Position numbers and translations under genes: made by a program. Positions 1 through 64,000 of a DNA stretch of 64,000 bases are shown piece after piece. The notes under the pieces were generated by a model. That model was not told where the DNA came from. It searched no databases and saw only the letters and a program-made list of their open reading frames with translations. Source of the stretch: Caecibacter massiliensis (GTDB lineage Bacteria; Bacillota; Negativicutes; Veillonellales; Megasphaeraceae); contig LT608311.1 of the NCBI GenBank assembly GCA_900095875.1, positions 2,388,774-2,452,773 on the forward strand. The letters run 5' to 3'. Numbering within the stretch: the stretch's first letter is position 1; every line of letters begins with the position of its first letter.

Positions 1-978
1 TATACTCTTGTCTGGAACCGTTTCCTGGCCAGTCAGATGGCTCCTGTAGAAACAGAGCATATGACCATCGTCATCATGAGCGGATCTTATGAACTGCGGG
101 CTGCCGGGTATACCGTCCTGTTCAAAGGATTTACGGAACTGTATGAAGATGCAAAGAAAGATAAGACTCTATCGGTGCTGCCGGCTATTGAGGCGGGTAC
201 GATAGTACATAATCAGACCATTGATACGATTCAGCATTTTACTCAGCCGCCTGCCCGCTATACCGAAGCCAGCCTGATTAAAACGCTGGAAGAAAAAGGT
301 ATCGGCCGTCCGAGTACGTATGCGCCGATTATGGATACCATCCAGAACCGCAATTATGTCGAAAAGAAGGATAAACAGTTCGTTCCGACTGAGTTGGGTG
401 TCATTATCGTCGATCTGTTGAAAAAATTCTTTGAACGGATTATCAACGTCAGCTTCACGGCTCACATGGAAGAAGAACTGGATGCCATCGAACAGGGAAA
501 GGACACCTATGTCCACGTTTTGAAAGAATTTTATGATGTCTTTGAACCGGAAATGGAAGCGGCCGAAGAAGGAATGGAAAAAGTCACCATTGCCGGACAG
601 GATTCAGGTGAAGTATGTGAACTTTGCGGAGCTCCTATGGTGTATAAATTCGGCAGATTTGGCAAATTCCTGGCCTGTTCTAATTTCCCTGAATGTCACA
701 ATACAAAGGCTATCGTCGATGATCTGGGCATTACCTGCCCCAAGTGCGGCAAGGGGACGCTCATCCGGCGCAAGTCCAAGAGGGGCCGCGTCTTTTATGG
801 ATGCAGCCAGTATCCGGAATGTGATTTTGTCTTATGGAACCAGCCGGTAGACAAACGTTGCAAGCTTTGTGGCAGCATCATGACTATCAAACATTATAAA
901 AAAGGTCCGGACAAGCTCTTTTGCAGTAATCCGGAATGTGAAAATCATAAAAAGGGTGAAGAAGTGAATGAAGAATAG
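1..978 (+). CDS. topA: DNA topoisomerase I, C-terminal part
   Basis: This is the 3' part of type IA topoisomerase, which relaxes negatively supercoiled DNA. The frame is open from the first base, so the start and the catalytic tyrosine lie upstream. What is visible is the end of the cleavage/strand-passage domain, including the [10 protein letters not shown] segment typical of the family, followed by three C4 zinc ribbons at the C-terminus (CELC...CSNFPEC, CPKC...CSQYPEC, CKLC...CSNPEC). The stop overlaps the start of trmFO by 11 bases, so the two are probably translationally coupled. The topA-trmFO-hslVU order is the usual Firmicute arrangement, although xerC, often found in between, is absent here. 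Confidence 0.97.
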
Positions 979-2278
979 TGTACTCGTCATCGGCGCCGGC
1001 CTGGCCGGTTCGGAAGCGGCTTGGCAGCTGGTACAGCGGGGCATCCCCGTCGAACTGGTGGAAATGCGTCCGGTCAAACCGTCTCCGGCCCATCATACGG
1101 CCCTCTTTGCTGAGCTGGTCTGCAGTAACTCTCTGCGGGCTGCCAATATTGAAAATGCCGTCGGTCTCCTGAAAGAAGAAATGCGCTGTCTTGGGTCGCT
1201 CATCATGGAAGCGGCTGATACACACCGCGTACCGGCCGGGGGAGCACTGGCAGTAGACCGGGTCCCTTTCAGTCAGTATATTACCGATCATCTCCAGAAT
1301 CATCCCCTGGTTACGGTCCGTCATGAAGAAGTTTCCCACCTTCCTGATGATCAGATATGCATCATCGCCACGGGGCCGCTGACCAGCCCGGCTATGACCG
1401 AGACCATCCGCCAGATGACGGGAGAAGAATATTTTCATTTTCACGATGCTGCAGCGCCTATCGTGACGGTAGAGTCGCTGGACATGACTAAAGTATACCG
1501 GGCTGCCCGTTATGGCAAGGGCGGTGCCGATTATCTGAACTGTCCGTTTACGAAAGAAGAATACGAAGCGTTCTGGCAGGCCCTGACAACGGCAGAATGT
1601 GCCGAACTTCACGATTTTGAAAAAAATGATGCCGTGTTTGAAGGATGCATGCCTGTAGAAGTCATGGCTGCTCGTGGCATTGATACCCTGCGGTTCGGTC
1701 CTATGAAGCCCGTTGGCCTTGAAATTCCCGGCACAGGGGAACTTCCCTATGCGGTCGTACAGCTTCGTCAGGATAATGGCAGTGCAACTTTGTATAATAT
1801 TGTCGGCTTCCAGACACATCTCAAATTCCCGGAACAAAAGAGGGTATTTTCCATGATTCCCGGCCTGGAATCGGCAGAATTTGTCCGCTATGGTGTCATG
1901 CACCGCAATTCCTATATCAATTCTCCGGAACTCCTCGACGCGACCCTCCAGTACCGGAAAAACAAACACGTGTTTTTCGCCGGCCAGCTGACTGGTGTCG
2001 AAGGGTATCTGGAATCGGCATCGATGGGGCTCCTGGCAGGAATCAACGCCGCCCGGCTGCTGCAGGGAAAATCCTGCCTGACCTTTTCCAAGCGTACGGC
2101 TATAGGCGGCCTGAGCCAGTATATTTCATCGCCTCATGACAATTTCCAGCCCATGAATATTAATTTTGGTATCATGGAACCGCTGGGAATTAAAAAACGG
2201 ATGAAAAAGAAGGAAAAGAATGGCCTTCTGGCTAAACGGGCACTGGAAGAAATTGATGCAATGAAGGAGAGTATTTGA
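968..2278 (+). CDS. trmFO: Methylenetetrahydrofolate--tRNA-(uracil-5-)-methyltransferase TrmFO
   Basis: A folate- and FAD-dependent enzyme that makes 5-methyluridine at position 54 of tRNA. The 436 residues match the usual family length. The N-terminus carries a dinucleotide-binding [11 protein letters not shown] at residues 9-19, Cys52 lies in the LVCSNSLR motif, and a second conserved Cys is in [14 protein letters not shown] near residue 223. These correspond to the cysteines implicated in catalysis in the B. subtilis enzyme. A C-terminal [11 protein letters not shown] segment is also family-typical. The ATG lies inside the end of topA. The gene ends one base before hslV, so it is the second gene of a four-gene operon. 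Confidence 0.96.
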
Positions 2279-2279
2279 C

Positions 2280-2819
2280 ATGACAACAGAATTTCATGCT
2301 ACGACTATATGCGCCGTCCAGCGGGACGGCAAAACGGCCATTGCCGGTGACGGACAGGTCACTATGGGCAATTCGGTCATCATGAAGGGGACGGCCCAGA
2401 AGGTCCGCCGCCTGTATCATGGTAAAATCGTCAGTGGGTTTGCCGGATCTGTGGCCGATGCCTTTACCTTGTTTGACCGTTTTGAAGATAAATTGAATGA
2501 ACATAACGGCAACCTGGTGCGTAGTGCCGTCGAACTGGCCAAGGACTGGCGGTCGGATAAGATACTGCACAAGCTGGAAGCCCTGCTCCTCGTGGCAGAC
2601 AGCCAGCGCATCCTGCTCATTTCCGGCAACGGCGAAGTTATCGAACCCGATGATGGAGTACTGGCAATCGGATCGGGTGGTAACTATGCACTGGCATCGG
2701 CCCGCGCCCTGCTGCAGAATACGGACCTGTCTGCCCGGGATATTGCAGAAAAATCTCTTCATATAGCAGCAGATATCTGCGTTTACACCAATCATAATGT
2801 AATCGTAGAAGAAATATAA
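2280..2819 (+). CDS. hslV: ATP-dependent protease subunit HslV
   Basis: The proteolytic subunit of the HslUV (ClpYQ) complex, a two-ring threonine peptidase driven by the HslU ATPase. It has 179 residues, the usual length. The N-terminus has the HATTI segment (residues 6-10) followed by AGDGQVTMG. In E. coli HslV the catalytic Thr is the first residue of a TTI segment, so either a short propeptide is removed here or, as in Bacillus ClpQ, a residue at the very N-terminus is used. The sequence alone does not decide this. It starts one base after trmFO and is followed after 20 bases by hslU. Confidence 0.96.
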
Positions 2820-2839
2820 ACGTAGGAAAGAGGTATAGC

Positions 2840-4243
2840 ATGAACGAAATCGAATTGACGCCAAAGCAGATTGTCGCTGAACTGAATAAATACATCGTTG
2901 GCCAGGGTGAAGCTAAGAAATCCGTCGCCATCGCCCTGCGCAACCGTTGGCGCCGCAAAAGGCTGAGCGAGGATATGCAGAATGAAATCATTCCCAAGAA
3001 TATCCTGCTCATCGGGCCGACCGGCGTAGGTAAAACGGAAATCGCCCGCCGCCTGGCCCGCCTGGTAGGGGCTCCGTTTATTAAAGTCGAAGCGACGAAG
3101 TATACGGAAGTAGGCTATGTAGGCCGCGACGTGGAACAGATTATCCGCGACCTCGTTACCAATGCTATCCGTATGGTACAGGAACAGGAAAGCCAGCGTT
3201 ATGAACAGAAAGCCGAAGAAGAAGCCAATAAGCGCATTTTACAGGTCCTGTGGCCGAAGAAGAAAAGTGTGACCGAAAAGGTCCCCAACCCGATGGATGT
3301 CTTCTTTTCCTCCGACGATGAAGGGGAAGAAAAAGATGTGCCCAAACAGCTGGAAGAACCTATGTCTGGCCGCCGTCTGCAGATGTTCGATGATATCTGC
3401 CAGCACAAGATGGATGACCGGGAAATCGAAGTGGAAGTAGCCGAACAGGAACGGACCATCCAGGGCATCCTGACAGGCAATTCGACGGAAGAACTAACGA
3501 ATAATTTCCAGGAAATGCTGGGTAGTATCCTGCCGAAGAAGAAAAAGAAGAAAAAAATGACCATTGCCAAGGCACGGGAAGTTTTCAAGGAAGAAGAACT
3601 GGAAAAATGTCTTGATATGGATGTCATCGTCGATAAAGCTATCGAAGCGACAGAAGAAGCTGGTATCGTATTCATCGATGAATTCGATAAGATTGCAGAA
3701 AAAGGCCGTTCCAACGGTCCGGACGTATCGCGTGAAGGCGTACAGCGGGATATTCTGCCTATCGTCGAAGGGGCTACGGTCAACACGAAATACGGTCCGG
3801 TCAAGACGGATCATATCCTGTTTATTGCCGCCGGGGCCTTTCACGTGTCCAAGCCGAGCGACCTTATCCCTGAATTGCAGGGCCGGTTCCCTATCCGCGT
3901 CGAACTGCAGTCGCTTACAGTCGATGATTTCCGCCGCATTTTGACGGAACCGAATCAATCTCTGGTCAAACAGTATACGGCACTTTTGGCAACTGATGGC
4001 GTGACTCTCGAATTTACAGATGACGGTATCAATGCCATTGCCGAATATGCCCATCGTGTCAATCAGGAAACGGAAAATATCGGCGCCCGCCGCCTCCATA
4101 CGATTCTGGAAAAAATTCTGGAAAACGTTGCATACGAAGCGCCGGATATCGAAACGAAGCATATCATCGTCAATAAAGACTTCGTAGCGGATAAACTGAA
4201 CGATGTCGTACAAAATGTTGATCTGAGCCATTACATCCTCTAA
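2840..4243 (+). CDS. hslU: ATP-dependent protease ATPase subunit HslU
   Basis: The AAA+ unfoldase that feeds substrates to HslV. The 467 residues contain Walker A GPTGVGKTE (59-67), a charged intermediate domain (roughly 110-240, with a run of lysines KKKKKK), Walker B VFIDEFDKIA (near 276) and an AAA lid. The C-terminus ends in VDLSHYIL, the tail that docks into HslV in this family. A GGAAAGAGG ribosome binding site lies upstream. It is the last gene of the operon; a hairpin terminator follows. Confidence 0.97.
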   Translation: MNEIELTPKQIVAELNKYIVGQGEAKKSVAIALRNRWRRKRLSEDMQNEIIPKNILLIGPTGVGKTEIARRLARLVGAPFIKVEATKYTEVGYVGRDVEQIIRDLVTNAIRMVQEQESQRYEQKAEEEANKRILQVLWPKKKSVTEKVPNPMDVFFSSDDEGEEKDVPKQLEEPMSGRRLQMFDDICQHKMDDREIEVEVAEQERTIQGILTGNSTEELTNNFQEMLGSILPKKKKKKKMTIAKAREVFKEEELEKCLDMDVIVDKAIEATEEAGIVFIDEFDKIAEKGRSNGPDVSREGVQRDILPIVEGATVNTKYGPVKTDHILFIAAGAFHVSKPSDLIPELQGRFPIRVELQSLTVDDFRRILTEPNQSLVKQYTALLATDGVTLEFTDDGINAIAEYAHRVNQETENIGARRLHTILEKILENVAYEAPDIETKHIIVNKDFVADKLNDVVQNVDLSHYIL

Positions 4244-4290
4244 TAACAGGATAAGGTCCGGTTGAGACCACACATAGTATAAACAAATCA

Positions 4291-4326
4291 AAACCTGCCT
4301 GAGGTTGTATCTCCGGCAGGTTTTCT
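4291..4326 (+). terminator. Intrinsic terminator after hslU
   Basis: The arms AAACCTGCC and GGCAGGTTT form a stem followed by TTTTCTTT. It separates the topA-hslU operon from the cobalamin operon. Confidence 0.8.
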
Positions 4327-4372
4327 TTATAATAATGATGTATGTCTTACACTTTAGAGGTGGTGAATCGAT

Positions 4373-5902
4373 TTGACACAATATATTATGCTCCAGGGGA
4401 CGAGTTCCCACGTAGGCAAAAGTATACTGACGACGGCGTTATGCCGTATTTTTTACCGCATGGGCCGGCAGGTCGTCCCATTTAAAGCACAGAATATGGC
4501 ACTCAATTCATATGTGACCCGTAAGGGACTGGAAATGGGGCGGGCCCAGGTAGCCCAGGCTGAAGCTGCCGGACTGGAACCCGCGGTCGATATGAATCCG
4601 GTCCTGCTGAAACCGACGGGAAACAGCTGTTCCCAGGTCATCATCGATGGTCTGCCAATTGGGAATATGTCTGCCCGGGACTATCATAAAGGGTATTCTC
4701 TCCGTGCCTTTTCTGCTGTTACGGAGGCTCTGGAGCGGCTGAAACAACGGTATGACACGATTGTCATTGAAGGAGCGGGCAGCCCGGCCGAAGTCAATCT
4801 CCGGGACCATGATATCGTCAATATGCGCGTTGCAAAGTATCTCCGGGCACCGGTCCTGCTCGTAGCCGATATCGACCGTGGCGGATCTCTGGCAGCACTG
4901 GTTGGTACGCTGGAACTGCTTGAACCGGAGGAACGGGACTTGGTCAAGGGGCTGATTATTAATAAATTCCGGGGAGATATATCCCTGTTTACGCCGGCCG
5001 TGGATTTTCTGGAACAAAAGACGGGAAAACCAGTTCTGGGCGTCATTCCCTATATAGAGAAATTGGGAATCGATGAAGAAGACTCGGTTTCTCTCGATGA
5101 CAAACCGCGCGTTCCTCAGACAGGAGATGTACAGATAGCTGTCATCCAGACGCCGAAAATTTCTAATTTCACTGATTTTGACAGCCTGGCGGAAGAACCA
5201 GATGCATCGCTGTACTACGTCCGTACAGTAGAGGAGCTGGGACATCCCGATGTCATCATACTGCCGGGTAGTAAGAATACGACCGAAGATTTGCGCTGGC
5301 TCCGGGCATCGGGACTGGCCGATTGTTTGTCCTTGCAGGTGAAAAGGGGGACGCCCGTCATTGGCATTTGCGGAGGATATCAGATGTTGGGACAGTCTAT
5401 TTATGACCCGCATCATACAGAATCAGATTTTTCGGAAGTAGCCGGCCTGGGATTGCTGCCGGTTACGACGACTTTTGCCGACTGGAAACAGACCTATCAG
5501 GTACAGGCCCTGTGCCGTCCCTTTTCTTTCATGGAAGAAACACTGCAGGCCGGAAGACTTGGGGGATACGAAATTCACATGGGTCAGACTGACGTGGCGC
5601 CCGGTGCTGTCGAACCGTTTGTCGTCTGCCAGCGTTCGGGCAGGGATTGCTCACTTACGGTGGGGACGGCCCGGGAAGATGGTCTTGTCTTTGGTACGTA
5701 TATTCACGGTCTCTTTGACAATGACCCGTTCCGCCGGGATATGATTAATATCCTGCGCCGTCACAAAGGGCTTGCGCCTCTTCCGGTACAGCGCAATTAC
5801 CGGGCGGAAAAAGAACGCAGTTATGACCGTCTGGCGGCGGTGACGGCACAGCATCTCGATATGGATACAATATTACGGATAATGAGAGATAGTGGCTTAT
5901 GA
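4373..5902 (+). CDS. cobQ: Cobyric acid synthase
   Basis: Adenosylcobyric acid synthase (CobQ/CbiP) amidates adenosylcobyrinic acid diamide at four side chains, using glutamine and ATP. The 509 residues fit the family. The N-terminal half is a dethiobiotin-synthetase-like ATPase domain with GTSSHVGKS at residues 9-17. The C-terminal half is a class I glutamine amidotransferase with the nucleophile in GICGGYQML (Cys333) and the catalytic His in TYIHGLF (about 445). The start is a TTG, chosen because AGAGGTGGTG sits 7 bases upstream and the frame reads straight into the conserved N-terminus. It overlaps cbiB by four bases. No cobalamin riboswitch is recognisable in the 130 bases upstream. Confidence 0.95.
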   Translation: MTQYIMLQGTSSHVGKSILTTALCRIFYRMGRQVVPFKAQNMALNSYVTRKGLEMGRAQVAQAEAAGLEPAVDMNPVLLKPTGNSCSQVIIDGLPIGNMSARDYHKGYSLRAFSAVTEALERLKQRYDTIVIEGAGSPAEVNLRDHDIVNMRVAKYLRAPVLLVADIDRGGSLAALVGTLELLEPEERDLVKGLIINKFRGDISLFTPAVDFLEQKTGKPVLGVIPYIEKLGIDEEDSVSLDDKPRVPQTGDVQIAVIQTPKISNFTDFDSLAEEPDASLYYVRTVEELGHPDVIILPGSKNTTEDLRWLRASGLADCLSLQVKRGTPVIGICGGYQMLGQSIYDPHHTESDFSEVAGLGLLPVTTTFADWKQTYQVQALCRPFSFMEETLQAGRLGGYEIHMGQTDVAPGAVEPFVVCQRSGRDCSLTVGTAREDGLVFGTYIHGLFDNDPFRRDMINILRRHKGLAPLPVQRNYRAEKERSYDRLAAVTAQHLDMDTILRIMRDSGL

Positions 5903-6852
5903 TAACATGTTTGGCAGCATTTATAATCGATACACTGATTGGTGATCCCCGTACGCGTCTCCACCCGGTGGCCCTCATAGGAAAACTCATCGGCTGGCTG
6001 GACCATCTCTTTTATTCCAGACAGGCCAGACCGCTTATGCAGATGACGGCCGGCATGGTTGTTGTCCTTCTGGTTCTCCTCGTGGTGTTTAATGTGTTGT
6101 ACATCCTGTACTGGGGACTCGATATTTTGGGAAACGTCTATGTCACGACAGGCGTAGAAGCACTGCTCTTGAGCTTTACTATCTGTCCACGCAGTCTGGC
6201 CAGTGCGGCAGGGGAAATTTATACCTTCCTCGCTCATCATCATCTCGGTGCTGCCCGGGAAAAGGTTGGTTGGATCGTAGGACGCGATACAGACCAGCTC
6301 GATGAAGGAGAAATTGTGCGGGCGACGGTAGAAACGGTGGCAGAAAATACGACGGACGGAATTATTTCCCCGCTATTTTTCTATGCCCTTGGCGGTCTGC
6401 CCCTGGCGCTGCTTTACCGGACCGTCAATACCATGGATTCCATGCTGGGGTATAAGAATGAAAAATATCTCTATTTTGGCCGGGTGGCAGCTCGGTTGGA
6501 TGATGTATGCAATTTTATTCCGGCGCGGATTACGGGCCTGTTATTTGTCATGGCAGCCTTCCTCCTGCGACTGGATTATAGAAATGCCTGGCGCATGATG
6601 CGCCGCGATGCCGCAAAGCATCCCAGTCCCAATGGCGGCTATGCCGAAGCTTCTGTTGCAGGGGCGCTGGATATCCGTCTTGGCGGGTATAATTCCTATT
6701 TCGGCAAGATGACCTTCCGGGCCTACATGGGAGATGCGCGACAGCCGCTCAAAGCCCGTCATATCCGCGGGGCAGTGCAACTCATGTATACCGCAACAGT
6801 GATGGGAGTAGCCCTTGCCATTTTGTGCTGGGCAGGGAGGGGGCTATGGTGA
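5899..6852 (+). CDS. cbiB: Adenosylcobinamide-phosphate synthase CbiB
   Basis: A membrane enzyme that joins adenosylcobyric acid to (R)-1-amino-2-propanol phosphate to make adenosylcobinamide phosphate. It has 317 residues with several hydrophobic segments (near residues 50-80, 150-170, 205-230 and 290-315). Family motifs are visible: LIGDP near residue 14, TVAENTTDGIISPLFF, and NTMDSMLGYKNEKY. It overlaps cobQ by ATGA and pduX by a few bases, so the four genes are tightly coupled. The two genes that follow supply its aminopropanol phosphate substrate, which supports the assignment. Confidence 0.95.
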   Translation: MITCLAAFIIDTLIGDPRTRLHPVALIGKLIGWLDHLFYSRQARPLMQMTAGMVVVLLVLLVVFNVLYILYWGLDILGNVYVTTGVEALLLSFTICPRSLASAAGEIYTFLAHHHLGAAREKVGWIVGRDTDQLDEGEIVRATVETVAENTTDGIISPLFFYALGGLPLALLYRTVNTMDSMLGYKNEKYLYFGRVAARLDDVCNFIPARITGLLFVMAAFLLRLDYRNAWRMMRRDAAKHPSPNGGYAEASVAGALDIRLGGYNSYFGKMTFRAYMGDARQPLKARHIRGAVQLMYTATVMGVALAILCWAGRGLW

Positions 6853-7703
6853 TACGCGTCCGTGTTCCCGGATCCTGTGGGGAACTGGTACAGGGCGTCT
6901 GTCATGGGACGCCCTTCCTTCTGACCTGTCCGGTTCCGATTTTCAGCACTGCTGTTGTATCTGACGAACCGGGCTTTTCACGGCTCCCGCCAAAGGCAGC
7001 ACAAGCCGTGAATCTTACGTTATCATATTTGCACTGTTCCTCCTTTCCCTATCATCTGCAACTTGTTTCGTCCATTCCTCGGGGAAAAGGTATGGCCTCG
7101 AGCAGTGCCGATGTAGCAGCAGTGATACAGGCCGTGGCCTGTGCCTGTGGCAGGACACTGAGTGAGCAGGACGTAGGCCATCTGGCGGCTCGTGTAGATC
7201 CGACAGACGGCGTTTTTGCCCGGGGGCTTTCGCTGATTCAATACCGTCGTGGCAATATCATCTGGTCGTATGAACCGGTCCCGCCCATGAACGTTGCCAT
7301 ACTGGATACGGGTGGCACGGTAGATACGCAGACCTTTCACCACCAGTGGGATAAAACCATGCCGTACCATACAGCCCCGGCTGTGGCTGCGCTCTCCCTT
7401 CTTGACAAGGAGCCGACGGAAGAGCAGATTGGAGAGGCGGCGACGATGAGTGCCCTGGCTCATCAGAATATATTGCCAAAACCAGCCCTGCCCCAGCTGA
7501 TACAGGCTTGCCGGGAAATGGGTGCTTTAGGCGTTAACGCGGCTCACAGCGGTACAGTGTGTGGCGTATTATTTCCTTCCTTCCTGCCTGTTTCTGAAGT
7601 GAAGCAGTGCATGACCGAATTGACAGCCCGCTTCCCTGATTATACCTTACTAAATGTGGTGCCCCTTATCAGTGGTACTATGGACATAGAGAAAGAAGAG
7701 TGA
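6846..7703 (+). CDS. pduX: L-threonine kinase (PduX-like GHMP kinase)
   Basis: A GHMP-superfamily kinase that phosphorylates L-threonine for the cobalamin side arm; CobD then decarboxylates the product. It has 285 residues. The N-terminus begins almost at once with RVPGSCGELVQG, the PduX signature. The GHMP ATP-binding loop PRGKGMASSSAD lies near residues 78-89, and a C-terminal GVNAAHSGTVCGV glycine-rich motif is present. An ATG 21 bases upstream is in frame, but the GGGAGGGGG ribosome binding site fits the ATG at 6846, which overlaps the end of cbiB. The cobD neighbour makes the threonine role much more likely than homoserine or mevalonate. Confidence 0.88.
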   Translation: MVIRVRVPGSCGELVQGVCHGTPFLLTCPVPIFSTAVVSDEPGFSRLPPKAAQAVNLTLSYLHCSSFPYHLQLVSSIPRGKGMASSSADVAAVIQAVACACGRTLSEQDVGHLAARVDPTDGVFARGLSLIQYRRGNIIWSYEPVPPMNVAILDTGGTVDTQTFHHQWDKTMPYHTAPAVAALSLLDKEPTEEQIGEAATMSALAHQNILPKPALPQLIQACREMGALGVNAAHSGTVCGVLFPSFLPVSEVKQCMTELTARFPDYTLLNVVPLISGTMDIEKEE

Positions 7704-7707
7704 CTGT

Positions 7708-8787
7708 ATGATCCGTCCCTTTGAACACGGAGGAAATATATACCGCCATGCAGGCGGCAGGCCTGTACTGGATTTCAGTGCCAATATCAACCCTTTGGGT
7801 CTGGCTGAAGGCGTCCGCAATGCCATATCGTCCCATCTGGACGATGTCATTCACTATCCGGATCCTGATTGCACGGCCCTGCGGGAAGCTCTGTCCCGGT
7901 TTTATCATCTCCCTGTGGAAACTATCGTTCCTGGAAATGGGGCAGCGGAACTGCTATACTTGTATTTTCATCATTTCCACTTCCGGCGCGTCTGTATTCC
8001 CGTTCCGGCTTTCAGTGAATACGAACGGGCTGCCCGGTCTGCCGGGGCAGAGATTGTATATGCTTATCTGGAAGCAGATAAAGCGTTTCAGCCTGATCTG
8101 ACTGCTATAGCAAGTCAGGTCAAAGATGCTGATTGCATTGTCCTCGGCAATCCCAATAACCCTACGGGAAATCTCATCAGACGGCAGAAATTGATTTCCT
8201 TTCTCGAACGGGCGGTACAACGAGGGCAGTTTGTCATTGTCGATGAATCTTTTCTTGATTTCCTCGACGATGGTCCGGATTTCACTGTGGCAGACTTTGC
8301 CAGCCAGTCCGGTCAGGTTTTTGTCATCCATTCACTGACGAAATTTTATGCTCTGCCCGGTCTGCGGCTGGGGTTCGGCATCGCACCCGAAGCAGTTATA
8401 CAGGGATTAATGGAGCAGACGGATGTGTGGCACGTCAATACGTTGGCTCAGACTGCCGGTATAGAAGCCCTTGCAGAAACGGCATATCAAAAAGCATCAC
8501 GGACACTGGTAAGAGAAGAAAGAGACTGGATGAGCCGGATGTTGTCCTGCATTCCCGGAGTGACAATATGTCAGCCGTCGGTCAATTTCATTTTATGCCA
8601 TATCAGACAGACGGGCCTGACAGCGACGGTACTGGCCGGACACATGCAGGAGCAGGGCATCCTCATCCGTGACTGCAGCAACTATCCGGGGCTGGATTCC
8701 TACTACATCCGCCTGGCTGTCCGCAGCAGGGAAGAGAATGAGTATGTCGTAGAGACAATAAAATCATGCTTAAAAAATAAAAGTTAA
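7708..8787 (+). CDS. cobD: Threonine-phosphate decarboxylase CobD
   Basis: A PLP-dependent enzyme of the histidinol-phosphate aminotransferase fold that decarboxylates threonine O-3-phosphate to (R)-1-amino-2-propanol O-2-phosphate, the substrate of CbiB. It has 359 residues. The PLP lysine is Lys212 in SLTKFYALPGLRLG, and GNPNNPTG lies near residue 148. HisC is the main alternative by homology, but the cobQ-cbiB-pduX context and the five-base gap to pduX favour CobD. It is the last gene of the operon; no strong terminator was seen after it. Confidence 0.92.
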   Translation: MIRPFEHGGNIYRHAGGRPVLDFSANINPLGLAEGVRNAISSHLDDVIHYPDPDCTALREALSRFYHLPVETIVPGNGAAELLYLYFHHFHFRRVCIPVPAFSEYERAARSAGAEIVYAYLEADKAFQPDLTAIASQVKDADCIVLGNPNNPTGNLIRRQKLISFLERAVQRGQFVIVDESFLDFLDDGPDFTVADFASQSGQVFVIHSLTKFYALPGLRLGFGIAPEAVIQGLMEQTDVWHVNTLAQTAGIEALAETAYQKASRTLVREERDWMSRMLSCIPGVTICQPSVNFILCHIRQTGLTATVLAGHMQEQGILIRDCSNYPGLDSYYIRLAVRSREENEYVVETIKSCLKNKS

Positions 8788-9054
8788 TTATTTTAAGAAT
8801 AACAATAAGAAATCTGTCAATATTATCATATTAACATATCGTTTCAGACATTATAAAGGAAAAATTTCACATTTAAATTAAATGAAGATTAAAGCAAAGT
8901 TAAAATAAGGTTAAATATGCAAATTTGCTACTTATAAGGGTAGATAACTTTAAAAATTTATGGTAGAATGAGACGAACAATAAATGAAGCAGAGCTTCTG
9001 GTATGTTGTTATTATTCTATATTATCTGTTCTTATAAGTAAGGAGGTTTGACGT
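8788..9054 (+). other. AT-rich intergenic region before brnQ
   Basis: 267 bases, strongly AT-rich. A TAGAAT at 8964-8969 could be a -10 hexamer but has no good -35 partner. A small GAAGC/GCTTC hairpin lies near 8988-9000. I looked for a T-box or other leader, as is common upstream of branched-chain amino-acid transporters, and saw none. Confidence 0.4.
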
Positions 9055-10395
9055 ATGGGAGGAAAAAAGGGCAATAGAACGATTGCAATTGGCTTAATGT
9101 TATTCGCCTTATGGTTTGGTGCCGGTAACCTTATTTTCCCTGCATCCATGGGTCAGGCAGCAGGTACGAACGTCTGGTACGCTGTTGCTGGTTTTGTTAT
9201 TACCGGTGTAGGCTTGCCGCTTTTGGGTGTACTGGCTATGGGTTATTCGGGCTGCAGCAACCTGCAGGAATTGATGAATCGTGTAGATAAAAGATATGCT
9301 ATTTTCTTCACGGTCATTTCCTATCTGGCTATTGGTCCTGCCTTTGCTATCCCCAGAACGGGGACGGTTTCCTATGAAATTGCCGTCCGCCCGCTTCTCG
9401 ATGGCGGCGGTTCCCAGCCAATCATGTGGGCATTCCTGGTGTTATTCTTTGTATTTTCCTGGTGGCTTTCCATCAACCCAGCTAAACTGGTTGACCGCAT
9501 CGGCAAGGTCCTGACACCGGCTCTGCTGCTCACCATTCTGGCTCTGATTGTAAAATCCCTGATTACGCCTATGGGCGTTCCCCAGCCGCCACTGCCGGCT
9601 TATGCTACGGCAACTACTGCACTGGCACAGGGTGCTATCGATGGTTACAATACGCTGGATGCCATCGCAGCCTTCGTATTTGCCATCCTGGTCATCGAAT
9701 TCGTCAAAGAAGACGGTGCTACGACGAAAGAAGAAATTACCCATGAAGTATTCAAAGCCGGCGGCCTGGCCGTATCGCTGCTCGCTTTCGTCTACGTCTT
9801 CGTCGCCTATCTCGGTGCCCAGTCCGTACAGGCCATTTCCATGCAGGAAACAGGCGCTCCTGTTCTTTCTATGAGTGCTCAGATTCTCTTCGGCTATGGC
9901 GGCGCTCTGCTGCTGGCAGTCATCGTACTCCTGGCATGTCTTTCCACTTCAATCGGTCTGATTACGTCTTGTGCAGCGTACTTCCATCAGCTCATCGGCA
10001 AGACGAGCTATAAGAATTACGTTACCATTTTTACCATTGCGTCCTTTGCAGTTGCAACTGCCGGCCTGAAGACCATCATCGTCGCCGCTATCCCGGTCCT
10101 GATGTTCGTTTATCCGCTGGTCGTTGCCAACATTATCCTTACCTTTACCCACAATCTGTTCGGCGGTCGCCGCTGTGTATGGGTCTGCTCGACAATCTTC
10201 ACTTTTATACCGGCTCTCGTAACGGGCCTGCAGACAGCTAAGATTCCGCTGGGACCGATTGATGCCATCTTCAAGGGATTGCCTCTCCATTCCCTCGGTA
10301 TGGACTGGATTCCGTTCCTCGTAGCCGGATTCATCGTCGGTCTGATTTACAAGGCAGTCGTTCCCGACAAAAAAGCTGAAACAGAAGAAGCGTAA
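9055..10395 (+). CDS. brnQ: Branched-chain amino acid transporter, BrnQ family
   Basis: A cation-coupled carrier for leucine, isoleucine and valine in the inner membrane. The 446 residues contain about twelve hydrophobic segments. Family motifs include LFALWFGAGNLIFP near the N-terminus, FAIPRTGTVSYE, and a final hydrophobic helix followed by a short charged tail (PDKKAETEEA). A strong AAGGAGG lies 8 bases before the ATG. It is a single-gene unit with its own terminator. Confidence 0.95.
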   Translation: MGGKKGNRTIAIGLMLFALWFGAGNLIFPASMGQAAGTNVWYAVAGFVITGVGLPLLGVLAMGYSGCSNLQELMNRVDKRYAIFFTVISYLAIGPAFAIPRTGTVSYEIAVRPLLDGGGSQPIMWAFLVLFFVFSWWLSINPAKLVDRIGKVLTPALLLTILALIVKSLITPMGVPQPPLPAYATATTALAQGAIDGYNTLDAIAAFVFAILVIEFVKEDGATTKEEITHEVFKAGGLAVSLLAFVYVFVAYLGAQSVQAISMQETGAPVLSMSAQILFGYGGALLLAVIVLLACLSTSIGLITSCAAYFHQLIGKTSYKNYVTIFTIASFAVATAGLKTIIVAAIPVLMFVYPLVVANIILTFTHNLFGGRRCVWVCSTIFTFIPALVTGLQTAKIPLGPIDAIFKGLPLHSLGMDWIPFLVAGFIVGLIYKAVVPDKKAETEEA

Positions 10396-10420
10396 AAACG
10401 CATATAGGATGTAATGTAAG

Positions 10421-10458
10421 AAAACCGGAGCTGTCATGGTGAGACGGCTCTGGTTTTT
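10421..10458 (+). terminator. Intrinsic terminator after brnQ
   Basis: The stem AAACCGGAGCTGTC pairs with GACGGCTCTGGTTT, with a few G-U pairs, and is followed by a T run. Confidence 0.8.
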
Positions 10459-10595
10459 CTAATTATTTTTTTGTGGAAAATTCATATCAACTATGCTATA
10501 GTAGTATTATAAAACACAACGAAAAACGTTTGTTTACCCTGCAGGCAGGGCGGAAATCCTGCTTACAAATATATCATTGGAGGAGTGTGTACGAT

Positions 10596-10877
10596 ATGAA
10601 AAAAATTACCGCTTTTTATCTGACAGGCTGCCCGTATTGTGCTAATGCCAAAAAGGCACTGAAAGATCTGATTGCAGAAAACCCGGAATATGGGAAAGTA
10701 GAAATAGATTGGATTGAAGAAACCCAGCATCCGGACCTGGTGGCTGGTCATCAGTATTATTACGATCCCAGCATGTTCGACGGCTTCCATAAATTATATG
10801 AAGCCCAGCCGGGAGAAAGCTTTGAAGAAACAAAAGCCAACGTCCGGCGCGTTCTGGACTATGCATTGAAATATTAA
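10596..10877 (+). CDS. Small glutaredoxin-like protein
   Basis: 93 residues with a thioredoxin fold signature: beta strand ITAFYL, then the redox motif CPYC (Cys12, Cys15), then an amphipathic helix. The family's usual cis-proline TVP motif is not obvious; the matching stretch may be the YYYDPSMFDG region. The function is probably thiol-disulfide exchange, with the partner unknown. The ATG is chosen because GGAGGAG lies 8 bases upstream. Longer in-frame starts back to 10473 lack ribosome binding sites. It is transcribed alone, between two terminators. Confidence 0.8.
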   Translation: MKKITAFYLTGCPYCANAKKALKDLIAENPEYGKVEIDWIEETQHPDLVAGHQYYYDPSMFDGFHKLYEAQPGESFEETKANVRRVLDYALKY

Positions 10878-10897
10878 CGGAAATAGTAATAGAAATG

Positions 10898-10926
10898 GGC
10901 TCATCACATGACGATGGGCCTTTTTA
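10898..10926 (+). terminator. Intrinsic terminator after the glutaredoxin gene
   Basis: The arms GGCTCATC and GATGGGCC pair (one G-U) and are followed by TTTTT. Confidence 0.75.
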
Positions 10927-11006
10927 TCGTCCAACGATTTCGTCATCCTGACGTCTTTTGGTATTGGAGCAGGCGGATTACGTATCATATATTTTTGTTG
11001 TTGGTC

Positions 11007-11035
11007 TTTACAATACAACGAAAGTATGATAAGAT
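11007..11035 (+). promoter_or_regulatory. Promoter of the Rrf2 gene
   Basis: TTTACA-N17-TAAGAT, the same arrangement as the promoter at 30637. It is flanked by TTGTTGTTGG (10995-11004) and ACAACAACAA (11048-11057), an inverted pair that could be an operator for the downstream regulator. Confidence 0.6.
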
Positions 11036-11076
11036 GTAGCCGTTCGGACAACAACAAATGAAAAAAGGTGATTCCG

Positions 11077-11514
11077 TTGAAATTTTCCAGCCGTATGACC
11101 GTGGCCATCCATATCCTGCTGTATCTGGAAGAATATGAAAAAGAAGAGAAAGTAACATCTGAAGTCCTTGCCGATACGACCGGTGTGAATGCAGTCAATA
11201 TACGCAAGACGCTACAGCTCCTGAAGAAAGCCGGGTTTATCGAGATTCGCAGAGGGACTGGTGGTGCCTGCCTTAAAAAAGCGCCTGGAGATATCACGGT
11301 GAGGGATATCTTTGAAGCCGTAGAGGATTCCACGGAAGACCTGTTCCATATGCACGAACATCCGAATACGAACTGTCCTGTCGGAAAGTCAATCAAAGGA
11401 GTACTAGATCAGCATCTTGATGCATGGAAGCAGCTATTGTTGCAGCAGATGCAGGAAGTCACTTTAAAAGAGTTGTTTATGGAAATGCAGGATGAAATGA
11501 AGAAACATGAATGA
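11077..11514 (+). CDS. Rrf2 family transcriptional regulator, YwnA-like
   Basis: A 145-residue winged-helix regulator. The N-terminus (MKFSSRMTVAIHILLYL) is the Rrf2 HTH start. The wing GGACLKKAPGDITVRDIFEAVE is typical. It lacks the three clustered cysteines of iron-sulfur Rrf2 proteins such as IscR and NsrR; the dimerisation region instead has one Cys in NTNCPVGKS, as in YwnA-type members. An Fe-S cluster is therefore unlikely. The TTG start is chosen because AAAGGTG lies 6 bases before it; a GTG at 11068 overlaps that site. It ends 12 bases before a secreted SnoaL-like gene, so the two are likely one operon. Confidence 0.85.
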   Translation: MKFSSRMTVAIHILLYLEEYEKEEKVTSEVLADTTGVNAVNIRKTLQLLKKAGFIEIRRGTGGACLKKAPGDITVRDIFEAVEDSTEDLFHMHEHPNTNCPVGKSIKGVLDQHLDAWKQLLLQQMQEVTLKELFMEMQDEMKKHE

Positions 11515-11526
11515 GGAGGAACTTTT

Positions 11527-12003
11527 ATGAGGATGAAAAAAATGAAGAAAATGATGACCCTGATACTGGGGCTGAGCCTGGTTACAGCTATGTCCGCCGG
11601 ACCTGCCTTTGCTGCTGATAAGATGCCGGCGTTCAAAAACAACAAGCAGATGGTCGAATATTTCTGGAATCAAGTATTCAATAAGCACAATACTTCTGTC
11701 ATCGACAGCATGACAGCTCCAAACTATATCCAGCATAGCCCGGGTTTTGCTGATGGACGCCAGGCTTTCGAAGATGGTATTCAGGGATTCCTCAAGGAAT
11801 TTCCCGAAAGCAAAGCAGTCATCAAGCATATCGGTGCTGATGGAGACCTCGTGTTCATCCATAACCATATTACGCTGAATGCTTCGGACCGGGGGCAGGC
11901 GGCAGTCGATATTTTCCGTGTCAAAGATGGAAAAATCGTAGAGCACTGGGACGTTATCCAGGATATTCCGGAAAAAGCAGAAAATAACAATACTATGTTC
12001 TGA
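11527..12003 (+). CDS. Exported SnoaL-like (NTF2 fold) protein
   Basis: 158 residues with a clear signal peptide: a basic start, a hydrophobic core LILGLSLVTAMSAG and a cleavage site near AFA-AD (residues 31-33). The mature part matches the SnoaL-like family (NQVFNKHNTSVIDSMTAPNYIQHSP, then DIFRVKDGKIVEHWDVIQDIP), a cone-shaped fold found in polyketide cyclases and many proteins of unknown role. The substrate cannot be told. GAGGAGG lies 7 bases upstream. The gene follows the Rrf2 regulator closely and is probably its target. Confidence 0.82.
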   Translation: MRMKKMKKMMTLILGLSLVTAMSAGPAFAADKMPAFKNNKQMVEYFWNQVFNKHNTSVIDSMTAPNYIQHSPGFADGRQAFEDGIQGFLKEFPESKAVIKHIGADGDLVFIHNHITLNASDRGQAAVDIFRVKDGKIVEHWDVIQDIPEKAENNNTMF

Positions 12004-12025
12004 TTGAATCTGCCGGGAGCATGAA

Positions 12026-12072
12026 AAAAACTGGCATGGAGCATGTAGAGCATGTTCTATGCCAGTTTTCCT
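12026..12072. terminator. Bidirectional terminator between convergent genes
   Basis: The arms AAAACTGGCAT and ATGCCAGTTTT extend inward through G-U pairs. There are A and T runs on both sides, so it can serve the SnoaL gene and the converging HAD gene. Confidence 0.8.
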
Positions 12073-12086
12073 TATTTTGAAGTTTT

Positions 12087-13166
12087 TTAATTTGTTTTCT
12101 TTACATTATCCCCGTAGATAGTTTTCCAATCATTTTTCATGGAAATGGTATTCCAGCCATTTTCGTCGGATGTCTTCTTATCCCGTTCTGCCCGTTCAGG
12201 ACGACCGTATTCACGTTGCGTATCGTCGCAGAGAACATTGAAGACTTCTGCTTTATATGGATTATCCTTTAAGGTATAGCGGAACATAGAATAATCGCCG
12301 CTGCTGTTGCCAAAGGCCAGAACCGGCTGGATTCCGATTTCCCGGACAATGGAGGATACTTTATTCATCTTTTCATTTACCCGGTCCAGCGTACCGAACT
12401 GAATGGTATCTTCGTATGTCATCTGGTAGGAACCGCCGTCTGTATTTCCCTGATGGCTGGCGACAATCTGTGGATCCGAACCGATGATCTGATCAGGACG
12501 GATATGGATGACATCGCGGGTCAGTGCGCGGACGAGGGGACGGTCCGAAGCAGAGACGATGTAACACGTAAAGTCATTGGACTGCAAATAGGAGATGACT
12601 TCTACCATAGGCATATAAAAGGCTTCGCCATAGGTCAGGTTGGTCAGGCCGATGACCGGCTTTTTCATGAATCCCTGCGCATAGGTGTCCAGGGACTGCG
12701 GCGTCATTCCGGCTAGTCCGGCATATAGTTTATTGTACAAATTATTGTCGATTTCCGGTGGAACGGGCTTGCGCTGGGAAATGGCATCCCAATAGTCCTG
12801 GGCAAATTTTTTATCTTCTGCCGATACCTGACAGTCCGGATCGTGAAGGACCCGGTCAGCATAAAATACACCATCTGTGTAGGACGGCGTCCGTTCACCT
12901 AACAGGGTCCCGTCCATGTCAAAGACGGCCAGGCGATGTTCTACGGGGATGAAATGGGGACTCTTCGGATTGGTTACATCCTTTACATACGATACCAATT
13001 TTTCCTTAGCGGCGGAATCGCGGTTCCAGTACTGGAAGTTTCCTGCTTTATTGACGTGGATGGCTGCCAGCTCAGCCCGGCTGGCCCCTTCAATCGTTCC
13101 CGTCATGGTGAAACTGGTCAGCATAGCTGTGATGGCTAAAATGGATGCAAAGTGTTTCCTCTTCAC
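12087..13166 (-). CDS. Exported HAD-superfamily phosphatase
   Basis: 359 residues. The N-terminal signal peptide (basic KRKHF, hydrophobic ILAITAMLTSF) predicts export. HAD motif I is VFDMDGTLL with the nucleophile Asp83 and acid Asp85, motif II is SASDRP, and motif IV is GNSSGDYSMF. This is a phosphoserine-phosphatase-like arrangement with a long cap. The substrate is unknown; a periplasmic phosphomonoesterase is likely. A GTG start at 13166 is chosen because GAGGTGAT lies just upstream; an in-frame GTG nine bases further out overlaps that site. Confidence 0.8.
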   Translation of the reverse strand: MKRKHFASILAITAMLTSFTMTGTIEGASRAELAAIHVNKAGNFQYWNRDSAAKEKLVSYVKDVTNPKSPHFIPVEHRLAVFDMDGTLLGERTPSYTDGVFYADRVLHDPDCQVSAEDKKFAQDYWDAISQRKPVPPEIDNNLYNKLYAGLAGMTPQSLDTYAQGFMKKPVIGLTNLTYGEAFYMPMVEVISYLQSNDFTCYIVSASDRPLVRALTRDVIHIRPDQIIGSDPQIVASHQGNTDGGSYQMTYEDTIQFGTLDRVNEKMNKVSSIVREIGIQPVLAFGNSSGDYSMFRYTLKDNPYKAEVFNVLCDDTQREYGRPERAERDKKTSDENGWNTISMKNDWKTIYGDNVKKTN

Positions 13167-13320
13167 AATGATCACCTCATGATTATAGGATTTGTGCTTA
13201 TTATAACACGAGAAATCATGACAAACAACCAGGACAGATAAAATAAGTACTGTCCCATTTTGTTTACGTTTTCATACCATGACTTGAAATAGCATGAACA
13301 CGATAAGGAAGGTGAATTTC

Positions 13321-14043
13321 TTGGACAAGACGATATATTCTATTGACGGTAGAGACTGTCTCTTGTATTCGACAGGCAAGCCGGCATATATACTGGTCCA
13401 GCCTGTCGATGACCACGACCGGGAAGTGCTGGATGAGCAGGTTACAGCTATTGCCGAAGCCTCTCAATTGCCCTTCGTATTTGTGGCATTTCCTGTGGTG
13501 GACTGGAACGGGGAATTATCTCCCTGGGATAGTCCGGCTGTTTTTGGACCGGATGACTTCGGGCACGGCGCGGCGGGAACTCTATATTTTGTAGAAAATG
13601 AACTTCTGCCAGCTGTCCGAACACAATTTCACTTGTCTGACGAAGTGCCTGTCATATTAGGCGGCTATTCTCTGGCAGCTCTCTTTTCTTTGTGGAGTGG
13701 CTGGCAGACCGATATCTTTTCAGCTGTTGCTGCCGCTTCCCCCTCCGTCTGGTTCCCTGGCTGGTTGGACTATGCCAGGCAGCAGCAGCCAATGACGAAA
13801 GCCGTATATCTGAGTCTGGGTGATAGAGAAGAACGGACGCGAAATCCCATCATGGCGACGGTAGGAGGCTGTATCCGTCAGCAGTATGCGCATCTGGAAA
13901 CGATGCCCTGTATCCAGACCACGTTAGAATGGAACAAAGGAAATCATTTCCAGCATACGGGTCAGCGTTGTGCTAAGGCTTTTGCCTGGTGTATGTCGGC
14001 ATTGGCGAATGAGACAGGCGGCGCCAGCAGCACCAGAGGATAG
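13321..14043 (+). CDS. Alpha/beta hydrolase, esterase D-like
   Basis: 240 residues, with no signal peptide. The nucleophile elbow is GGYSLA with Ser117, followed by an acid loop (LSLGDREERTRNP) and a catalytic His candidate in NKGNHFQHTG near residue 211. This is the arrangement of the putative esterase/Fes-type family. The TTG start is chosen because AAGGAAGGTGA lies 6 bases before it; an ATG at 13294 has no such site. Its last 71 bases overlap, on the opposite strand, the end of the broken permease gene, so the C-terminal residues (ETGGASSTRG) may be derived from read-through into that remnant. Confidence 0.72.
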   Translation: MDKTIYSIDGRDCLLYSTGKPAYILVQPVDDHDREVLDEQVTAIAEASQLPFVFVAFPVVDWNGELSPWDSPAVFGPDDFGHGAAGTLYFVENELLPAVRTQFHLSDEVPVILGGYSLAALFSLWSGWQTDIFSAVAAASPSVWFPGWLDYARQQQPMTKAVYLSLGDREERTRNPIMATVGGCIRQQYAHLETMPCIQTTLEWNKGNHFQHTGQRCAKAFAWCMSALANETGGASSTRG

Positions 14044-14997
14044 CCAGCCAGACAGGCATGATGAGGACGGCTGTGAGCATGTCCGGCATCTGGGTCATCA
14101 TGAGTACGATGAAGCAGAGGAAGGCAAGGCAAAAATAGTCTGCTGCCGGGTACCAGAGAGACGGAAATTTCGTCGTCCTGCCCATTTTCTGGCGGTAGGC
14201 CTTGAATTTCAAGTGCGTCACGATGATGGTGACCCAGTTGATGATGGTAGCGCCGACTGTAAGGGACAGGAAGTACATGAAAATTTTTCCCGGGAAGAAA
14301 TAGGTTACGGCGACGACGAACAAGGTAAGGCCCGAGCAAAGGCAGAGCGTGTGGACTGGTACACCCCGGGCCGACAGCTCCCTGAACCATTGCGGGGCAT
14401 GACCTTCTTCTGCCAGTCCATAGGCGATGCGGGAATTGCCGTAAATTGCCGAGTTATAGACGGAAATGGCCGGCTGTCCTGAGCAATAAGCCAGGCCCCG
14501 AGAAAAATCATGCCTATGATAGCGGCTACCTTGATGAAGGACATCCAGAACTCCGTTTCACCGTAAGCGCGGACATTGACCAGGTTGAGGCAGGTAATGG
14601 CGATGAGGCAGACAAGAGCTGTGATCCACTGGGGCAGGTCCGGGAGCCAGTAATGGACATAGATGCCGACAGCTGTCAATTCAGCCATGCTGATGACGAC
14701 GTAAGAAAACCAATAGTTCCAGCCCAGCATAAAACCCGGAAAAGAGCCCCAATACTTGGTGGCATAGTAACTGAAGGAACCGGATACGGGCTCTTCTACA
14801 GCCATTTCGCCTAGCATGCGCATGATGAGGAAAATGACGATGCCACAGATGAGATAGGCTGCGATGATGGATGGGCCGCCCAGGGAAATCGTCGATGCCG
14901 ACCCATAAAATAAACCGGTGCCAATAGCGCCGCCAAGAGCAATCATCTGAAGATGACGATTCTTCAGGCCGCGCTGCATTTGAGATTCTTTTTTCAT
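13973..14997 (-). pseudogene. Broken amino-acid permease (APC family, AroP/LysP-like)
   Basis: The first 170 or so codons are a perfectly good N-terminus of an amino-acid/proton symporter (GGAIGTGLFYGSA, EPVSGSFSYYA, FPGFMLGWNYW). After IGMIFLGAWLIAQD the reading shifts. A different frame then resumes with SVYNSAIYGNSRIAYGLAEEGHAP and runs to a normal C-terminus. By comparison with AroP, about 120 codons of the middle membrane helices are missing, and the deletion is not a multiple of three. The junction is near 14470-14482. Start at 14997 with AGGAGGTC upstream. The promoter and leader remain intact. The 3' end overlaps the esterase gene from the other strand. Confidence 0.85.
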
Positions 14998-15014
14998 ATA
15001 TATGACCTCCTGAC

Positions 15015-15077
15015 TAAAAAAAACGACCGCACGAAAGATTACACCCAAGGTGGTGTACCCCTTCATGTGGTCGTTTG
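15015..15077 (-). promoter_or_regulatory. Attenuator-like leader of the permease gene
   Basis: Read on the minus strand, a 17-base arm starting CAAACGACCACATGAAG pairs imperfectly with CTTTCGTGCGGTCGTTT and encloses a second hairpin (ACACC...GGGTGT). It ends in a run of eight T directly before the ribosome binding site. With the promoter just upstream this is a terminator inside the 5' leader, so expression is probably controlled by premature termination. No known riboswitch or T-box consensus was recognised. Confidence 0.65.
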
Positions 15078-15097
15078 ACGATGACATTCTGCTTATT

Positions 15098-15125
15098 AGT
15101 ATAGAACAAAAATGTGGTTTGTCAA
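15098..15125 (-). promoter_or_regulatory. Promoter of the permease gene
   Basis: On the minus strand: TTGACA (15125-15120), 16 bases, TATACT (15103-15098). A transcript would start near 15091 and run straight into the leader hairpin. Confidence 0.75.
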
Positions 15126-15220
15126 TCGAGCAGATTTTGTACAGGCAGAGGCCTGTCTTCCCGTCAGGTGGTCAGATAGTGTATACTAAGTAAAGAATAA
15201 CTGATAAGGAGGTATATCTG

Positions 15221-15778
15221 ATGAGTGTAGAATTTGAAGGGAAGAAGGCGTGTATCGCGCCGGAAGGGGTATTCATCATCGGGACATATGATGAAAAGGG
15301 TGTACCCAATGCCATGAATGCGGCCTGGGGTTCCCAGTCGGATTACGGTGAAATCACGCTCTTTCTGGCAAAGCACAAGACGACGGACAACATCAAGCAC
15401 ACCAAGGCCTTTACGGTAGCCTTCGCAACGAAAGATACGGTGGACATTGCCGATTACTTTGGCGTAGAAACGGGCAACAAGGTGAATAAGATAGAAAAAG
15501 CAGGCTGCCACGTCCACAAGAGCCTTCATGTCAATGCCCCGATTATCGAAGAATTTCCGGTCACACTTGAATGTGAATGCACCAGCTATGATGACAACAC
15601 AGGCATTCTCGTAGGCAGAATCGTAGCCCAGCAGGCTGATGAATCGGTTCTGACTGACGGCAAAATCGATTACGACAAACTGCAGCCCATCATCTTTGAC
15701 ATTTCCACCATGACCTATCGCCTGATTGGCCCCGTCGTAGGCCAGGCCTTTCATGATGGATTGAAAATAAAAAGATAA
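15221..15778 (+). CDS. Flavin reductase-like FMN-binding protein (flavoredoxin type)
   Basis: 185 residues of the split-barrel flavin reductase-like family. Visible features are the start strand PEGVFIIGTYDEKGVPNAM, the AAWGSQSDYGEITLFLAKHK strand-loop, and a later DYFGVETGNKVNKIEKAG segment typical of flavoredoxins. It probably binds FMN and transfers electrons; the partner is unknown. AAGGAGG lies 9 bases before the ATG. It is monocistronic, followed by two hairpins. Confidence 0.82.
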   Translation: MSVEFEGKKACIAPEGVFIIGTYDEKGVPNAMNAAWGSQSDYGEITLFLAKHKTTDNIKHTKAFTVAFATKDTVDIADYFGVETGNKVNKIEKAGCHVHKSLHVNAPIIEEFPVTLECECTSYDDNTGILVGRIVAQQADESVLTDGKIDYDKLQPIIFDISTMTYRLIGPVVGQAFHDGLKIKR

Positions 15779-15831
15779 GGCCTTCAGACAACATCAAAAA
15801 GGGGGCTGTAACAGAATAGCCTCATCTAAAA

Positions 15832-15864
15832 AAATGGACTCAGTTATCTGAGTCCATTTTTTTA
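15832..15864 (+). terminator. Intrinsic terminator
   Basis: AATGGACTCAG pairs with CTGAGTCCATT around a small loop, followed by TTTTTT. Confidence 0.8.
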
Positions 15865-15866
15865 AG

Positions 15867-15894
15867 CAAAAGAGGCCCCAAAGGGCCTCTTTGC
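15867..15894 (+). terminator. Second hairpin terminator
   Basis: GCAAA-AGAGGCCC and GGGCCTCT-TTGC form a strong stem with a CAAA loop, three bases after the previous terminator. Being symmetrical it may also act on the opposite strand. Confidence 0.55.
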
Positions 15895-15915
15895 TGGTAT
15901 AATTATTACAAGCGA

Positions 15916-16110
15916 GTGGAAAAAGGGATAGCTAAGCTAAAGGAAAAACGGCGGCAAATTCAGGAACAGATGCTGGCTTTCACTTCCCAGTCGGAAATGC
16001 TGCTTCATCGTATGAAACAAAATGAAACGACGCATACGGAAATCGTGAAACGGCAAAGGGAAGACCTGAAGGCCTGTCAGATGAAATTAGAAAAGTTGCT
16101 GGAGGAATGA
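15916..16110 (+). CDS. Small coiled-coil protein of unknown function
   Basis: 64 codons, GTG start, highly charged and helical throughout (KLKEKRRQIQEQ... LKACQMKLEKLLEE), predicted to be one coiled coil with no membrane segment. No clear ribosome binding site is seen, and it follows a terminator with little room for a promoter, so expression is uncertain. It ends 8 bases before the stop of the converging LysR gene. I do not recognise a family. Confidence 0.4.
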   Translation: MEKGIAKLKEKRRQIQEQMLAFTSQSEMLLHRMKQNETTHTEIVKRQREDLKACQMKLEKLLEE

Positions 16111-16118
16111 TATCAGCA

Positions 16119-17039
16119 TTATCTGCCCGGATTGTAAGTCTTTAGTGATTGCTGGATGCCCTGTATGAGAGCATTGATGATTTCGTTGGATGGCTGTGTA
16201 TGGAGCTGTACATAACCAATCTGAGCCTGTACGGTGAGACCTGACAAGGGAATGGCGGTGATGGCCGATGGCATGACTGCCGGGATGAGGCAGCCCGTGC
16301 CGATGTTCAGGCAGTCCGTACTGGCCAGAAGGTTGTTGGTCGTCCCCCGGTCGTATGAATAGATGATTTTGTCATGATCTTTCAATGTGACCAGTTCTTC
16401 GTCGGCGTATCTCGTGGCTGCGGATTGGGCATACTGAATCAGTGGATAAGGCCGTATATCGTCCAGTGTCACCGTCTGGCGCTGGGCCAGGGGATGATGG
16501 ATATTCATGAATACGTGAGGGATGACAGGGCATAATACGTGGAACGACAGGCCCCATTTGTCCAGTACCTGATGGATGTAGTGGCTATTTTCTTCAGTGA
16601 TAGCAATGATACTGAAGGCACTTTTTTTTAAGTATACGTCTTCCAGTGCCATAATGGTTTCCGTTTCTTTCAGGGAAATGGTGTAGCGTTCCTGTTGAAA
16701 AGTATGGAGAAAATGGATGAAGGCATCGATGACAAAAGCATAATGTTGGCAGGATATCTGCAGGTGGAGCCGTGTCACATCGTTTTTTATGAGATAATGG
16801 TTGCGTAGTTCGTCGGCATCGGCAAGGACTTTATCGGCCAGTTGTAAAAATTCGATGCCTTCTGCCGTCAGGCTCACCCCACGGCGGGACCGCTCAAAGA
16901 GCGTAATGCCAAATTCCTTTTCCAGGTCCCGTATGGCTTCGGACAGACTGGGCTGGGATATGTACAGACGGACGGCTGCCTGATTCATAGAACGGCAGCG
17001 GGCGATTTCTTTTACGTATAATAACTGTTGTAGACGCAT
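16119..17039 (-). CDS. LysR family transcriptional regulator
   Basis: 306 residues. N-terminal winged HTH: MRLQQLLYVKEIARCRSMNQ, then AAVRLYISQPSLSEAIRDLE. The rest is the usual periplasmic-binding-protein-like effector domain. The ATG at 17039 is preceded by AGAGGAG; a longer in-frame extension upstream has no such support. The gene is divergent from a Cys/Met PLP enzyme, with a perfect palindrome directly upstream of its own start. It therefore probably controls that enzyme and itself, in the manner of sulfur-amino-acid regulators. The effector cannot be told from sequence. Confidence 0.9.
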   Translation of the reverse strand: MRLQQLLYVKEIARCRSMNQAAVRLYISQPSLSEAIRDLEKEFGITLFERSRRGVSLTAEGIEFLQLADKVLADADELRNHYLIKNDVTRLHLQISCQHYAFVIDAFIHFLHTFQQERYTISLKETETIMALEDVYLKKSAFSIIAITEENSHYIHQVLDKWGLSFHVLCPVIPHVFMNIHHPLAQRQTVTLDDIRPYPLIQYAQSAATRYADEELVTLKDHDKIIYSYDRGTTNNLLASTDCLNIGTGCLIPAVMPSAITAIPLSGLTVQAQIGYVQLHTQPSNEIINALIQGIQQSLKTYNPGR

Positions 17040-17054
17040 GGTGCTCCTCTTTGC

Positions 17055-17075
17055 GTAATAGGTAACACCTATTAC
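17055..17075. promoter_or_regulatory. Perfect palindrome, likely LysR operator
   Basis: GTAATAGGT-AAC-ACCTATTAC, 9-base arms, 15 bases upstream of the LysR start in a 197-base divergent intergenic region. It contains the T-N11-A spacing usual for LysR sites. Confidence 0.65.
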
Positions 17076-17236
17076 TGATAAAATATTTTTTATTAGAAAA
17101 GTAACTCGTTTTATGATACTATAACCGCATAAGCAGGTCAATGAATGTATAATGGACAGACTGAATAGATACTTAAAAATATGTGGTACTGTCACATCGG
17201 TTTTATCTATATAGTGCCTGATGAGGGGGAATAGTC

Positions 17237-18433
17237 ATGAGTACAAGTCATCTTACAACCAAGTTGTGCCGGGCGGGGGAACATGAACTGGCCAAGGAAA
17301 TAGCGGAATCGGTATCGGTTCCCAAAGTCATTCCTATTTATATGAGCAGTGTCTTTAGTTTCGACGATGTGCCTACGCTGGACAGCGTCTATGAAGGTAA
17401 AAAATCCGGTTATGTGTACAGCCGCATGGCAAATCCGGGCCTTGATGCGGCTCAGGATGTGCTGCGGGCTGCCGAAGAATCCGATGGGGCTATCGTTTTC
17501 AGTGCCGGTATGGCTGCCATCATTACGACTATCATGAGCAATGTGAAAAGTGGCGATCATATCGTATCGTCGCCGGTTCTGTATGGCGGTGTCTACGATT
17601 ATTTTGCCAATGAATTGCCACGGTGGGGTGTAACCGTTGATTTTGTCGATTTTGATACGGAAGATATTGAAGCTCATATCAAACCGAATACGAAGCTCGT
17701 CTATACGGAAACGATAGCCAACCCGCTCATGGAAGTTACGGATATCCGCAAAGCGGCAGCTGCTGCTCATGCGCACGGATGCAAACTCGTCGTAGATAAT
17801 ACCTTTGCTACACCGGTCGTCTGCCGGCCGCTGGAACTGGGTGCCGATATCGTCGTCTACAGTGCCACCAAGTACCTGGGCGGTCATAGTGATTTCACAG
17901 GCGGTGCCGTCTGTGCCGGTGCGGCGGATATTGCCAATATCCAGAAATATGCTACGTTGTACGGTGACCTCCTGAGCCCATTTGACTCGTTCCTCCTGAC
18001 GCGCAGTATGCGCACTCTGGAGCTGCGTGTCCGCCAGCATAGTGAAAATGCACTGAAAGTGGCGCAATTCTTGGAACAGCATCCCAAGGTGGAAAAAGTA
18101 TATTATGCAGGTCTTGAAAGTTCTCCCTATCATGACCGGGCTGTCTCCCAGTTTACCGATGGCATGTGCGGCGGTATGGTCAGTGCCGACATTGCCGGCG
18201 GTGCTAAAGGAGCAGAAGATTTTATTGCTGCCTGCCAGTACATCAAATTTGTACCGAGCCTGGCCAGCTTCTCGACGACCCTGTCCTATCCGGTCAAGAC
18301 CAGTCATCGGGCTTATCCGCCGGAAGAACTGAAAAAATGTGGCATCTCGGCCAGCATGATCCGGTTCTCCATCGGTATAGAACACGCTGACGACATCATT
18401 GCTGACATGGATCAGGCGCTCAGCAAAATCTGA
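17237..18433 (+). CDS. Cys/Met metabolism PLP-dependent enzyme
   Basis: 398 residues of the trans-sulfuration family (cystathionine gamma-synthase, cystathionine lyases, methionine gamma-lyase). The PLP lysine is Lys212 in SATKYLGGHSD. Substrate-binding residues appear in YVYSRMANPG and in PSLASFSTTLSYP. Methionine gamma-lyases have a Cys in the LYGCT loop; here the loop is LYGGVYDY, so that hallmark is missing and lyase activity on methionine is not assured. The start is preceded by GAGGGGGAA. The divergent LysR gene and its palindrome suggest control by a sulfur compound. Confidence 0.85.
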   Translation: MSTSHLTTKLCRAGEHELAKEIAESVSVPKVIPIYMSSVFSFDDVPTLDSVYEGKKSGYVYSRMANPGLDAAQDVLRAAEESDGAIVFSAGMAAIITTIMSNVKSGDHIVSSPVLYGGVYDYFANELPRWGVTVDFVDFDTEDIEAHIKPNTKLVYTETIANPLMEVTDIRKAAAAAHAHGCKLVVDNTFATPVVCRPLELGADIVVYSATKYLGGHSDFTGGAVCAGAADIANIQKYATLYGDLLSPFDSFLLTRSMRTLELRVRQHSENALKVAQFLEQHPKVEKVYYAGLESSPYHDRAVSQFTDGMCGGMVSADIAGGAKGAEDFIAACQYIKFVPSLASFSTTLSYPVKTSHRAYPPEELKKCGISASMIRFSIGIEHADDIIADMDQALSKI

Positions 18434-18450
18434 TATATGTAAGGTAAAGA

Positions 18451-18490
18451 AAACGCCTCAGAAAGTGACATGGCTTTCTGAGGCGTTTTT
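18451..18490 (+). terminator. Intrinsic terminator
   Basis: AAACGCCTCAGAAAG pairs with CTTTCTGAGGCGTTT and is followed by a T run. Confidence 0.88.
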
Positions 18491-18855
18491 ATATTCTATG
18501 CGTTTTTTGTACGTTTCTTATAATACCATGATGTCTATCTGGAAGAATCATGAATAATAAATATAAATAATATAAATAAAAAAATAATATTAAATAAAAA
18601 ATAATCGATAAAACTGTAACAAAATAACACTTTATGGTATAATAGTGGTGCAATGATAGATAAATAGAATAGTTTGTCATTCCTACCGTCTACTGGGGGG
18701 GGACTTTGCGTTTTGGTGATGATATCGGAAAGTAACGAACGGGGTTGAATGTTAGACTAGGACCAGAAAGTGATATAGCGCACCATAAATGGCCCAATAA
18801 AGAAACAAAATGCAATGATTAAACGGCTCGTTAGTAAGAAATAGGAGTGTATACA
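18491..18855 (+). other. Intergenic region with promoter candidate and a G8 run
   Basis: An AT-rich first part is followed by TATAAT at 18638-18643 (weak -35 TGTAAC at 18615-18620, 17-base spacing). About 200 bases of more mixed sequence then lead to dinJ. This leader contains an uninterrupted run of eight G at 18695-18702. No gene or known RNA family was recognised. Confidence 0.45.
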
Positions 18856-19035
18856 ATGGCACAAACGACGATTTGCATCCGTTTAGATGAGAATTTGAAA
18901 AAAGAATTTGAGCAGTTTTGCAGTTCTACGGGCATGAGTATGTCAACGGCGATTAACATTTTCATCATGAAATCTGTACGGGAACAACGGATTCCCTTCG
19001 ATATTACTGCTAAAGATGAGACGAAGAAATCATAA
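18856..19035 (+). CDS. Antitoxin of the RelB/DinJ family, no toxin partner
   Basis: 59 residues. The N-terminal ribbon-helix-helix is complete: TTICIRLDENLKKEFEQFCSSTGMSMSTAINIFIMK. The short C-terminal tail (EQRIPFDITAKDE) is the part that normally binds the toxin. In DinJ-YafQ loci the toxin gene follows directly; here there are only about 400 AT-rich non-coding bases and then the adhesin gene. It may be an orphan that neutralises a toxin elsewhere or acts only as a DNA-binding protein. GGAGTG lies 7 bases before the ATG. Confidence 0.82.
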   Translation: MAQTTICIRLDENLKKEFEQFCSSTGMSMSTAINIFIMKSVREQRIPFDITAKDETKKS

Positions 19036-19435
19036 GTAATGTAAGCGGTTGGCGTGATGTATGAATAATACCACAGTAATACCATATTATCGTTGAATAT
19101 CAAACTAAGATATCTCTGTAATACCACATAAAATGCTCTTTTCTTATAAAATTTTTTATGTAATATTTTATTAATATATTGTATATATGATATATTAATT
19201 ATTTATTATAAAATGAATAAATATGTCGAAACAAAATGATGTAAAGACAGCTGTAAATAATATTTTTATGGCTATATAAAGCCTTTTAATCACATAAAAT
19301 ACATGCTATAATTCCTTAGCTTTAAAATTGTATAATACGTATAAAATTGTAATAAAATGAAAGGCGGTGTAATAAAAAACTATAGAATGTCTGCGCGTAT
19401 TATCAAATCGTTAAAAACAAAGGATGCGTAATTTT
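19036..19435 (+). promoter_or_regulatory. AT-rich promoter region of the adhesin gene
   Basis: 400 bases, very AT-rich. Candidate -10 hexamers are TATAAT at 19307-19312 and 19331-19336. Neither has a good -35 (TTTTAA before the first). AAAGGATG at 19418-19425 is the likely ribosome binding site. No gene was seen, and in particular no YafQ/RelE toxin. Confidence 0.45.
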
Positions 19436-22400
19436 ATGAACAAAATATTTAAAGTTATTTACAGTAAAACAAAACATTGTTACATCGTCGTTTCAGAACT
19501 AACTAAAAGTCATTGTAAAAGTACGCAATGTAATACGGCAAAGAGCAAGACAGCCCTGACGGCAGCTGTGTTGCTGGCATTGGGAGCTTTCTCGTTTGTA
19601 GGGATGCCAGTGGTGCAGGCGGCCGACGGCACTGAAAGCTTACGAAATAACGATTTTGTAGGAGCTAATGATCAATATTGGTATTATGATGAAAAGAAGG
19701 GTGAATGGACAACATATCAATATAAATTGACTAGTGCCTTTAATAACCGTGCACGAGGCGATTTACCGAACTATCAGGGCGGTGGTGCAAAGTTCCCTGG
19801 TGTCGTCACTGCGGGGTTATATGCACAGGCAGGACAGCAGACGGTTACCATTGGTGATCGCAATGCCGGCCAGTCAAAAGGCAGTGTATTCATTGGTGAA
19901 CATAGTGGATATAATAATGGGGATAATGCTCCTGCTGGGATGAAAAACAACTATGTGACATCTGTTGGGTTCCAATCTGATGCTACCGGTTGGGGTTCTA
20001 TTGCCATCGGCTCTAATGCAAAAGCTGAAAATTCAAAGATGGAGAGCCAAGTTGTAGAAGAAGTAGGGGATGCTCATACTTCTGGTACAGTAAGTGATGA
20101 TACTTATGGAATAAAAGAAAACCCGACAATCCAGGGAGCTTCTGTAGCTTTAGGCTATAACGCTCATTCAAAAGACGGTAATATCGCCATTGGTTCCTAT
20201 TCAGATGCTACATCTACAGATAAAGGCGACTCTTACGTTTCCGTAGGTAATGGAACTCTTAAGCGTCGCATCACCAATGTCGCTAAAGGTACCGATAACT
20301 CCGATGTTGTTACCGTTGGTCAGATGAATGACGCTATTAAACAAGCTGATAATTTGAACGTCAATGCCGGTTGGGGCATCAACGTTGCTGATGAAAACGA
20401 CCCGACGAACACCGGAAAGGGAACTAAAAATGTCATCAGCCTGAAACACAATCTTGGCACGGGGTACAACGATGACGAGGCTAACGGCATGATCATCGGC
20501 GGTCTGGTTGAAGACAGAGATCCTGCAAAACAGTACGGTGCTGCTGATGCAAATTCCGTTATCGTCGGTGCTGGTAAGGCCTTGGCATCCGGCAAGAGCA
20601 GTGTCGTTGTCGGTGGATTGGACAATGTTGCTTCTGGCGCTACGTCTGTAGTCGTCGGCGGTGATAACAATAATGCAGCAGGAAATCAGTCTGCTGTATT
20701 CGGTGGACGTGATAACACGGCTGCTGGTATTGCTTCTACAGCCGGAGGCGGTATCATGAATGTTGCCAATGGTCAGCAGGCTGTTGCTCTTGGTGGTGCA
20801 TACAACTATGCATTGGGGACTTCTTCAACCGCCATCGGCGGAACGGGCGGCAATGGTATGTATGGTTACAGCACTAGTGTAAATGGTAACTACTCAGTTA
20901 GTCTGGCTGGTGGTTCTACCGGTACTGATGCGTTAAATGGCTTAGCGGCAGGTAATCAGTCCGTTGTCACAACAGCTAATGGTACAGCCGTTGGCTATCA
21001 GGCCACAACTGATAAAGAAGGCACGATTGCGTTTGGCCATGATGCTGGAGATGTATCTGGTTATGCTGTCACATGGAAAAAGCGGACCGATGGCAAGACA
21101 AATGCAGATCATACAACCAACGATTATACGCAGGTTCCCGATTCTGTAACTCCTACGACATATAAAGATGCTTACTACAACCGCCTTGTCAAAGTTGCCG
21201 ACGGTCAGGATGCCCATGATGTCGTCGTCATGGAACAGCTGACCAAAGCTACAAACGATTTGACGAAAGATCTCTCTGTCAATGCTGGCTGGGGCATCAA
21301 TATTGCTGATGAAAAAGACCCGAAAACCGGAGAAGTAACCAAGAAAAATGTCATCAGCCTGAACCGAAATTTGGGGACAAATAGTGGTAATACTAAGGCT
21401 GAAGAAAATGGTAGGTCCTTTAATGGTAAGGTTTCTTTTGAAGCGAAAGGTAAAAACTCATTAATCCTTGGTGGTGAGGCATCTACTACATACGATTCTA
21501 ATGTCACAGCTGGTACGGATGGAGATTATTCCGTATTAGTCGGCGGATATAATAATTTTATAAAAAGTGCAGGAAAACGCGCAGTAGTGGCTGCTGGTTC
21601 TTATAATAAAGCATCAGGTGAAAATTCAGCAGTTATTGGTGGTTCTTATAACCAGGCCTCTGGTGATCATTCTGTTGTTATAGGCGGTGGAGAATTTTCA
21701 GATGACCAGGGAAATCAGGCTTCTGGACAGTTTTCAACAATAATTGGTGGAGATGGAAACAAGGCAAAAGGAATAAATGATGTTGTTTCTGGTGGTTATC
21801 AAAACATAACTTCAGGGGATAGCTCATTTATTGGTGGTGGTCAGTCCAATAAGGCACTTGGTTTCGCTACTGCAATTCTTGGCGGTGCCTACAATATGGG
21901 GGTAGATGCGACGACCGTTGTTGGTGGACAACTTAACCTTGCTGTGTCTCATGGTGCTTTTGCAGCTGGGGGTTCCGCAAACCAAGTAGCTGGCTTTATG
22001 TCGGCAGCTATTGGCGGAGAAAAGCAGAGAGTTATTGGGAACTATTCAACTGCAATTGGTGGTGCCTCTACTGGCATAGACGCTGAGCATGCAACAGCTA
22101 TAGGATCTCATGCTGTCGTTACATCAAAGAACGGGCTGGCATTAGGATATAAAGCGACTGCTGATAAAGAGGGAACGATATCCTTTGGGCATGATAAAGG
22201 AGATGTTTCCGGATATGAATCAAAGATAGAATATGGTCCTTATGGTTATTATTCTGGTGAGGTTAAGAGTTATTTGGTTCCGCCTGCAAGTGGTGAAGAT
22301 GCTAGAAACGTTGTGTATACGCCCACGTATTACGAATCCGCCGAATATAACCGACTTGTTAAAGTGGCTGATGGCAAGGATGCCCATGATGCCGTGGTCA

Positions 22401-25400
22401 TGGAACAGCTGAAACCGTATACCAAATCGGACGCATCTAACGTTGGCGCTAATCTGAGGACCTACACCGTCGGCGATGATGGAGAAACCATTACAGAAGA
22501 TGATGCAACAGCAGATCAGAAGAATGCCAATAAAGATGCCTGGGGCAGGGCTCTTGGCGCAGGCACGTTCACTACTGGTACAGATACTACTGCCACAAAT
22601 GCTTCTACTTCGGACAAGCTGGTAACGGGCAAGACGCTGTACGACTATGATAAGCCAACCGGCTCGACGAATTATGTTAAGGTAAACAACACGACTGGCC
22701 AGAACCTGAGTGCTCTTGATGCACAGGTTAAAGCCAATGCTGACACGCTGAATGATAAGACTCATAACATCAAGTACTATTCGGTATCTGATAATGCACC
22801 TACGCTTGGATTTGACAGCTATAGCAATGCAGGTAATGACGGTGCTAAAGGCATGGGCAGCATGGCCGCAGGCTTTGTTACGCATGCAGACGGCATTGCT
22901 TCAACAGTAGCCGGTTCCTACTCCGGTGTCATCAATTCGGGGAATGCACAGGGGCTTGACCTCCGCGGTGCAGCGGCTCTGTCCTATGGTACGTTCAACG
23001 TCAACCAGAATACGGATACCGCGAAAGAACACAGCGGCGTAGCTAACAGCATTGTCGGCCAGGCCAATATGACGACGAACTCTAACGCAGCTATCATCTA
23101 TGGTGCCGGCAATACTGTCACGGATTCCTATCGTCCGATTAATGACAAGAAGGCTGCAGGTATCTTAGGCAGTATTTCGGATCCGACGAAACTCAGTGAG
23201 GCTATGCAGAAGGCTGTCAAGGATAGCGGTGGACAGGTCATGGTCATGGGCGGCGGCAACACGGTTGACAAAGCTTACATGACCCAGGTTTCCGGCGTTG
23301 GCAACACCGTCACGGGCACAAACAGCACCTATGCAGAAGGCACGTCGACGCAGTACAACTTCGTCGATGGATTCCAGAACGAACTGACTAACGGCAAACA
23401 TGACTATATCATCGGTTCGAACAACACGGTCAGCGGAGACAGCATAGACAAGAATCAGTCCAATATCGTCTTCGGCGACAACCACAAACTGACGAATCAG
23501 AAGAACAACGTCATCATCGGTTCGTCCGATACCACCGACGATGAAACGAAAGCCTCCGACGTCGTAGCCATCGGCCACAACGCAAAAGTCAGCGCCGAGG
23601 GCGGCGTAGCCATTGGCAGCGGGTCTGAAGCTACTACTGATAAGTCTACTGCAGGATATGATCCTGCTACTGGTAAGAATTCAAAAAAGACTACTTCTAC
23701 TTGGCAGGCCACCAATGCAGCTGTATCCATCGGTAAAGCAGATGGCACAGTAACCCGCCAGATCAACGGCGTAGCCGCCGGTACAAATGAAACTGACGCA
23801 GTCAACGTGGCTCAGCTGAAATCTTTGCAGTCTGGTCTGACGAAGGATTTGACAGATAAGGGACTGAAATTTGCGGCTAATTCTGGGGCCGAATATACGG
23901 CTAAGCTGGGCAGCACGGTGAAGATTCAGGGCACTGCCAAGAAAGAAAACCATGAATACACGGCTGATAATCTGACTACGGAGATCGATGAAAAAGGCAA
24001 CATCACAATCCTCATGGACAAGGATATGTCCGTGGAAAAACTGGCTGTAAACGGCAAGAATGGCAAAGATAGTGCTCCCGGTACTCCCGGCAGCATCGGC
24101 ATCAGTGGCCAGGACGGCCAGTCCGGTGTTGGTATTGACGGCAAAGACGGTATCTCCATCAAAGGTAAAGATGGTAAGGATGGTGTGACCATGAAAGCTG
24201 TCGATGGCAAGGATGGCACGGAAGGCCATATCGGCCTGACAGGCCCTGCTGGCACCAATGGCATAAAGGGTGCAGATGGACAGCCGGGAACTTCCATCGA
24301 TATCACCGTCAAGAATGGTTATGATGGAACAGATGGTAAGGATGGTGTCAAAGGTGAAAAAGGCGTCGATGGTACAAGCCTGACACGTATCGTCTACAAA
24401 GATGGTGCTGGTGAACATCAGGTAGCTACCATGGAAGACGGCCTGAAATTCAAGGGTGATGATGGAACAGAAATTGCCAAGAAGCTGAACAACACTATGG
24501 AAATTATCGGTGGTGCAGACAGCACGAAACTGACTGACAAGAACATCGGTGTCAATAGTGATGGCGACAAGCTGAAAGTCCAATTGTCTAAGGATTTGAC
24601 AGGAATGAACAGCACCACCTATACAACCACAACTGGCGAAGGAGAATCGGCAACGACTTCTACGACAGTAGTGAATGGTAATGGTCTGACGATTACGGAC
24701 GGCCCAAGTATTACCAACAAAGGCATTGATGGTGGCAACAAAGTCATTACCAAGGTAGGCAGTGGCATTGAAAAAGATGCTACTGGTAACATCACAGAAG
24801 CAAGCAAGACGAATGCTGCCAACATCGGCGATGTCCAGACCATTGCAGAAAGTACCGCTACAAGTTTGACAGGCAAGGGACTGAAATTCGCAGCTAATTC
24901 TGGGGCCGAATATACGGCTAAGCTGGGCAGCACGGTGAAGATTCAGGGCACTGAGAAGAAAGAGGGCCATGAATACACGGCTGATAATCTGACTACGGAG
25001 ATCGATAAAGATGGCAACATCACCATCCTCATGGACAAGGATATGTCCGTGGAAAAACTGGCTGTAAACGGCAAGGATGGCAAAGAAGGTGCTCCCGGTA
25101 CTCCCGGCAGCATCGGCATCAGTGGCCAGGACGGCCAGTCCGGTGTTGGTATTGACGGCAAAGACGGTATCTCCATCAAAGGTAAAGATGGTAAGGATGG
25201 TGTGACCATGAAAGCTGTCGATGGCAAGGATGGCACGGAAGGCCATATCGGCCTGACAGGCCCTGCTGGCACCAATGGCATAAAAGGTGCAGATGGACAG
25301 CCGGGAACTTCCATTGATATCACCGTCAAGAACGGCTATGATGGAACAGAAGGCAAGGATGGTGTCAAAGGTGAAAAAGGTGTCGATGGTACAAGCCTGA

Positions 25401-28400
25401 CACGTATCGTCTACAAAGATGGTGCTGGTGAACATCAGGTAGCTACCATGGAAGACGGCCTGAAATTCAAGGGTGATGATGGAACAGAAATTGCCAAGAA
25501 GCTGAACAACACTATGGAAATTATCGGTGGTGCAGACAGCACGAAACTGACTGACAAGAACATCGGTGTCAATAGTGATGGCGACAAGCTGAAAGTCCAA
25601 TTGTCTAAGGATTTGACAGGAATGAACAGCACCACCTATACAACCACAACTGGCGAAGGAGAATCGGCAACGACTTCTACGACAGTAGTGAATGGTAATG
25701 GTCTGACGATTACGGACGGCCCAAGTATTACCAACAAAGGCATTGATGGTGGCAACAAAGTCATTACCAAGGTAGGCAGTGGCATTGAAAAAGATGCTAC
25801 TGGTAACATCACAGAAGCAAGCAAGACGAATGCTGCCAACATCGGCGATGTCCAGACCATTGCAGAAAGTACCGCTACAAGTTTGACAGACACGGGACTG
25901 AAATTCGCAGCTAATTCTGGGGCCGAATATACGGCTAAGCTGGGTTCTACTGTGAAGATTCAGGGTACGGCTAAGAAAGAAAACCATGAATACACGGCTG
26001 ATAATCTGACTACGGAAATTGATGAAAATGGCAACATCACCATCCTCATGGACAAGGATCTGTCCGTGGAAAAACTGGCTGTAAACGGCAAGGATGGCAA
26101 AGATGGTGCTCCCGGCAGCATCGGCATCAACGGCCGGGACGGCAAATCCGGTATCGGTATTGATGGCAAAGACGGCATCTCCATCAAAGGCAGAGATGGC
26201 AAAGATGGTGTGACCATGAAAGCTGTCGATGGTGAAAATGGTACAGAAGGCCATATCGGCCTGACAGGCCCTGCTGGCACCAATGGAATAAAAGGTGCAG
26301 ATGGAAAGCCGGGAACTTCCATTGATATCACCGTCAAGAACGGCTATGATGGAGCAAATGGTGTCAACGGTAAAAATGGTGTGGATGGAACGAGCCTGAC
26401 CCGTATCGTCTACAAAGATGGTGCTGGTGAACATCAGGTAGCTACCATGGAAGACGGCCTGAAATTCAAGGGTGATGATGGAACAGAAATTGCCAAGAAG
26501 CTGAACAACACTCTTGATATCATCGGTGGTGCGAATGGCGACCTGACAGAAGGCAACATCGGTGTCAACAGCACGGATAAGGGTCAGCTGAAGGTCCAGC
26601 TGGCAAAAGACCTGAAGGGCATCACGTCCATCGGCAATCAGAAGACGACTAAGGTTGACGGCAAGGATGTAACCACCGGCGCTAAGATTACCCTTGGTGC
26701 TGATGGCACGACTACCATTTCCGGCGGCGATGTTAATGTCAGCGGCAATAAGATTACCCATGTAGGCAGTGGCATTGAAAAAGATGCAAATGGCAAATAT
26801 ACCGTTACAGACCAGAACAAAGGCAATGCCGCCAACATCGGCGATGTTCAGAACATGGTCAATGATGCCAAAACAGAATTGATCAGTGGTGATAATGGTC
26901 TGAATAACAAAGCCAATATCGATGCATCCAACATTGGGGCTAACCTGAAAGGTGAAGATGGCAAGACTCCGGCATCTGATGATGAAAAGACTACAAATGA
27001 AAATGCCTGGGGCAAGGCTATCGGTACTGGTAAAATTGAAGCCAATAATGGCCAGCTGGTAACGGGTGATACCGTCTATAATGAAGTCCGTCCTAAGGAA
27101 GATGGCAACTATGTGAAGACAAATCAGACTACGGGTGCAAATCTGTCGGCTCTCGATAGCAAGATTGGCAAATTGGATGACGATGGAAACTACATCAAGA
27201 AGGATGACAGTATTTCTAAGAACCTGAGCACGCTCGATGCACAGGTCAAGACCAATGCCGATAATATCGCGAATAACACTAAGTCCATCCAGAATATCAC
27301 GAACAGCGTGAAAAACCTCAGCGATAATGCTGTCCAGTATGACAAAGATTCCAATAAGACAAAAGTCACGCTGGGCGGTGAAGGCGGCACGACAATCACC
27401 AACGTCAAGGATGGTGCTCTGAGTGAAAAAAGCTCGGATGCCGTCAATGGCAAGCAGCTCTACAACGAACAGAAAGCTCGTGAAGCGGCTGACAAGGACA
27501 TTACTGAAAAGGTGACGAACAACACCAATGAAATTACCAAGATTAAGAATGGTGACTTCACGGATGCTAGCAAGACAGCTATCCATAATATTGCCAAGGA
27601 TGCTGTCAAAGTTGTCGATGGCAAGAATACGACGGTCACTAAGGTCGATGGCACGGATACGACTCCGACGACGTATGCCGTCAATGTCGAAGGCACGGGC
27701 AAGGTCGCTTCTGGCGATACCGGTCTGATTTCCGGCGACACGCTCTATAAGGAAGTCCATGTCGATAGCGATGGTTCCTATATCAAGAGTAACAATACGG
27801 TCGGTCAGAACCTGTCTGCTCTGGATTCGGGCCTCAAGACGACGAGTGACCTCATACACACGAACGCCAAGGGTGACACCATCCAGATTGGTGGCAACAG
27901 CACGGCTACGAAGATTGATGTCAGCGGAAAGGATAAGGATGGCAATATTACAGGCCGCGTCATCACAGGAGTCATGACAGATGGCAAAGATCTGACCAGT
28001 GCGGCAAATGTCGGCTATGTCAACGGTATTACCAGTGCCAATACACAGCAGATTTACCGCGATATGAACAATGCCTATAGCCGTCTGGATACGAACATCA
28101 ACAGAGCGGCAGCCGGCAGCAATGCTTTGGCGGCTCTCCATCCGCTCGATTTCGACCCGGCTGATAAAGCCAGCTTCGCCGTCGGTTACGGCCATTACCA
28201 TAACGCCAATGCAGCCGCTGTCGGTGCCTTCTATCAGCCGAATGCCAATACCATGGTCAACATGGGCATTTCTCTTGGCAATGGCGACCCGGGCTTCAAT
28301 GCCGGTGTCTCCTTCAAGATTGGCAAAGGCTCCGCATACAACGGCGTCAGCAAGGCTGAAATGGCACAGACAATCCATGATCAGGCTGAAGAAATCTCGG

Positions 28401-28510
28401 CTATTAAAGCGAACGATGCAGCCAAGGATAAACGAATCGATGCCCTGGAAAAAGAAAACCAGGAAATGAAGAAACAGATTCAGGAAATCCTGTCCCGTCT
28501 GAATGGATAA
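19436..28510 (+). CDS. Giant YadA-like trimeric autotransporter adhesin with collagen-like repeats
   Basis: 3024 residues, exported and anchored in the outer membrane as a trimer. An extended signal peptide region begins MNKIFKVIYSKTKHCYIVVS; the hydrophobic core is about 40-60 and cleavage is near VQA-AD (62). Residues about 140-1400 are head repeats of the type IGS-A-A and VVGG-N-ASG, broken by neck/HIM segments such as VTVGQMNDAI and VVVMEQL. From residue 1476 come three long repeats (see the repeat entry) with GXY-rich collagen-like stretches. Coiled-coil stalk and FG-like segments follow. The YadA anchor lies near 2856-2972 (NRAAAGSNALAALHPLDFD ... SFAVGYGHYH). The chain then continues for about 50 residues of charged coiled coil ending EILSRLNG, unlike classical YadA, which ends with the last barrel strand. 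ATG 19436 is chosen because it starts the conserved signal. Confidence 0.93.
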   Translation: MNKIFKVIYSKTKHCYIVVSELTKSHCKSTQCNTAKSKTALTAAVLLALGAFSFVGMPVVQAADGTESLRNNDFVGANDQYWYYDEKKGEWTTYQYKLTSAFNNRARGDLPNYQGGGAKFPGVVTAGLYAQAGQQTVTIGDRNAGQSKGSVFIGEHSGYNNGDNAPAGMKNNYVTSVGFQSDATGWGSIAIGSNAKAENSKMESQVVEEVGDAHTSGTVSDDTYGIKENPTIQGASVALGYNAHSKDGNIAIGSYSDATSTDKGDSYVSVGNGTLKRRITNVAKGTDNSDVVTVGQMNDAIKQADNLNVNAGWGINVADENDPTNTGKGTKNVISLKHNLGTGYNDDEANGMIIGGLVEDRDPAKQYGAADANSVIVGAGKALASGKSSVVVGGLDNVASGATSVVVGGDNNNAAGNQSAVFGGRDNTAAGIASTAGGGIMNVANGQQAVALGGAYNYALGTSSTAIGGTGGNGMYGYSTSVNGNYSVSLAGGSTGTDALNGLAAGNQSVVTTANGTAVGYQATTDKEGTIAFGHDAGDVSGYAVTWKKRTDGKTNADHTTNDYTQVPDSVTPTTYKDAYYNRLVKVADGQDAHDVVVMEQLTKATNDLTKDLSVNAGWGINIADEKDPKTGEVTKKNVISLNRNLGTNSGNTKAEENGRSFNGKVSFEAKGKNSLILGGEASTTYDSNVTAGTDGDYSVLVGGYNNFIKSAGKRAVVAAGSYNKASGENSAVIGGSYNQASGDHSVVIGGGEFSDDQGNQASGQFSTIIGGDGNKAKGINDVVSGGYQNITSGDSSFIGGGQSNKALGFATAILGGAYNMGVDATTVVGGQLNLAVSHGAFAAGGSANQVAGFMSAAIGGEKQRVIGNYSTAIGGASTGIDAEHATAIGSHAVVTSKNGLALGYKATADKEGTISFGHDKGDVSGYESKIEYGPYGYYSGEVKSYLVPPASGEDARNVVYTPTYYESAEYNRLVKVADGKDAHDAVVMEQLKPYTKSDASNVGANLRTYTVGDDGETITEDDATADQKNANKDAWGRALGAGTFTTGTDTTATNASTSDKLVTGKTLYDYDKPTGSTNYVKVNNTTGQNLSALDAQVKANADTLNDKTHNIKYYSVSDNAPTLGFDSYSNAGNDGAKGMGSMAAGFVTHADGIASTVAGSYSGVINSGNAQGLDLRGAAALSYGTFNVNQNTDTAKEHSGVANSIVGQANMTTNSNAAIIYGAGNTVTDSYRPINDKKAAGILGSISDPTKLSEAMQKAVKDSGGQVMVMGGGNTVDKAYMTQVSGVGNTVTGTNSTYAEGTSTQYNFVDGFQNELTNGKHDYIIGSNNTVSGDSIDKNQSNIVFGDNHKLTNQKNNVIIGSSDTTDDETKASDVVAIGHNAKVSAEGGVAIGSGSEATTDKSTAGYDPATGKNSKKTTSTWQATNAAVSIGKADGTVTRQINGVAAGTNETDAVNVAQLKSLQSGLTKDLTDKGLKFAANSGAEYTAKLGSTVKIQGTAKKENHEYTADNLTTEIDEKGNITILMDKDMSVEKLAVNGKNGKDSAPGTPGSIGISGQDGQSGVGIDGKDGISIKGKDGKDGVTMKAVDGKDGTEGHIGLTGPAGTNGIKGADGQPGTSIDITVKNGYDGTDGKDGVKGEKGVDGTSLTRIVYKDGAGEHQVATMEDGLKFKGDDGTEIAKKLNNTMEIIGGADSTKLTDKNIGVNSDGDKLKVQLSKDLTGMNSTTYTTTTGEGESATTSTTVVNGNGLTITDGPSITNKGIDGGNKVITKVGSGIEKDATGNITEASKTNAANIGDVQTIAESTATSLTGKGLKFAANSGAEYTAKLGSTVKIQGTEKKEGHEYTADNLTTEIDKDGNITILMDKDMSVEKLAVNGKDGKEGAPGTPGSIGISGQDGQSGVGIDGKDGISIKGKDGKDGVTMKAVDGKDGTEGHIGLTGPAGTNGIKGADGQPGTSIDITVKNGYDGTEGKDGVKGEKGVDGTSLTRIVYKDGAGEHQVATMEDGLKFKGDDGTEIAKKLNNTMEIIGGADSTKLTDKNIGVNSDGDKLKVQLSKDLTGMNSTTYTTTTGEGESATTSTTVVNGNGLTITDGPSITNKGIDGGNKVITKVGSGIEKDATGNITEASKTNAANIGDVQTIAESTATSLTDTGLKFAANSGAEYTAKLGSTVKIQGTAKKENHEYTADNLTTEIDENGNITILMDKDLSVEKLAVNGKDGKDGAPGSIGINGRDGKSGIGIDGKDGISIKGRDGKDGVTMKAVDGENGTEGHIGLTGPAGTNGIKGADGKPGTSIDITVKNGYDGANGVNGKNGVDGTSLTRIVYKDGAGEHQVATMEDGLKFKGDDGTEIAKKLNNTLDIIGGANGDLTEGNIGVNSTDKGQLKVQLAKDLKGITSIGNQKTTKVDGKDVTTGAKITLGADGTTTISGGDVNVSGNKITHVGSGIEKDANGKYTVTDQNKGNAANIGDVQNMVNDAKTELISGDNGLNNKANIDASNIGANLKGEDGKTPASDDEKTTNENAWGKAIGTGKIEANNGQLVTGDTVYNEVRPKEDGNYVKTNQTTGANLSALDSKIGKLDDDGNYIKKDDSISKNLSTLDAQVKTNADNIANNTKSIQNITNSVKNLSDNAVQYDKDSNKTKVTLGGEGGTTITNVKDGALSEKSSDAVNGKQLYNEQKAREAADKDITEKVTNNTNEITKIKNGDFTDASKTAIHNIAKDAVKVVDGKNTTVTKVDGTDTTPTTYAVNVEGTGKVASGDTGLISGDTLYKEVHVDSDGSYIKSNNTVGQNLSALDSGLKTTSDLIHTNAKGDTIQIGGNSTATKIDVSGKDKDGNITGRVITGVMTDGKDLTSAANVGYVNGITSANTQQIYRDMNNAYSRLDTNINRAAAGSNALAALHPLDFDPADKASFAVGYGHYHNANAAAVGAFYQPNANTMVNMGISLGNGDPGFNAGVSFKIGKGSAYNGVSKAEMAQTIHDQAEEISAIKANDAAKDKRIDALEKENQEMKKQIQEILSRLNG
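23861..26500 (+). repeat. 1017-bp tandem repeats inside the adhesin gene
   Basis: Units start at 23861, 24878 and 25895 with the same GGACTGAAATT sequence, an exact period of 1017 bases (339 codons). Copies one and two are almost identical; the third keeps the first 600 or so bases and then diverges into a different stalk sequence. Each unit holds a collagen-like GXY-rich block, an EHQVATMEDGLKFKGDDG block and a stalk. The near-identity implies recent duplication or ongoing homogenisation. Confidence 0.92.
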
Positions 28511-28554
28511 GTAGTACGTGTCTGCATAACGAAAATAGAACAGACAAAAAGAAA

Positions 28555-28596
28555 CCAGCCATAACGCAACATAATTGCGTTATGGCTGGCTCTTTT
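28555..28596 (+). terminator. Intrinsic terminator after the adhesin gene
   Basis: Perfect 15-base arms CCAGCCATAACGCAA and TTGCGTTATGGCTGG, 5-base loop, then TCTTTT. Confidence 0.9.
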
Positions 28597-28684
28597 AGTG
28601 GTGGCCTTTATAATCTCAGTTCTCATATGTAATTCAGAAGAGTATAGCATGGCAAACTGTTTTTTCTATACTGGAAACAATCCT

Positions 28685-29587
28685 TTATTTTACCGTGTTT
28701 TTCAATGTACCGATGGAAGAGATGGAAATTTCTACAGTGTCTCCCGAATGAATGTAGCGGGGCGGTTTGAAGCCGGCGCCGACACCTGATGGTGTACCCG
28801 TCGAAATGATATCACCGGGCTGGAGTGTCGTGCCCTGGGATAGGGTGGATATGAGCGACGGAATGGGGAAGATGAATTCTTCTGTCGAGGCATCCTGGCG
28901 GACTTCGTCATTGACTTTGGTCACGATAGTAAACGTATCAGGAGCGGCATCGCGCAGCAGGATGCAGGGGCCCATGGGGGCAAAGGTATCCAGGCTTTTA
29001 CCGTGGAACCACTGGCCGTGATTGCGCTGCAGGTCACGGGCGGTTACATCATTCATGATGGTAAATCCATAGACGTGATTCATGGCTTCGCTGACGGGGA
29101 TATCCTTGCCGCTGGTGCCGATGATGACGGCCAGTTCTCCTTCATAGTCCAATTCTTTCGTTACCTGCGGATGAGAATCGATGGTATCTTCCGGCCCGAT
29201 GACGCAGGTCGGGGCTTTGGTGAAAAACTGGGGATATTTTGGCAGGGAATCGAGTTTTTTCTTATGAAATTCTTCGATGTGTTCAGCATAGTTTTCACCG
29301 ACGCAGAAGATATTTTTCGTAATCTGCGGCAACGGGGCCAGAATATGTACCGTGGCCAGCGGTTTGGCTTTCACGGCCTGGGTCTTTTCGTTCTGTTCGA
29401 GGGCATCGGCCAGGGCCAGCAGGCCTTCATTTCCCTGCTGGATAAATTCTGCCAATGTTTCCGGAAGAGGGGTAAAGAACGCCTCTTCTAAGGCAATAGC
29501 GCTGTATACTCCTGTTTCTTCGGTATCCAGCACGCCCCACTGAACGAATCCCAGGTCTTCAAAAGTAATCAGTTTTTTTATCATCAT
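28685..29587 (-). CDS. Fumarylacetoacetate hydrolase family protein
   Basis: 300 residues. The C-terminal two thirds carry the FAH fold: metal ligands Glu149 and Glu151 in DYEGELAVIIG, a downstream Asp in the IMNDVTARD region, a lysine in GKSLDTFAPMGPC, and the closing TGTPSGVGAGFKPPRY. Members include 2-hydroxyhepta-2,4-diene-1,7-dioate isomerases and acylpyruvases; the substrate here cannot be told. AAGGAGAAG lies upstream of the start at 29587. It runs in the same direction as, and 50 bases after, a LysR regulator, so the two may be cotranscribed. Confidence 0.85.
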   Translation of the reverse strand: MMIKKLITFEDLGFVQWGVLDTEETGVYSAIALEEAFFTPLPETLAEFIQQGNEGLLALADALEQNEKTQAVKAKPLATVHILAPLPQITKNIFCVGENYAEHIEEFHKKKLDSLPKYPQFFTKAPTCVIGPEDTIDSHPQVTKELDYEGELAVIIGTSGKDIPVSEAMNHVYGFTIMNDVTARDLQRNHGQWFHGKSLDTFAPMGPCILLRDAAPDTFTIVTKVNDEVRQDASTEEFIFPIPSLISTLSQGTTLQPGDIISTGTPSGVGAGFKPPRYIHSGDTVEISISSIGTLKNTVK

Positions 29588-29637
29588 AGCTATCTTCTCC
29601 TTGTCATATTTGTTTTATTATATCATAATTCATTGCG

Positions 29638-30543
29638 TCATGTATTCTCTGTATCCGTATGTGGACAGCTTTCCTTTAGCAGTCGTAAAAAGACTTCGCA
29701 TGGTTTGGTGAGAAGCTGGTATTTTTTCCAGACTACGAGACAGGAAAAGGAGACGGCCGGCTTCAGGGGGACAAAGGCCAGATCGGGTGTCTGGAGCTGG
29801 AAAAACTCGTTGATGCCGATAGCACTGGTAATACCTGTCCGGATAAGCTGGGCTGCATTGGCGATGAGATCGAAGCGTCCGACAATCTGCAGGTCCTCCG
29901 TTGTCACCTGTCCTCCGGACCAGGTACGGACATCAAAGGCAGCCGTTGCTGTCCGTGAAGACGTGAGCAGGGGGATATCCTTCAGGATGTCCGGTGTAAT
30001 GGCCGGGAGTTTTGCCCAGGGGTTGTCGCTGCGGGTAATGATTCCGACCGTATTGGTTTCAGGCAGACGGAGGTATTCGTATTTTTCCGGATTGAACGGC
30101 TCGATGAACAGGGCAAAGTCGATGAGACCATGGACCAGTCGTTCTTCCACCGTATCGGCATTTCCCGTAAAGAGTTCGCACGTGACACCGGGATGCTGAC
30201 TATGCAGCCTGGCAAAGGCATCAGTCAGGAAATGAATGACCGGAGTCTCCCCGGCACCGATGCGGATACAGCCAGTCAGTTCCAGCTGATCATTGTTGAT
30301 TTCGGCTTCAGTCTGGCGAACGAGGGACAGGATTTCTTCGGCCCGCTGCCGGAGATGGATTCCTTCCTCTGTCAGGTGGGTATTGCGGTTGGTCCGGATG
30401 AAGAGCTGTTTACCTAGCTCCTTTTCCAGGTCGGCCATCTGTCGTGATAGTGTCGGCTGGGTGATGTGCAGCATATTGGCGGCTCCGGTCATGTTTCCTT
30501 CTCTGGCGACGGCCAGAAAATAGTGTAATGTCCGCAATTCCAT
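29638..30543 (-). CDS. LysR family transcriptional regulator
   Basis: 301 residues. HTH: MELRTLHYFLAVAREGNMTG, then AANMLHITQPTLSRQMADLE. The effector domain follows. The ATG at 30543 has GGAGTG upstream; the frame is open further out but unsupported. It is divergent from the iron alcohol dehydrogenase gene, whose promoter lies between them and is bracketed by an inverted repeat, so this regulator probably controls that gene. A broken close paralogue lies at 43442-43981 with nearly the same HTH and C-terminus, evidence of a past duplication within the island. Confidence 0.9.
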   Translation of the reverse strand: MELRTLHYFLAVAREGNMTGAANMLHITQPTLSRQMADLEKELGKQLFIRTNRNTHLTEEGIHLRQRAEEILSLVRQTEAEINNDQLELTGCIRIGAGETPVIHFLTDAFARLHSQHPGVTCELFTGNADTVEERLVHGLIDFALFIEPFNPEKYEYLRLPETNTVGIITRSDNPWAKLPAITPDILKDIPLLTSSRTATAAFDVRTWSGGQVTTEDLQIVGRFDLIANAAQLIRTGITSAIGINEFFQLQTPDLAFVPLKPAVSFSCLVVWKKYQLLTKPCEVFLRLLKESCPHTDTENT

Positions 30544-30636
30544 GGCAACACACTCCTTTCTTTTTCGTTTAGTATACGGCAGGTCTGTCCATTTGGCAAT
30601 GCTTTTTACGTATTTCCGGATATAAAATATAAGTTT

Positions 30637-30679
30637 TTTACATTTCATACTTTTTTTGGTAAGATAAGAGCATGAAATG
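30637..30679 (+). promoter_or_regulatory. Promoter of the alcohol dehydrogenase with inverted repeat
   Basis: TTTACA (30637-30642), 17 bases, TAAGAT (30660-30665). The arms CATTTCAT (30641-30648) and ATGAAATG (30672-30679) bracket the -10 region, a likely binding site for the divergent LysR protein. Confidence 0.7.
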
Positions 30680-30718
30680 AATTGATTCTGGTATTTACAG
30701 AAAGGATGAAGAAGACTC

Positions 30719-31888
30719 ATGTTAGGGAATTTCACATACTGCAATCCGACGAAACTCTATTTTGGCAAAGATGCACTGGAAAACCTCCACGGCGAACTGC
30801 AGAAATACGGTAAGAAAATCGTCCTGGTCTACGGCGGCGGCTCGATCAAGAAGAACGGGATTTATGACGACGTCGTCAAAATCCTGCAGGACGAAGGCAA
30901 GGACGTAGCGGAAATCGCCGGCGTCATGCCCAATCCGACAATCCATAAGGTGCGCGAAGGCATCGACATCGCAAGAAAGCACGGCGTGGACCTCATCCTC
31001 GCCGTCGGTGGCGGTTCCGTCATCGACTATGCCAAGGCCCTGGCCGTCTCCGTACACTGCGACGAAGATCCGTGGGATAAATATTTCATCCGCTTCGAAG
31101 AACCGAGCTGTGACATCGTCCCTGTCGGCGATGTCCTGACCATGGTCGGCACGGGCTCTGAAATGAACGCCGGTTCCGTCATTACCTATCCGGAAAAGAA
31201 ACTGAAGATTGGCCATGTCTTTGCTGACGAAAGCGTCATGCCCCGTTTTTCCATCATGAATCCGGTCTACACCATGACCCTGCCGAAATATCAGATGACT
31301 GCTGGCATCTATGACATCTTCAATCACATCTGCGAACAGTATTTTTCCGGTGAAGACGACAATACCAGCGACTATCTGGCCGAAGGCCTCATGCGCAATG
31401 TCATCGAAGCCAGCCGCAAAGCCGTCGTCGATCCGACGGATTACGAAGCACGCTCCAATCTGATGTGGGACGCCACCTGGGCTCTGAACACGCTCATCGC
31501 CAAGGGGAAATCGACGGACTGGATGGTCCACATGCTGGGCCAGGCCGTCGGCGCCTGCACGAATGCCACGCACGGCATGACGCTCTCTGCCGTGTCCCTG
31601 CCGTATTACCGCTTCATCATGAAAGACGGTCTGCCGAAATTCGTCCGCTTCGCCAAAGCCGTATGGAATGTCGATGCCGACGGCATGAGCGATGAAGAAA
31701 TCGCCGCAGCCGGCCTGGAACGCATGAAGACCTGGATGCAGGAACTCGGCCTCGTGCTCCACATCAAAGAACTCGGTGCGACAGAAGACATGCTCGACGA
31801 CCTCGTAAACGGCACGCTGATCCTCAACGGCGGCTATCGAGTCCTGACCAAAGACGAAATCAGGGATATCTTCCGGCAGGCCATGTAA
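30719..31888 (+). CDS. Iron-containing alcohol dehydrogenase (YqhD/BdhA type)
   Basis: 389 residues of family III alcohol dehydrogenases. The NADP-binding GGGSVIDYAKA lies near residue 97. Metal ligands are in the AGIYDIFNHICEQYF region (Asp, His) and in MVHMLGQAVGACTNATHGM (two His). These enzymes reduce aldehydes, including butyraldehyde and short reactive aldehydes, with NADPH. In E. coli yqhD is controlled by a neighbouring regulator in response to aldehyde stress; here a LysR gene is divergent. The island's aldo/keto reductases suggest a similar detoxification role. AAAGGATGAAG precedes the start. Confidence 0.9.
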   Translation: MLGNFTYCNPTKLYFGKDALENLHGELQKYGKKIVLVYGGGSIKKNGIYDDVVKILQDEGKDVAEIAGVMPNPTIHKVREGIDIARKHGVDLILAVGGGSVIDYAKALAVSVHCDEDPWDKYFIRFEEPSCDIVPVGDVLTMVGTGSEMNAGSVITYPEKKLKIGHVFADESVMPRFSIMNPVYTMTLPKYQMTAGIYDIFNHICEQYFSGEDDNTSDYLAEGLMRNVIEASRKAVVDPTDYEARSNLMWDATWALNTLIAKGKSTDWMVHMLGQAVGACTNATHGMTLSAVSLPYYRFIMKDGLPKFVRFAKAVWNVDADGMSDEEIAAAGLERMKTWMQELGLVLHIKELGATEDMLDDLVNGTLILNGGYRVLTKDEIRDIFRQAM

Positions 31889-31943
31889 GGGAAGGGAACG
31901 TGTTTTACGTCTAAAAAAGTCATTGCTGACGGCTATTTCGACT

Positions 31944-31979
31944 GTCAACTACTCCCGACTTTAGTCGGGAGTAGTTGAC
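31944..31979. repeat. Perfect 17-base inverted repeat with 2-base loop
   Basis: GTCAACTACTCCCGACT, TT, then its exact complement. It lies between the alcohol dehydrogenase and flavodoxin genes. No T run follows on either strand, so it is a poor intrinsic terminator. It could be a protein-binding palindrome or a remnant end of an IS200/IS605-type element. Confidence 0.7.
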
Positions 31980-32047
31980 TTATCGCTTGTTACAATGAAA
32001 CTGTAAAGAATTAAGGCTTTTGGTTTTCGGAATGAAGGAGCATGACG

Positions 32048-32572
32048 ATGAAGAAGATGCTGATTGTTTATTATAGTTGGAGCAATGGGAATACCGCGAA
32101 GATTGCGGCTCAGCTGCAGCGGGTTGCCGGCGCTGACATGGAACGAATTGAAACGCTTCATCCTTATGAAGGCAGATATGACGATGTCGTGGCTCAGGGC
32201 CAGCGGGAAGTGAACAGCGGCTTCATGCCGGAAATCAAGGCCCTGCCGTATGATCCGGCGGATTATGACGTCATTGCCGTAGGTACGCCGACTTGGTGGT
32301 ATACGATGGCGCCGGCGGTCAAGTCTTTTTTGGCGGATCATGATTTCAGCGGCAAGCAGGTCATCCTTTTCCAGACCCACGGCGGCTGGCCCGGCCATAC
32401 GCTGAAAGATATGGAAAAGGCCTGCCGGGGCGCGTCTTTCGGTCCGTCGCTGGCGGTACAGTTCGATTCGACCGGCGGCAGTAAGTTGGTGACAGCTGCA
32501 CAGGACATCGATGATTGGATTGAGGAAGTAAAAGCCGTTCATCGTAGTTCGTTCGTCGAGGGAGATAGTTGA
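32048..32572 (+). CDS. Flavodoxin
   Basis: 174 residues, cytosolic. The N-terminal strand KKMLIVYYSWSNGNTAKIAA is the FMN phosphate loop. PTWWYTMAPAVKSFL is the 50s-type loop stacking on FMN, and TGGSKL lies near the C-terminus. It is a low-potential electron carrier or an NADPH-dependent FMN reductase relative. The second ATG is chosen because GAAGGAG lies 7 bases before it; the first (32042) is too close. The C-terminus (HRSSFVEGDS) reads into low-complexity sequence and may be extended by decay. Confidence 0.85.
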   Translation: MKKMLIVYYSWSNGNTAKIAAQLQRVAGADMERIETLHPYEGRYDDVVAQGQREVNSGFMPEIKALPYDPADYDVIAVGTPTWWYTMAPAVKSFLADHDFSGKQVILFQTHGGWPGHTLKDMEKACRGASFGPSLAVQFDSTGGSKLVTAAQDIDDWIEEVKAVHRSSFVEGDS

Positions 32573-32654
32573 TAGTTTGCAGTTTGTAGTTTGTAGTAAA
32601 AACATTGCGATGCGCCAGCGAGCCCGAATCGCAAACGATGAACGATGAACGACG

Positions 32655-32693
32655 AAAAAGGCCCTTGCCGCGTTATGCGGTGAGGGCCTTTTT
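32655..32693. terminator. Bidirectional terminator
   Basis: AAAAAGGCCCTTGCCGC and GCGGTGAGGGCCTTTTT form a strong stem with A and T runs on both sides. The stop codon of the converging LysR gene (32673) sits in the loop. Confidence 0.85.
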
Positions 32694-33506
32694 CAGCTTC
32701 CACCCTGTCTTTTCCCAGAAGCAGGCGTAGTAGGTGACCTGGACGCTGGCGTCTGCGATGGGGACGACGACGCGGTCCGGCGGCGGTCCTTCGCGGCGCA
32801 GGCTGAGGTCGGTGACGAAGGAGGGGAGGACGGAGAATTTGACGAGTTCATTGAAAGCTTCGTTTTCCTGAATCAGAAATTTTGTCTCCGGCATGGCTTG
32901 CTTCACGATGGGGCCCCAGAACCCCAGGTTCGGCCGCAGGAGCATAGTTTCACCATTGAGGTCCGTTAGGTGCAGCCCTTTCCGACTGGCCAGGGGATGG
33001 GCCGGCGGCAGGGTGAAGCAGAGATGTTCCTGGCCGATTTTGACGCAAGTGAGGCCTTTTTCATCGAGAGCATAAGGCAGGACGATGAGCTGGTAGCTCT
33101 GGTCGTGCAGCTTTTCTTCGAGTAGGGTCAGACCCCGGATTTCTGAAGCGATAGTCATCTCCGGAAAGGACGCCGAGAGCTGGGGGATGAGACGCCAGAG
33201 CGGCGCCGGTGCGCAGGAGCCGATGAGAATCGTATGCCGTGCCCGCTCGTGGGCGACGAGACGTTCTTTCATTTCTTGTGCTTCCTGAACGACTTTGTGC
33301 GCATAGGCGACGGCGAGCCGGCCGTTTTCATTGAGAGTGATTTTATTTTTCTGCCGGCTAAAGAGCGGCACGGAGAGCTCGGCTTCCAGGCGCTGCATAG
33401 AGCGGCTCAGGGCCGGCTGAGACAGGTGGAGTTTCTCGGCCGCTGCCGAAAGAGTGCCGCACTCCGCGACGGTCAGTAATTGTTCCAGTTGATTGAGTTC
33501 AAACAT
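32673..33506 (-). CDS. LysR family transcriptional regulator
   Basis: 277 residues, a little short for the family. HTH: FELNQLEQLLTVAECGTLSA, then AAEKLHLSQPALSRSMQRLE. The effector domain is truncated at its C-terminal edge compared with typical 295-300 residues, ending KTGWKLKKALTA. It is divergent from the aldo/keto reductase pair at 33691-35571 and so is probably their regulator. Its ribosome binding site (GAGGTGAT) lies in the arm of a strong hairpin at 33514-33549, which could control its own translation. Confidence 0.88.
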   Translation of the reverse strand: MFELNQLEQLLTVAECGTLSAAAEKLHLSQPALSRSMQRLEAELSVPLFSRQKNKITLNENGRLAVAYAHKVVQEAQEMKERLVAHERARHTILIGSCAPAPLWRLIPQLSASFPEMTIASEIRGLTLLEEKLHDQSYQLIVLPYALDEKGLTCVKIGQEHLCFTLPPAHPLASRKGLHLTDLNGETMLLRPNLGFWGPIVKQAMPETKFLIQENEAFNELVKFSVLPSFVTDLSLRREGPPPDRVVVPIADASVQVTYYACFWEKTGWKLKKALTA

Positions 33507-33513
33507 CGTATCA

Positions 33514-34689
<1,176 letters not shown>

Positions 34690-34719
34690 ATTGGTAAGCA
34701 CTTAGAAAGGAAGATTCTT

Positions 34720-35571
34720 ATGGAATATACAACTTTAAGCAACGGCATCAAAGCTCCGCTTCTCGGTCTCGGCACTTTCCAGCTCAGCCTGGCAGATACG
34801 GAAAACGCCGTCTATGAAGGCATCCGCTCCGGCGTCCGACTGATCGATACAGCCAACGGCTATCTCAACGAAACGGCTGTCGGTCGGGCCGTAGCCCGGG
34901 CTGTCGATGAAGGGCTGGTCAAGAGGGAAGACCTCTCCATCTCGACGAAGCTCTGGCCGACGGTCTATGAAAGTGAAAGCGCTGTCGACGATACGCTAAA
35001 ACGCCTGCAGCTCGATTACGTCGACCTCCTCTTCATCCATCAGCCGGCCGGCAATTTCCTCGCCGGCTACGAAAAGCTCGAAAAAGCTTATCGCGAAGGT
35101 AAGGCCAAATCTCTGGGCATTTCCAATTTCCACGATGCTAAGTTGGAAAAACTCCTGGCAGCGGCAGCCATCAAGCCTCATGTCATCCAGCTGGAAGCCC
35201 ATCCGTACTACGCCCATCATGCTCAGATGGACCGCCTCAAGGAATACGGCACGAAGCTCATGGGCTGGTATCCCCTGGGCCACGGCGACGCCGGCCTGCA
35301 GCGTGAACCGGTCTTCGTGAAATTAGCGGAAAAATACGGCAAGAGCCCAGCACAAATTATCCTCCGCTGGGCTGTCCAGATGGATATCATCACTATCCCG
35401 GGCTCGAAGAACCCCGATCATATCCGGGCCAACTTCGATATCTTCGATTTTGCCCTGACGGCAGATGAAATGCAGGAAATCGCCAAATTAGACGGCACGA
35501 AGCGCTACTATCACCCCAGTGATTCTCTGGAAGAAAGCTACGCCCAGATGCCCCTTCATTTTCAGGAATAA
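34720..35571 (+). CDS. Aldo/keto reductase (2,5-diketo-D-gluconate reductase-like)
   Basis: 283 residues. It starts MEYTTLSNGIKAPLLGLGTF; the catalytic tetrad is Asp and Tyr in IDTANGYLNE, Lys in ISTKLWP, and His in LLFIHQPAG. The cofactor end is TIPGSKNPDHIRANFDIFDF. It belongs to the DkgA-type branch, distinct from the preceding reductase. The leader (CACTTAGAAAGGA) resembles that of the acetyltransferase gene at 41948. Eleven codons of a third very similar start (MEYVTLNNG) occur at 35610, so the operon once held another copy. Confidence 0.9.
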   Translation: MEYTTLSNGIKAPLLGLGTFQLSLADTENAVYEGIRSGVRLIDTANGYLNETAVGRAVARAVDEGLVKREDLSISTKLWPTVYESESAVDDTLKRLQLDYVDLLFIHQPAGNFLAGYEKLEKAYREGKAKSLGISNFHDAKLEKLLAAAAIKPHVIQLEAHPYYAHHAQMDRLKEYGTKLMGWYPLGHGDAGLQREPVFVKLAEKYGKSPAQIILRWAVQMDIITIPGSKNPDHIRANFDIFDFALTADEMQEIAKLDGTKRYYHPSDSLEESYAQMPLHFQE

Positions 35572-35609
35572 TGGTTGCTTTTAAAAGTCACGCGAGAGGA
35601 AATTATATC

Positions 35610-35907
35610 ATGGAATATGTTACCTTAAATAACGGCGTTCCCGCAAGGGACGTACAATCGTTGGCATAGTCATAAGAGAGGATAAATTCTAATTGCCACC
35701 GATGGCATCGGTTATACGCAGACCTTAGGCGGTGCCGTCCAGGTCATGCATCCCGGCGATGTCGTCTATTGCCCGCCCGGCGTCATTCACTGGCACGGCG
35801 CGGCTCCGGGCAGCCATTTTGCCCATATCGCCATCAGCCCCGAAGACAATCACGATGTGACCTGGTATTTCTTCCCGAAGCTGGAATATGAAAAACTAGG
35901 CTTTTAA
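35610..35907 (+). pseudogene. Scar: aldo/keto reductase start joined to a broken cupin gene
   Basis: A good ribosome binding site and ATG at 35610 read MEYVTLNNGVP, the beginning of an aldo/keto reductase. At about 35638 the sequence passes into another frame that encodes a cupin (PQGTYNRWHSHKRG), stops at a TAA at 35683 where family members have Gln, then continues ILIATDGIGYTQTLGG, GDVVYCPPGVIHWHG and ends KLEYEKLGF. Both metal-binding boxes (HSH, HWHG) are recognisable. So this is a deletion fusion plus a nonsense mutation, next to an insertion element. An intact cupin lies at 37834. Confidence 0.8.
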
Positions 35908-35996
35908 CCTAATCCGCCAGAAGTCCTCCACCTCTTAGGTGGGGGATGAAGGCGGGTATGGCGAATTTACGTAAGTAATTGAGCCATACCATTGCT

Positions 35997-36028
35997 CTGT
36001 AGATAGTTCTGTAGATAGTTCTGTAGTA
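35997..36028 (+). repeat. Short tandem repeat in the element's left end
   Basis: The 12-base unit TCTGTAGATAGT occurs twice and a third time in part. It lies between the left-end hairpins and the tnpA remnant. Confidence 0.6.
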
Positions 36029-36063
36029 TAATTAGTCGTATATGAGAAAGAATTGATTATACT

Positions 36064-36267
36064 ATGAAATTGGATAGCAATAACCATTCAGTATTCTTGC
36101 TCTATTACCATCTTGTTTTGGTGGTAAAGTATCGCCGCAAAGTATTCTCTATACAGAACTATCAAAATTCATCAATGCTTATAAAAGTGCCAGCTCTAGG
36201 CTGATCAAAAAAGATTTTCCAGAGGTTAGGCGTAAATTGTGAATACATAGAACATCAAGGCTGGTGA
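36064..36267 (+). pseudogene. Shredded IS200-type transposase tnpA
   Basis: Three pieces of a Y1 transposase remain in order. The N-terminus MKLDSNNHSVFLLYYHLV to KYRRKVF is at 36064-36147. SKFINAYKSASSRLIKKDF to RRKL is at 36162-36239 in another frame. The last residues EYIEHQGW plus stop are at 36241-36267. The HUH motif and the catalytic Tyr segment are missing. The intact protein would be about 140-150 residues, so more than half is deleted. Confidence 0.82.
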
Positions 36268-36274
36268 GATTATA

Positions 36275-37384
36275 GTGAATAAGGCATACCGATACAGGCT
36301 CTATCCAACGGCTGAACAAAAAATTATGTTTGCCAAGACTTTCGGCTGTGTCCGATTCATCTATAACAAGATGCTTGGAGACCGCCTTGATTACTATAAG
36401 GAAACCGGTAAGAAACTGAATAATGCTCCTGCACAGTACAAGGAAGAATTCCCTTGGCTGAAAGAAGTGGACAGTCTTGCTCTTGCCAATGCACAGATGA
36501 ACCTGAACAAGGCATATAACAATTTTTTTCGCAACCGAAAACATTTTGGCAAACCGCACTTCAAGTCTAAGAAGACAGGCCACTGCTCATATTCTACGAA
36601 CAATCAGAAAGGCTCTGTCCGATTAGAAGGAAATAAGGTTAAATTGCCTAAAGTTGGTTGGGTAAAATTATGTCTGCATCGTCCCCTGATGGAAAACAGC
36701 ACGATAAAGACCGTTACCATAAGCAGAACACCTTCAGGAAAATTCTATATCAGTATTTTGGTGGAGTACGAAAACCAAATACTCCCTATAATGCCGAAGA
36801 AATTTCTTGGGCTTGATTTTGCCATGCACGGTCTATATGTTGCTTCTGACGAAGAGGATGCGAATTATCCAGACTTTTTGCGTAAAGCCGAGAAGAGATT
36901 GGCTCAAGCACAAAGAAAACTATCCAAAAGGCAAAAAGGAAGCCACAATCGTGAAAAGCAAAGGCTTCGCGTAGCTGTGCTTCATGAGAAAATTGCCAAT
37001 CAACGTCGCGACTTTCTACATAAGAAAGTTCGCAATCTGGCAGACAAATATGATGCTATTGGTATCGAGGATATCAGCGTCAAGGCGATGGCTAAACGCA
37101 AGAAAGGCGGTAAATTCAGTTTTGGTAAGTCCGTAGCCGACAATGGCTGGAATATGTTCACAAACATGTTGGAATATAAGCTGGCTTGGCAAGGCAAACA
37201 GCTTATCAAGATAGACAAATGGTATCCAAGCAGTCAGCTATGCCATGTTTGCGGTTACCAGAACAATGAAACGAAAGATTTGTCTATACGAGAATGGGAT
37301 TGCCCGAAATGTGGCAGTCATCATGACAGAGATAAGAACGCTGCCATAAATATACGAGAAGAAGCTAGGCGAATATCTGCCTGA
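36275..37384 (+). CDS. tnpB: TnpB, IS605-family RNA-guided nuclease
   Basis: 369 residues, full length. An N-terminal HTH (NKAYRYRLYPTAEQKIMFAK) is followed by a RuvC-like nuclease with Asp181 in GLDFAMHGLY, Glu265 in GIEDISVKAM, and the last Asp in the DRDKNAA box (351-357). A zinc ribbon lies between (CHVCGYQN, CPKCGSHH). TnpB proteins use an RNA made from the element's right end to cut DNA at the empty target, which keeps the element in the genome. All catalytic residues are present. The GTG start overlaps no other start and follows the tnpA remnant by 8 bases. Confidence 0.92.
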   Translation: MNKAYRYRLYPTAEQKIMFAKTFGCVRFIYNKMLGDRLDYYKETGKKLNNAPAQYKEEFPWLKEVDSLALANAQMNLNKAYNNFFRNRKHFGKPHFKSKKTGHCSYSTNNQKGSVRLEGNKVKLPKVGWVKLCLHRPLMENSTIKTVTISRTPSGKFYISILVEYENQILPIMPKKFLGLDFAMHGLYVASDEEDANYPDFLRKAEKRLAQAQRKLSKRQKGSHNREKQRLRVAVLHEKIANQRRDFLHKKVRNLADKYDAIGIEDISVKAMAKRKKGGKFSFGKSVADNGWNMFTNMLEYKLAWQGKQLIKIDKWYPSSQLCHVCGYQNNETKDLSIREWDCPKCGSHHDRDKNAAINIREEARRISA

Positions 37385-37523
37385 CATAACGCATAAAGTA
37401 CCGTGGGTCGCACGGAAACTTACGCCTGTGGAGAGAGTGTAAGCCGCAGCAGTTCCTCGGAGCTGTAGTGCTGTTCTCGTTGAAGCAGGAAGCCCCCGCC
37501 TCTATAGACGGGGGTACGTTCAC
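37385..37523 (+). ncRNA. Right end of the element, likely guide (omega) RNA region
   Basis: 139 bases between the tnpB stop and the predicted right end. They contain several short inverted pairs (for example CTTACGCC/GGAGAGAGTGTAAG) and the terminal hairpin. In characterised IS605-family elements the guide RNA is transcribed from the tnpB 3' end through this region, with the guide lying just outside (here from 37524). This is inference from the family, not from a recognised RNA model. Confidence 0.5.
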
Positions 37524-37554
37524 TATTTGCCGTACGTATTCCTAAAACTAAATT

Positions 37555-37591
37555 ATAGGCATTTCACATTTCACAGGAACCTTGGTAAGAT
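37555..37591 (+). promoter_or_regulatory. Promoter of the cupin operon with ATAGGYAT box
   Basis: ATAGGCAT (37555-37562) lies directly before the -35 TTCACA (37563-37568), then 17 bases and TAAGAT (37586-37591). The same box in the same position occurs at 38717 and 40671. Confidence 0.7.
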
Positions 37592-37630
37592 AAGAGTGTA
37601 AAGAAAACAAGGTCTCAGGAGGTGGATGCC

Positions 37631-37837
37631 ATGGATGAAAAAGTACGGCAGAACCTGGTCGATGCGGGCTGCTCGGAAGGCTTCATTGACGACTATGCAG
37701 CAGCGGGCAGCGGCAGTGAACAGCTTTGCCGCCTGCGGCAGCATCGGAAAGAACTGCTCCGCCGCATACATGACGGCCAGCGCCAGCTCGATTGTCTTGA
37801 TTATTTAATTTATCAGGTGAAAAGAGGAAAATCATGA
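37631..37837 (+). CDS. Small helical protein of unknown function
   Basis: 68 residues, no membrane segment, two predicted helices. The second is charged and coiled-coil-like (LCRLRQHRKELLRRIHDGQRQ). Two cysteines lie at the helix ends (DAGCSEGF, QLDCLDYL). AGGAGGTGG lies upstream of the ATG at 37631. It overlaps the cupin gene by ATGA and shares its promoter, so it acts with the cupin. I do not recognise a characterised family. Confidence 0.7.
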   Translation: MDEKVRQNLVDAGCSEGFIDDYAAAGSGSEQLCRLRQHRKELLRRIHDGQRQLDCLDYLIYQVKRGKS

Positions 37838-38253
37838 ATTTAGAAGAAATCAAAAAGAACGGTCCCTTTGCCATCGGCGGGGAAAATGTTGATTATGCCC
37901 AGTATTTTGATGGTATCAGTTATTTGAACATGTTGTCACTGAAACAGGTCATTGTCGGCAATGTCACTTTTGAACCGGGCTGCCGCAATCACTGGCACAT
38001 CCACCATGCCAGTCAAGGCGGCGGCCAGATGCTGTTAGTCACGGCCGGCCGCGGCTGGTATCAGGAATGGGGGAAACCGGCACAGGAACTCCATGCCGGC
38101 GACGTCGTCCACATCCCGGCCAATGTCAAGCATTGGCACGGTGCTGCCAAGGACAGTGCCTTCCAGCATCTGGCCATCGAAGTCGACGGGACCGATACGA
38201 GTACGGAATGGTGTGAAGCCGTAGCGGAGGCCGATTATGAAGCTCTTCCGTAA
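37834..38253 (+). CDS. Cupin-domain protein
   Basis: 139 residues, single cupin. Motif 1 is FEPGCRNHWHIHHASQGGGQ and motif 2 is GDVVHIPANVKHWHGAAKD; the His residues are the expected metal ligands. Small cupins of this type are found beside CMD-family proteins and reductases, and some are fused to CMD domains. They probably bind a small carbonyl compound or act as a dioxygenase or isomerase, but the reaction is unknown. It overlaps both neighbours, so it is translationally coupled in a four-gene unit. Confidence 0.88.
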   Translation: MNLEEIKKNGPFAIGGENVDYAQYFDGISYLNMLSLKQVIVGNVTFEPGCRNHWHIHHASQGGGQMLLVTAGRGWYQEWGKPAQELHAGDVVHIPANVKHWHGAAKDSAFQHLAIEVDGTDTSTEWCEAVAEADYEALP

Positions 38254-38326
38254 GCCGTTGTTAGCAGCCGGGCTCATCGCCCTGGCCGGGATAGGATTTT
38301 GGGAACAGGAGATGCATTTGCCATGA
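38237..38326 (+). CDS. 29-residue putative membrane peptide
   Basis: An open frame starting inside the end of the cupin gene with GGAGG 7 bases before the ATG. It ends TGA within the ATGA that starts the CMD gene. The product has a basic start (MKLFRKP), a hydrophobic stretch (LLAAGLIALAGIGFW) and a short acidic tail (EQEMHLP), the make-up of a one-helix membrane peptide. The overlaps on both sides suggest it is translated. It could instead be a coupling frame with no function, or a signal peptide left from a gene that lost its body. Confidence 0.5.
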   Translation: MKLFRKPLLAAGLIALAGIGFWEQEMHLP

Positions 38327-38679
38327 ATACAACTGATAATCAGCCGAAAAAAGCCGTTAAAATTGTCCAGACCGCAGGGCGGCAGCAGCTGGGGAACTTT
38401 GCCCCTGATTTTGCCCGTTATAACGATGATATCCTCTTTGGTGAAGTGTGGAGCAAGAACGATGTCCTTTCCCTGCACGACCGCAGCATCGTCACCGTTT
38501 CGGCCCTGATCGCTCAGGGGATTACGGACAGTTCTTTGAAGTATCATATCCAGACGGCCAAGAAGAACGGCGTCACGAAAGAAGAAATGGCTGAAATCAT
38601 TACGCAGCTGGCTTTTTACAGCGGCTGGCCCAAAGCCTGGGCGGCCTTTGGCTATGCCAAGGACGTGTATGGAGAGTAG
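38323..38679 (+). CDS. Carboxymuconolactone decarboxylase family protein
   Basis: 118 residues, all helical, with the CMD core LHDRSIVTVSALIAQGITDSSLKYHIQTAKKNGVTKEEMAEIITQLAFYSGWPKA. It contains no cysteine, so it is not an AhpD-type peroxidase with a CXXC. It is of the group that accompanies or fuses with cupins; the reaction is unknown. The ATG is chosen because CAGGAGATG lies 8 bases upstream; a TTG at 38299 would extend it without support. It is the last gene of the cupin operon. Confidence 0.87.
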   Translation: MNTTDNQPKKAVKIVQTAGRQQLGNFAPDFARYNDDILFGEVWSKNDVLSLHDRSIVTVSALIAQGITDSSLKYHIQTAKKNGVTKEEMAEIITQLAFYSGWPKAWAAFGYAKDVYGE

Positions 38680-38716
38680 AAAAAACATAGTCAAAAAGCA
38701 TGGATACATTAAGACC

Positions 38717-38753
38717 ATAGGCATTTGATATCGTTTACTGCCTCGTCTATACT
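38717..38753 (+). promoter_or_regulatory. Promoter of the first exported hydrolase with ATAGGYAT box
   Basis: ATAGGCAT (38717-38724) directly before TTGATA (38725-38730), 17 bases, TATACT (38748-38753). An upstream stretch AAAAAGCATGGAT is also shared with the promoter at 40671. Confidence 0.78.
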
Positions 38754-38812
38754 ATATATAAACGAAAGCAAAGAAATTGAAACTTTTTTTATTGTATATA
38801 ATGGAGGCTGCT

Positions 38813-39940
38813 ATGAAATTAAAATCTAAATTCATGCTTACGTTAGCTTTGACAGGGTTGATGGCAGTAGGGGGTGTGACAGCGATGGCACAAGAAACAG
38901 CACAGACGACGTATAAGACCGTCAATGCACGGCACGAAGGACCGAATAAGATTGTCAAGGAAAACCTGAAATTGACTCAGGAATGGGACAAGACTTTCAA
39001 AAAGAGCGACAAAGTCGATCATCAGAAAGTGACCTTCGTCAACCGCTACGGCATTACCCTGGCGGCTGATATGTACACGCCGAAAGGCGTCAAAGGCAAG
39101 CTGCCGGCCCTGGCCGTATCCGGTCCTTTTGGCGGCGTCAAGGAACAGGCATCGGGCTTATATGCCCAGACCATGGCCGAAAAGGGCTTCGTGACCTTGG
39201 CCTTTGACCCGTCCTTTACCGGGGAAAGCGGTGGCACTCCTCGCTACGTGGCCTCGTCGGACATCAGCACGGAAGATTTCTCGGCGGCTGTTGACTTCCT
39301 TTCGACGCAGGACAATGTTGATCCCGACCGCGTCGGCCTTATTGGCATCTGCGGTTTCGGCGGCTTTGCCCTCAATGCGGCCGCTAACGATACGCGCATC
39401 AAAGCGACGGTCGCATCGACTATGTACGATATGAGCCGCGTTACGGCGAACGGCTACTTCGATTATGAAAAGGATGCCGATACGCTTCAAAAAGAACGGA
39501 TGGCGACGCGCAAAGCCATCAGTGACCAGCGGACCATCGACTATAAGAATGGCTATTATAAACGGGCCGGCGGTGTGCCCGACAACCTTCCGGCTGATGC
39601 ACCGCGGTTCGTCAAGGATTACTACAACTACTATAAGACGACGCGCGGCTACCATCCCCGTTCGCTCAACTCCAACGGCGGCTGGAACGTCACGTCGGCT
39701 ATGGGCCTCATTTCCGACCCGATTTTGCAGAACCTCAGCGAAGTACAGAGTGCCGTCCTGGTCATCCACGGCGAAAAGGCCCATTCCCGCTACTTCAGTG
39801 AAGACGCCTTCAAACGCCTCAAAGGGGATAATAAGGAACTCCTCATCGTGCCCGGTGCGACCCACACGGACCTCTACGATCAAACCGATAAGATTCCCTT
39901 CGACAAGATGGCCGATTTCTTCCATACTTATTTGAAATAA
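38813..39940 (+). CDS. Exported alpha/beta hydrolase, Cys nucleophile
   Basis: 375 residues. Signal peptide: basic MKLKSK, core FMLTLALTGLMAVGG, cleavage near AMA-QE (26-28). In the alpha/beta hydrolase domain the nucleophile elbow reads GICGFGG, with Cys where serine hydrolases have Ser, as in dienelactone hydrolases. The acid loop is HGEKAHSRYF and the His is in VPGATHTDLYD. A YcjY-like family with unknown substrates. GGAGG is 5 bases before the ATG. It is followed 18 bases later by a flavodoxin lipoprotein in the same operon, and a paralogue lies at 40758. Confidence 0.85.
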   Translation: MKLKSKFMLTLALTGLMAVGGVTAMAQETAQTTYKTVNARHEGPNKIVKENLKLTQEWDKTFKKSDKVDHQKVTFVNRYGITLAADMYTPKGVKGKLPALAVSGPFGGVKEQASGLYAQTMAEKGFVTLAFDPSFTGESGGTPRYVASSDISTEDFSAAVDFLSTQDNVDPDRVGLIGICGFGGFALNAAANDTRIKATVASTMYDMSRVTANGYFDYEKDADTLQKERMATRKAISDQRTIDYKNGYYKRAGGVPDNLPADAPRFVKDYYNYYKTTRGYHPRSLNSNGGWNVTSAMGLISDPILQNLSEVQSAVLVIHGEKAHSRYFSEDAFKRLKGDNKELLIVPGATHTDLYDQTDKIPFDKMADFFHTYLK

Positions 39941-39958
39941 TCAGGGGGTAAACAGCTG

Positions 39959-40585
39959 ATGATGAAGAAAATATTAATGCTCGCCCTGAGCAGCCTCATG
40001 GTCCTGGGACTGGCTGCCTGTGGCAATACGAACGGCGCTGATGCCTCGTCCAGCGCCTCGAAAAAGACCGATACGGCGGCCCAGGCTCCGGCCAAGGGCA
40101 ATGGTAAGACATTGGTCGTCTATTATTCGGCCGGCGGCCATACGAAGAACGTCGCCAATTATATCGCTAAAGCGACGAACGGCGATGTCCTGGAATTGAA
40201 ACCGGCGAACGATTATACCGATGCCGACTTGGATTACAACAATAAAGACAGCCGCGTCTATCGCGAACACGATGATGCCAGCCTGCGCGATATTCCTCTG
40301 GTCAAGGATAAGGCCGACAACTGGGAAGGCTACGATACGGTCTTTATCGGGTATCCTATTTGGTGGGGCATCGCTGCCTGGCCGGTAGATACTTTTGTCA
40401 AGCACAATGACTTCAGTGGCAAGACGGTCATTCCCTTTGCCACGTCGGCCAGCTCGGGCCTCGGCGACAGCGGCAGACAGCTGCAGCAGATGGCCGGCAC
40501 GGGCAGCTGGCTGGAAGGTAAACGTTTCCCCTCCAATGCATCGGAAAGCGACGTCCAGCAGTGGGTTCAGAGCCTGAATCGCTGA
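39959..40585 (+). CDS. Flavodoxin lipoprotein
   Basis: 208 residues. A lipoprotein signal (MKKILMLALSSLMVLGLAAC, lipobox LAAC, Cys20 from the second Met) is followed by a Ser/Ala-rich linker and then a flavodoxin domain. That domain has VVYYSAGGHTKNVANYIA (FMN phosphate loop), GYPIWWGIAAWPV and TSASSGLGDSG. It is therefore an FMN protein outside the cytoplasm, tethered to a membrane, and probably carries electrons to or from an exported enzyme such as the preceding hydrolase's substrate or product. GGGGG lies upstream. Confidence 0.88.
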   Translation: MMKKILMLALSSLMVLGLAACGNTNGADASSSASKKTDTAAQAPAKGNGKTLVVYYSAGGHTKNVANYIAKATNGDVLELKPANDYTDADLDYNNKDSRVYREHDDASLRDIPLVKDKADNWEGYDTVFIGYPIWWGIAAWPVDTFVKHNDFSGKTVIPFATSASSGLGDSGRQLQQMAGTGSWLEGKRFPSNASESDVQQWVQSLNR

Positions 40586-40586
40586 T

Positions 40587-40630
40587 AGAAAAAGAAGGAG
40601 GTTGTCTGAATAAGGCAGCCTTCTTTTTAT
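40587..40630 (+). terminator. Intrinsic terminator
   Basis: AAAAAGAAGG...GGTTGTC pairs with GGCAGCCTTCTTTTT, with one small bulge. Confidence 0.75.
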
Positions 40631-40670
40631 TTAAATAATCATAGTAAAAAAGCATTGATTAACAAAGTTC

Positions 40671-40707
40671 ATAGGTATTTGTTATTCAATAGATAGCAAA
40701 GTATACT
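40671..40707 (+). promoter_or_regulatory. Promoter of the second exported hydrolase with ATAGGYAT box
   Basis: ATAGGTAT (40671-40678) directly before TTGTTA (40679-40684), 17 bases, TATACT (40702-40707). Confidence 0.75.
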
Positions 40708-40757
40708 GTAATCAAGCAATAGAGAGTTTCAAAAGTGTTGAAAAAGGAGTATGTAAC

Positions 40758-41918
40758 ATGAAAAAACATCAGAAAGCCTTATTAATAGCGGCTGCTTTAT
40801 GGGTGAGTACCTTTCCCTTTTCTGGATTCGGCACGGGTGCCGCATATGCGGCGACACCGGCAGCGGTTTTGCAGGCGAGATCGCAGATGAAACAGTCTTC
40901 CATCAGCGAATTAACGAATGATACACGGGTGTTCAAGGTTGACCCCAAGATTGAAACGAAGAATGTCCGCTTTCAGAACCGTTATGGTTTCGACATCGCT
41001 GGCCACCTTTATTTGCCGAAAAATTTCGATGCCCAGAAGCAATATAAGGCCGTCGTCGTTTCGGGGCCTTTCGGCGCTGTCAAAGAACAATCTTCCGGCT
41101 TATATGCTCAGGAAATGGCAAAACACGGATATGTTGCTGTCGCCTTTGATCCGTCCATGACTGGAGAAAGCGGGGGCACGCGCCGTAATATGGCTTCGCC
41201 TGATATCTTTGTAGAAGATTATAGTGCTGCTGTCGATTTCATCAGTAATTTGAAATTCGTCAATCCCAATAAAGTAGGGGCTATTGGCATCTGTGGTCTG
41301 TCCGGTATGGCCCTGACGGCTGCTGCCAATGACACGCGCATCAAAGCCGTCGCAACTTCAGCGATGTATGATATGTCCGACAGTATCCGCAATCACTATC
41401 AAGGAGATTACTATACGCCGGAACAGCGGGAAAAAGTGAAGGAACATTTGGCTGTTATGCGGGACAAAGAAGCCAAAGAAGGGCAAGCTATCCCGGGCTC
41501 GCATGAACTGGCCGTCGATGCGCAGGGACATGTCATTTCTCATGATACGATGTTTCCAGACAAACTGCCAGCCGATGCAAATAGTGTAGTGAAAGGATTT
41601 TATGATTATTACGTAGGGCGGGCATATCATCCGCGGTCCATCAACTCCAATACACTGGCCTGGGATTCGACAACGCCGTATGGATTCTTCAACTTCTCTC
41701 TCATGGAACACATTGATGAAATCAGCCCGCGTCCGGTCCTGCTCATTACCGGTGAGAAAGCTCACTCGAAATACTTTGCCGATGCGGCGTATGCTAAATT
41801 GAAGGCTCCGAAACGGGAAATCGTTGTTCCCGGGGCTACGCATACCGATTTATATGATCAGATAGATAAGATTCCTTTTGCCGATTTGGTCCAATTTTTT
41901 GACGATGCCTTGAAATAA
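40758..41918 (+). CDS. Exported alpha/beta hydrolase, Cys nucleophile (paralogue)
   Basis: 386 residues, clearly related to the hydrolase at 38813. Shared blocks are VVSGPFGAVKEQSSGLYAQ, FDPSMTGESGGT, GICGLSGMALTAAANDTRI, ITGEKAHSKYFAD and VPGATHTDLYDQIDKIPF. Signal peptide cleavage is near AYA-AT (31-33). Again Cys stands in the nucleophile position. The two probably arose by duplication and act on similar substrates. AAAAGGAG lies 8 bases upstream. The next gene, an acetyltransferase, follows after 29 bases. Confidence 0.85.
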   Translation: MKKHQKALLIAAALWVSTFPFSGFGTGAAYAATPAAVLQARSQMKQSSISELTNDTRVFKVDPKIETKNVRFQNRYGFDIAGHLYLPKNFDAQKQYKAVVVSGPFGAVKEQSSGLYAQEMAKHGYVAVAFDPSMTGESGGTRRNMASPDIFVEDYSAAVDFISNLKFVNPNKVGAIGICGLSGMALTAAANDTRIKAVATSAMYDMSDSIRNHYQGDYYTPEQREKVKEHLAVMRDKEAKEGQAIPGSHELAVDAQGHVISHDTMFPDKLPADANSVVKGFYDYYVGRAYHPRSINSNTLAWDSTTPYGFFNFSLMEHIDEISPRPVLLITGEKAHSKYFADAAYAKLKAPKREIVVPGATHTDLYDQIDKIPFADLVQFFDDALK

Positions 41919-41947
41919 AAGTAAGAAACTTAGAAAGGATCCTTCAT

Positions 41948-42520
41948 ATGTTATCTTTATCGCAAGCCTTGAAACGATGGAGCCGGGAGCCGGTCATCGG
42001 TACGACAGCAGACGAAATTGAAACCATGCGCTTTTACAGCCGACAGGCGCAGAAGATTCTCATGGAAATCAATACACAGTACCATGAACCAGAAGTACTG
42101 CGCCAACTTTTTTCACGGCTCATCGGCCGTCCTGTCGATGATACATTTGCCTTCTTTCCACCGTTTTATACGGATTTTGGCAAGAATATCCATCTTGGCA
42201 AGAATGTCTTCTTCAATAGCGGTTGCAAGTTCCAGGACCAGGGAGGTATTTTCATCGGTGATAATGTCCTCATTGGACATAATGTTGTCCTAGCTACGCT
42301 CAATCATCATCCAGCCCCGGATAAACGGAGTGAGCTCATGCCGGGCCGGATCGTCCTGCATGAAGGCGTCTGGATTGGGGCTAATGCGACCATAACAGCT
42401 GGGGTCACTGTCGGCCGTTATGCCATCGTCGCAGCCGGTGCCGTCGTGAACCGGGACGTCCCACCGTATACTGTCGTCGGCGGCGTACCGGCTCACTTTA
42501 TCAAAAACATTGAACAGTGA
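41948..42520 (+). CDS. Hexapeptide-repeat O-acetyltransferase (Maa/LacA-like)
   Basis: 190 residues. An N-terminal maltose-acetyltransferase-type helical domain is followed by left-handed beta-helix hexapeptide repeats (IHLGKNVFFNSGCKFQDQ, IFIGDNVLIGHNVVLATLNH, VWIGANATITAGVTVGRYAIVAAGAVV). The catalytic His is in LNHHPAP. It transfers acetyl from acetyl-CoA to a sugar or similar hydroxyl; the acceptor is unknown. Its leader (AACTTAGAAAGGATCC) resembles that of the aldo/keto reductase at 34720. It probably shares the promoter of the preceding hydrolase. Confidence 0.87.
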   Translation: MLSLSQALKRWSREPVIGTTADEIETMRFYSRQAQKILMEINTQYHEPEVLRQLFSRLIGRPVDDTFAFFPPFYTDFGKNIHLGKNVFFNSGCKFQDQGGIFIGDNVLIGHNVVLATLNHHPAPDKRSELMPGRIVLHEGVWIGANATITAGVTVGRYAIVAAGAVVNRDVPPYTVVGGVPAHFIKNIEQ

Positions 42521-42524
42521 GGTT

Positions 42525-43439
42525 TTATAGCTGGCTTATTTTTTCTGCATCTTCCTTCAAGAGATGGATGAATTGCTGGGTCCCTTTGGAGAATATTTGG
42601 AATCGTTTCCATACGATGAACAGGGTATCCTCCAACAACGGGTCCAAGAGGCGGAAGCAGAGCGCCGGGTCATAGGGTGGCACGTTGATGATTTTTTCCA
42701 ACATGATGCAGGACCCCAGCCCTTCGCGGACCATGAGGGATGCATTATAGGCCAGATTGTAGGTTGCCTGGATGTTCAATTCGGCAAAGGGCTTTTTTAT
42801 CCATGTCTGCAATTTATTGCCATGGCTGTTGGCTTGCAATACCTGCTGGGACAGGATGAGATTTTCCGACCATAAATCTTGTGACCGGATTGCCTCCCTG
42901 GCTGCCAGCGGGTGGCTGCGCTGCAAAAGAAGGCCCCAGTGATCAGTGTATGGGCAGGGCAGGACCTCATATTTTTCCGTATCGACATGACCGTAGACGA
43001 CGGCGACGTCGATGAGTCCTTTGTCGAGGGCTTCCATGATGGCCTGTCCATCGCCACTGGTAACGTGGAAATGGAGGTTCTTGTAATGGCTTTGCAGTTT
43101 ATGGGCAGTCTGCATGATGAAGCGGACACTGTCGGATTCAGCCGAACCGATGCGGATGTTTCCGTTTAGTTCCGTATCGTCACTGCGCAGTTCCTGTTCC
43201 GTATGGCTAGCTAAAGACAGGATTTCTTCAGCCCGCTTTTTCAGGAATAGGCCTTCCTCGGTGAGCGTAATGCGACGGGGGCCGCGGATCATCAGTTCTT
43301 TTCCCAGCATCTCTTCCATGTCACGCAACTGCCGCGACAGTGTCGGCTGGGACAAGTGCAGGGCTTCGGCTGCGTGGGTAATGCTTTCTTCTCGGGCGAC
43401 GGTGAGGAAATAATTGAGTACCCGTAAATCTAACATCAT
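42525..43439 (-). CDS. LysR family transcriptional regulator
   Basis: 304 residues. HTH: LDLRVLNYFLTVAREESITH, then AAEALHLSQPTLSRQLRDME; full effector domain. Two consecutive ATG codons start the gene, with AAAGGATTG upstream of the first. It converges on the acetyltransferase gene, ending 4 bases past it, with no terminator in between. With the broken regulator just upstream in the same direction, it is the best positional candidate for the regulator that recognises the ATAGGYAT promoters of the island. Confidence 0.9.
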   Translation of the reverse strand: MMLDLRVLNYFLTVAREESITHAAEALHLSQPTLSRQLRDMEEMLGKELMIRGPRRITLTEEGLFLKKRAEEILSLASHTEQELRSDDTELNGNIRIGSAESDSVRFIMQTAHKLQSHYKNLHFHVTSGDGQAIMEALDKGLIDVAVVYGHVDTEKYEVLPCPYTDHWGLLLQRSHPLAAREAIRSQDLWSENLILSQQVLQANSHGNKLQTWIKKPFAELNIQATYNLAYNASLMVREGLGSCIMLEKIINVPPYDPALCFRLLDPLLEDTLFIVWKRFQIFSKGTQQFIHLLKEDAEKISQL

Positions 43440-43441
43440 TA

Positions 43442-43981
43442 TCAATCCTTTCCTGGTAGATGAATCTCTTCTTTCAGGCCTTTCAAAAAGGCTTCGCACG
43501 TCGGCGACAGGAGCTGGTATTTTTTCCAGGCTGCGAGACATGAGACGGTGACGGCTGGCTCCAAGGGGATAAAGACTAAATCCGGTGTCTGGAGTTGGAA
43601 GAGCTCGTCGATGCCGAGGGCACTGGTAATGCCTGTCCGGATGAGCTGGGCGGCATTGGCGATGAGGTCGAATTTTCCGACGACCTTCAAGTTTTCTGCC
43701 GTTATGCTTCCTTGTGACCACTGACGGATGTCGAAGGTTGCCGTAGCGGTCCGTGACGAGATGAGCAGGGGAATGTGGCGCAGGTATCAGCCGTGATGGT
43801 CGACAGCTGGGCCCAGGGGGTATCACGGCAGGTGACGAAGAGCTTTTTGCCCAATTCCTGCTCCAGATTGGCCATCTGCCGGGACAACGTCGGCTGTGTG
43901 ATGTGCAACATATTCGCCGCACCGGTCATATTCTGTTCCCTGGCGACGGCCAGGGAAGTATTGCAGTGTTCGTATTTCCAT
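43442..43981 (-). pseudogene. Broken LysR regulator, paralogue of the one at 29638
   Basis: The sequence starts MEIRTLQYF. An extra C at about codon 9 shifts the frame. The HTH continues AVAREQNMTGAANMLHITQPTLSRQ and ELGKKLF, then about 145 codons are missing. It resumes at DTPWAQLSTITAD, shifts frame again, and ends KVVGKFDLIANAAQLIRTG to LKEEIHLPGKD. The remaining parts closely match the intact regulator at 29638-30543. About 540 of 910 bases remain. An AGGAGG ribosome binding site is still present. Confidence 0.87.
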
Positions 43982-44087
43982 AGGTATCCTCCTGTAGGAT
44001 GGATTTTCTTTAGTATACGACTTCCAGTCATTGCCGACAAGACCGGCGTCGATGGCAAAATGACATGGAACTGTAACCGTTCTTGAG

Positions 44088-44116
44088 TTGTTGTTTTACC
44101 TTCTCCGGAGTATAAT
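44088..44116 (+). promoter_or_regulatory. Promoter of the MscS-type gene
   Basis: TTGTTG (44088-44093), 17 bases, TATAAT (44111-44116). Confidence 0.7.
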
Positions 44117-44159
44117 AAATCGTACTTTCTGATTTGTTTCTTCGGGGGAGGATTTTTTT

Positions 44160-45191
44160 ATGGATTACATTGTCAATACGTTTACCTTTGAGCTGGAACA
44201 CGGCGGGCCGCACGTGCATTTCCTGGCCTTTATTTTATTTATCATCATCGGCATCGCCATCCTGCACGGCGTCTTCCGGGGCGTCATCGAGGTATTGAGC
44301 CGCGTGACGAAAGTCCCGCGGGACAGTTGGCGCAATGTCTTCCGCTTCATGCCGACCTTGCTGGGAATCCTCCTAGGCATTCAGCTGACCAAGGATATCC
44401 TGAATCTGCCTAACTTCGTCCAAAATATCTTGTCCTATCACTATCACAGTGTCGTCATCATTACGGTGACCTTCTTCTGCGCCCATACGGTATCGTCTTT
44501 CTTAAAAGACAAGCTATCCAAGAGCGGTGATAAGGCGGCGACGACGTCCATCTTGACGACCGTCGTCGACCTTGGCGTCTACATGGTGGGCATTCTCTTC
44601 ATCCTCAGTTCTTATGGTATTTCCATTTCACCGCTCCTTACGGCTCTCGGCGCCGGCGGCCTGGCATCGGCCTTGGCCTTGCAGGATACCTTGGCCAACC
44701 TCTTTTCCGGCATTACGACGCTCGTGTCCAAACAGGTCCACATGGGCGATTATATCCGCCTGGCCAGCGGCGAAGCGGGGCGCGTCGTCGACATGAACTG
44801 GCGTAATACGACCATCCGCACGGCGACGGGGAATATGGTCATCGTTCCCAACAAGAGCATTGCCACTGCGACACTGACTAACTATGAACAGCCCTTGGCC
44901 GAATGTACCATTTCCATTCCCTTGACTATTACTTATGATAACGACCTGCAGCACGTCGAAGACGTCACCCTCGGCGTAGCCCGCCATATCCTCGACCACA
45001 GCGAGTACGGCGTCACCGGTTTCGAGCCCCTCGTACGCTATGACCAGATGGGGGAATACGGCATTTCTTTCAAAGTCGTTCTGCGTATCCGCAACATCGT
45101 CGACGAAGCCGTTCTCAAGCACCAGTTCATCAAAAGCATCTACAAGACCTACAAAAAAGAAGGCATCCATCTCCTCATCCGCCGCGACTGA
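44160..45191 (+). CDS. Small-conductance mechanosensitive channel, MscS family
   Basis: 343 residues. Several membrane helices lie in the first 165 residues (near 20-40, 60-80, 95-112, 133-160). The pore helix is the glycine/alanine-rich TALGAGGLASALALQDTLANLFSG. The cytoplasmic beta domain begins VHMGDYIRLASGEAGRVVDMNWRNTTIRT, typical of MscS. The channel opens under membrane tension during osmotic downshock. GGGGGAGG lies before the ATG. It has its own promoter and stands outside the redox island. Confidence 0.92.
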   Translation: MDYIVNTFTFELEHGGPHVHFLAFILFIIIGIAILHGVFRGVIEVLSRVTKVPRDSWRNVFRFMPTLLGILLGIQLTKDILNLPNFVQNILSYHYHSVVIITVTFFCAHTVSSFLKDKLSKSGDKAATTSILTTVVDLGVYMVGILFILSSYGISISPLLTALGAGGLASALALQDTLANLFSGITTLVSKQVHMGDYIRLASGEAGRVVDMNWRNTTIRTATGNMVIVPNKSIATATLTNYEQPLAECTISIPLTITYDNDLQHVEDVTLGVARHILDHSEYGVTGFEPLVRYDQMGEYGISFKVVLRIRNIVDEAVLKHQFIKSIYKTYKKEGIHLLIRRD

Positions 45192-45270
45192 ACAGGGGGA
45201 CTCTTGGCGGATGAGGATTATGTAGCGATGCAAAAACGCTCCTCTCATCTCCCAAAATTACCGCAACATC

Positions 45271-45298
45271 TTGACACTGTCAGATGTTGATATATGCT
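45271..45298 (+). promoter_or_regulatory. Promoter of glnS
   Basis: TTGACA (45271-45276), 16 bases, TATGCT (45293-45298). A second TACAAT at 45321 lacks a -35. Confidence 0.65.
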
Positions 45299-45365
45299 AG
45301 TGTTGAAGCGATATTTATGATACAATGTGAGAGTATTATATTGTAATAGCGAGGAGCGACACTAT

Positions 45366-47060
45366 ATGGGTACTGAAATCACTAAGAACTTTATTGAAAA
45401 TTTCATCGATGAAGATAATGCGTCGAATAAATATGGGAAGCGCGTACACACCCGTTTCCCGCCTGAACCGAATGGGTATCTGCATATCGGTCATGCCAAG
45501 TCTATCTGCCTGAATTTTGGCATTGCCAAAAAATATGGCGGTCTGACGAATCTGCGCTTTGATGATACGAATCCGTCCAAAGAAAATACAGAATTTGTTG
45601 AATCCATCAAAAAGGATGTCAAATGGCTGGGATTTGACTGGGGAGACCGCTTGTATTATACCTCAGATTATTTTGATCAAATTTATGAATATGCGGTCAA
45701 ACTGATCAAACTGGGCAAGGCCTATGTCGATGATCTGACAGGCGAACAGATTAAAGCATACCGTGGTACCTTCAATACGCCGGGAAAAGAAAGTCCGTAC
45801 CGCAACCGCAGTGTCGAAGAAAACCTGCGCCTGTTTGAAGAAATGAAGGCCGGGAAATATGCCGACGGCGAAAAGGTCCTGCGTGCCAAAATTGATATGG
45901 CAAGCCCTAATATCAACATGCGTGACCCTGTCATCTACCGTATTCTTCATGCTACTCATCACCGTACGGGTGACAAATGGTGCATTTATCCTATGTATGA
46001 TTTTGCTCATCCTGTTTCTGACGCTATTGAACGGATCACCCATTCTATCTGCACTCTCGAATTTGAAGACCATCGTCCTCTCTATGAATGGTGCATTCAG
46101 GACTGGGAAGATCCGGAAGGCCAGCTGCCCCGGCAGATTGAATTTGCCCGCCTCAATGTGACGAATCTGGTTATGAGTAAGCGCAAACTCCGCGTCCTCG
46201 TCGAAAAGGGCATTGTCAGCGGCTGGGACGATCCCCGTATGCCGACCATTGCTGGTATCCGCCGTCGCGGATTTACACCGGAATCCATCCGCGATTTCTG
46301 CGAACGCATCGGTGTGGCCAAAGCTGACAGCATGGTCGATATTTCCCTCCTTGAATACTGCATCCGCGAAGATCTGAAACTCAAGGCTCCGCGCATCATG
46401 ACTGTCATTGACCCCATCAAAGTCGTCATTACGGATTACCCCGATGGCAAAACGGAAACCATTACGGCAGAAAATAATCAGGAAAATGAAGCCATGGGTA
46501 CGCGTCAGATGACGTTCAGCAAGAATATTTATATCGACCGCAAAGATTTCATGGAAGAACCGGTAAAGAAATTCTTCCGCCTGGCTCCGGGCAAGGAAGT
46601 TCGCCTCAAATATGCATATATCATCAAATGTGAAGAAGTCATTAAAGATGAAAATGGCAATATCGTAGAAATTCACTGCAGTCATGATCCGGAAAGCATG
46701 AGCGGTACGGGCAAGAACGCCAACCGCAAAGTCAAAGGGACCCTCCACTGGGTCAATGCAGACGATGCCGTCGATGTTGAAACGAGAGTCTACGATTACC
46801 TGCTCAAGGACAGCGACAATGAAGACGAAGAAGAAACAAACAACAAGGATTTCCTCTCCCAAATTAACCCGCACAGCCTCGATGTCTATCACAGCAAAGC
46901 GGAAGCCTGCATTAAACAGTATAAAGCGGGCGACCACTTCCAGTTCCTGCGGGAAGGGTACTTTGTCATTGATCCCGATACGACAGAAGATCATATCGTC
47001 GTGAACCGTATCGTCGGCTTGCGCGATACCTGGGCTAAGATGCAGAAGAAAAATAAATAA
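45366..47060 (+). CDS. glnS: Glutaminyl-tRNA synthetase
   Basis: 564 residues, class I synthetase. [16 protein letters not shown] has the HIGH signature at residues 40-43, and the KMSKS counterpart is VMSKRKL. A Gln-type anticodon-binding beta-barrel domain follows ([16 protein letters not shown]). Many Firmicutes make Gln-tRNA by transamidation; a direct GlnRS is found in a subset including Negativicutes and clostridia. The ATG at 45366 is chosen by the GCGAGGAG upstream and by the conserved start [13 protein letters not shown]. Confidence 0.95.
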
Positions 47061-47094
47061 GAAACAATAAGATTAAAATGAAATGAGAAAATAA

Positions 47095-47144
47095 GCCGCT
47101 TTTTTTCAGTATATTAAAATTAACTGAGAAAAGCGGCCTTTTTC
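47095..47144 (+). terminator. Intrinsic terminator after glnS
   Basis: GCCGCTTTTTTTCAGT pairs with ACTGAGAAAAGCGGC (one internal mismatch region), then CTTTTTC. Confidence 0.75.
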
Positions 47145-47216
47145 TGTCTTATCGTTGCGCTGTACCGGTAATAACGGTATAATGAAGTTCGTAGTTATTG
47201 CAGAGGAGATGTGCGT

Positions 47217-47486
47217 ATGAAAGTATTAGGTACACATAGTGTCCTGCTTTTTATTTTATTTATTGTCGTAGGCGGTATTCTGGGAGGAATCCTGGGAGAA
47301 CTGCTGTCTCATGTTAGCTTTGGCAGTCTCATGCCGCTCTTGTCCCAGCATTATGAAATATTTGATATTCAGAACGTCCATCTGAATCTGTATGTCATGC
47401 AGATTCAGTTCGGCATTCATTTTGCCCCTAATCTGCTGAGTATTCTTGGCATTATACTGGCATTTCTTATTTTCCGCCGGTTATAA
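47217..47486 (+). CDS. Small membrane protein, DUF4321-like
   Basis: 89 residues with two hydrophobic segments, LLFILFIVVGGILGGILGEL near the N-terminus and LLSILGIILAFLIFRRL at the end, and a loop between. Its size and its place directly before maf and radC match the DUF4321 family of Firmicutes; the function is unknown. GAGGAGAT lies upstream of the ATG at 47217. It is the first gene of a three-gene operon, with TATAAT near 47178. Confidence 0.75.
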   Translation: MKVLGTHSVLLFILFIVVGGILGGILGELLSHVSFGSLMPLLSQHYEIFDIQNVHLNLYVMQIQFGIHFAPNLLSILGIILAFLIFRRL

Positions 47487-47517
47487 TAGTATATAAGGAT
47501 AAGGAGGTTTTTTTATT

Positions 47518-48078
47518 ATGCTTATTCTGGCTTCCGCTTCACCGAGGCGCCGGGAATTGCTGTCTCAGATTGGGGTAGCCTATATGGTCAATCCCAGCAC
47601 CTATGAAGAAGGTGCACCTAAAAAGAAAGATCCTGCTAAATTTGTCCTGGCCCAGGCACTGGGTAAAGCCAATGATGTAGCGGCCAAATATCCGGGTCAG
47701 TGGGTACTGGGTGCCGATACGGTCGTGGCACTCGACGGGGAAATCCTGGGTAAGCCGAAGCATGAAAAAGATGCCATGCGCATGCTTCAGGAATTATCGG
47801 GCCGTAAACATTCCGTGTTCACGGGCGTAGCACTGGTGCGCGGTAAAAAGACTTATACCAAAGTCGTGGAAACCAAAGTCTGGTTCCGGAAGTTGAAAGA
47901 CAGTGAAATCAAGGACTATGTCCATTCTGGTGAACCCATGGATAAAGCCGGGGCTTATGGTATCCAGGGAAAGGCCGCTGTCTTCGTTGAAAAAGTCAAC
48001 GGTTCCTATACGAACGTAGTCGGCCTGCCGTTATCCCAGGTCTATACGCTGCTCCAGAAGGCAAAAATTATCAGATGA
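47518..48078 (+). CDS. maf: Maf-family nucleoside triphosphate pyrophosphatase
   Basis: 186 residues. The N-terminus LILASASPRRRELLSQIG is the substrate-binding start of Maf proteins. VLGADTVVALDGEILGKP carries the catalytic Asp, and GAYGIQGKAAVFVEKVNGSYTNVVGLPL ends the family core. These enzymes hydrolyse dTTP, UTP and modified pyrimidine nucleotides. AAGGAGG lies upstream. It overlaps radC by ATGA. Confidence 0.94.
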   Translation: MLILASASPRRRELLSQIGVAYMVNPSTYEEGAPKKKDPAKFVLAQALGKANDVAAKYPGQWVLGADTVVALDGEILGKPKHEKDAMRMLQELSGRKHSVFTGVALVRGKKTYTKVVETKVWFRKLKDSEIKDYVHSGEPMDKAGAYGIQGKAAVFVEKVNGSYTNVVGLPLSQVYTLLQKAKIIR

Positions 48079-48761
48079 CTTGTCTGAAAGAATTGTCATC
48101 GCGGGAAAAACCACGGGAAAAACTGATCCAGCATGGCGCCCGCCTGCTGACGGATCCAGAGCTTCTGGCCATTCTCCTGCGGACCGGTACCCGGGGCTGT
48201 TCAGTACTGGATATGGCCCGGAATTTGCTGGCGTCCCTGCCGGGAGGTAATCTGGGCTGTCTTGGCGAAATCACGCTGAGTGAATTATGCCGGATCCGCG
48301 GCATCGGCCCGGACAAGGCTGTCACTCTTTGTGCAGCCGTGGAACTCGGCCGGCGCATCGTCCGCTGCCGGGTACGCCGGGATAATCCCGATTTCAGTTC
48401 ACCTCAGGTCATTGCCGAATACGTTATGGAAGACATGCGCTTCCTACCGCAGGAACGGTTTGCCGCCGTGTACCTTTCGACGAAGAATCAGCTCCTGCGC
48501 GTCCAGACTCTGACCGTAGGGACTATTAATGCCAGCCTGGCCAAGGCAAGAGACGTGTTCCGCTACGCGCTGCAGTGTAATGCGGCCGCTGTCGTCCTGC
48601 TGCATAATCATCCCAGTGGCAATCCTGAGCCGAGTCAGGAAGATATCGATGTCACGCGCCGCCTCGTACAAGCCGGTGATGTCATGGAGATCCCAATCCT
48701 GGACCACATCATCATCGGTGACGGTGTGTTTGTCAGCCTGTGTGAGCGGGGCTACCTGTAA
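48075..48761 (+). CDS. radC: RadC family protein (JAB/MPN domain)
   Basis: 228 residues. N-terminal helix-hairpin-helix region (LSELCRIRGIGPDKAVTLCAAVELGRR), then the JAMM metalloprotease-like domain with LLHNHPSGNPEPSQEDIDVTRRL holding the His-X-His and Asp metal ligands. The old DNA-repair assignment has not held up; the biochemical role is unclear. It overlaps maf by four bases and is followed by a terminator. Confidence 0.93.
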   Translation: MTCLKELSSREKPREKLIQHGARLLTDPELLAILLRTGTRGCSVLDMARNLLASLPGGNLGCLGEITLSELCRIRGIGPDKAVTLCAAVELGRRIVRCRVRRDNPDFSSPQVIAEYVMEDMRFLPQERFAAVYLSTKNQLLRVQTLTVGTINASLAKARDVFRYALQCNAAAVVLLHNHPSGNPEPSQEDIDVTRRLVQAGDVMEIPILDHIIIGDGVFVSLCERGYL

Positions 48762-48797
48762 GATGACCAGACAATGTGTGCATATATAATATGAACC

Positions 48798-48826
48798 AGC
48801 ATCCGTTTCCGGATGCTTTTCTTTTT
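48798..48826 (+). terminator. Intrinsic terminator after radC
   Basis: AGCATCCG-TTTC-CGGATGCT followed by TTTCTTTTT. Confidence 0.85.
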
Positions 48827-48860
48827 ACAAACTTTTTTATAAAATAATAAACATTATTTC

Positions 48861-48889
48861 TTGATAAATTTATGTGACCGTGAGATAAT
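48861..48889 (+). promoter_or_regulatory. Promoter of etfBA with imperfect palindrome
   Basis: TTGATA (48861-48866), 17 bases, GATAAT (48884-48889). Between and over them lies TTATGTGACCGTGAGATAA (48870-48888), an imperfect palindrome that could be an operator. Confidence 0.6.
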
Positions 48890-48942
48890 ATATATAATAT
48901 TAATACATAAATAATTCGGCTAGACTAAAGGAGGAGTGTTGT

Positions 48943-49728
48943 ATGAATATCGTAGTACTGATTAAACAAGTACCAGCCGTTTCGGATATCCAGATTGACA
49001 GTCAGAATCATAATCTGGTCCGTATCGGGGCGCCGACGATGCTGAACCCCGTAGACAAGAATGCCATTGAGGCAGCCATTGCCATTAAAGAAGCACAGGG
49101 AGGTACAGTGACTCTGGTTTCCATGGGGACGGCTATGGCCAGTGAAGCTCTGCGGGAAGGCGTGTCCATGGGGGCCGATGGCGGCGTCCTTCTGTCCGAT
49201 GAACGCATGGCCGGGTCCGATACGCTGGCGACGGGGAAAATCCTTGCCCTGGCCATTAAAAAACTGGCGCCTGTCGATCTGGTCCTTACAGGAAAACAAT
49301 CGGCTGACGGTGATACGGGACAGATTCCGCCAGCTATTGCCGAACACCTGGGATTCAGTCTCATAACGTATGCAGAAAGCCTCACGGCAGAAGATGGGGT
49401 GATCCGGGCATCGCGGAAGAATCACGGTGGAATGGAAACAGTAGAAACGAAGCTTCCGGCAGTCTGCTCAGTCATGGAAACGATGAACGTGCCCCGTTCA
49501 CCCAGTATCCGTAACAAGATGAAAGCAAAAAAAGCCGTCTTTGATGTCTGGCGGCTGGAAGATATCGGACTCGATCCGTCTGAATCGGGCAGTGCCGGTT
49601 CGGAAACGGATGTTACCGAAGTGTTTGCGCCGGAAAAACATGCTGTCGGCATCATGATTGACGGCAATACGACAGAAGAAGCTGTCCAGAAACTGATGGC
49701 AGATATGGCAGCGAAAAAACTGATATAA
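48943..49728 (+). CDS. etfB: Electron transfer flavoprotein, beta subunit
   Basis: 261 residues. The start NIVVLIKQVPAVSDIQID, the segment NPVDKNAIEAAIAIKE and the signature GKQSADGDTGQIPPAIAEHLG are typical. EtfB with EtfA carries two flavins and, in anaerobes such as Megasphaera, can bifurcate electrons from NADH between crotonyl-CoA reduction and a low-potential acceptor. No acyl-CoA dehydrogenase gene is adjacent. The abfT-abfD pair 10 kb away makes crotonyl-CoA, so the pathways may meet. AAAGGAGGAG lies upstream. Confidence 0.95.
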   Translation: MNIVVLIKQVPAVSDIQIDSQNHNLVRIGAPTMLNPVDKNAIEAAIAIKEAQGGTVTLVSMGTAMASEALREGVSMGADGGVLLSDERMAGSDTLATGKILALAIKKLAPVDLVLTGKQSADGDTGQIPPAIAEHLGFSLITYAESLTAEDGVIRASRKNHGGMETVETKLPAVCSVMETMNVPRSPSIRNKMKAKKAVFDVWRLEDIGLDPSESGSAGSETDVTEVFAPEKHAVGIMIDGNTTEEAVQKLMADMAAKKLI

Positions 49729-49742
49729 GGAGGCGCATGGTT

Positions 49743-50747
49743 ATGGAAAAGAAACACAATATCTGGGTGTACATAGAATTAGTGGATGGGAAACCGTCAC
49801 AGCTGAGCCTTGAACTGCTGGGAAAAGGCCGGGAACTGGCAGATAGCAGAAATAAAGCCCTGATGGCTCTTCTCGTGGGTAAGGGAGCAGAAGAAGCGGC
49901 TTCTGATATTATAGGCTATGGCGCCGATGTGGCGGTCGTCGTTAACCGCGATGGGCTGGATACGTTTGATGCCTCGCAGTACACGGAAATCGTACAGCAG
50001 ATCCTGACAAAATATGAAGCCAGTGCTATGCTGATTGGCGCATCTCCTGACGGCCGTGACCTGGGTGGACGGCTCTCTGCCGCTATGAATCTGGGACTCG
50101 TTGCCGACTGCATCGATTGCCGGTACGAAGGAGACGATGACAGTCTTACCTGGATACGGCCGGCTTACACGGGAAAATTGTTCGTTAAGATTCTGACGAC
50201 GACGCGTCCCCAGCTGGCTACGATTGGTGAACGGATTTTCCGGGGCAATACGTTTGACAGCAGCCGCAGTGGAGAAGTCATCAAAGAGGACGGTCTTTCC
50301 TGTACGCGTACCGTATCCCAGAAGGTGACCGGCTTTGAAAGCCTGCCGCCGCTCGATGAAACGCTGACTATCGAAACGGCTGATTTGGTTGTCGGAGCCG
50401 GCCGGGGGGTAGGAGACGAAGACGGCCTTAAAAAGGTAGCTGCCTTTGCCGAATCCATTGGCGCGCCGCTGGGCGTTTCCAAACCGCTGGTCGATAACGG
50501 CTGGATGCCCCATGATGCACAGGTTGGCGTGACAGGCAAAAAAATAGCTCCGAAGATTTACATCGCTCTGGGAATTTCCGGTGCCATCCAGCATCAACTG
50601 GGTCTGAAAGAGGCAGAACTGATCATTGCCGTCAATACGGATCCGGACGCACCCATTTTCAAATTTGCCAATTATGGCATTGTAGGCGATTTGTTTGAAG
50701 TTATGCCTATCCTTCAGCGGGAAATCAAAAAATTGCAGGCTAAATAA
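49743..50747 (+). CDS. etfA: Electron transfer flavoprotein, alpha subunit
   Basis: 334 residues. The C-terminal FAD-binding domain is clear: DLVVGAGRGVGDEDGLKK, ESIGAPLGVSKPLVDNGWMPHDAQVGVTGK, then ALGISGAIQHQLG and AVNTDPDAPIFKFANYGIVGD. The second of two in-frame ATGs is chosen because the AGGAGG is 9 bases before it and only 3 before the first. It pairs with etfB 14 bases upstream. A terminator follows. Confidence 0.95.
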   Translation: MEKKHNIWVYIELVDGKPSQLSLELLGKGRELADSRNKALMALLVGKGAEEAASDIIGYGADVAVVVNRDGLDTFDASQYTEIVQQILTKYEASAMLIGASPDGRDLGGRLSAAMNLGLVADCIDCRYEGDDDSLTWIRPAYTGKLFVKILTTTRPQLATIGERIFRGNTFDSSRSGEVIKEDGLSCTRTVSQKVTGFESLPPLDETLTIETADLVVGAGRGVGDEDGLKKVAAFAESIGAPLGVSKPLVDNGWMPHDAQVGVTGKKIAPKIYIALGISGAIQHQLGLKEAELIIAVNTDPDAPIFKFANYGIVGDLFEVMPILQREIKKLQAK

Positions 50748-50764
50748 CGGAAACTGGATATATC

Positions 50765-50807
50765 AAGGCCGGGAAACGCTGTATTGCAGTGGTCCTGGCC
50801 TTATTTT
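50765..50807 (+). terminator. Intrinsic terminator after etfA
   Basis: AAGGCCGGGA pairs with TCCTGGCCTT (one G-U), then ATTTT. Confidence 0.75.
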
Positions 50808-50912
50808 CTGGTCTGGCTATTGCACTTCTCTAAAATATTTGCCATAATTAAAGATAATCTTAAATTTGATTTATCTTTTGTTTACCATTTTTGTATAATA
50901 TAAAGGAGTCAT

Positions 50913-52136
50913 ATGAGACCTTACGCTAAATTGTACCTGACCCGCAAAGGAGAACGGGCTGCCCGCAGCGGTCATCCCTGGGTCTATGGAGAAGAAGTGA
51001 CCCATGTTGATGGGCAGTACAAGACAGGAGACTTGGTAGATGTCCTCAGTGAAAAAGGAAAATACTTGGGAACGGGATTTGCCAATGATATTTCTAAAAT
51101 CCGGGTCCGCATCATATCACGCAATGCCAACGACCGCTTTGATGAAGCCTTCTGGCAGCGCCGTGTCCAGTATGCGTTGGCATACCGCCGGACCGTTATG
51201 GGAGAGAAAGATTTTTCCTGCTGCCGCCTTATTTTTGGTGATGCTGATGAAATGCCGGGTCTGACTGTTGACCGGTACAATGACCTGCTCGTAGCCCAAA
51301 CACTTTGCTATGGCATGGATGTCGTAAAACCGGTCATCTTCAAGGCATTGACAGACCAGCTGCGCCATATGGGTGTCATCATCCGGGGAATTTACGAACG
51401 TAACGATGTCCGCGTCCGCGAACTGGACGGGATGGAACAGTACAAGGGCTGGTACGAGACGCCCTATCTGCCGGAACCGGGCAGCGCCCTTACGACGATT
51501 GATGAGAACGGCATCTTGTATGACGTAGATGTTGAGAACGGCCAGAAGACGGGTTTTTTCCTCGATCAGAAATATAACCGCCTGGCCGTAGCCAAAATTG
51601 CCGCAGGCCATCATGTACTGGACTGTTTCACCCACACGGGAGCCTTTGCCCTCAATGCAGCCAAAGGAGGAGCGGCCAGTGTTACCGCCGTCGATATATC
51701 GGACGAAGCCGTTTCCATGACGAGGGAAAATATCCGCCGCAACGGACTGGAAGACAAGGTTACGGCAATGCAGGCCAATGTCTTTGACCTTCTGACGGAC
51801 CTGGCAGACCATAAAAACCATGACTATGATTTCATCATCCTCGATCCGCCAGCCTTCACCAAATCGGGCCATACGGTGCGCAATGCCATCCGTGGTTATA
51901 AGGAAATCAATCTGAAAGCCATGAAACTGCTGCCCCGGGGCGGGTACCTGGCTACCTGTTCGTGTTCCCATTTCATGCGCGATGATTTGTTCCGGTCCAT
52001 GCTGGCCGATGCGGCTTCCGATGCCGGTGTCCACCTGCGCCAGATTGAAGGGCGCCAGCAGTCGCCGGATCATCCTATTCTCTGGAATGTGCCGGAAACA
52101 AATTATTTGAAATTCTACTTGTTCCAGGTCGTCTGA
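50913..52136 (+). CDS. rlmI: 23S rRNA (cytosine) methyltransferase, RlmI-like
   Basis: 407 residues. An N-terminal PUA domain (KLYLTRKGERAARSGHPWVYGEEV) is followed by a central RlmI-type beta domain and a C-terminal SAM methyltransferase with VLDCFTHTGAFALNAA (SAM loop), ILDPPAFTKS and the catalytic-Cys region TCSCSHFM. E. coli RlmI methylates C1962 of 23S rRNA; a related large-subunit target is likely. AAAGGAG lies before the ATG. Single gene. Confidence 0.9.
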   Translation: MRPYAKLYLTRKGERAARSGHPWVYGEEVTHVDGQYKTGDLVDVLSEKGKYLGTGFANDISKIRVRIISRNANDRFDEAFWQRRVQYALAYRRTVMGEKDFSCCRLIFGDADEMPGLTVDRYNDLLVAQTLCYGMDVVKPVIFKALTDQLRHMGVIIRGIYERNDVRVRELDGMEQYKGWYETPYLPEPGSALTTIDENGILYDVDVENGQKTGFFLDQKYNRLAVAKIAAGHHVLDCFTHTGAFALNAAKGGAASVTAVDISDEAVSMTRENIRRNGLEDKVTAMQANVFDLLTDLADHKNHDYDFIILDPPAFTKSGHTVRNAIRGYKEINLKAMKLLPRGGYLATCSCSHFMRDDLFRSMLADAASDAGVHLRQIEGRQQSPDHPILWNVPETNYLKFYLFQVV

Positions 52137-52233
52137 CCGGCTTCAGACAAGGCTGACGCCATGGTTTAAGTATGATATAATAAAGCAGCAGATTGATTCT
52201 GCTATTACTTAATGAAATAAAGGAGAGGGTCCC

Positions 52234-53736
52234 ATGAAGTTCAGAAGCACTCGTTCGCAAGAAACCGTTACTCCGTCTTATGCATTATTACATGGCCTGG
52301 CCCGCGATGGCGGACTATATGTCCCGGAAGAATTCCCGGAACAGGTATTATCGTATACAGATTTGAAAGAAAAGTCCTATCAGGAAATCGCTGATGCTGT
52401 TTTAGCGTACTTTTTTACGAATTTTACGCCTAAAGTGCGGCAGAAAATGATTGATGCTGCCTACAATGATCAGACGTTCCGTGATGACCGCATTGTACCG
52501 CTTCATTCAATCGATACGGATCTTTCTGTTGCCGAATTGTATCACGGCCGCACACTGGCTTTCAAAGATCTGGCCTTATCCCTCTTTCCCTATCTGTTGA
52601 CAGCTGCCAAGGTACAAGAAGAAGAAAAGCGCGATATCCTCATCCTAACGGCAACCAGCGGCGATACGGGCAAAGCAGCTCTTGAAGGGTTCAAAGACGT
52701 AAATGGCACGAACATCATGGTCTTTTATCCCAGCGATGGCGTCAGCCCCATGCAGAAGCAGCAGATGCAGAAGCAGGAAGGGAAAAATGTCCGCGTCAGT
52801 GCTATACACGGAAATTTTGACGATGCCCAGAGCTTTTTGAAACGGGTCTTTACGAGTGAAGAAGTCAATACCTATGCCCATGACCATGGCGTGCTCTTTT
52901 CCAGTGCCAATTCCATTAATATCGGCCGGCTCTTTCCACAGATTGCCTACTATGTTTCGACCTGGGTACGCCTTGTAGACAACGGTGTCATCGCTCCCGA
53001 TGAATCATTTGATGTCGTCGTGCCGACAGGGAATTTTGGCAATATCCTGGCAGGATGGTTTGCCAAAAAGATGGGGGCTCATATCGGCCGGCTCATCTGT
53101 GCATCGAACCGCAATAAGGTCCTCGCCGATTTCTTTGAAACCGGTGTCTATGACATGAACCGCGATTTCTATACGACGGACAGCCCGTCCATGGATATCC
53201 TTCTGTCCAGTAATTTTGAACGATTTCTGTTCTATGTTGCCAAAGGCGATTGCCAGCGCGTGGCCCAGTGGGAAAAAGACCTGCAGGAAACGGGAAAGAT
53301 GGCGGTCAACGCAGACGAACTGGCCTGGCTGCAGGAGGAATTCTGTGGCGGCTGGATTGATGATGATGAAACAGAAGCTGTCATCAATCACGTCTATAAC
53401 GACTTTGGCTATCTCCTGGATCCGCATACGGCTGTCGCCTATGGCGTGTACCTGAACCGTCACAAGCAGGGCATGGACCAGGGGCGTCATACGGTCATCA
53501 TGTCTACGGCTCATCCATACAAATTTCCGCCAGTTATCTGCAAGGCCCTGGCATTGCCGTCCAGTGACGATCCGTTTGCCATGCTCCAGTCTATCAGCAG
53601 TCTGACCGGCATCGCCCTGCCGGAACCGCTGGCCGCGTTGCAGCAGAAGCCGGTCCGCTTTGCAGATAGTATTGAAAAAGAAGATATGAAGCAGGCTGTA
53701 TTGTCCTTTATCGACGATATCAGCAAGAAGCAATAG
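52234..53736 (+). CDS. thrC: Threonine synthase
   Basis: 500 residues, PLP fold type II, of the longer bacterial ThrC class. The start KFRSTRSQETVTPSYALLHG is typical. The PLP lysine is Lys111 in GRTLAFKDLALSL, and the phosphate-binding GNFGNILAGW lies near residue 266. It converts O-phosphohomoserine to threonine, which also feeds the PduX route to cobalamin. A TATAAT at 52176-52181 with CTGACG 17 bases earlier is a likely promoter. AAAGGAGAGGG lies before the ATG. Confidence 0.94.
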   Translation: MKFRSTRSQETVTPSYALLHGLARDGGLYVPEEFPEQVLSYTDLKEKSYQEIADAVLAYFFTNFTPKVRQKMIDAAYNDQTFRDDRIVPLHSIDTDLSVAELYHGRTLAFKDLALSLFPYLLTAAKVQEEEKRDILILTATSGDTGKAALEGFKDVNGTNIMVFYPSDGVSPMQKQQMQKQEGKNVRVSAIHGNFDDAQSFLKRVFTSEEVNTYAHDHGVLFSSANSINIGRLFPQIAYYVSTWVRLVDNGVIAPDESFDVVVPTGNFGNILAGWFAKKMGAHIGRLICASNRNKVLADFFETGVYDMNRDFYTTDSPSMDILLSSNFERFLFYVAKGDCQRVAQWEKDLQETGKMAVNADELAWLQEEFCGGWIDDDETEAVINHVYNDFGYLLDPHTAVAYGVYLNRHKQGMDQGRHTVIMSTAHPYKFPPVICKALALPSSDDPFAMLQSISSLTGIALPEPLAALQQKPVRFADSIEKEDMKQAVLSFIDDISKKQ

Positions 53737-53758
53737 AAAAGAGGCGCTCTGGTTTTAT

Positions 53759-54658
53759 ATGAACAAAGGCGTTGTATATGCCATTTTATCTGCTCTGGCG
53801 TTCAGTATTCAAAACGTCATTGTCAAAGAGCTATCGTATACCATGAGCACTGGGGAAATCGCGTTTTTCCGCGGTTTCCTCAGTGCTGTTCTTATCCTGG
53901 GACTGATGCGGGCCAATCATGTCCATTTGTCTCATGAAGACAGGCCGACGTTATGGCTGCGCGGCATACTGGGTGGTACAGGTATGATATGCATTTTCTA
54001 TGCCCTGCGTGGAATGCCCCTGGCAGACGTGTCCATCATTTCCCAGCTATCGGCATTTTTTGTCATGCTCTTTGCGGCAATCTTTCTCCAAGAGGTATTA
54101 CCCAAAGGGGCTAAACTGCCTCTGGTTATCATTTTTGCCGGCGGTTGTCTTGTCGTCCGGCCATGGAATTTTGATTCATTCAATGTCTATTCCCTGTTTG
54201 CTCTGGCACAGGCCGTGTTTGCCGCCGGTGCTTATACGACAGTGAGTAAGCTGACTGATTCGGGAAAGCACCATCCCTATGAAATCGTTTTGTATTTCCT
54301 CGTCTGTGCGGCCCTGTCAGGAGCTGTACTCATGATATTAGGCGGCAGCTTCCTCGTCCCCAATCTGCAGGAATGGGGTTGGTATATCACACTGGGCGTG
54401 ATTACGGTCATTGCCCAGATTTGGATGACCGATGCCTACGCCATGGCGAATCCGGTCGTCGTCAGTTTTGTATCCTATATCGGCGTTTTTTTCAATGCCC
54501 TCTGGGGTTTTGTCATATTCCAGGAAATGCTGACCCTGCTCACCGTAGCAGGCGGCGTTTTGATTATCGGTGGTTCTATGTACCTGACTAAGCTCAAGCA
54601 CGATCGTATTGCTGAAATGGCTGAGATTAGGGAACGGAATGCAAAAGAAGAAGTATGA
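53759..54658 (+). CDS. EamA/DMT-family transporter
   Basis: 299 residues with ten predicted membrane helices arranged as two EamA repeats, the first starting GVVYAILSALAFSIQNVIVKEL and the second SLFALAQAVFAAGAYTTVSKL. The drug/metabolite transporter superfamily commonly exports amino acids or other small metabolites; the substrate is unknown. It lies 22 bases after thrC, so threonine-related export is possible but unproven. It overlaps the next gene by ATGA. Confidence 0.88.
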   Translation: MNKGVVYAILSALAFSIQNVIVKELSYTMSTGEIAFFRGFLSAVLILGLMRANHVHLSHEDRPTLWLRGILGGTGMICIFYALRGMPLADVSIISQLSAFFVMLFAAIFLQEVLPKGAKLPLVIIFAGGCLVVRPWNFDSFNVYSLFALAQAVFAAGAYTTVSKLTDSGKHHPYEIVLYFLVCAALSGAVLMILGGSFLVPNLQEWGWYITLGVITVIAQIWMTDAYAMANPVVVSFVSYIGVFFNALWGFVIFQEMLTLLTVAGGVLIIGGSMYLTKLKHDRIAEMAEIRERNAKEEV

Positions 54659-55398
54659 AGACCATGAAAGTAAACGAAACGCATATAAAAATCGCATTTT
54701 TTGGCATGCTCGTCGTGATGCTGGCCGGGATTCATCTGGCTATCCCGGATTTTTACCGCACCGTCTGGGACCTTTCGACGAGTGGCAATATGCAGGGGAC
54801 CATAGCGTATCTCCGGTCTTTCGGAATCTGGGCTATGGCAGTCAGCATGATTATTGATATAGTCATCAACATCGTAGGCTTTTTGCCGTCAATTTTTATT
54901 TCGACGGCGAACGGTGTCGTGTTCGGCGTATTCCAGGGAACCATCGTTTCCTGGATTGCCGAAACAATCGGTGTCATTATCAGTTTCTTTTTCATGCGGA
55001 CTCTCTTCCGGGGCAAAGCCAAAAAAGTCATAGAAAAAAGTAAAATGCTCAGTAAGTTGGACCATTACAGCACGTGGCAGGCTATGACTGTAGCACGGGC
55101 TGTACCGTATTCACCCAACGGACTGGTGACGGCCCTGGGCGCTCTGAGCCATATCAGTTACCGCGATTATATTCTGGGCTGTTTTATTGGCAAGCTTCCG
55201 TCGGTAGCCTGTGAAGTGTTCGTTGGACACGATGTGGTCATGTTCGAAGATCATACCCTGCGCCTTACCATACTGATTATTGCTATTACGGTGATTTATG
55301 GCGGACTCTGGTACTGGCATCGGCGCCAGCAGGCAAAGAAGGTATTGCGCAAGATTTCAGAAGATCTGGATAAGGAAAACATAGATAAAGAAAAATAA
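54655..55398 (+). CDS. TVP38/TMEM64 family membrane protein
   Basis: 247 residues. The VTT (SNARE-associated) domain core is seen in FLPSIFISTANGVVFGVFQGTIVSWIAETIGVIISFFFMR and ARAVPYSPNGLVTALGALSHISYRDYILGCFIGKLP, the re-entrant helix region shared with DedA proteins. Such proteins are implicated in lipid scrambling or membrane homeostasis in other systems; the role here is unknown. The start overlaps the EamA gene; an ATG 9 bases on is an alternative. The charged C-terminus (DLDKENIDKEK) is cytoplasmic. Confidence 0.86.
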   Translation: MKTMKVNETHIKIAFFGMLVVMLAGIHLAIPDFYRTVWDLSTSGNMQGTIAYLRSFGIWAMAVSMIIDIVINIVGFLPSIFISTANGVVFGVFQGTIVSWIAETIGVIISFFFMRTLFRGKAKKVIEKSKMLSKLDHYSTWQAMTVARAVPYSPNGLVTALGALSHISYRDYILGCFIGKLPSVACEVFVGHDVVMFEDHTLRLTILIIAITVIYGGLWYWHRRQQAKKVLRKISEDLDKENIDKEK

Positions 55399-55448
55399 CG
55401 AGGCTATCGCATTAGGTTAAAATTACATAATGCGATAGCCTCGTTTTT
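55398..55448. terminator. Intrinsic terminator
   Basis: Perfect 17-base arms ACGAGGCTATCGCATTA and TAATGCGATAGCCTCGT, then TTTTT. Because the prfC gene converges, it may serve both directions. Confidence 0.9.
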
Positions 55449-55513
55449 GAGTTTGAGATTAAAAATCTGACAGTTGACAGGGAATCTTAAGCGCGGGATG
55501 CGTGCCGGAATCG

Positions 55514-57127
55514 TTATTCTTCGTCTGGTTCGTCAATGGCCAGTTCATCTGGTGTCGTACAGAAAGTAAAGTCCGGATTCCGTTCGACAATCCAGTTGGT
55601 CTGCCATTCGTTGGCGATGAGTAGTACGACACGCTGCTTGTGGTCTTTGACAATCATGGCACTGTCGATATTTTTTAGTTCCTTGTAGTCATGGCCATTG
55701 GTCTGAATCCAGCGGGCTACCGTGTAAGGCAGAGTGTTCATTTCCAGATCGACGCCGTATTCATGCTTCAGCCGGTATTCCAGCACTTCGAATTGCAGCT
55801 GGCCGACGGCACCGACGATATAACTTTCCATGGAGCCGAGATTTTCGTAAATCTGGACGGCCCCTTCCTGGGCCAGCTGGGTCATGCCTTTCAGGAACTG
55901 CTTGCGCTTCATCGAATCTTTGGCACGGATGCGGGCGAATAATTCCGGCGGGAAAGTCGGGAAGTCTTTGAAGGTGACTTTCTTTTTGCCTGAGTACAGT
56001 GTATCGCCGACGCCCATGGTGCCATTATCAAATACACCGATGATATCACCAGGATAGGCTTCTTCTACGATAGTCCGTTCTGTCGCCAGGAACTGCTGGG
56101 GCTGCATGAGACGCAGGGTCTTTCCCGACTGACGATGGGTAACGGTCATGCCCTTTTCAAACTGACCGGAGCAGATGCGCATGAATACGATGCGGTCGTG
56201 GTGCTGGGGATTCATGTTGGCCTGAATCTTGAATACGAACGACGTGAACTGATCAGACGTCGGTTCGACTACGCCTTCGGCACAGGGACGGGGCTGGGGC
56301 GGTGGAGCCAGGCGCAGAAATTCTTCCAGGAAGGGCTTGACACCGAAGTTGGTCATGGCTGAACCGAAGAACATCGGTGTCAGCTGGCCATTTTTTACTT
56401 TCTCCATATCGAATTCGTCACCGGCCATATCGAGGAGCTCGATGTCGTCGATGAGTCCCTGATGTACATCGTCATCGAGGAGTTCCTTGAAGACCGGGTC
56501 GTCGGCTGAACCTTTGGTCGATGCCAGCTTGCGCTGGCCGTGGGACGTGTCTTTTTCAAACAGTTCAATCGATGCTGTCGTCCGGTCATAGATACCCTGG
56601 TAATTGCCATTGAGACCGATGGGCCAGTTCATGGGATACGCGTGGATGCCCAGGATATTTTCGATTTCATCCATCAGGTCGAAAGGATTACGGCCGAAAT
56701 GATCAATTTTATTGACAAAGGTAAAGATGGGGATACCCCGTTCTTTACAGACCCGGAACAGCTTCTTCGTCTGGGCTTCGACGCCTTTTGCGACGTCGAT
56801 GAGCATGACGGCACTGTCTGCGGCCATGAGCGTACGGTACGTATCTTCACTGAAATCCTGATGGCCCGGCGTATCAAGGATATTGATATGATGGCCTTCA
56901 TAATCGAACTGAAGGACCGAGCTGGTGACAGAAATACCACGCTGTTTTTCGATTTCCATCCAGTCAGATACGGCATGTTTGGCTGTCTTTCTCGCTTTTA
57001 CAGAGCCAGCCAGATGTATGGCACCTCCGTAGAGGAGCAGTTTTTCAGTCAATGTCGTCTTGCCAGCATCCGGGTGAGAGATGATGGCAAACGTACGGCG
57101 GTTATTTACTTCATCTACTAATGACAT
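55514..57127 (-). CDS. prfC: Peptide chain release factor 3
   Basis: 537 residues, translational GTPase. G1 is SHPDAGKTTL; TSSVLQFDY and DTPGHQDFSEDTYRTL are G2/G3; NKIDHFGR is G4. The long RF3-specific C-terminal domains follow. It recycles RF1/RF2 after termination. The ATG at 57127 is preceded by GAGGTGG; an in-frame ATG 12 bases earlier overlaps that site. The C-terminus is acidic (ELAIDEPDEE). Confidence 0.95.
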   Translation of the reverse strand: MSLVDEVNNRRTFAIISHPDAGKTTLTEKLLLYGGAIHLAGSVKARKTAKHAVSDWMEIEKQRGISVTSSVLQFDYEGHHINILDTPGHQDFSEDTYRTLMAADSAVMLIDVAKGVEAQTKKLFRVCKERGIPIFTFVNKIDHFGRNPFDLMDEIENILGIHAYPMNWPIGLNGNYQGIYDRTTASIELFEKDTSHGQRKLASTKGSADDPVFKELLDDDVHQGLIDDIELLDMAGDEFDMEKVKNGQLTPMFFGSAMTNFGVKPFLEEFLRLAPPPQPRPCAEGVVEPTSDQFTSFVFKIQANMNPQHHDRIVFMRICSGQFEKGMTVTHRQSGKTLRLMQPQQFLATERTIVEEAYPGDIIGVFDNGTMGVGDTLYSGKKKVTFKDFPTFPPELFARIRAKDSMKRKQFLKGMTQLAQEGAVQIYENLGSMESYIVGAVGQLQFEVLEYRLKHEYGVDLEMNTLPYTVARWIQTNGHDYKELKNIDSAMIVKDHKQRVVLLIANEWQTNWIVERNPDFTFCTTPDELAIDEPDEE

Positions 57128-57367
57128 GTTCCACCTCATGAATTCGAATAATCAAAAAATACAGTACATACTATTATACTAAGAAAAGTGATGTTCGTAA
57201 ACAGGGAAAGGAGGAGAAAAGCTGGGAAAAACTCGTTTCTTCTGCGTAACACAAAGTGATTCGCGTTGTGCAGGACAGGGGCGGGCTGTTTTTGGTATAA
57301 TAAAAGTATAGACTTGTTACCCCTGCGATACTGCACGTTTTCCTGCCACTGCCGGAGGTGTATGGCG
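57128..57367 (+). promoter_or_regulatory. Divergent region between prfC and the sigma54 activator
   Basis: 240 bases. For the activator, AGGACA (57272-57277), 18 bases, TATAAT (57296-57301) is a plausible sigma70 promoter. On the minus strand a TATAAT near 57175 may serve prfC. Nothing else was recognised. Confidence 0.55.
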
Positions 57368-59089
57368 ATGAATACGAGACCGTTGGCATTAACCCGTGAA
57401 GATTTTATGGCGATTACCGATGCGGTGTATTGTATTCTCATACTGGTTAATGAAAAGGGGATTCCCGTATATTGGAACAGTGCGGCCTGTGATCTGGAAC
57501 GGAGATTGCCCGGATCGTGCCGGGAAATCATCAAAAGACTGGGAGAAACGGTTGATGCCGTCCACTGTGAAGGCCGCTATGTGGTAACGGCTGCATCGCG
57601 TGATTTCATCTGTCATATCCGTCCATGGCAGACAGGAAAGCGACGTCAGGGAAGTATCTTCATTGTCCATGAATCGTGCGTGTCTTCCTGTGCCGTTCAG
57701 GAACTGAATGTCGTGCGCGATGTCGTAGAGGAAATCGATGCCGTGCTGGAAGCCGGTTCGACGGGACTTTTAGTGCTCGATTCCCGGGGTATGATCAAAC
57801 GGGTCAACCGCCGGTTTGAAGCATTATACGGCCTGAAACGGAAAGCCATATTAGGCAAGTCTATCGAAACAATCAGGGAAGAAACGCAGATACCTCGGGA
57901 ACTGCTGGATAAAGCGCTGCATAAACGGCAGCACGGCGTCTCCCTTGTCGAATATAAGGGGCGCAAGCTCGTCTATACGGCTACTCCCGGACTGGACCGC
58001 AATCATCAGATGCGCTGTATCGTCGTAGATATCCAGGATGTGTCATCATGGAAGATATTGTGGGAAAAATTCAAGGAACAGCGGCAGCATATGAATGAAT
58101 TTATACGCAAAGTCGCCGTTCTGAGCAGTCATTCCCATGATATGGTCATCGGCCGCAGTCAGGCGATGCAGAAGGTCATGCATCTCATCGAGGTCGTTTC
58201 GGATGTCGATTCGACGGTGCTGATTACAGGGGAATCGGGGACGGGCAAAGAAGTCGTCGTCAATGAAATTTATCATCGTAGCCGGCGCCGGGATAAACCG
58301 TTCCTGAAAATTAACTGCGGTGCCATCCCCGATGAGCTTTTTGAATCGGAATTGTTCGGTTATGAAAGCGGTGCCTTTACCGGAGCCAGGCGGCAGGGTA
58401 AGGCCGGCTTTTTTGAACTGGCCGATCAGGGCGTACTCCTGCTCGATGAAATAGGGGAACTGAGTCTGGCAGCTCAGGCCAAATTGTTGCGGGTCATACA
58501 GAATCAGGAAGTACAGCGCATTGGCGCTACCCGGTCTATCCACGTTGATGTCCGTCTTATTGCCGCTACGAACCGGAATTTGTGGGACATGGTGCAGCAG
58601 GGAAGGTTCCGGAGTGATTTGTATTACCGGCTCCACGTCATCCATATCCACATTCCGCCGCTGCGGGAACGGCGGGAGGACGTCATACCGCTGGCAGCGC
58701 AGTTTCTCCATACGTTCAATACAAAATATGAGAAGCATAAAGTACTGACACCGGCACTCTGCCGTCTTCTCATGGTCCAGGACTGGCCCGGCAATATCAG
58801 GGAACTGGAAAATGCCATGGAAACACTGGTCGTACTGACCGAAGGCGATGACCTGCGGCCGGAAGATTTTATCAGTCAGATCCAGATGGAAGAAAGCGAG
58901 GCTATCGTCACTATACGCCGTGTGGCCCCGTGGAACCAGACTATGGCCGAAGTGGAGCGAAAAGTGCTCCAGATGACGGCAGCCCAGTGCCGTTCGACAC
59001 GGGCCATGGCAGATGTACTGCATATTGATCAGTCTACTATATCCCGGAAGATGCAGAAGTACGGTCTGTCCCTGGGAAAGAAGAAATAA
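57368..59089 (+). CDS. PAS-domain sigma54-dependent transcriptional activator
   Basis: 573 residues. Two PAS-like sensor domains (about 10-110 and 125-235, the second with TGLLVLDSRGMIKRVNRRFEALYGL), then an AAA+ domain with Walker A GESGTGKE, the sigma54-contacting GAFTGA near residue 336, Walker B LLLDEIGEL and RLIAATNRN. A C-terminal HTH of the TyrR/Fis type (RSTRAMADVLHIDQSTISRK) closes it. All parts needed to drive sigma54 polymerase are present. The next operon, abfT-abfD, is its likely target, with 4-hydroxybutyrate or its CoA ester a plausible signal. The second ATG is chosen from GGAGG spacing. Confidence 0.92.
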   Translation: MNTRPLALTREDFMAITDAVYCILILVNEKGIPVYWNSAACDLERRLPGSCREIIKRLGETVDAVHCEGRYVVTAASRDFICHIRPWQTGKRRQGSIFIVHESCVSSCAVQELNVVRDVVEEIDAVLEAGSTGLLVLDSRGMIKRVNRRFEALYGLKRKAILGKSIETIREETQIPRELLDKALHKRQHGVSLVEYKGRKLVYTATPGLDRNHQMRCIVVDIQDVSSWKILWEKFKEQRQHMNEFIRKVAVLSSHSHDMVIGRSQAMQKVMHLIEVVSDVDSTVLITGESGTGKEVVVNEIYHRSRRRDKPFLKINCGAIPDELFESELFGYESGAFTGARRQGKAGFFELADQGVLLLDEIGELSLAAQAKLLRVIQNQEVQRIGATRSIHVDVRLIAATNRNLWDMVQQGRFRSDLYYRLHVIHIHIPPLRERREDVIPLAAQFLHTFNTKYEKHKVLTPALCRLLMVQDWPGNIRELENAMETLVVLTEGDDLRPEDFISQIQMEESEAIVTIRRVAPWNQTMAEVERKVLQMTAAQCRSTRAMADVLHIDQSTISRKMQKYGLSLGKKK

Positions 59090-59103
59090 ATATATCCGGC
59101 TGT

Positions 59104-59229
59104 TGATGCAGGACTGCATATTTTCTGATGTAATCCTGCATCAGAAATCGGTCTTTTTATAGGGGATGATCTCACGGTTCAGCCGGCATTTCTGATATAG
59201 CGTTTTTTTGATGATGCAAAATGACATCA
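59104..59229 (+). promoter_or_regulatory. Array of three activator-site candidates
   Basis: TGATG-N8-CATCA occurs at 59126-59143 and at 59212-59229, and a partial third (TGATG-N8-CATAT) at 59104-59121. The first two overlap a 10-base inverted repeat (59104-59144) that could alternatively be the terminator of the activator gene, since a T-rich stretch follows. Confidence 0.6.
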
Positions 59230-59301
59230 CAAAGAAACGCTTCTTTTTTTTCGATGCCTGAATCATGGGCTCCGGCCCCATTCCGTTTGCTCACGAATAA
59301 T

Positions 59302-59317
59302 TGGCGCGATTATTTCA
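59302..59317 (+). promoter_or_regulatory. Possible sigma54 promoter of abfT, degenerate
   Basis: TGGCGC-N5-TTTCA compared with the consensus TGGCAC-N5-TTGCA. The -24 GG is present but the -12 GC is TC, so this is only a candidate. A TATACT at 59320 offers a sigma70 alternative without a good -35. Confidence 0.3.
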
Positions 59318-59402
59318 TATATACTTGTAGAGACGGGAGAAAAGGGGCAAGGAAAAAATATCCCATCCCAAATCATGTGAATGGAGGGAAAAGGAGGCGG
59401 AC

Positions 59403-60707
59403 ATGATGAATCAATGGCAGCGCATGTACGAAGAAAAGAAGATGACGGCTGAATCCCTGGCCAGGCAGTTCAAAAACGGGGATGTCTGTGTCAGCACAGG
59501 GCAGGTGGCGGAACCGACGGGAATTCTGCAGGTACTGGCCTCGTATGCTCCCGAGCTGGACCTGGAACATATCCGCCATTGTGTACTCCTTCCCCTCCGG
59601 CAGCAGGAGTACATGAAAGCCGGTATGGAGAAATATATTTATCACATTTCCCACTTTGTCAGTGCTTATGACAGGAACATGATATGGGAAGGCCGCGGCG
59701 ATTATATGCCGGCCCATTACAGTCAGGTACCACAGGTGTGGACCAGTGTCCTGCCTGAGCCGGATGTGTTTTACGCTGCCGTATCCCCTATGGATGAGCA
59801 CGGGTATTTTAGTTTCGGTACGGCGGCCGATTTGAGTGAAGTCCGTCATCATGCAGAAAAAATACTGGTAGAAGTAAATCCGACTATGCCCCGGTCGTTT
59901 GGTTCCTTTATCCATATTTCAGAAGTAGACGGTATATGGGAAAATGATGCTCCCATTACAGTAGTCGATCCGCCGCCAGTTACCAATACGGACCTTGCCA
60001 TCGGGCAGATGATTGCTGACGAGATACCCAATGGAGCCACGCTGCAGCTGGGAATTGGCGGCATTCCCAATGCGGTGGCACAGAGCCTGCTCGATAAGCG
60101 GAATCTGGGCGTACATAGTGAAATGTTTTGTGACAGCATGGTTGATCTGACACTGGCCGGAGTCATTACTAACGGCTGCAAACGGATTCATCGCGGAACC
60201 TCTGTTGCGACCTTTACCTTTGCTTCCCGCCGGACCTATGATTTTATTGACAATAATCCCGGTGTCGCCTTCCTGCCCGTATCGTATGTCAATGATCCCC
60301 GCGTCATTGCTATGAATGATCAGGTCATTTCCATCAATTCGTGCATCGAAATCGACTTGTTCGGCCAGGTATGCTCGGAAACGATGGGAACAAAGAACTA
60401 TAGCGGTGTAGGCGGGCAGATTGATTTCATCCGTGGGGCCGCTGCTTCCAAAGGAGGAAAATCGTTCCTCGCTTTTACGGCAACGGCAAAAAAAGGGAAA
60501 GTGTCCAAAATTAAACCGGTCCTCACAGAAGGAGCCTGTGTCAGTACGACGAGAAACGATGTCGATTATGTAGTTACTGAGTTCGGAATGGCACGGCTGA
60601 AAGGGCTGACCTGTTCCCAGCGTGCCAAAGCGCTGATTCGCATTGCAGCTCCTGCTTTCCGGGAAGAATTAACGGAGGCAGCCAGAAAGATGCATATTAT
60701 TGTGTGA
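59403..60707 (+). CDS. abfT: 4-hydroxybutyrate CoA-transferase
   Basis: 434 residues of the acetyl-CoA hydrolase/transferase family. NGATLQLGIGGIPNAVAQSLLDKRNLGVHSEMFCDSMVDL holds the CoA-binding and catalytic region, and IDLFGQVCSETMGTKNYSGVGGQIDFIRGA is the late signature. It transfers CoA from acetyl-CoA (or a similar donor) to 4-hydroxybutyrate. The acetate and butyrate transferases of this family are close relatives, but the dehydratase gene 30 bases on fixes the role. AAGGAGG lies 5 bases before the first of two ATGs. Confidence 0.9.
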   Translation: MMNQWQRMYEEKKMTAESLARQFKNGDVCVSTGQVAEPTGILQVLASYAPELDLEHIRHCVLLPLRQQEYMKAGMEKYIYHISHFVSAYDRNMIWEGRGDYMPAHYSQVPQVWTSVLPEPDVFYAAVSPMDEHGYFSFGTAADLSEVRHHAEKILVEVNPTMPRSFGSFIHISEVDGIWENDAPITVVDPPPVTNTDLAIGQMIADEIPNGATLQLGIGGIPNAVAQSLLDKRNLGVHSEMFCDSMVDLTLAGVITNGCKRIHRGTSVATFTFASRRTYDFIDNNPGVAFLPVSYVNDPRVIAMNDQVISINSCIEIDLFGQVCSETMGTKNYSGVGGQIDFIRGAAASKGGKSFLAFTATAKKGKVSKIKPVLTEGACVSTTRNDVDYVVTEFGMARLKGLTCSQRAKALIRIAAPAFREELTEAARKMHIIV

Positions 60708-60737
60708 TGCTGTGACTGTACGGGAGGAGGAATCACT

Positions 60738-62285
60738 ATGTTGATGACAAAAGAGCAATTTCAAGCCAGTATCCGTGCCCGCAAACCGATGAATGTTTAT
60801 TTTCTGGGCAAAAAAATCGAAGACTTGACGACGTTCCCGCCACTGGCGGCCAGCTTTAATGCCATTTCTACTATTTATGACCTGCAGAGCCGTCCGGAAT
60901 GGAAAGACCTGATTACGGTGCCATCCCATCTCAGCGGACAGCCGGTCAGTATTTACAATGCGCCCCTGCGTTCGGCAGAAGACGCAAACCGCAAGACCCG
61001 GGCTGCCCGTGCTCTTGCGGAAGTCGTCGGCTGTTGTACTCACCGCTGTACCGGTTCAGAAGCCTTTGCCGGTCTGGGCCCGGCCTGCTATGATATGGAT
61101 CAGGATCTGGGAACTCATTACTTCGACCGGTTCATGAAATTCCTCGATTATGTGCAACGCAATGACCTGACCTGTACGGTAACAGTGACGGACGTCAAAG
61201 GCCTGCGCACGCTGGCCCCTCACGAACAGCCTGATCCAGATGCATACGTACACATTAATGAAGTACGCGATGACGGTATCGTCATCAGCGGCTATAAATG
61301 CAACCAGACAGGCATCTTGTTCGCTCACGAAATCGTCATCGTCCCGACGACTAATATGCGTCCTGAAGATAAAGATTTTGCTCTGGCCTGTGCCGTTCCG
61401 GCCGATACGCCGGGCCTGACCTTTGTATTGGGCCGCACGCCCCAGGATAAGCGTTTCTTTGAAGTCGGCGGTGATATCGAAGGAATTGATCTGGGCAAAA
61501 AATATGCCGACCATCAGGCTCTGGTATACTTTGACCATGTATTCGTGCCCAATGACCGGGTCTTCATGTGCGGCGAGACGAAATATGTCGGCCGCCTGTT
61601 GAGTTATTTCACCGCTGTCCATCGCCTGACTGCCGGTGGCTGCAAGGCCGGCGGCTGTTCGGCCCTGTGTGGTGCGGCCAGCCTCATTGCCGATATGATT
61701 GGTGTCCAGAAAGCCGGGCATATCCGCACAAAGCTGACCCAGATGGCCATGACGGCCGAAACGGTGTACGGATTGTCCCTGGCATCGGGCGTCGAAGGAT
61801 TCCAGCACCCCAGCGGATTCTGGATCCCCAATCCGCTTATGTCCCATACCTGTAAGTATACCTGTACCCAGATGCCTTTTGAAGCTGTGCGGCTGGCCCG
61901 GGATATTCTGGCGGGATTTGGAGAAACGGCGCCATCTGAACTGGATATGCGCAGTAAAGAAGTAGGAGAACTCTGTCAGAGAGCGTTTAATCCGGGCAAT
62001 CCGGCCTATACGGCAATGGATCGTCTCCGGGCCGGCCGGTTTATTGAACATATGGCCCGCGGTTCCAACTGGACGGCCATGGCTCTCCACGGCGGAGGAA
62101 ACCAGGAAGCGTCTACCGTCATGGCCCGGTCGTTTACGGATTGGGATTATCTGAAGAATCTCGTCCGGGCGGCAACGGGTATGGAAAAAGACCCGGCCAG
62201 GGTAGACGAAATTATCGCTGCTATCGGTAAAAGGCAGGGCCGCATCTATACCAACCGCGATCTGCCACAGTCGGATAATAAGTAG
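60738..62285 (+). CDS. abfD: 4-hydroxybutyryl-CoA dehydratase / vinylacetyl-CoA isomerase
   Basis: 515 residues. It removes water from 4-hydroxybutyryl-CoA to give crotonyl-CoA by a ketyl-radical mechanism, with FAD and an unusual [4Fe-4S] cluster. The ligands of the Clostridium aminobutyricum enzyme (three Cys and one His) are matched in spacing: Cys100 and Cys104 in GCCTHRC, and His295 and Cys302 in HRLTAGGC. The acyl-CoA dehydrogenase-like fold is otherwise conserved (PVSIYNAPLRSAEDANRKTRA, FDHVFVPNDRVF). The enzyme is oxygen-sensitive, pointing to an anaerobe. GGAGGAGG lies upstream. Confidence 0.95.
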   Translation: MLMTKEQFQASIRARKPMNVYFLGKKIEDLTTFPPLAASFNAISTIYDLQSRPEWKDLITVPSHLSGQPVSIYNAPLRSAEDANRKTRAARALAEVVGCCTHRCTGSEAFAGLGPACYDMDQDLGTHYFDRFMKFLDYVQRNDLTCTVTVTDVKGLRTLAPHEQPDPDAYVHINEVRDDGIVISGYKCNQTGILFAHEIVIVPTTNMRPEDKDFALACAVPADTPGLTFVLGRTPQDKRFFEVGGDIEGIDLGKKYADHQALVYFDHVFVPNDRVFMCGETKYVGRLLSYFTAVHRLTAGGCKAGGCSALCGAASLIADMIGVQKAGHIRTKLTQMAMTAETVYGLSLASGVEGFQHPSGFWIPNPLMSHTCKYTCTQMPFEAVRLARDILAGFGETAPSELDMRSKEVGELCQRAFNPGNPAYTAMDRLRAGRFIEHMARGSNWTAMALHGGGNQEASTVMARSFTDWDYLKNLVRAATGMEKDPARVDEIIAAIGKRQGRIYTNRDLPQSDNK

Positions 62286-62388
62286 TACCAGGATGACTAT
62301 TCCTGACGCAGGAGGCAGTTGCTGACACCGCTCGTTGGAAAACCTGAGTAATTGATGCCAGCGGAAGCACGATCTGCAGTAAACGGGA

Positions 62389-62447
62389 AGAGGCTGAGCA
62401 AAATGTACGGCGTAAAAGCCCATTTTGTTGCAGCCTCTTTCTTTTGA
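62389..62447 (+). terminator. Intrinsic terminator after abfD
   Basis: GAGGCTG-AGCAAAATG pairs with CATTTTGTTGCAGCCTC, followed by TTTCTTTT. The 100 bases between abfD and this stem hold nothing I recognise. Confidence 0.8.
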
Positions 62448-62463
62448 ATGGGCCAAGTGTGTC

Positions 62464-62492
62464 TTTAAAAAAAAATCGTTCTATGATATAAT
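62464..62492 (+). promoter_or_regulatory. Promoter of mfd
   Basis: TTTAAA (62464-62469), 17 bases, TATAAT (62487-62492). Confidence 0.7.
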
Positions 62493-62522
62493 GAAACGTC
62501 ACTTGAACATTGTTTACTAAAA

Positions 62523-62557
62523 GGGCTTTAGGGATTTTTTACTAAGGCCCCGTTTTC
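62523..62557 (+). promoter_or_regulatory. Hairpin in the mfd leader
   Basis: GGGCTTTAG (62523-62531) pairs with CTAAGGCCC (62542-62550) around a T-rich loop, followed by CGTTTTCT. It lies between the promoter and the start codon and could act as a weak attenuator. Confidence 0.4.
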
Positions 62558-62573
62558 TATGAGGTCGTGTAAT

Positions 62574-64000
62574 ATGAATACTTTTTTTCAACGCATGAAC
62601 GAGGATGCCAATATACATTCCTGTGCTGACTTGTTTATCCAGCCCGGGTGCCACAGCATATACGGTGTCGGAGGATCGGTCAAAACGTCGTTTGCCGCCC
62701 GGGCTGTCATGGCTGCGGGAAAACCGGCTCTGATCATTGTACCATCGAAAGAGCAGGAAACGGCCTGGCAGACGGATCTGCAGTTCTTTGCCGCGGATTT
62801 ACCCGTCTATACATTTCCCTTAGGGGACCGGGCCGTATTTTCAACGACGGCAAAGAGCATGGAACGGACAGCCCGGCAGATGGAAGTATTGGCGGCACTC
62901 TGCAGTCATGCTTTTTGTGCCGTCGTCGCGACGATAGAAGAAGCGGCCCAGTTCATCGCGGCGCCGGAACATGTCAATGCAGCAGCGTTTAACGTATCTG
63001 CCGGTCAGGATTACGAACGGGAAACGCTGCTCCGGCGCCTGGCAGATGACGGATATGAACGGGTCGATATGGTCGAACGGCGGGGCCATTTTTCTGTGCG
63101 CGGTGATATTATCGATGTATTTGCCGTAAACTATGAACAGCCGCTCCGTCTGGAATTTTTCGGCGATACACTGGAAAGCCTGCGCTTTTTTGATGCGTCG
63201 AGCCAGAAATCCCTCGATAAGACCGATACGGTCCGTATCCTTCCTTTTGCTATAGATGGCGATAAAGACAAAGAACATACGATCCTCGATTATCTTGACG
63301 AAGGCGTTATTATCTGGGATGAACCCAACCGCTGCCGGGAAAATTTAAAGAAATTCCTGAAAGAAAGCGCCGATTACAAAGAATGGCTCTGTTCATGGCG
63401 ATCTCTGTCCGGTGCAGGACGAAAGGGGACACAGATTGTCCTGTCTCTCATGGCCCAGTCCGTACCGGATATGATGATAGATTCGTCGGCAAGCTTTTCT
63501 GCCAAGGCCATGGCCAGTTTCCAGAAACAGTTTGACCTGCTTCATGATGAACTTTCGCATTGGCAGGAAAGCGGCGATGCGATTCTTTTTGTACTCGGCA
63601 GCCGCCAGCGGATTGCGACGCTGAAAAGCTGGTTTGCCCAGAACGGATTTTCCGTTTCTGCATACGAAGAGACGGAACCGTTTGAGGCCAGCCAGATTTA
63701 CGTGGCAGAAGGGGAAATACGAAATGGGTTCGAACTGCCTTATGCCAAGTTAGTCGTCATATCTGAACGGGATATTTACGGCATGCAGAAGCACCGCCTG
63801 CGCCATCACGTGCAGAAAGGGCAGGAAATCAACGTATTTACCGATCTCAAAGCCGGCGATTATGTCGTTCATGAAGTCCACGGCATCGGCCGCTACGCCG
63901 GCATCAAGACCATAGAAATCGACGGCGTCCATAAAGATTATCTGGAAATCCATTATGCCGGAAAAGATATCTTGTATGTCCCGACGGACCAGCTTAATCT
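62574..64000 (+). CDS. mfd: Transcription-repair coupling factor Mfd, N-terminal part
   Basis: The frame is open from the ATG at 62574 to the window end, 475 codons of an expected 1100 or more. It begins with the UvrB-like module (GVGGSVKTSFAARA, a degenerate nucleotide loop, as usual for this inactive module; then VERRGHFSVRGDIIDVFAV) and reaches the CarD-like RNA-polymerase-interacting domain (DLKAGDYVVHEVHGIGRYAG, YLEIHYAGKDILYVPTDQLN). Mfd removes stalled RNA polymerase and recruits UvrA. The helicase motor lies beyond the window. It has its own promoter. Ribosome binding GAGGTCG is 8 bases upstream. Confidence 0.95.
   Translation, partial: MNTFFQRMNEDANIHSCADLFIQPGCHSIYGVGGSVKTSFAARAVMAAGKPALIIVPSKEQETAWQTDLQFFAADLPVYTFPLGDRAVFSTTAKSMERTARQMEVLAALCSHAFCAVVATIEEAAQFIAAPEHVNAAAFNVSAGQDYERETLLRRLADDGYERVDMVERRGHFSVRGDIIDVFAVNYEQPLRLEFFGDTLESLRFFDASSQKSLDKTDTVRILPFAIDGDKDKEHTILDYLDEGVIIWDEPNRCRENLKKFLKESADYKEWLCSWRSLSGAGRKGTQIVLSLMAQSVPDMMIDSSASFSAKAMASFQKQFDLLHDELSHWQESGDAILFVLGSRQRIATLKSWFAQNGFSVSAYEETEPFEASQIYVAEGEIRNGFELPYAKLVVISERDIYGMQKHRLRHHVQKGQEINVFTDLKAGDYVVHEVHGIGRYAGIKTIEIDGVHKDYLEIHYAGKDILYVPTDQLN

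Follow-up and report, generated by a model that had tools for sequence, protein, structure and literature searches.

The window analyzed here, the whole 64,000-nucleotide stretch of Caecibacter massiliensis contig LT608311.1, carries a gene for a predicted sigma54-dependent activator, followed by an intergenic region with palindromic sites and a candidate promoter, and then by genes for a CoA-transferase and a dehydratase-family protein. The features of this locus are as follows.

57368 to 59089, plus strand: activator (bacterial enhancer-binding protein) of 573 amino acids with PAS, sigma54-AAA+ (GAFTGA) and Fis-type helix-turn-helix (HTH) domains; Pfam PF00158 (E 3e-70), PAS and HTH_50.
59104 to 59121, no strand assigned: predicted enhancer site 1, TGATGCAGGACTGCATAT; 12 of 14 consensus positions; kept in seven relatives.
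59126 to 59143, no strand assigned: predicted enhancer site 2, TGATGTAATCCTGCATCA; 13 of 14 consensus positions; 22 bp from site 1.
59199 to 59251, plus strand: intrinsic-terminator-like hairpin with T-tract, enclosing site 3; stem at 59199-59241; RNA fold -19.6 kcal/mol, z -3.8.
59212 to 59229, no strand assigned: predicted enhancer site 3, TGATGCAAAATGACATCA; 12 of 14 consensus positions; spaced 86 bp from site 2; caps the terminator-like hairpin of the activator gene.
59302 to 59317, plus strand: candidate -24/-12 element, TGGCGCGATTATTTCA, with T at -13; TTTC in 8 of 8 loci; predicted start near 59328.
59403 to 60707, plus strand: CoA-transferase of the 4-hydroxybutyrate/butyryl CoA-transferase group (abfT-like); PF13336/PF02550; best PDB match 3EH7 (named 4-hydroxybutyrate CoA-transferase), 370 bits.
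60738 to 62285, plus strand: 4-hydroxybutyryl-CoA dehydratase-family protein (abfD-like, diverged subfamily); PF11794/PF03241.

The activator, whose start codon was picked by its spacing to GGAGGT at 57354, shows the hallmarks of an enhancer-binding protein, namely, an AAA+ sigma54-interaction domain with GAFTGA in the translation, a C-terminal HTH (PF00158 and HTH_50), and palindromic sites upstream of a promoter, three of them at each of eight loci. These domain matches agree with the preliminary description of the region, which had placed a PAS-sigma54 activator directly upstream of the sites. The sites themselves, two exact and one partial copy of TGATG-N8-CATCA within 126 bases, were located as that description had given them (exact at 59126-59143 and 59212-59229, and with two mismatches at 59104-59121), while TGATGCA-N4-TGCATCA proved to be a better and longer form of the motif. 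Exact TGATG-N8-CATCA occurs just 12 times in the 2.65-Mb genome; of the ten copies outside the array, nine were examined, each of which lies inside a long open frame. The chance for any two of 12 random sites to land within 86 bp is ∼0.4%, and the best three 18-mers of the region scored 37 of 42 against a maximum of 30 over 1,000 dinucleotide shuffles, although the scoring consensus was built partly from the window sites, so that the independent evidence comes from the relatives. A chance origin of the sites was ruled out by these shuffles and spacing odds. Elsewhere in the window, the 18-mer TGGTGCTGGTGAACATCA is repeated at 24403, 25420 and 26419, ∼1 kb apart, suggesting tandem homologous genes or repeats.

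Conservation was assessed in 17 genomes of the same family (Megasphaeraceae), eight of which, C. massiliensis included, carry a close activator homologue; among 250 genomes of the class (the 17 included), no additional homologue was found at E 1e-130. The activators of the seven other loci are 44-53% identical to that of the window, and at all eight loci three sites lie directly behind, or overlap, the end of the activator gene, whose TGA stop codon is often inside site 1 in the relatives. Sites 1 and 2 are 20-21 bp apart in the relatives (22 bp in the window, hence 20-22 bp over the eight loci), sites 2 and 3 are 66-80 bp apart (86 bp in the window, 66-86 bp overall), and the center of site 3 is ∼72-96 bp from the GG of the -24 motif. 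The array scored above all 1,000 shuffles at seven loci, and its score was reached by 2 of 1,000 at the eighth, that of genome G013, a weaker locus with CGATG-type site variants. Behind the promoter lies, depending on the locus, a CoA-transferase gene, the dehydratase gene directly, or an unrelated gene (G010). Thus, with the same array, a -24/-12 element and a downstream gene in seven relatives, sigma54 enhancer control is well supported, and the activator from the neighboring gene very probably docks at these three conserved sites. The sites had been expected to persist wherever the activator-abfT pair does, and they were kept at every locus where a close activator relative was found. In genome G000 (C2:902580-904258, locus L050), an activator homologue seems to be split over two adjacent frames, with no -24/-12 element found nearby, and is possibly decayed.

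The candidate element reads TGGCGCG-N4-TTTCA. Its -24 motif is TGGC at seven of the eight orthologous loci and CGGC in G012; the C at -12 and its spacing to -24 are as expected, and the G of the usual GC at -13/-12 is replaced by T, here and family-wide, which makes this a variant sigma54-type promoter and not a consensus one. TTTCA had previously been called a degenerate -12 element and the weak point of the case; the sequence was read correctly, but T at -13 is the usual spelling in this family. In an intergenic scan of the activator loci of the C. massiliensis genome with any base allowed at -13, T was found in seven clear elements (that of the window included), C in one and G in none. Searching 200 genomes of the class with the pattern TGGCAY-N5-TTKCATAT, with matches counted by hand, gave 111 TTGC and 12 TTTC outside the family (n = 123) and 5 TTGC and 16 TTTC inside it (n = 21), a split with a Fisher p of 6e-10 when related genomes are treated as independent. 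A reversed control pattern gave ∼19 matches outside the family over both bases, so the 12 TTTC matches there are near chance. From these counts, T at -13 is apparently the normal form of the promoter in this family. A limited literature search returned no report of T at -13 as the normal form of a lineage, and nothing relevant on sigma54 or rpoN in Megasphaera.

The presence of rpoN, which the preliminary description had proposed to check, was confirmed by one single-copy gene (PF04552, E 1.5e-37), and the conserved array, the eight TTTC promoters and this gene together support the sigma54 enhancer layout that had been suggested for the sites and promoter. The encoded sigma54 is 41-67% identical to its counterparts within the family versus 23-28% to those of other families; no sigma54 match was found in the four tested genomes from other families of the order (G063, G068, G088 and G176). 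Alignment to Escherichia coli sigma54 revealed that, in the helix recognizing the -12 element, S-T-A replaces H377-E378-S379: the C. massiliensis sequence is LSTATVSR, its clade has LSTATVSR or LSAATVSR, and all 14 sigma54s outside the family have HESTVSR. E378 has been implicated in recognition of the -12 GC (PMC4496707) and crosslinks to promoter DNA (PMC5505868). Just upstream of the C. massiliensis rpoN (L054, position 1429, with rpoN at 1468), TGGTATAATAATTTCATAC looks like an extended -10 promoter and also like a -24/-12 element, possibly reflecting sigma54 autoregulation.

A single-residue rule, by which E378 or S379 alone would decide between T and G at -13, was considered but failed on several exceptions: G014 keeps E378 (LSEATICR) with a promoter that is still TTTC; G015 and G016 keep S379 (LSTSTVSR), with TTTC beside activators (5 of 5 such promoters found in G015) and TTGC elsewhere; and G004 combines LSASTVSR with TTGC. 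In the sigma54 tree, the clade of C. massiliensis (15 rows) stands apart from a second type, sigma54-B (eight genomes of the family), and from a third group (G015 and G016), with long branches meeting there. Second sigma54s in several relatives complicate the matching of factor to promoter, G015 itself carrying two. Given the divergence of the whole protein, other parts of sigma54 may matter too, and the two changes, in the helix and at -13, may be no more than markers of one clade.

A counterpart from outside the class, the Eubacterium MAG locus L179 (Clostridia), encodes an activator 40% identical to that of the window, alongside a CoA-transferase and a dehydratase from the subfamily of the window protein. 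Two of the sites are present there, the first containing the stop codon and the second lying within a terminator-like hairpin (-22.8 kcal/mol). Its sigma54 helix is VHESTVSR and the homologous promoter is TGGCATAAAACTTGCTTT, that is, TTGCTT, so that L179, as a single locus, provides a natural control in which the ordinary helix goes with the ordinary base. A contig scan with the generic peptide GESGTGKE yielded no homologue with the array beyond L179 among the best seven matches listed.

The strongest rival accepts sigma54 and enhancer control as real and takes T at -13 as neutral drift, a tolerated weak base with specificity unchanged. Single-base variation at -11 and -12 is known between sigma54 promoters (PMC3162934), and the exceptions in G014, G015/G016 and G004 weaken the residue-level correlation. 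Under drift, however, a mixture of bases would be expected, whereas T is fixed at all eight orthologous promoters and dominates at the other sigma54 promoters of the genome, and G occupies this position in the homologous L179 operon, whose host has HESTVSR. Drift is therefore a rather improbable account.

At each of the eight loci, site 3 sits at the tip of a terminator-like hairpin, with folding energies of -20 to -46 kcal/mol and z of -3.8 to -11. The window hairpin also appears in the fold of the whole region, and its T-tract lies at 59241-59251, with weaker T-tracts in some relatives. When the hairpins of the eight loci were aligned, 81% of cells paired versus 41-51% for slid versions, and both sides had changed in 13 of 19 pairs; inside site 3, GATG...CAT is invariant, while the outer stem is variable. 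Such a pattern would be expected if DNA binding conserves the core and RNA pairing the stem. The covarying hairpin, together with a terminator-like match at window site 2, could instead mean that the palindromes are mainly RNA structures of terminators and not enhancer sites, which is very improbable, since a terminator alone would not keep GATG...CAT invariant while its stem varies freely outside the site; the same sequence is also found at sites 1 and 2, 20-22 bp apart, beside a conserved -24/-12 promoter. A look for terminator-nested enhancers at ten other activator loci showed long palindromes at some (L155, L161 and L171) and no clear general rule. At L155 and L171 (G015 and G016), a perfect inverted repeat with 20-bp arms lies between the activator gene and a TTTC promoter, perhaps another terminator-nested enhancer. 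A limited literature search on enhancers overlapping terminators returned nothing relevant.

Transcription of the operon from a sigma70-type promoter, with a coincidental -24/-12 match, is the least credible alternative of all. TATATACT just downstream of the -12 element might suggest it, but a consensus scan of 59060-59420 gave no sigma70-type match and the -24/-12 spacing and GGC are kept across relatives with activators just 44-53% identical.

The intergenic region is best read as a sigma54 control region with three sites, a -24/-12 promoter and the hairpin at site 3, served by the activator and by a sigma54 with an altered helix, a reading to which we assign a probability of roughly 0.8 from comparative sequence data. 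The activator made from the upstream gene would bind the three TGATGCA-N4-TGCATCA palindromes, and DNA looping and ATP hydrolysis by its GAFTGA-bearing AAA+ domain would open RNA polymerase-sigma54 at 59302-59317, from which the CoA-transferase/dehydratase operon would be transcribed; the PAS domain presumably senses a fermentation metabolite or redox state. TTTCA in place of TTGCA would follow from the changed -12 helix (S-T-A for H377-E378-S379) of the main sigma54 of the family. Site 3 would double as the apex of the terminator hairpin of the activator gene, keeping read-through out of the operon.

What the operon does is less certain. The window dehydratase scored 349 bits to AbfD (1U8V) versus 782 bits for the closer AbfD of the relative G006, and on the HpaB_N domain it is outscored by three further genes of this kind from the C. 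massiliensis genome. C99, C103, H292 and C299, which we take to be the Fe-S ligands of AbfD, are all identical in the aligned protein, while Y296 is replaced by A. The putative "abfD" of the window is best classified as a diverged AbfD-family paralogue. Because of this divergence, and because G010 has another gene downstream, assignment to 4-hydroxybutyrate is uncertain, and "4-hydroxybutyrate fermentation" is plausible but unproven as a label for the operon. Thus, of the earlier proposal that this fermentation is under sigma54 control, the control part is supported by the conserved array and promoter, and the pathway part is left in doubt.

Knowledge of -12 GC reading by sigma54 has so far rested on genetics and crosslinking. 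Merrick and Chambers reportedly connected the HTH of canonical sigma54 with the -13 base in 1992; here, natural change in a family of bacteria has affected both that helix and that promoter position. With TTTC as its normal spelling and an altered sigma54 helix, this family offers a natural test of promoter reading by sigma54, and, with L179 as the ordinary pair, the two form matched natural pairs for testing the contact directly, which could also guide the design of orthogonal sigma54 promoters. Moreover, promoter searches based on TTGC will miss sigma54 regulons of this family, fermentation operons included. RpoN1 and RpoN2 of Rhodobacter sphaeroides and the RpoN paralogues of Bradyrhizobium are likewise sigma54 variants with promoters that differ at a single base within the -12 element; their shifts are at -11 and -12 (PMC3162934), whereas the shift here is at -13 and accompanies a changed recognition helix. 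In the work of Nie et al. (2019, PMC6615313), Clostridiales sigma54 regulons are predicted with the consensus TTGGCATN5TTGCT, and sigma54 control of abfD-type genes is already predicted in Clostridium (abfD under XanR). The two systems share a PAS-type one-component enhancer-binding protein beside its target operon, fermentation genes including abfD, and multiple upstream activating sequences (UAS), there mostly 100-250 bp upstream of the sigma54 promoter; unlike the promoters here, theirs, from a Clostridiales-only set, have G at -13; the comparison covers layout, genes and promoter consensus.

In several genomes of the family, a sigma54-B gene with its own activator lies near a closer abfD homologue. 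Clusters of a second rpoN and an activator were seen at L164-L169 and L172 (G001, G011, G013, G002, G006, G014 and G016), six of the seven being divergent from the closer abfD homologue. The abfD-facing promoters have TTGCT at all seven such loci read (G001, G011, G013, G002, G006, G014 and G005). The sigma54-B genes and these promoters make two sigma54s with different promoter classes per cell a live hypothesis and not a result. In a tentative extension, to which we give slightly less than even odds, the sigma54s would have been re-specified, with sigma54-A (altered -12 helix) reading TTTCATATA and sigma54-B reading TTGCT; the cell would then hold two partly orthogonal systems, and in the operon shared with Clostridia, the promoter base would fit whichever sigma54 the host carries. 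On the side of the sigma54-B clusters opposite abfD, the promoters have TTGCTTA, TTTCATA or TTACATA.
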